Notes under the pieces: model-generated | Told to the model about the DNA's origin: nothing | Databases searched by the model: none | Seen by the model: only the letters and a program-made list of their open reading frames with translations | Program-made: the position numbers and the translations under genes | Part shown: piece by piece, positions 1 to 16,166 of the stretch | Numbering within the stretch: position 1 is the stretch's first letter | Layout of the letters: the number at the start of each line of letters is the position of its first letter | Origin: Gammaproteobacteria bacterium | GTDB taxonomy: Bacteria > Pseudomonadota > Gammaproteobacteria > Tenderiales > Tenderiaceae | Assembly: GCA_027001525.1 (NCBI GenBank) | Contig: JALTMR010000279.1 | Location: 1-16,166, forward strand | Reading direction: 5' to 3' | DNA: 16,166 nt

Positions 1-391
1 TTGAGATGTTATCCCATACCGTTTCAAAGCCGGAAAAGGCAGGGGCCCACTGTTTGTTGTAATCCGTGTCGTTGGGGGTTTGGGCAACGCGCACGAGGTA
101 GTCAGGCTCCGCATAGGCGACGCGTGGGTCGGCGCGCAGGGCTCTGAGTGTTGCGGCCATGCGGGTGGGGTCGGTCAGGCGAATGTGCGACAGGCGGCGA
201 TGAGCGAAGGGGCCGCTGCGTAATGCTCTTTCATGACCTGGCCAGTTTTTTCCAATGACTGATTTAACCCGCGTATTGGTGCTGGTGTTGTGGTGCCATC
301 CGACGATAATTTCTCCAGCGAGATAGGGCTGTTCAGCGCCAATAAGGGCTTCGCAAAAGAGCAGTAGGGCGATGAAGACAGTTTTTAGCAT
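1..391 (-). CDS. Subtilisin-family serine protease, N-terminal part (runs off left edge)
   Basis: The minus strand is open from ATG at 391 to the window edge, giving 130 residues. It starts with a hydrophobic signal peptide (MLKTVFIALLLFCEALIGA). A region resembling a subtilase propeptide follows, with the segment DPRVAYAEPDYLVRVAQTPN and then DTDYNKQW. This 'ExVxYAEPdY...TPNDxxYxxQW' pattern is typical of the junction between inhibitory propeptide and catalytic domain in fervidolysin/subtilisin-like S8 proteases. The catalytic Asp, His and Ser would lie beyond the edge and cannot be seen. No strong ribosome site precedes the ATG. It is the last visible gene of a minus-strand run with two lipoproteins. 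An inactive subtilase-like protein cannot be excluded. Confidence 0.72.
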   Translation of the reverse strand, partial: MLKTVFIALLLFCEALIGAEQPYLAGEIIVGWHHNTSTNTRVKSVIGKNWPGHERALRSGPFAHRRLSHIRLTDPTRMAATLRALRADPRVAYAEPDYLVRVAQTPNDTDYNKQWAPAFSGFETVWDNIS

Positions 392-490
392 AATTCGCTG
401 AGGTGGCAGACCGAAGGCGTGATTTCCACATATTAACGTAAAGCGCGTTCTTCAGCCGTGAAATAAAGGGAGGTGTTGTCCTGGAAACGG

Positions 491-518
491 AGAAGGGAGG
501 CTGTGCTGCCTCCCTTCT
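491..518 (-). terminator. Perfect 11-bp hairpin between lipoprotein and protease genes
   Basis: Positions 491-501 (agaagggaggc) and 508-518 are perfect reverse complements around a 6-nt loop. The hairpin lies 28 bp past the stop of the lipoprotein gene ending at 546 and upstream of the protease start at 391. The minus-strand continuation (ccgtttcc) has only a weak T run. It may act as an attenuator, an mRNA stabiliser or an imperfect terminator. Confidence 0.45.
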
Positions 519-545
519 TCTGACTTGCTTATAGCGTGCTACGGT

Positions 546-2501
546 CTATTCACTGGCTACATCCACGCTGGTGTCGACCGTATAGGTCAGTTGTCCCCCC
601 TTCAGGGTGAAGGGGTGGATGCAGGCTTCCACGGTGCTGTCCCAATTGCCTTGTTGGGCAGAGACATTTTCGAATTGCTCGACCGTACCGTCCCCGTCAA
701 GATCCTCACCGCTGGGGATGTAGGTTGAAGTGTCGGGATCCCAGGTTTCCTGATACGTCAGGTTTCTGACGACTCCCGTTTCAAAGACACTCACCACTCC
801 GTCCCCGTTCAAGTCGTCGCCGCTGATCGTCGTATCATTCCAGTAGTAGCTGTTGTTATACTCGCCAGCGATCCATTGAGACGTCTCCTCATCCCAGGCG
901 TAGTTGGCACTCAGGTTGGTATTGTTGAAGCTCAGGGTTCGGCAGTCGGGGCCGCTGGCGTTGGCGCTTTTGGCTTTGAGCCCGGCTTTCAGAGCGATGT
1001 TATCCAGTGCCAACGCTCTCCTGATGGCGGCTACCTGCACCGGCGCAGGGCCAGGGGCGTTGTAACTGGGGGCCTCTGCCCCCGTATAGCCGTTGCTGGC
1101 GGAGTTGCCGACCACCACGTACTCGACGATCGAACCGACGATTGTACTGCCATCGGTGGCTACAGTTTCCCTGGCCAGGTCAAAGATCGGGCTCTCGTCA
1201 TTGGGTTGTGAAATCACCTCCTCATCGACCGAAAAATTGGCGAGGTAGAGGGGCTCGTAGGTGCCTGTGTCAGGGTTGTAGTAACTGGTTGACCATTGGT
1301 ACGTGTTCTCTTCGGGTGCCGGGGTGTAGACGTAATTGGTGCCGTCATCCACGGGTTCCCCCGGCCCATCGCTGTAGCCGCCATAGCCAAGTTCCTGCGC
1401 TTCGTAGCGCGCTACGGTGAACAGGCCGGCTTCAAATCCATCCCTGTTTCCTGTGTCGTACTCTCCGTTATAGGACGAGAAGGAGATGCTCATTGAGCCA
1501 AGGTCTACATGGGCGATATTGGTGTTGGTTGCACCGTCGAACTCATGCAATACGACCCCGACGTTTCCTTCCATGTAGGTGCATTGTTCTCTTAACGCCG
1601 AACACAGCTGACCGTACTGGGATGGGGTGTATACGTCCTCGTTCCCGGCACCATCATCCTGACGAATGAACATGCCGTAACCAAAGCGGCCTATCGCCTC
1701 CCAGGGCGAGACGTCGCCGGCGGCCGAGGCGCTGGCGTATTCGCCATAGCCATCAAAACCTGACAGGCCGGGCATACCGATTAAATGAACGCCTTTAATG
1801 GGGGCTTCAGTTAACCCCAGTGCTGCGGCAGCTGACTCCACTGTGTCGGGGGTGGATGGATCCCAGTCAAGTGGCTGCTGTCCTTCAGTGTCCGGGTCGA
1901 TGTCCACCAGATCGGTGCGATTGAGCAGAAGAAGCTCCAGTGGTGCGTCGACATTGTCAGCATCCTTAAACGTCCAGGTGCCGTGCAGCATGTTGAGTAC
2001 GACCGAGTTGTCACCTGAGACCAGTTCGCCCAAGGTCACCGCTTCACTGATGGGCCTGTTGTTTTCCAGGCCGGCATCGTCGAACTGCGAGGCGATGATG
2101 CGATAGGGCCCAGGGATGAGTGAAACGGACTGAGACGGTGAGGCGGCGTTGAGATAGAATTCACTGACCAGTGTCTCTTCGCTGTAGCCGCCGTAGCCGT
2201 TGTATTCATCATAATAACCGCCGTAATTGTTCTGCTGGCTAAAGTAGTCGCCCCAGTTGCTGACCTCCGTAGCGTATACCTGAATCCGGATGGAGGTTGC
2301 ATTTTCATCAATGACGGCCGCCTGGGCGCTTCCCGCTGCCGGAAAGGCGGCGCTAAATGTAACGTTAGCGCTGGATTTCGTCTCGCTCTGTGCCGCGGCT
2401 GGTGCAGTGGGTGCGGCAGCGTTATCCGTAGCAGAATTACACCCGACCAGGCCGGTTGCCAACAGGCTGCTGATGACGATGGCAATTTGTTTTTTTCTCA
2501 T
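546..2501 (-). CDS. Tyr/Gly-rich lipoprotein with EF-hand-type calcium loops, unknown function
   Basis: With the start at 2501 the product has 651 residues and a clear lipoprotein signal (MRKKQIAIVISSLLATGLVGC; lipid-bearing Cys at 21). An in-frame ATG at 2549 would add 16 residues and also has a G-rich ribosome site (ggggggag), but it would put a long tail before the signal; gggag precedes the 2501 ATG. An Ala-rich linker follows. Then comes a beta-rich region with Tyr/Gly repeats (NNYGGYYDEYNGYGGYSEE, later GYGEY and GYGGYSDG). Near the C-terminus are two Asp-rich loops, DLNGDGVVSVFE and DLDGDGTVEQFE, matching the 12-residue calcium pattern of EF-hand/dockerin loops. Each follows a segment with a WNDTT- or WDPDTSTY-like motif, so the end looks like a tandem repeat. 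The gene starts 63 bp after the larger lipoprotein gene and is probably co-transcribed with it. I do not recognise a family. An outer-membrane or surface role is inferred from the lipobox. Confidence 0.8.
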   Translation of the reverse strand: MRKKQIAIVISSLLATGLVGCNSATDNAAAPTAPAAAQSETKSSANVTFSAAFPAAGSAQAAVIDENATSIRIQVYATEVSNWGDYFSQQNNYGGYYDEYNGYGGYSEETLVSEFYLNAASPSQSVSLIPGPYRIIASQFDDAGLENNRPISEAVTLGELVSGDNSVVLNMLHGTWTFKDADNVDAPLELLLLNRTDLVDIDPDTEGQQPLDWDPSTPDTVESAAAALGLTEAPIKGVHLIGMPGLSGFDGYGEYASASAAGDVSPWEAIGRFGYGMFIRQDDGAGNEDVYTPSQYGQLCSALREQCTYMEGNVGVVLHEFDGATNTNIAHVDLGSMSISFSSYNGEYDTGNRDGFEAGLFTVARYEAQELGYGGYSDGPGEPVDDGTNYVYTPAPEENTYQWSTSYYNPDTGTYEPLYLANFSVDEEVISQPNDESPIFDLARETVATDGSTIVGSIVEYVVVGNSASNGYTGAEAPSYNAPGPAPVQVAAIRRALALDNIALKAGLKAKSANASGPDCRTLSFNNTNLSANYAWDEETSQWIAGEYNNSYYWNDTTISGDDLNGDGVVSVFETGVVRNLTYQETWDPDTSTYIPSGEDLDGDGTVEQFENVSAQQGNWDSTVEACIHPFTLKGGQLTYTVDTSVDVASE

Positions 2502-2564
2502 GGCCTTTCTCCCTTTAGCGCTGTGATTGGTTAGCGCACTATTTTTCATCTTGACTCCCCCCTT

Positions 2565-5336
2565 TTACTGGACGATGACGTTGACGTTGCCGGGCGCGCC
2601 AACTCTGATGACGAACGAGCTCGTGCTGCTTGCCCCTTCGCTATCGGTAACGGTCAGTTGAACGTCGTGAGTACCACTGGCAAGTGAGCCGGTTGCGATG
2701 ACGGCAGAAGAGCCGCTGAGCGATAGCGCACCACCATCGATTGACCAGGCGTAGGCTGTTTCGCCAAGCGCGTCGGCATCATCAATGGCCGCAGCCTGCA
2801 GGTTTATCTCTGTTGCGTTGGTATCGCTGCCATCGGTCTCGGTGGCGATTGGATCAGCATAGGCGTAGACAATAAACGGTGCCTGGTTTTGCTGGACAGT
2901 GACAGCCACTATGCCTGTGGCCGTTTGTGCTGTGCCGGCTGTAGGAACGTCTGTGACTTCGACTGAAATGTCGTTAACCGCACCCGCCGTGACAGAAAAA
3001 GTACACTCCGGGGTATCACCACAGGCGGAGTTGCTCCAGGCGTAGGTGAGCGGGTTGCCATCCGGATCATAGGCGGAGACGCGGTAGGTCAACTCTCCTG
3101 CCCGGCTGTAGTCATCGCACGTCAGCGAGCCGCTTGTACGATAACAGTAGAGATACTCCAGGTCACCTGCATCGGATACCCGGTTGATGTCAACGATGAT
3201 CGGTTTGCGATTGTCAGCATCATCCACCTCGATAGTGCCAGTGGCGGATGCGGACTTATTACCGTCTGAGGCAGTGACCGTCCAGTTGTAGGTGCCGGCA
3301 GCCGTTGCCTGGAACTGCATTCCAACGTATGTGCTGACACTGCTGGCTGTGGCTGGATCGACAAAGTCACACGTATCGGCAGGGGTACATTCCCAGGTCA
3401 GGCTGACATCAGTACTGTCTGCATCGTAGGCCCAGCCCCAGAAATCAGCAGTCGCCATGCCGGTACTGCTATAGAACGTTGCCGTGGTGGGGCCGGAGAC
3501 TGAAATGATGGGGGCCTGGTTCGCGATGCTGAAATTAATGACTGCTTCACTACCGTCATCGCTGGCCTCATCGTTGCCCTGTGCGCCATTTACGTTGCCC
3601 ACTTTCTCGATTGAGCTATCACCCCAGGTCTGAACGGTAATGTTGCGGCCGCAGGGCACATCGAAAGCGTATTGGCCTTCAGCATCCGTACTGGCCCAAC
3701 GCCAGTAGCCGTTAGCGTCAGAGGCAAACATGGAACGGTTTTGGGCGGGGCTACTGTCTGTTGCCAGCTGAACTTGCCCTGTCAGGCGGCACTGTTGCGG
3801 GTTCTCCAGCGCAATGGTGCCAAAATCGTTACAGGTGCTGCCGGTGCCGTCGTCAGTAAGAATTGGATTGTTAAAGGATGAGGTGCCAAGCGCTTCATTA
3901 GCGTAGGTGCGGTCATTCCAGATGTTAAAAGACCAGTTGGCAGGATCAAGTGTGTCTGGGCTGTTGGAGTCGAGCAACGTTTGGTGTGAAATGACCCCCT
4001 CGGTGATGTAGGCCCATTCATACCCGCCATCAGGCAGTTGTACATCCATATAGCCGGAGAAAGGCGTCTGCTGATCGCCGCTGTAGCGGACATTGCCGCT
4101 GAAGCAGACATTTTGAATATTGGAGCTGGCACGAATAGGCCAATCCAGATTAACCCACTGTACCCACTCATTGGCTTCTTCAATGGTGATGCGGACATAG
4201 ACGGTATCTGTTGGTGCGATGGGCAAACCCTGGCCATACTCCTGATAGGCGGTGCCGTTATATTCCACCAGTGAGCCATTACCGACGAATTTCCAGCCAC
4301 CCGAATAGACGTAGATGGGCACTTGAATGCCTGAAATCGTCGGGTCGCGATCCTCTGTAATATTTTCATAGCTGTCTGCGGGGACTTGCAGGTACATCAC
4401 CGCATTATCGCTGGCTGCGGCCGAAGCGCCGCTGGCGGTGTTAAGCCCCAACGTGTTGCCATCCTGGTCTTGAAGTTTGATCTGGGCAAATACACTGGAG
4501 ATCAGGCGGTACTCATCTGTTTCGGCAGCAGCGCTGGCTCCTCCGAGATTCATTGAAATCCCATCCCCTGGCTGATCGGGATCACCCTCACCGATGAAGT
4601 CTCCGGGGAATGCTTGCACCTGATTTACGTCGTTAGGATCAAAATGCGCGAGCCCCGCCGTGATGGCGTCGACATCATCAGCAACTCTGTCGACCGGGAT
4701 GGTTAAATCCAGTAGCGTCTCGTGTGAAGCTGCAGCACGCGCCTGGTCGAACTGGGCACCGGCCACCATCGCAACCTCCCCGTTACCGCGGTTTCTGACC
4801 AGGCCAAATCTAAATGCTGGTGTCCCAGAGGCGGTGAAGCCGCCGGCCAGGTCGTTGCGCGAAAGTGTGGCGACGTTCTCTCGGGCCAGCCTGACCAGGG
4901 CGTTGAGGTCACTGTCTGAGCTGAGGTTTCTGAAGACTTTATTGCTGGTGACGTAGCCATCCTTGTTGGTGATGACTTCGATCCACGAGGGAAATTTTCC
5001 TGTCGCTTCACTGTAATCCGGCAGTGGTGTGTAGTAAGCGCCATTTTCGTCCGTTGTCGCGAGAAAGCGATCAATTTCGGTATCGTCAGCAGCGTAGACC
5101 ACGACCGTGACGCTGGCCCCTTCAATCCGGTCCCCCGCGCTGCCATGGGCCGCCGCCGTGGTGGCTCCCGTATTCAAACTATTAACCGACCCGCTCAGTG
5201 ATATACCGGAAAGGGTTTGTGTTGCGGGTTGAGAGGGTGGGGGCGTCGAGGTATTGTCCGAACCGCCACCACCGCTGCAAGCGGCGAGCGATGCCAATAG
5301 GGACAACGTGAGTAGTGATTTAAAGTGGAGCTTCAT
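2565..5336 (-). CDS. Large lipoprotein with three C-terminal PKD/Ig-like domains
   Basis: This 923-residue protein starts with a lipoprotein signal (MKLHFKSLLTLSLLASLAAC; Cys20) and a Gly/Ser/Pro linker. Residues about 68-135 resemble a carboxypeptidase-regulatory-like beta sandwich (GASVTVVVYAADDTEIDRF, then TDENGAYYTPLP). A second such unit lies at about 516-604 (LTGQVQLATDSSP, then TDAEGQYAFDVPCG). Three PKD-type domains end the chain at about 607-706, 711-816 and 817-914. Each opens with NQAP or RKP and carries YDxD or DDAD turns; the last ends with HDVQLTVTDSEG. Several Cys pairs in the middle suggest disulfides outside the cytoplasm. A good ribosome site, gagggagg, precedes the ATG. No enzymatic motif is visible. 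PKD domains are common in surface proteins and secreted hydrolases, so adhesion or substrate binding is plausible. It heads the run that includes the second lipoprotein and the subtilase-like gene. Confidence 0.82.
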   Translation of the reverse strand: MKLHFKSLLTLSLLASLAACSGGGGSDNTSTPPPSQPATQTLSGISLSGSVNSLNTGATTAAAHGSAGDRIEGASVTVVVYAADDTEIDRFLATTDENGAYYTPLPDYSEATGKFPSWIEVITNKDGYVTSNKVFRNLSSDSDLNALVRLARENVATLSRNDLAGGFTASGTPAFRFGLVRNRGNGEVAMVAGAQFDQARAAASHETLLDLTIPVDRVADDVDAITAGLAHFDPNDVNQVQAFPGDFIGEGDPDQPGDGISMNLGGASAAAETDEYRLISSVFAQIKLQDQDGNTLGLNTASGASAAASDNAVMYLQVPADSYENITEDRDPTISGIQVPIYVYSGGWKFVGNGSLVEYNGTAYQEYGQGLPIAPTDTVYVRITIEEANEWVQWVNLDWPIRASSNIQNVCFSGNVRYSGDQQTPFSGYMDVQLPDGGYEWAYITEGVISHQTLLDSNSPDTLDPANWSFNIWNDRTYANEALGTSSFNNPILTDDGTGSTCNDFGTIALENPQQCRLTGQVQLATDSSPAQNRSMFASDANGYWRWASTDAEGQYAFDVPCGRNITVQTWGDSSIEKVGNVNGAQGNDEASDDGSEAVINFSIANQAPIISVSGPTTATFYSSTGMATADFWGWAYDADSTDVSLTWECTPADTCDFVDPATASSVSTYVGMQFQATAAGTYNWTVTASDGNKSASATGTIEVDDADNRKPIIVDINRVSDAGDLEYLYCYRTSGSLTCDDYSRAGELTYRVSAYDPDGNPLTYAWSNSACGDTPECTFSVTAGAVNDISVEVTDVPTAGTAQTATGIVAVTVQQNQAPFIVYAYADPIATETDGSDTNATEINLQAAAIDDADALGETAYAWSIDGGALSLSGSSAVIATGSLASGTHDVQLTVTDSEGASSTSSFVIRVGAPGNVNVIVQ

Positions 5337-5679
5337 TTCGTTAACCTCCCTCGGTTAATTTTTAATGCTTTTAATACGTTGCAGCTTATTTCTTTTTTCT
5401 TCGTGAAGGATGCTGGGGCAGTTGATGCGTATCATCTTGCCTGTGGCCGGCGGAAGCAGTGCATGCTCGAAAAACATTCCTTGTTTTCGCATAAACGTAA
5501 TTGAAAAAATTCAGGGCGTGGGTGGGTTATCGTTTTAATCGATATTGCCACTACCGGAAGTACCGCTCTTCGATAAGACTAGCACTATGGCCTTCAATGA
5601 CATCACAGCCAATGCCCACAGTCAATACGGAAAAGAAGGAGGGGGGTACGGGCGATGCCCTCGCCAGAACACTCCGTTG
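5337..5679. other. 343-bp intergenic region upstream of the lipoprotein operon
   Basis: No convincing gene lies here. The part next to the lipoprotein start is AT-rich on the minus strand (tattaaaagcattaaaaatt at about 5353-5373), as expected of a promoter or leader, but I cannot pick reliable -35/-10 boxes. A small hairpin on the minus strand just past queG (GGCGA/TCGCC arms at 5651-5655 and 5661-5665), followed by a pyrimidine-rich run, could be a weak queG terminator. A 60-codon plus-strand ORF at 5501-5683 has no ribosome site or recognisable content. Confidence 0.5.
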
Positions 5680-6756
5680 TTAGCGTTGTTGTAACGCCCA
5701 GGCCACATGTTCACGCACTACTGGTGACGGGTGGTGTTGGTGTTGTTTTAGTGCGCTTGTTACCCCTTCTGTTTTTGGTCCGTTTCCCAGTGCTACGGCG
5801 ATATTTCTCAGCCAGCTTTCATGGCCAATGCGTCGAATGGGGGAGCCTTCGGTGCGTTTCAGAAATTCCTCTTCACTCCAGCCAAACAGTTCGATCAGTT
5901 TTGGGGCGTTGAGGTTGTGGCGTGGCTGGAAGTCATCTTCCTGGGTGAAGTGGGCGAAGCGGTTCCAGGGGCAGACCAGTTGGCAGTCGTCACAGCCGTA
6001 GATGCGGTTGCCGAGCAGGGGGCGGAGGTCGAGGGGGATGCTGCCCTTGAGTTCGATGGTGAGGTAAGAGATGCAGCGCCGCGCATCCAGCTCGTAGGGG
6101 GCGACGATGGCCTGAGTGGGGCAGATGTCGATGCAGGCGGTGCAGTTGCCGCAGTGCGGGTTGACGTTGGTGTCGGTGGGGAGCGGCAGGTCGGTATAGA
6201 GTTCGCCCAGAAAGAACCAGGAGCCGGCGTTGCGGTGGAGCAGGTTGGTGTGTTTGCCCACCCAGCCCAGGCCGGCTTTTTCGGCAAGGGCTTTTTCCAG
6301 CACGGGGGCGCTGTCGACAAAGACGCGATAGCCGACGTTGCTGATCTGCTGACTGATTTGGGTGGCAAGTTGTTGCAGACGTTTGCGCATCAGCTTGTGA
6401 TAGTCGCGCCCGAGCGCATAGCGGGAGATGAACCCCAGCTCGGCATCGCTGATGACCTGTTCGGCCCGGGTGGTATCGACCAGGTAGTCCATGCGTACGG
6501 AGATGATGCGTAAGGTTCCTGGGTGGAGTTGTGCGGGGTGCGCCCGTTTTTCCATGTTTCGCTCCAGGTAACCCATCTCACCCTGATAGCCTTTGGCCAA
6601 CCATTGTCTAAACTGGTCGGAGGCGTCGCGCAGATCCAGATCGGCCACGCCTACGTGCTGAAAGCCGAGCTCCCGGCCCCATTGTTTGATCTGTCGGCTG
6701 AGTTTGAGGTAGTCGACAGGGAGGGAGGCCTGGGGTAGTTTTTCGATATGACTCAT
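5680..6756 (-). CDS. queG: Epoxyqueuosine reductase QueG
   Basis: QueG carries out the last step of queuosine formation, reducing epoxyqueuosine to queuosine in the wobble position of GUN-anticodon tRNAs, with cobalamin and two [4Fe-4S] clusters. The 358-residue length is typical. The conserved VDSAPVLEKALAEKAGLGWVGKHTNLL segment (about 147-173) contains the catalytic Asp148. One ferredoxin-like cluster motif has Cys202, Cys205, Cys208 and Cys212-Pro. The other has Cys228, Cys255, Cys258 and Cys262-ProTrpAsn. The C-terminus (about 290-358) is helical, as in the family's HEAT-like tail. The start at 6756 lies only 8 bp from the divergent nnr start, with gagg about 10 nt upstream inside nnr. 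The queG-nnr divergence matches yjeS-yjeF in E. coli. Confidence 0.97.
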   Translation of the reverse strand: MSHIEKLPQASLPVDYLKLSRQIKQWGRELGFQHVGVADLDLRDASDQFRQWLAKGYQGEMGYLERNMEKRAHPAQLHPGTLRIISVRMDYLVDTTRAEQVISDAELGFISRYALGRDYHKLMRKRLQQLATQISQQISNVGYRVFVDSAPVLEKALAEKAGLGWVGKHTNLLHRNAGSWFFLGELYTDLPLPTDTNVNPHCGNCTACIDICPTQAIVAPYELDARRCISYLTIELKGSIPLDLRPLLGNRIYGCDDCQLVCPWNRFAHFTQEDDFQPRHNLNAPKLIELFGWSEEEFLKRTEGSPIRRIGHESWLRNIAVALGNGPKTEGVTSALKQHQHHPSPVVREHVAWALQQR

Positions 6757-6764
6757 AAGGATGG

Positions 6765-8258
6765 ATGATACCTCGCATGTCGCTATTACCCTATACGCTC
6801 TATCGTGCTGCCGATGCGCGTGAACTGGACCGAATCGCCATTGAAACAGCAGGTGTCAGCGGTATTCAGTTGATGAATCGGGCGGGGCAGGCGGTGTTTG
6901 ACGAACTCCGTTACCGCTGGCCCGACGCAAAGCGCATTCTCATTTTTTGTGGTGGTGGCAACAATGGCGGGGACGGCTACGTGGTGGCGCGGCTGGCGCA
7001 GGCTGCCGGGCTGAGTCCTATTCTGGTTGCCCTCGGTGATCCCGCCGCATTGACTGGCGATGCGGCGCTGGCGTGGCAGCAGGCGAGAGAGGCCGGGCTG
7101 GTCTGTACCACCTACTACCCTCATCTGTTTAACGGTGTTGAGGTGGTGGTTGATGCGCTCTTTGGTACGGGGCTGGATCGTGAGGTGGTGGCTGAATATG
7201 CCGATCTGCTCAACGCCATCAATGGCAGTGGTGTGCCCGTGGTGGCGGTGGATATTCCCTCAGGTCTTCACGCAGACACCGGGCGCGTACTGGGCGTGGC
7301 CGTGAAGGCAGCGCTGACGGTGACTTTCATCGCCTTGAAGCAGGGCCAGTTCACTGACGAGGGACCGGAGTTGTGCGGTGAACTGGTGTTCAATGGCCTG
7401 GCGGTGCCCGACAACGTCTATGCGCAAGTGCCCGCCGCTGCTGAGCGTATCGACTGGGTCAAGGTGAGAGAGGTTTTGGGGCAAAGGTCTCGCAGCGCCC
7501 ACAAGGGCCGCTTTGGCCATGTACTGGTTATTGGGGGTAACCATGGGATGGCCGGGGCGGTGCGCATGAGCGCTGAGGCGGCGATGCGAACAGGTGCGGG
7601 GCTGACATCGGTGGCGACACGGCCGGAACATGTGGCGACGATGGTGGCCACTCTGCCAGAGGTGATGTGGCATGGCGTTGAGGCGATTTCCGATTTGAGT
7701 GAAATGATGACGAAGGCGACGGTGATTGCCATCGGGCCGGGGTTGGGGCACGACGATTGGGCGCAGGCGCTGTTGATGATGGCGTTGGGAAGTGATTTGC
7801 CGCTGGTGGTGGATGCCGACGCCCTGAACCTGCTGGCCGAGTACCCTGATGGCACCCACTCGAACTGGGTGATGACACCGCACCCGGGTGAGGCGGCCCG
7901 TTTGCTGGGCACTTCCACCGACGATATCAATCAGGATCGCTTTGACGCGGTTGCTCGGCTCCAGCAACACTACGGCGGCGTGGCTGTACTCAAGGGGGCG
8001 GGGAGTCTGATTTGTGATCCCGGCGGTTCGATTGCGCTGTGCAGTGATGGCAACCCCGGCATGGCAACAGGGGGGATGGGGGATGTGTTAACGGGCGTGA
8101 TTGCCGCGCTGATCGCTCAGGGCTTGTCGTTGCAAGAGGCTGCCCGAGCCGGTGTCTCCCTCCACGCCGCTGCGGCGGACCGGGCCGCACTGGCGGGCGA
8201 GCGCGGCATGATGGCGACTGACTTGATGCCCCATCTGCGCTATTTGGTGAACAGCTGA
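6765..8258 (+). CDS. nnr: Bifunctional NAD(P)HX epimerase/dehydratase Nnr
   Basis: This 497-residue enzyme repairs hydrated NADH and NADPH. The N-terminal YjeF_N half epimerises the R and S forms. The C-terminal ribokinase-like half dehydrates S-NAD(P)HX using ADP. N-terminal motifs are GGGNNGGDGYVVARL (63-77), VDALFGTGL (129-137) and VAVDIPSGLHADTG (160-173). C-terminal motifs are GHVLVIGGNHGMAGA (251-265), IGPGLG (323-328), VVDADALNLL (348-357), TPHPGEAARLLG (371-382) and GNPGMATGGMGDVLTG (429-444), with Asp440 as the expected catalytic residue. Start 6765 is preceded by aagg; an alternative ATG at 6777 has no ribosome site. It is divergent from queG with only 8 bp between starts, so each gene's promoter or leader must lie within the other's coding end. 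Confidence 0.97.
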   Translation: MIPRMSLLPYTLYRAADARELDRIAIETAGVSGIQLMNRAGQAVFDELRYRWPDAKRILIFCGGGNNGGDGYVVARLAQAAGLSPILVALGDPAALTGDAALAWQQAREAGLVCTTYYPHLFNGVEVVVDALFGTGLDREVVAEYADLLNAINGSGVPVVAVDIPSGLHADTGRVLGVAVKAALTVTFIALKQGQFTDEGPELCGELVFNGLAVPDNVYAQVPAAAERIDWVKVREVLGQRSRSAHKGRFGHVLVIGGNHGMAGAVRMSAEAAMRTGAGLTSVATRPEHVATMVATLPEVMWHGVEAISDLSEMMTKATVIAIGPGLGHDDWAQALLMMALGSDLPLVVDADALNLLAEYPDGTHSNWVMTPHPGEAARLLGTSTDDINQDRFDAVARLQQHYGGVAVLKGAGSLICDPGGSIALCSDGNPGMATGGMGDVLTGVIAALIAQGLSLQEAARAGVSLHAAAADRAALAGERGMMATDLMPHLRYLVNS

Positions 8259-8260
8259 TT

Positions 8261-8290
8261 CAGCCTCGCCCGCTTGCAGCGGCTCCTATG
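8261..8290 (-). repeat. Solitary REP-like palindrome
   Basis: On the minus strand this reads ataggagccgctgcaagcgg followed by gcgaggctg. A perfect short palindrome, CCGCT-GCA-AGCGG, covers 8270-8282, and TAGGAG stands just 5' of it. This head-plus-palindrome form resembles the REP elements of Pseudomonas and relatives that are moved by RAYT transposases. Only one copy is visible, directly after the nnr stop, so membership is tentative. Confidence 0.35.
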
Positions 8291-8323
8291 ATACCTGGAG
8301 TTTCCAAGGGGCCAAGGCTTTCT

Positions 8324-8348
8324 CTCCTCCGACCCTCGGCGGGAGGAT
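8324..8348 (+). terminator. Weak hairpin downstream of nnr
   Basis: The sequence tcctcc pairs with ggagga around an 11-nt loop, about 65 bp past the nnr stop. An AT-rich stretch follows (tcgatttaataatc) rather than a true T run, so terminator activity is uncertain. Confidence 0.3.
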
Positions 8349-8494
8349 CGATTTAATAATCAACTTCGTTTTGGTTTATCCGCTAATGGAAGAAACCCCA
8401 TCAAGGAGGAAGGAGAGTTGAATGGTGATAAATTCAGCTTGGTTTTAACCTTCTCGTTTAGGGTGGCCCTATATCTTTTCAGGAGGAGGTTGCC

Positions 8495-9157
8495 ATGAGT
8501 ACGCAAAACGAAGTCAAAGTCTGGGATCTTTTTGTTCGATGCTTTCACTGGTCTCTGGTGGTGTTGTTTGTCGTCTCTTACCTCACCGGGGATGAAGAGA
8601 CGGACATCCACTTCTGGTCCGGGTACGCCATTGCTACATTGGTGGTTGTGCGGGTGATTTGGGGGCTGATTGGCAGTGAACATGCGCGTTTTTCTGATTT
8701 CGTCTACTCTCCCGCTGTCATCAAGGCCTACGCCAGGGACGTGATGGCCGGCAGTGCCAAACGCTATATCGGCCACAACCCGCTCGGCGGTCTTATGGTG
8801 GTGGCATTGTTGTTGAGTCTGACCTTCACCACGCTCAGCGGCATGGTGTTGCTGGGGGTAGATGAGGGCGAGGGGCCTTTTGCCAGTTTGAAGACGGCGG
8901 AACTCTCCGTTCCCAACGTCTCATTTATCGCCACCGCCTATGCGGATGACGACGATGATCATCGTTCGGATCACAAGGCGAGCAAGAAGGGCGGTAAAGA
9001 GGAGGAAGAGGATGGCCTTCTCGAAGAGGTTCACGAGTTCTTTGTCAATTTCACGCTGTTGCTGGTATTGCTGCATATCGGGGGCGTGGTGCTGGAGAGC
9101 CGTCGTCACAAGGAGAATCTGGCCCGGGCGATGGTGCACGGTAAAAAGCGTGTCTGA
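8495..9157 (+). CDS. Cytochrome b561-type membrane protein
   Basis: This 220-residue protein looks like the bacterial b561 / Ni,Fe-hydrogenase b-type cytochrome family, which passes electrons across the membrane via haem b. Four membrane helices are visible at about 17-32, 42-60, 96-121 and 181-201. The opening KVWDLFVRCFHWSLV with His18 is characteristic. His39, His180 and His194 are further candidate haem ligands, and GHNPLGG at 93-99 is a common family motif. A very charged loop at 151-173 (five Asp, then His, Lys and Glu runs) separates helices 3 and 4 and is unusual. The ribosome site aggaggagg (8481-8489) is one of the strongest in the window. No cytochrome c or dehydrogenase partner is next to it. 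It lies between nnr and tsaE, which are adjacent in E. coli. Confidence 0.88.
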   Translation: MSTQNEVKVWDLFVRCFHWSLVVLFVVSYLTGDEETDIHFWSGYAIATLVVVRVIWGLIGSEHARFSDFVYSPAVIKAYARDVMAGSAKRYIGHNPLGGLMVVALLLSLTFTTLSGMVLLGVDEGEGPFASLKTAELSVPNVSFIATAYADDDDDHRSDHKASKKGGKEEEEDGLLEEVHEFFVNFTLLLVLLHIGGVVLESRRHKENLARAMVHGKKRV

Positions 9158-9193
9158 CGCTATCCTCCCTTCCTGAGCTTTTTTGGGGGATAC

Positions 9194-9291
9194 TGCGCAA
9201 AGGTTTTTTGTTGCGCATGCCCCGCTTGCCTGGGGCCACCAAGGGGGAGGGACTTTCTCCCCTTTAATCGTGGCCTGGGTGGATGCCACGA
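9194..9291. other. Run of four small hairpins between cytochrome b and tsaE
   Basis: Four inverted repeats follow one another: tgcgcaa/ttgcgca (9194-9200 with 9211-9217), gcccc/ggggc (9219-9223 with 9232-9236), aagggg/cccctt (9241-9246 with 9259-9264) and tcgtggc/gccacga (9268-9274 with 9285-9291). None is followed by a clear T run on either strand. They may form an mRNA 3' end, a leader structure for tsaE, or have no function. Confidence 0.4.
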
Positions 9292-9353
9292 CAGCGAGCC
9301 ACTCTTTCACTTCCATCTGACCGCCTGGCAATGCCGGTTTGGGAAAAGCAGGG

Positions 9354-9359
9354 TAAAAT
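9354..9359 (+). promoter_or_regulatory. Possible -10 box for tsaE
   Basis: TAAAAT stands 33 bp before the tsaE start. The region 17 bp further upstream has no good -35 match, so this is a weak call. Confidence 0.3.
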
Positions 9360-9391
9360 AGCGCCCTTTTCCGAGTCGGGGTCCACTCTCC

Positions 9392-9865
9392 ATGTCTAGC
9401 TTCGCCATTGCTGATGATCGTGCCATGCGTGACTTTGGTGCCCGGCTGGCTGCCGCCTCACCGGCGGAGGGGGTGCTCTACCTGATCGGCGAACTCGGGG
9501 CGGGCAAGACGACGCTGGTGCGCGGTTTTCTTCAGGGGCTGGGGCATCAGGGGGCGGTGAAAAGTCCAACCTATACCCTGGTGGAGCAGTACCAGGTGGC
9601 GCAGCGCAATATCCATCACCTTGATCTCTATCGTCTGGCAGACCCGGAAGAGCTGGAGTTTCTGGGCCTGCGGGACTGGTTGCAGGAAAAGGCGTTACTG
9701 CTGATTGAATGGCCGCAGATGGCGCAAGGTGTGGTGCCCCGGGCCGATTTGGTGGTGAATATCGACTACGATGGGCCTGCGCGCGTGATCCATCTTGAGG
9801 CTCTGAGTGCCCAGGGGGAGGGTATTGTCTCTGCTTTGGCCTCACACCCTGAGGATACGGATTAG
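9392..9865 (+). CDS. tsaE: tRNA t6A biosynthesis ATPase TsaE
   Basis: TsaE is the ATPase partner of TsaB and TsaD in making N6-threonylcarbamoyladenosine at position 37 of ANN-decoding tRNAs. The 157-residue length is typical. The Walker A loop GELGAGKTT is at 33-41. It is followed by the family motifs SPTYTLVEQY (58-67), HHLDLYRL (75-82), EELEFLGL (86-93) and LLIEWP (103-108). The ribosome site is weak (gggg about 11 nt upstream). The gene precedes amiB and mutL as in E. coli yjeE-amiB-mutL. The usual nnr-tsaE adjacency is broken here by the cytochrome gene. Confidence 0.97.
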   Translation: MSSFAIADDRAMRDFGARLAAASPAEGVLYLIGELGAGKTTLVRGFLQGLGHQGAVKSPTYTLVEQYQVAQRNIHHLDLYRLADPEELEFLGLRDWLQEKALLLIEWPQMAQGVVPRADLVVNIDYDGPARVIHLEALSAQGEGIVSALASHPEDTD

Positions 9866-10029
9866 GGAACAGGTTAAAGAAATTGTCTCTCCTGACGAGA
9901 AAACAAAAACAAAGGAAAAGCGCCTCTTTTTGTACTATTTTCTATAGAAGGTGTTGTATCTTACTCAAAAATATGAGAAAAGAGCCGTTTGGGGCGGGTT
10001 GCAGGAATGACCGATGGGCAAGAGATAAT

Positions 10030-11421
10030 ATGGCCAGTGTGACAAGACAATTTTGCTCGCTTTTTATCGCTGTTCTGGCGCTGTTCGCCGGGTTTTCGGG
10101 TGTTGCCTTTGGTGCGGCGGCCAAATACCAGACCCTGCGTCTGGATCAGCAGACCGGTTCACTAAAACTCAGCATGGAGTTGAGTGAGTCAGTTAAGTAC
10201 AAGTATTTCTCCCTCTCCAAGCCCGACCGCTTTGTGGTGGATCTGCTCGATGTGGTGCCCACCGGCCGCAGCCCTCAGTTGAATTATTCCGACACGCCCA
10301 TCAAGGGCATCCGCCTGGGGATTCGCAAGGGTGATGATCTGCGCATGGTGGTTGATCTGCGTCAGTCGCTGGTGGCCGATGTCTACCTCGAAGCGGTGCC
10401 CGGCACCAAACGCCAGCGCTTGGTGGTGGAGATGAAGGGGTTCAAATCGCCGAAGCCCGTGGTGAAGGCCGGATCCAAGCCTGCACAGAAAGCGGTGGCA
10501 GTGAAAAAGCCACAGGCCGAGCGCCGGCCCGCCCAGGTTAAAAAGGTGGTGCGCCGGGCAGCTCCCTATCGGGATATCGTTATCGCTATTGATGCCGGTC
10601 ACGGCGGCGGTGACCCCGGCGCCCGGGGCCATAACGGTACTTATGAGAAGAATGTCACCCTCGCCATTGCCCGTCGTCTGGAAAAGCTGGTGGAGCGGGA
10701 GCCCGGTATGCGCCCGGTGATGATTCGTACGGGCGATCAGTACATTGGCCTGCGTCAGCGGATCGAGAAGGCACAGATGAATAACGCCGATCTCTTCATC
10801 TCCATTCACGCCGATGCGTTCGATGATCGCAGGGTGCGGGGGACTTCCGTTTACACGCTGTCACGCCGGGGAGCGACCACTGAAGCGGCGCGTTTGCTGG
10901 CCGACCGGGAGAACTCGTCTGACATTATCGGTTTTCTGGCCGGTGATCAGGACGACATGCTGGCCTCGGTGCTGATCGATCTCTCTCAGAACGCGACGAT
11001 TGAATCGAGCATGGACGTGGCTGCCCGGGTGCTCAAGCACATGAGCCAGGTGAATCCGCTGCACAAGCGCCGGGTGGAGCAGGCGGGTTTTGTGGTACTG
11101 AAGTCCCCCGACATCCCCTCTATTCTGGTGGAAACGGCCTTTATCTCTAACCCTGATGATGAGAAAAACCTGCTCTCGTCGCGCCATCAGCAGAAAATGG
11201 TCAACGCCATCATGAAAGGCGTGCGCAGCTACTTTAATGCCAACCCGCCGCAGGGAACGCGGGTTGCGGGGCGGGAACATGTGATTCGGCGTGGTGATAC
11301 CCTGACCGCCATTGCCGCCCGTTATGACGTGAGCCTGCGGACACTGCGCCAGGCGAACCAGCTCAGCAGTGACCAGCTCTATGTGGGGCGGGTGCTGCAC
11401 ATACCGCTCACTGGCAGTTAA
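10030..11421 (+). CDS. amiB: N-acetylmuramoyl-L-alanine amidase with AMIN and LysM domains
   Basis: This periplasmic zinc amidase cleaves the stem peptide from muramic acid to split daughter cells. From the ATG at 10030 it has 463 residues: a signal peptide (MASVTRQFCSLFIAVLALFAGFSGVAFG), an AMIN domain at about 33-136, a Lys/Pro/Ala linker to about 179, Amidase_3 from about 180 to 402 and a LysM domain at about 417-459 (HVIRRGDTLTAIAARYDVS). Expected zinc ligands and catalytic residues are His191 (DAGHGG), Glu206 (GTYEKN), His260 (FISIHADA) and Glu368 (VETAFISN). An inhibitory-helix region like that of AmiB/AmiC, relieved by EnvC or NlpD in the family, is plausible around 290-330. The reading frame is open upstream to an ATG at 9883, but that stretch is AT-rich, lacks amidase-like sequence and would bury the signal peptide, so I prefer 10030. 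Confidence 0.95.
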   Translation: MASVTRQFCSLFIAVLALFAGFSGVAFGAAAKYQTLRLDQQTGSLKLSMELSESVKYKYFSLSKPDRFVVDLLDVVPTGRSPQLNYSDTPIKGIRLGIRKGDDLRMVVDLRQSLVADVYLEAVPGTKRQRLVVEMKGFKSPKPVVKAGSKPAQKAVAVKKPQAERRPAQVKKVVRRAAPYRDIVIAIDAGHGGGDPGARGHNGTYEKNVTLAIARRLEKLVEREPGMRPVMIRTGDQYIGLRQRIEKAQMNNADLFISIHADAFDDRRVRGTSVYTLSRRGATTEAARLLADRENSSDIIGFLAGDQDDMLASVLIDLSQNATIESSMDVAARVLKHMSQVNPLHKRRVEQAGFVVLKSPDIPSILVETAFISNPDDEKNLLSSRHQQKMVNAIMKGVRSYFNANPPQGTRVAGREHVIRRGDTLTAIAARYDVSLRTLRQANQLSSDQLYVGRVLHIPLTGS

Positions 11422-11463
11422 CGGCTCGCTCTGCGGTGGCTGGGAGCCTCGTGCCCTGTCGCG

Positions 11464-11469
11464 TATAAT
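11464..11469 (+). promoter_or_regulatory. Candidate -10 box for mutL
   Basis: A perfect TATAAT lies 33 bp before the mutL ATG, in the 80-bp gap after amiB. No strong -35 is at the right distance (tgggag at 11441). A short ccgg...ccgg inverted repeat follows in the leader. Confidence 0.45.
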
Positions 11470-11501
11470 CGCCGGTCTTTGGCCGGAATTCATCATCTCC
11501 C

Positions 11502-13328
11502 ATGCGTATCCATAAACTTTCTGCTCACCTTGCTAACCAGATTGCCGCAGGCGAGGTGGTGGAGCGCCCCTCATCGGTGGCCAAAGAGTTGATTGAAAAC
11601 AGTCTGGATGCCGGCGCATCCCGGATCGATCTGGAGATCGAGAAGGGGGGCACCGGGCTGATCCGGGTGCGCGACAACGGCAGCGGCATCCATCGTGATG
11701 ACCTGCCCAGTGCGCTGGATCGTCACGCCACCAGCAAGATTTCCGATTTTGATGATCTGGTGAAGGTGAGCACGCTCGGCTTTCGGGGGGAGGCGTTGCC
11801 CAGTATCGGCTCCGTGTCGCGCGTTACGCTGACCTCCCGTTACAAGGGTGAGACCCAGGCATGGACCTATTCCGTCAACGGTGGCGATGCCGACACCGCT
11901 CCCAAGCCTGCGGCTCATCCGCCGGGGACGACCATTGATGTGCGTGACCTTTTCTTCAATACGCCGGCGCGGCGAAAATTTCTGAAAACTGAACGCACGG
12001 AATTCAACCACCTCGACGATGTGGTTCGGCGTATCGGTCTGTGCCGTTTCGACGTCGCCCTCTCTATCAAACACAATCAACGCCAGGTGCATCACTGGCG
12101 CGTCGCTGATGACCTTGAAGCCAGGCGGCGGCGAGTGGCCGCTATTTGTGGTGCGGCGTTTGTGGAGAATTCGGTGGAAGTGAACGTTGAGGCGTCCGGG
12201 CTGCGGCTGTGGGGCTGGGTGGGGCTGCCTACTTTTTCCCGCAGTCAGGCAGATTTGCAGTATTTCTACGTCAATGGTCGCATGGTGAAGGACAAGCTCA
12301 TCGCCGCCGCCGTGCGCAAAGCCTATCAGGATGTGATGTACCACGGTCGTCACTCGGCCTTTGTCCTCTATTTCGAATTGGACCCGGCGGAGGTGGATGT
12401 CAACGTCCACCCCACCAAGCACGAGGTGCGTTTCAGAGAGGGGCGTCTGGTGCACGACTTTCTCTTCAGGAGTCTCTACCGGGCGCTGGCCGAGGTTCGC
12501 CCCGGCGATGAGCCTGCCGCCGCACACCCCGCCGCGCCGGCGCAGACATTGGCCCCGGCGTCACTTGCGCCGGGTAATCCGCAGGCCACATCGTCGCCAC
12601 CCGCCGCTTTCAAGCCCCAATATTCGCCCCGCCATCAGCAGCCCATGGGCTTGTCAGTGCAGGAACAGGTCAGCACCTACGGCCAGCTCTACCCTCAGCC
12701 GGGGGAGCAGGCGTCAGCTGCACAGCCTCAAGCAGAAGCGGCGCCACCGCTGGGGTTTGCGCTGGCGCAGCTGCACGGTATCTACATTCTGGCCCAGAAT
12801 GCCGATGGCCTGGTGCTGGTGGACATGCACGCCGGCCATGAGCGGGTGACCTATGAGCGCATGAAGCAGGCATGGCAGGCGGCCGAGAAGGTGTGTATTC
12901 AGCCGCTGTTGGTGCCTGAGTCCCTGAAGGTAAGCCCGGCGGAGGCTCAGCGGGTGGAGGATCAGGCGGATCTGCTCAAACGCCTGGGCCTGGAGCTTGA
13001 CCGGGTTGGCCCCGAAACCTTGCTGATTCGGGCCGTGCCGGCCATGCTGCGCCATGCAGATGCCAAAGCTCTGGTGCAGGATGTGCTGTCAGACTTTGCT
13101 GTTGAGGGGGAGAGTCGCCGCATTGAAGATCGGCTGAACGCTATCCTGGCCACCATGGCGTGCCATGGTTCAGTGCGCGCCAGTCGCCAGTTGACCCTGC
13201 CGGAGATGAACGCCTTGCTGCGCGATATGGAGCGTACCGAGCGCAGCGGGCAGTGTAATCATGGCCGACCCACCTGGGTGCAGCTGTCCATGGATGAGCT
13301 GGACAGGCTCTTTTTGCGTGGCCGTTAG
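11502..13328 (+). CDS. mutL: DNA mismatch repair protein MutL, endonuclease-type
   Basis: MutL links mismatch recognition by MutS to strand incision and removal. The 608-residue protein has the GHKL ATPase motifs [11 protein letters not shown] (28-38, catalytic Glu29 and Mg-binding Asn33), RDNGSGI (57-63), ATSKI (76-80) and [10 protein letters not shown] (92-101). A Pro/Ala/Gln-rich linker spans about 335-415. The C-terminal domain contains [12 protein letters not shown] (441-452), fitting the metal-site motif DxHA-x2-E-x4-E, plus ACHGSVRA (553-560) and CNHGRP (585-590), which correspond to the other conserved endonuclease-site motifs. E. coli-type MutL proteins lack this site and use MutH, so this one probably nicks DNA itself. 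It has no clear Shine-Dalgarno site. The miaA and hfq genes that follow mutL in E. coli are absent here. Confidence 0.97.
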
Positions 13329-13364
13329 GCGACGGCTGCTGATAAAACAGAAGGAAATGCCGGA

Positions 13365-14492
13365 ATGAGGAAACTATCCACCGTGGTCCTGGTGGCCGCC
13401 CTGGTAAGCCAGCTGGGCTGTATGTCCAGCGCCATTAAAGAGGCTGAGTTGCCGCCATTGTCGCCAGAGGTGCAGAGCCGTTTTGCCAAACTTCCCCCCG
13501 CCGCAGTCATTGCTGATGCCGAGGCGCAGATCAAGGCGGCCTATATTGCTCAGTTGGACTTCTACTCTCCGCAGTACCTCAAGCGTGCTGAAGAGGCACT
13601 AAAGGCCGCGAAAAAAGAGGCCAGGAGCCAAAAGCCGGGCCAGCGGGGCGAGCTGGTCTACATCCTCGCCCTGGAGGCGGCGCTAGCGCGGGCCGCAGAG
13701 ACCAAGTCTGCCGTTCTGGCGCAGATGAGCGATGTTTTTAAGCTTCGTGACGCTCTGGACAGGGTGGATGCTGGTCACTACAAAAAGCGCACCTACGACA
13801 AACTGATGAGCCGGATTCAGGAGCTGATCTCCCATATTGAGGCGGAGCGAAGCGATAAGTTTGCCGCCAAGTTGCCGGTGCTGATTGAGGACATGACGGA
13901 GTTTGAGACCCACACTATTGTCCATAATGCGTTATACCCGGCCGCACTGGCGCTGGAGGAGGCGGAAGATGTGGATGCAGATGATTACGCCCCCCGGTCG
14001 TTTGCAAAAGCAGAGTTGACCTACGAACGGGCCGAAAAGCGAATTCGGGCCAACCCCCACGATGCTTCGACTGTGACACGCTTGGGCAATGAGGCGCTGG
14101 TTGAAGCCCGACACGCTTTCTATGTCTCCCGGGCGGTAGCCGCATTGCAAGAGGTTAAGCGGGATAAGCTGGAGCGCATCGTGCTGGACGAAGAGCAGCG
14201 TCTGGGCCAGATCGCCACGGTGCTTTCCATCAACCCGATCTATGATCGTTCCCTGCCGGACCAGGCCCTGACCCTGGTAGAAGCGGTTGCGGATCTGGTG
14301 AAGTCAGTGAAGGCTCAGCAGGTACCTGTATCCACTTCTGACACTTCCGAAGGCAAACTGTCGGCGGCAGAAGAGCGATTGGCGGGGGAGGAGACGTCTG
14401 AGGTTAGCGCAGAGCAGCACGACGAAGCTGACTTGCCGGTCTCTGAATTTTTTGATCTGTCTGAGGTGTTGACCGAAGAGCCGGCCAAGTAA
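13365..14492 (+). CDS. Helical lipoprotein, probably DUF4398-like, unknown function
   Basis: The 375-residue product has a lipoprotein signal (MRKLSTVVLVAALVSQLGC; Cys19) and is then almost entirely charged helix. Two segments look alike: YSPQYLKRAEEALKAAKKEA (67-86) and YAPRSFAKAELTYERAEKRI, the latter followed by a LGNEALVEARHAFYVS stretch. The pattern 'YaP-x-x-x-x-kAe-x-x-x-x-A' recalls DUF4398-type envelope proteins. I name the resemblance only and know no function. The last 50 residues are acidic and look disordered. The ribosome site is aagga. The gene lies 36 bp after mutL. Its TAA stop (14490-14492) overlaps the T tract of the converging small-RNA terminator, so plus-strand read-through would make RNA antisense to copy A. 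Confidence 0.8.
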   Translation: MRKLSTVVLVAALVSQLGCMSSAIKEAELPPLSPEVQSRFAKLPPAAVIADAEAQIKAAYIAQLDFYSPQYLKRAEEALKAAKKEARSQKPGQRGELVYILALEAALARAAETKSAVLAQMSDVFKLRDALDRVDAGHYKKRTYDKLMSRIQELISHIEAERSDKFAAKLPVLIEDMTEFETHTIVHNALYPAALALEEAEDVDADDYAPRSFAKAELTYERAEKRIRANPHDASTVTRLGNEALVEARHAFYVSRAVAALQEVKRDKLERIVLDEEQRLGQIATVLSINPIYDRSLPDQALTLVEAVADLVKSVKAQQVPVSTSDTSEGKLSAAEERLAGEETSEVSAEQHDEADLPVSEFFDLSEVLTEEPAK

Positions 14493-14612
14493 AAAAGGGT
14501 GCGCATGGGATACAGGAGGGGGAGGAGGCGTCTTTGATCAGTCAATGGAGGGGGAGGAGCTGATCGAAGACAATCCCATGCGCACCAGAGTGTTCACTTG
14601 TCGTTAACACCC
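14491..14612 (-). ncRNA. Small RNA copy A with C-rich anti-Shine-Dalgarno loops
   Basis: The RNA is proposed to run from about 14610 down to 14491, roughly 120 nt. A small 5' hairpin (GUGUU/AACAC) is followed by a perfect 14-bp outer stem pairing 14573-14586 with 14498-14511. Inside it is a 12-bp inner stem (14560-14571 with 14530-14541, one C-A mismatch on this strand). Two C-rich stretches stay unpaired: the inner apical loop (14542-14559, CTCCTCCCCCTCC...) and the strand joining inner and outer stems (14512-14529, GCCTCCTCCCCCTCC...). The outer stem is followed by six T, a good intrinsic terminator. Copy B shares the architecture, and the 5' hairpin shows a paired change (U-A here, C-G in B). 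The strand call rests on the T tract and the shared upstream promoter block. Stem wobbles alone do not decide it. Confidence 0.75.
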
Positions 14613-14616
14613 CGTC

Positions 14617-14622
14617 AGTATC
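14617..14622 (-). promoter_or_regulatory. -10 box of small RNA copy A
   Basis: On the minus strand this reads GATACT. It aligns exactly with CATAAT of copy B, and both stand 12 bp from the first half-site of the array. The -35 position (TTTTCT) is poor, as in activator-dependent promoters. Confidence 0.55.
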
Positions 14623-14633
14623 TCTCTTTTTAC

Positions 14634-14683
14634 CTATAAAGAAAAATCGAAATTTTCTATCGTACCTATAGCTAAATGACTAT
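14634..14683 (-). promoter_or_regulatory. Five-element ATAG/CTAT operator upstream of small RNA A
   Basis: On the plus strand the elements are CTAT 14634-14637, ATCG 14646-14649 (a one-base variant), CTAT 14657-14660, ATAG 14668-14671 and CTAT 14680-14683. The gaps are 8, 7, 7 and 8 bp. The CTAT-N7-ATAG core fits the LysR-type T-N11-A rule, and the helical-turn spacing suits a tetramer. Copy B has the same gaps. The neighbouring LysR-type regulator is the obvious candidate binder. Confidence 0.65.
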
Positions 14684-14703
14684 GCATGTTGGCGTGTGCT
14701 CTG

Positions 14704-14724
14704 ACGGCCTGACAAGTCAGCCGT
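14704..14724. other. Hairpin in the spacer between the two small RNA units
   Basis: ACGG-c-CTGA and TCAG-CCGT arms pair around a CAAG loop with one bulged C. It lies upstream of the copy A operator and has no counterpart in copy B and no T run on either strand. Its role is unknown. Confidence 0.4.
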
Positions 14725-14776
14725 TGTGAGGGCAGCCACTCAGATTTATTCATTTCAACAGAAAGAGATAAAGGAG

Positions 14777-14900
14777 AATAAAAGAAGAGCGCGCATGGGG
14801 TAGGGGGGAGGAGGCGTCTTAAAATCAGAGTAAGGGGGGAGAGGAGCTGATTCAAGACTGTCCCATGCGCGCTACAGCGCTCACTTGTTGTGAGCACGGG
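14777..14900 (-). ncRNA. Small RNA copy B with C-rich anti-Shine-Dalgarno loops
   Basis: This diverged sibling of copy A probably starts near 14898 and ends near 14777. The 5' hairpin is longer here: GUGCUCAC pairs with GUGAGCGC around AACAA. The outer stem pairs 14862-14873 with 14788-14799. The inner stem joins 14847-14858 with 14816-14828 and has a small bulge. C-rich unpaired stretches are 14829-14846 (CTCCTCTCCCCCC...) and 14802-14815 (GCCTCCTCCCCCCT). The tail CTTCTTTTATTC follows the outer stem. The stem bases differ from copy A while pairing is kept, and the C-rich segments are conserved in position, which argues for a functional RNA rather than a protein. Its promoter faces away from the LysR-type gene, giving a divergent pair. 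Confidence 0.75.
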
Positions 14901-14904
14901 GTGG

Positions 14905-14910
14905 ATTATG
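14905..14910 (-). promoter_or_regulatory. -10 box of small RNA copy B
   Basis: On the minus strand this reads CATAAT, five of six matches to the sigma-70 consensus. The -35 position (TTTTAT) is poor. Placement relative to the operator is identical to copy A. Confidence 0.6.
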
Positions 14911-14921
14911 GTGCTATTTAT

Positions 14922-14971
14922 CTATAAATAAAAATAGAAAATATCTATTATACTTATAGATAATCTACTAT
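14922..14971. promoter_or_regulatory. Five-element CTAT/ATAG operator between small RNA B and the LysR-type gene
   Basis: Plus-strand elements are CTAT 14922-14925, ATAG 14934-14937, CTAT 14945-14948, ATAG 14956-14959 and CTAT 14968-14971, with gaps of 8, 7, 7 and 8 bp. All five are exact. The array ends 14 bp before the regulator's ATG, so the regulator's own promoter must overlap it; autoregulation is therefore likely. An extra CTAT lies at 14914-14917. The ATAG-N7-CTAT-N7-ATAG spacing recalls the published OxyR site pattern. Confidence 0.7.
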
Positions 14972-14985
14972 ACGTTGGAGGCGAG

Positions 14986-15915
14986 ATGATCAAAATCAGA
15001 AACGCAACATTCAGGCAGCTGCAAGTGTTTGAATCGATTGCCCGTAATGGCTCTTTCACTGCGGCGGCAGAGGAGCTGTTTTTGACTCAGCCCACCCTCT
15101 CCATGCAGATGAAAAAGCTCACCTCCATTGTCGAGACCCCTCTCTATACCCAGGTGGGCAAAAAAATCTACCTGACCGAGGTGGGGGAAGAGCTGCAGAA
15201 AACCTGTCGTTCGGTGTTTGCGACGTTGGATGACTTCCAGATGACGGTCTCTGACATTAAGGGGGTCAAAAAGGGGAACTTACGAATTTCCGGCGTGACG
15301 ACGGGCGAGTATTTCGTTCCCCGCATTCTTGGTGCCTTTTGCAAGAAATACCCGGGTATCAACGTCTCCCTTGAGGTGACCAACCGGCAGCGGGTCATCG
15401 AGCGGCTGGAAAGCAATATGGATGATATCTACATCGTGGGCCAGGCCCCCATGGGGGATCACATCCACCGGGTGCCTTTTCTGAAAAACCCACTGGTTAT
15501 TCTTGCGCCTCCGCAGCACCCTCTCGCCAAGGAGAAAAATATCCCGATCGAAGCCTTAGCAGATGAAAATTTCATCATGCGTGAGCCGGGTTGTGGCACG
15601 TTCCTCTCGATGGATCGGCTCGTCAAAGACAGGCATTTCGGCTTTAAAAGCAGCATGGCCCTGGGGAGTAACGAGGCCATTAAACAGGCGGTGATCGGGG
15701 GGCTGGGGATTTCATTGCTCTCGGTCTACGCACTCACCCACGAGATTGCCAGCGGTGAGGTGGCCGTGCTGGATGTGGAGGGATTCCCGGTGCAGGATTG
15801 CTGGTATCTCTGTTACCCCGAAGGGCAAAAACTCTCCGTTGTGGCGCAGGTTTTCTACGAGTTTATGCTCAACGAGGGGCGCGAGATGACGGTGTATTCC
15901 CTGCCGGAGCAGTGA
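14986..15915 (+). CDS. LysR-type transcriptional regulator, CbbR-like
   Basis: The 309-residue protein has an N-terminal winged helix-turn-helix (about 8-65) with the family signature TFRQLQVFESIARNGSFTAA and LTQPTLSMQMKKL. An effector-binding domain follows from about 95 (GNLRISGVTTGEYFVPRIL, later GLGISLLSVYAL). The overall wording resembles CbbR, which controls CO2-fixation genes in autotrophs, but no Calvin-cycle gene is in the window and the effector cannot be told. It lacks the paired redox Cys of OxyR: a Cys in the REPGCGTF stretch has no partner at OxyR's spacing. The ribosome site ggagg ends 4 nt before the ATG. It is divergent from the two small RNAs and begins right at their operator, so it is their likely regulator. 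The stop is 1 bp from that of a converging gene. Confidence 0.93.
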   Translation: MIKIRNATFRQLQVFESIARNGSFTAAAEELFLTQPTLSMQMKKLTSIVETPLYTQVGKKIYLTEVGEELQKTCRSVFATLDDFQMTVSDIKGVKKGNLRISGVTTGEYFVPRILGAFCKKYPGINVSLEVTNRQRVIERLESNMDDIYIVGQAPMGDHIHRVPFLKNPLVILAPPQHPLAKEKNIPIEALADENFIMREPGCGTFLSMDRLVKDRHFGFKSSMALGSNEAIKQAVIGGLGISLLSVYALTHEIASGEVAVLDVEGFPVQDCWYLCYPEGQKLSVVAQVFYEFMLNEGREMTVYSLPEQ

Positions 15916-15916
15916 G

Positions 15917-16166
15917 CTACAGCACCAGGTGGCGTAGCTCAGGGTCTGCGCCACTCTTCTCCCAGCACTCGTCGAACAGCCTGAGCAGGCGGCGACTTTG
16001 CACAGCGGCGTTGAAATTCAGGTCACCCTCATAGCGCGTCCCGGTTCTTCTGTGCAGCAACCCCTTTTTATCGGCGATGAAAAACTCCTCCGCCATATCA
16101 TGGTACTCAGTGGGGGGCTTGCGGATCTGGATACGACTGCTGATGCGATAGCTGAGCTGCACTACC
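15917..16166 (-). CDS. C-terminal part of an unidentified protein, runs off right edge
   Basis: The frame is open on the minus strand from the edge to a TAG at 15917-15919, giving about 82 residues. A GTG at 16162 could be a start, but the frame stays open upstream and no ribosome site can be checked, so I treat it as partial. The ending (FDECWEKSGADPELRHLVL, preceded by SRIQIRKPP and FFIADKKGLLHR) reminds me of the conserved C-terminal domain of some GNAT-family acetyltransferase-like proteins of gammaproteobacteria (DUF7931 type). This is from memory and tentative. It converges on the LysR-type gene with a single base between the stops, leaving no room for a separate terminator. Confidence 0.6.
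   Translation of the reverse strand, partial: VVQLSYRISSRIQIRKPPTEYHDMAEEFFIADKKGLLHRRTGTRYEGDLNFNAAVQSRRLLRLFDECWEKSGADPELRHLVL

Follow-up and report, generated by a model that had tools for sequence, protein, structure and literature searches.

What is encoded by the two diverged repeats that lie next to a gene for a LysR-type regulator in a Tenderiaceae genome, and what might their products do? The repeats are found in a 16,166-nt window (the whole stretch of DNA analysed; contig JALTMR010000279.1 of assembly GCA_027001525.1, Gammaproteobacteria bacterium). A previous sequence-only reading of this window interpreted them as genes for tandem sibling small RNAs with anti-Shine-Dalgarno loops, and the present analysis follows up that proposal.

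Results

The presence of two RNA units on the minus strand was confirmed. The units, each of about 192 bp (14491-14683 and 14780-14971), carry their parts in the same order and are identical at 143 of 189 aligned bases (75.7%), in agreement with the sibling arrangement proposed earlier. Each is composed of an operator, a -10 box and an RNA of about 120 nt that carries a U tract and forms a long stem, its C-rich loops remaining unpaired; the U tract on the 3' side and the -10 box and operator on the 5' side indicate the minus-strand direction. Sequence comparisons demonstrate the structure and direction of these RNAs, the geometry of their operators, their linkage to the regulator gene and their conservation. 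The distal RNA (14491..14610, minus strand, about 120 nt with six terminal U) was matched by the covariance model at 14489-14586 with 65.7 bits, and the LysR-proximal RNA (14780..14898, minus strand) at 14779-14873 with 65.4 bits; both 5' ends were placed from the -10 box, and the 3' end of the proximal RNA from an imperfect U tract. Fourteen copies of the RNA scored 65-83 bits in the minus direction, partly by construction, the model having been built from those same copies, and at most 22.6 bits in the opposite direction.

Folding gave minimum free energies of -48.3 kcal/mol for the distal and -45.2 kcal/mol for the proximal RNA (z -7.08 and -8.14, respectively), and none of 200 dinucleotide shuffles folded equally well. 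Both RNAs were predicted to form a 5' hairpin and one nested stem-loop, whose outer stem, delimited by the stem alignment and its compensatory changes, comprises arms at 14573..14586 (5') and 14498..14511 (3') in the distal RNA and at 14862..14873 (5') and 14788..14799 (3') in the proximal one, all on the minus strand. The two C-rich stretches expected in each RNA were found on the same strand and are predominantly unpaired: in the distal RNA the inner loop CUCCUCCCCCUCC (14547..14559, unpaired probability 0.90) and the second stretch CCUCCUCCCCCUCCU (14514..14528, 0.99), and in the proximal RNA the inner loop CUCCUCUCCCCCC (14834..14846, 1.0) and the second stretch CCUCCUCCCCCCU (14802..14814, 0.98), the proximal values being computed on a read-through transcript because of the imperfect U tract. 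A small peptide starting at an AUG in the stem was also considered and rejected; this AUG is absent in the second copies of G005 and G004, therefore no conserved reading frame starts there.

LysR-type regulators as a rule bind a recognition site near -65 and an activation site near -35, and sites of both kinds were found upstream of each RNA at such distances, counted from the start site inferred via the -10 box. The promoter of the proximal RNA contains a recognition-type palindrome ATAG-N8-CTAT with 8/8 matches (14956..14971), an activation-type site TTTCTATTTTTATTTATA (14923..14940) and the -10 box CATAAT (14905..14910); that of the distal RNA contains the palindrome ATAGTCATTTAGCTAT (14668..14683), an activation-type site (14635..14652, within a 2-mismatch pattern match at 14617-14652) and the -10 box GATACT (14617..14622). 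All are on the minus strand and were recognized in the promoter stack, the genome pattern scan identifying also the TTTCTATTTTTATTTATA site and both -10 boxes. In line with the operator claimed by the sequence-only reading, 18 of the 20 stacked promoters have the palindrome (at least 6/8 bases) at one offset, about -73 to -58; other offsets gave 0-3 promoters, and shuffles a mean of 0.24 and a maximum of 2. The palindrome at 14956..14971 lies at the same time 15-30 bp upstream of the start codon of the LysR gene. When the operator was combined with the -10 box, the pattern had 21 matches in 15 genomes, of which 17 were at the RNAs, and the reversed control had one. Both matches in the two-contig G004 genome were at its RNAs. 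The four matches away from the RNAs were in G002, G010, G062 and G210; in the genome scan, the sole match of G062 was not at its RNA, and G008 bears the module and had no match.

The divergent gene (14986..15915, plus strand) encodes a 309-aa LysR-type regulator of the CbbR/CmpR family, with the Pfam domains HTH_1 and LysR_substrate and with orthologs in relatives. The pairing with a CbbR-like regulator was borne out by a match to PDB 5y2v, a 'Rubisco operon transcriptional regulator', at E 2.7e-96, followed by CmpR at 2.8e-61, and by the best NCBIfam model, CbbR, at 236 bits, which is below its 450-bit cut-off. The RNA-linked LysR proteins form one group inside the CbbR family, and the RNAs are divergent to the LysR gene in all 13 loci with at least 58.7% LysR identity. 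At 41 other LysR loci (33-57% identical), compared by a C-run test alone over up to 450 bp, one short C run was present in 4 and none in 37. The LysR-RNA pair is kept across genera although the flanking genes change. No RuBisCO match was found near the 13 RNA-linked LysR genes in flanks reaching at most about 1.5 kb, and their nearest neighbour genes look by eye unrelated to Calvin-cycle or bicarbonate genes; the nearest divergent features of this LysR clade are the small RNAs. Hfq was found in all 16 genomes and a RuBisCO-family match in 15 of them.

The search of relatives with the covariance model, which had been suggested as a check, revealed copies beside LysR genes, and a match in another family (G081) led to an adjoining LysR ortholog of 78% identity. 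In the 15 copies the outer stem is 97.2% paired, with double (compensatory) changes at 8 of its 12 pairs, as predicted for conserved stems. The inner stem (helix 2) was 60% paired in the tool count and was not predicted by RNAalifold, both on an alignment in which this stem is out of register; counted per sequence, an ungapped inner helix of 5-8 bp is present in 15/15 copies, its score being reached by 0 to 17 of 200 shuffles per copy. The weakest inner helices are those of one G010 copy (11/200) and of the window's distal RNA (17/200), the latter because its longer helix has a mismatch that the measure does not bridge. In 22 folded transcripts the C-rich stretches are unpaired with probabilities of 0.54-1.0, versus 0.21-0.51 for the rest of those transcripts, and in G081, G210, G314 and G062 the C-rich loops are kept while the stems have diverged. 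Two elements of the layout described earlier hold for the window and not as general features. Two C-rich stretches per RNA characterise the window's genome and the orphan copy of G001; in most f1 relatives there is a single long inner loop that is C-rich. The strong 5' hairpin is present in the G001 orphan copy, the full copy of G002, the second copy of G010, G081 and G210, and is lacking or weak in the majority of f1 relatives. Two covariance-model matches, G098 and G009:C117, proved on inspection to be plain terminator hairpins, and three weaker matches (E 0.03-0.08) were in G000, G003 and G008. The supposition that this RNA family is undescribed agrees with the Rfam search of the window, which gave no family at E 1; for the loci of seven relatives the single match, scoring 26.5 bits, was to a microRNA model whose cut-off is 80.

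A separate problem is the identity of the target mRNAs. The pattern GGGGAGGAG-N(3-10)-ATG had 20 matches in 9 genomes versus 15 for the reversed control, one of the 20 being the complement of an RNA itself; a search with such a 9-nt pattern would miss short seeds of 6-8 nt. A few matches lie at plausible starts, several of the genes being named by eye. In G002 the match preceded a transketolase-type chain resembling the E1-beta subunit of pyruvate dehydrogenase; in G009, citrate synthase and an FMN-binding RnfG-like protein; in G004, the gene that follows an oxidase-like one; and in G000, an ORF of 39 aa and an ORF with a methyltransferase domain. Two candidates were rejected. Among citrate synthase start sites at 25 loci from 16 genomes (the G008 copy with almost no upstream sequence), long complementarity was seen for a single copy of G009 and for G314, and was not conserved in f1. 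Most of the 13 loci with orthologs of the G004 gene have G-rich sites, including those of the RNA-less genomes G003 and G007. Neither clear enrichment nor a conserved target thus emerged from the GGGGAGGAG pattern, the citrate synthase sites or the orthologs of the G004 gene.

Discussion

Judging from sequence, we consider it likely that a LysR-type protein of the CbbR family activates tandem small RNAs which pair with GGAGG ribosome sites and lower translation. The regulator would bind the ATAG-N8-CTAT palindromes centred near -65 together with the adjoining AT-rich site near -35, activate the two divergently oriented small-RNA genes and, through the proximal site that is shared, probably repress its own gene. 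Each RNA of about 120 nt, with its stem-loop ending in an intrinsic terminator, would act in trans, the exposed CUCCUCCCCC-type stretches base-pairing with the ribosome sites of target mRNAs, while the presence of siblings may give dosage and a partly distinct reach. Hfq probably takes part in the pairing; as is characteristic of Hfq-dependent small RNAs, the genome encodes Hfq and the RNAs have an intrinsic terminator with a U tract (imperfect in the proximal one). Since the regulator is of the CbbR family and a RuBisCO-family match was obtained in nearly all the genomes, post-transcriptional repression is probably coupled through this circuit to a metabolite of the Calvin cycle or of redox metabolism. 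What we infer for the circuit comprises its transcription, its activation and its effector, the use of Hfq and the repression of targets.

One could propose instead that the LysR-controlled RNAs are sponges, and that their C-rich loops, instead of covering ribosome sites, sequester a protein or RNAs rich in G. The outcome of our searches for long complementary ribosome sites and for a conserved target would suit such a role. We find it rather unlikely, however, as seeds of 6-8 nt would be invisible to the 9-nt pattern search and as NfeR1, which, according to the available excerpt of the source, silences mRNAs at the initiation region (PMC10746234), has an anti-Shine-Dalgarno motif that is matched by the core of the loops. 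Control of the RNAs by another cellular CbbR, with the adjacent LysR protein mainly regulating itself, seems improbable. The palindrome (at least 7/8 matches) does precede 11 of 40 other LysR genes of similar kind, one of which faces a RuBisCO gene in G032; nevertheless, the RNAs follow this LysR clade, RuBisCO-family and other CbbR-type genes occur in G003 and G007 with no convincing RNA and no operator-pattern match, and the window genome's two CbbR-type genes beside RuBisCO-family genes have no palindrome of at least 7/8 matches in 200 bp upstream. GGA-rich loops of RsmY and RsmZ sequester CsrA/RsmA, and GGA motifs are numerous on the plus strand of our units, which folds well too (z -5.25 and -6.26); such a plus-strand function was rejected as very improbable on the comparison of folds and strand scores, the U tracts, -10 boxes and operators all indicating the minus strand. 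It is equally improbable that the units have no regulatory role and are palindromic repeat elements or unused terminators, as the decayed copy in G008 and the orphan copy in G001 might suggest: each genome has one or two convincing copies, and almost all of these lie at the LysR gene and show an operator, a -10 box and compensatory changes.

If pairing of the LysR-activated RNAs with ribosome sites does take place, the RNAs would add a post-transcriptional layer to the control of carbon fixation in autotrophs. Because the operator-promoter pattern of G004 occurs twice, at its two RNAs, it is tentatively possible that a whole clade of CbbR-type regulators, in Gammaproteobacteria with RuBisCO-family genes, dropped protein-coding targets and acts only via small RNAs. 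In that case the anti-Shine-Dalgarno RNAs would pass the carbon-fixation status to the proteome, as an RNA arm of CbbR-type control that evolved independently of LsrB-NfeR1. The conserved operator, the set of RNAs and the orthologs make the circuit directly testable in a cultured relative.

Among known systems, GcvA-GcvB and OxyR-OxyS combine, like the window module, a LysR regulator with a divergent small RNA; they differ in having single small RNAs, other seed sequences and regulators of other LysR subfamilies. The earlier analogy with OxyR/OxyS holds for this layout; the nearest published circuits found are, however, LsrB-NfeR1 and VtlR-AbcR. Known CbbR/CmpR members control RuBisCO or bicarbonate/carbon-uptake genes, whereas the window's clade has small RNAs as its nearest divergent features. 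Rfam has models for alpha-r14 and AbcR, and no alpha-r14 match was obtained in the window at E 1. The likeness to the CbbR/CmpR regulators (PDB 5y2v, 5z49) lies in the sequence family and in an operator palindrome common to some relatives.

In Neisseria, the sibling RNAs NgncR_162/163 block ribosome sites of metabolic mRNAs by single-stranded regions, and no adjacent LysR circuit is given in the available excerpt (PMC9973317); kinship with them was judged through Rfam only. In Agrobacterium, as far as the excerpted source describes it, a LysR-type gene, vtlR, lies by the tandem siblings AbcR1/AbcR2, one of which is directly activated; the small RNAs are downstream of vtlR, the box is GCAT-N3-TG-N3-T, and only the abcR1 promoter is bound (PMC7486931), in contrast to the ATAG-N8-CTAT operator before both siblings of the window. 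In Sinorhizobium meliloti, the LysR-type LsrB activates NfeR1, a small RNA of the alpha-r14 family, and the excerpt reports repeated CCUCCUCCC anti-Shine-Dalgarno motifs in unpaired regions, with stem sequences that diverge (PMC10746234). Both window RNAs likewise contain CCUCCUCCC, unpaired, in their second C-rich stretch. LsrB-NfeR1 differs in belonging to Alphaproteobacteria, in its three hairpins with identical motifs, which folding did not reveal in the window RNAs, and in the action of LsrB together with NtrC; adjacency of lsrB and nfeR1 is not given in the excerpt (PMC10746234). The window module has a CbbR-type, divergent regulator and tandem sibling RNAs with no Rfam match. The predicted circuit apparently arose separately, in Gammaproteobacteria with RuBisCO-family genes, which would suggest that a LysR regulator with a multi-loop C-rich small RNA emerged more than once, the loops being kept and the stems turning over. 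Closest in form to NfeR1 is the RNA of G062, which has three loops and is the sole one with three motif-bearing unpaired stretches.

Results

Two RNA units and a divergent regulator gene

The minus strand at 14491–14971 carries two units of ~192 bp each, identical at 143 of 189 aligned bases and composed of an operator and a −10 box, a 5′ hairpin, a long stem that surrounds the C-rich loops and an inner stem, and a U tract. Both the tandem arrangement of ~190-bp minus-strand units with the same order of parts and the adjacent CbbR-like regulator, proposed in the sequence-only reading, were borne out. The folding energies of the RNAs (−48.3 and −45.2 kcal/mol) correspond to z values of −7.08 and −8.14, with none of 200 shuffles equally stable, and the LysR-type protein encoded divergently at 14986–15915 belongs to the CbbR/CmpR family according to domain, structure-database and family-model matches. 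The Rfam search suggested in that reading matched no family across the window at E 1; in the loci of seven relatives its sole match was a microRNA model, far below cut-off.

The convergent lipoprotein-like gene (13365–14492; no Pfam match) has its stop codon at 14490–14492, inside the A tract encoding the U tract of the distal RNA (14491–14610), and the 3′ ends of both therefore overlap. In the 9883–14492 region it is preceded by amidase-like and mutL-like genes (named by eye) and followed by the RNA–LysR module. The usual occupant of this post-mutL position in many Gammaproteobacteria is miaA-hfq; the Hfq gene of the window's genome is on a different contig (G000:C162). A tandem pair of large lipoprotein-like ORFs (667 and 923 aa) occupies the minus strand at 546–5336.

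Conservation within the family

A covariance model was built from fourteen RNA copies, two from the window and twelve from relatives. Within the window's family (f1), represented by 11 genomes, the model found the RNA in nine, which are those bearing the LysR gene or its ortholog (75–78% identity): G000 (the window's own), G001, G002, G004, G005, G006, G008, G009 and G010. Copies next to LysR-type genes in related genomes, the search for which had been suggested in the sequence-only reading, were thus found. No convincing RNA was detected by this model in the family members devoid of this LysR, G003 (best E 0.07) and G007 (none). The first copy is decayed in G008, and apparently split across contig ends in G002. 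An extra copy in G001 (G001:C31:7658-7822, locus L004), with a similar operator, lies apart from the LysR ortholog, located on contig C60; this orphan is a second sibling in trans.

Conserved stems, whose absence from relatives would have spoken against the proposal, are present. In an alignment of 15 copies, itself fitted to the structure, pairing in the outer stem reaches 97.2%, and both sides have changed at 8 of 12 pairs. The covariation score for the whole structure, 0.291, was equalled by none of 500 shuffles (0.168), and slid versions gave no more than 0.157. RNAalifold returned the same outer stem from this alignment, with double changes at 9 of 13 pairs, and did not predict the inner one. 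Searched sequence by sequence, an inner helix of 5–8 bp occurs in all 15 copies; in two, including the distal RNA of the window, it is weak relative to shuffles.

Promoter and operator

A TTTATA-N12-CATANT-like anchor, whose spacing was set by the search, served to stack 20 RNA promoters; four further units that the search could not accommodate (the second of G081, the first of G008, the G002:C81 copy and G062) were left out. In 18 of the 20 the palindrome ATAG-N8-CTAT (matching in 6 or more of 8 bases), for which the search did not select, spans −73 to −58, counting from the start inferred via the −10 box; other offsets account for 0 to 3 promoters, and shuffled sequences average 0.24 with a maximum of 2. 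The position −73 to −58 is classic for a LysR recognition site.

A pattern joining the downstream site to the −10 box, with up to three mismatches tolerated, gave 21 matches in 15 genomes, 17 at the RNAs and four elsewhere, and its reversed control gave one; all eight perfect matches are at the RNAs. Matches at the RNAs arise by construction; what the scan shows is their scarcity elsewhere. Both matches in G004 are at its RNAs, none occurs in G003, G007 or, despite its module, G008, and the sole match in G062 is not at its RNA.

The palindrome (at least 7 of 8) also precedes 10 of 13 RNA-linked LysR genes and 11 of 40 other LysR genes of the CbbR kind, one of which faces a RuBisCO gene. This distribution makes it a putative CbbR-type operator, at which some cross-talk among such regulators is possible.

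Distribution beyond the family

Across 229 genomes of the class, under strict filters, the covariance model gave matches at E 0.01 in four: G000, G002, G098 and G081. The G098 match proved on inspection to be a plain terminator and was rejected. In G081, from another family, the match has a LysR ortholog (78% identical) at a distance of ~140 bp and a second unit behind it.

Searching 369 class members for LysR (E 1e-115) yielded eight genomes (G000, G002, G004, G031, G062, G081, G210 and G314), seven with C-rich RNAs on the divergent side. The exception is G031, whose LysR (57% identity) faces a gene reading by eye as a SulP-type transporter. Two long C-rich RNAs of 216 and 231 nt in G314 (L094) have in common CAACGAUCCUCCUUU, a sequence similar to the 16S rRNA 3′ end. 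G062 has a single 174-nt RNA (L095:1206-1379, minus strand) with three CCCUCCCUU stretches, 0.98–1.0 unpaired.

C-rich RNAs accompany LysR at all 13 loci with at least 58.7% identity. Among 41 other loci (33–57% identical; 40 distinct, one listed twice), a part of the LysR matches found, a test for C runs within up to 450 bp, made on the sequence rather than on folds, detected one short run in each of four and none in 37. A protein search returned at least 94 LysR relatives at E 1e-120, of which at least 65 share 70% identity or above, including the window's own.

In a tree of 53 LysR proteins the 13 RNA-linked ones cluster together with support 98/86, a grouping recovered in 98% of bootstrap trees. 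Flanking genes, named by eye, vary by genus: a MutL-side lipoprotein-like gene in the window, YdcF-like and HrpB-like genes in G004, a desulfurase-like gene in G001, RimP/NusA-like genes in G002 and a fumarase-like gene in G081, with partly common flanks within genus g5. The LysR–RNA pair thus remains joined as its surroundings change. The sister group (loci L138, L149, L150 and L016) seems to face different protein genes that are uncharacterised; its targets might reveal what the ancestral regulator controlled.

Discussion

The sequence analysis shows the direction of the RNAs, their terminator, the exposed C-rich loops, the operator geometry and the linkage to LysR. The predicted C-rich unpaired stretches were recovered in 22 folded transcripts, where they are 0.54–1.0 unpaired versus 0.21–0.51 elsewhere, with the remainder of the transcript as the only reference (fold z −2.3 to −9.1). 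Three of these transcripts ran on into the next unit, and one further unit has no end in its contig. In the most likely mechanism, the minus-strand units would be transcribed as RNAs upon activation by the LysR regulator, and their C-rich loops would base-pair with GGAGG sites, which would repress the target mRNAs. Hfq, for which all 16 genomes gave a match, probably takes part. The circuit is probably also linked to carbon fixation; a RuBisCO family model, which also catches RuBisCO-like proteins, found a counterpart in 15 of the 16 genomes (in G001 and G006 only weakly or partially), the miss being G008, which is 77% complete. Three tests for target mRNAs (complementary ribosome-site pattern, citrate synthase starts and orthologs of a G004 gene) gave no clear enrichment and no conserved target.

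Open-licence literature listings on CbbR with sRNAs, on C-rich, tandem or sibling sRNAs linked to LysR, on C-rich motifs and on autotroph sRNAs showed no account of the module, which is conserved and apparently undescribed. The nearest known system in mechanism is LsrB–NfeR1 of Sinorhizobium, in which a LysR regulator activates an RNA whose stems have diverged in sequence and whose three anti-Shine-Dalgarno loops carry CCUCCUCCC, and NfeR1 silences ntrB at its initiation region (PMC10746234); the loop motif is also given in PMC3927594. The three unpaired stretches of the G062 RNA give it a layout very similar to that of rhizobial NfeR1. In gene layout the nearest is VtlR with tandem AbcR1/2 (PMC7486931), and in the sibling principle the Neisseria siblings (PMC9973317). 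The kind of mechanism is already known, and what is new is the RNA family and its pairing with a CbbR-type regulator.
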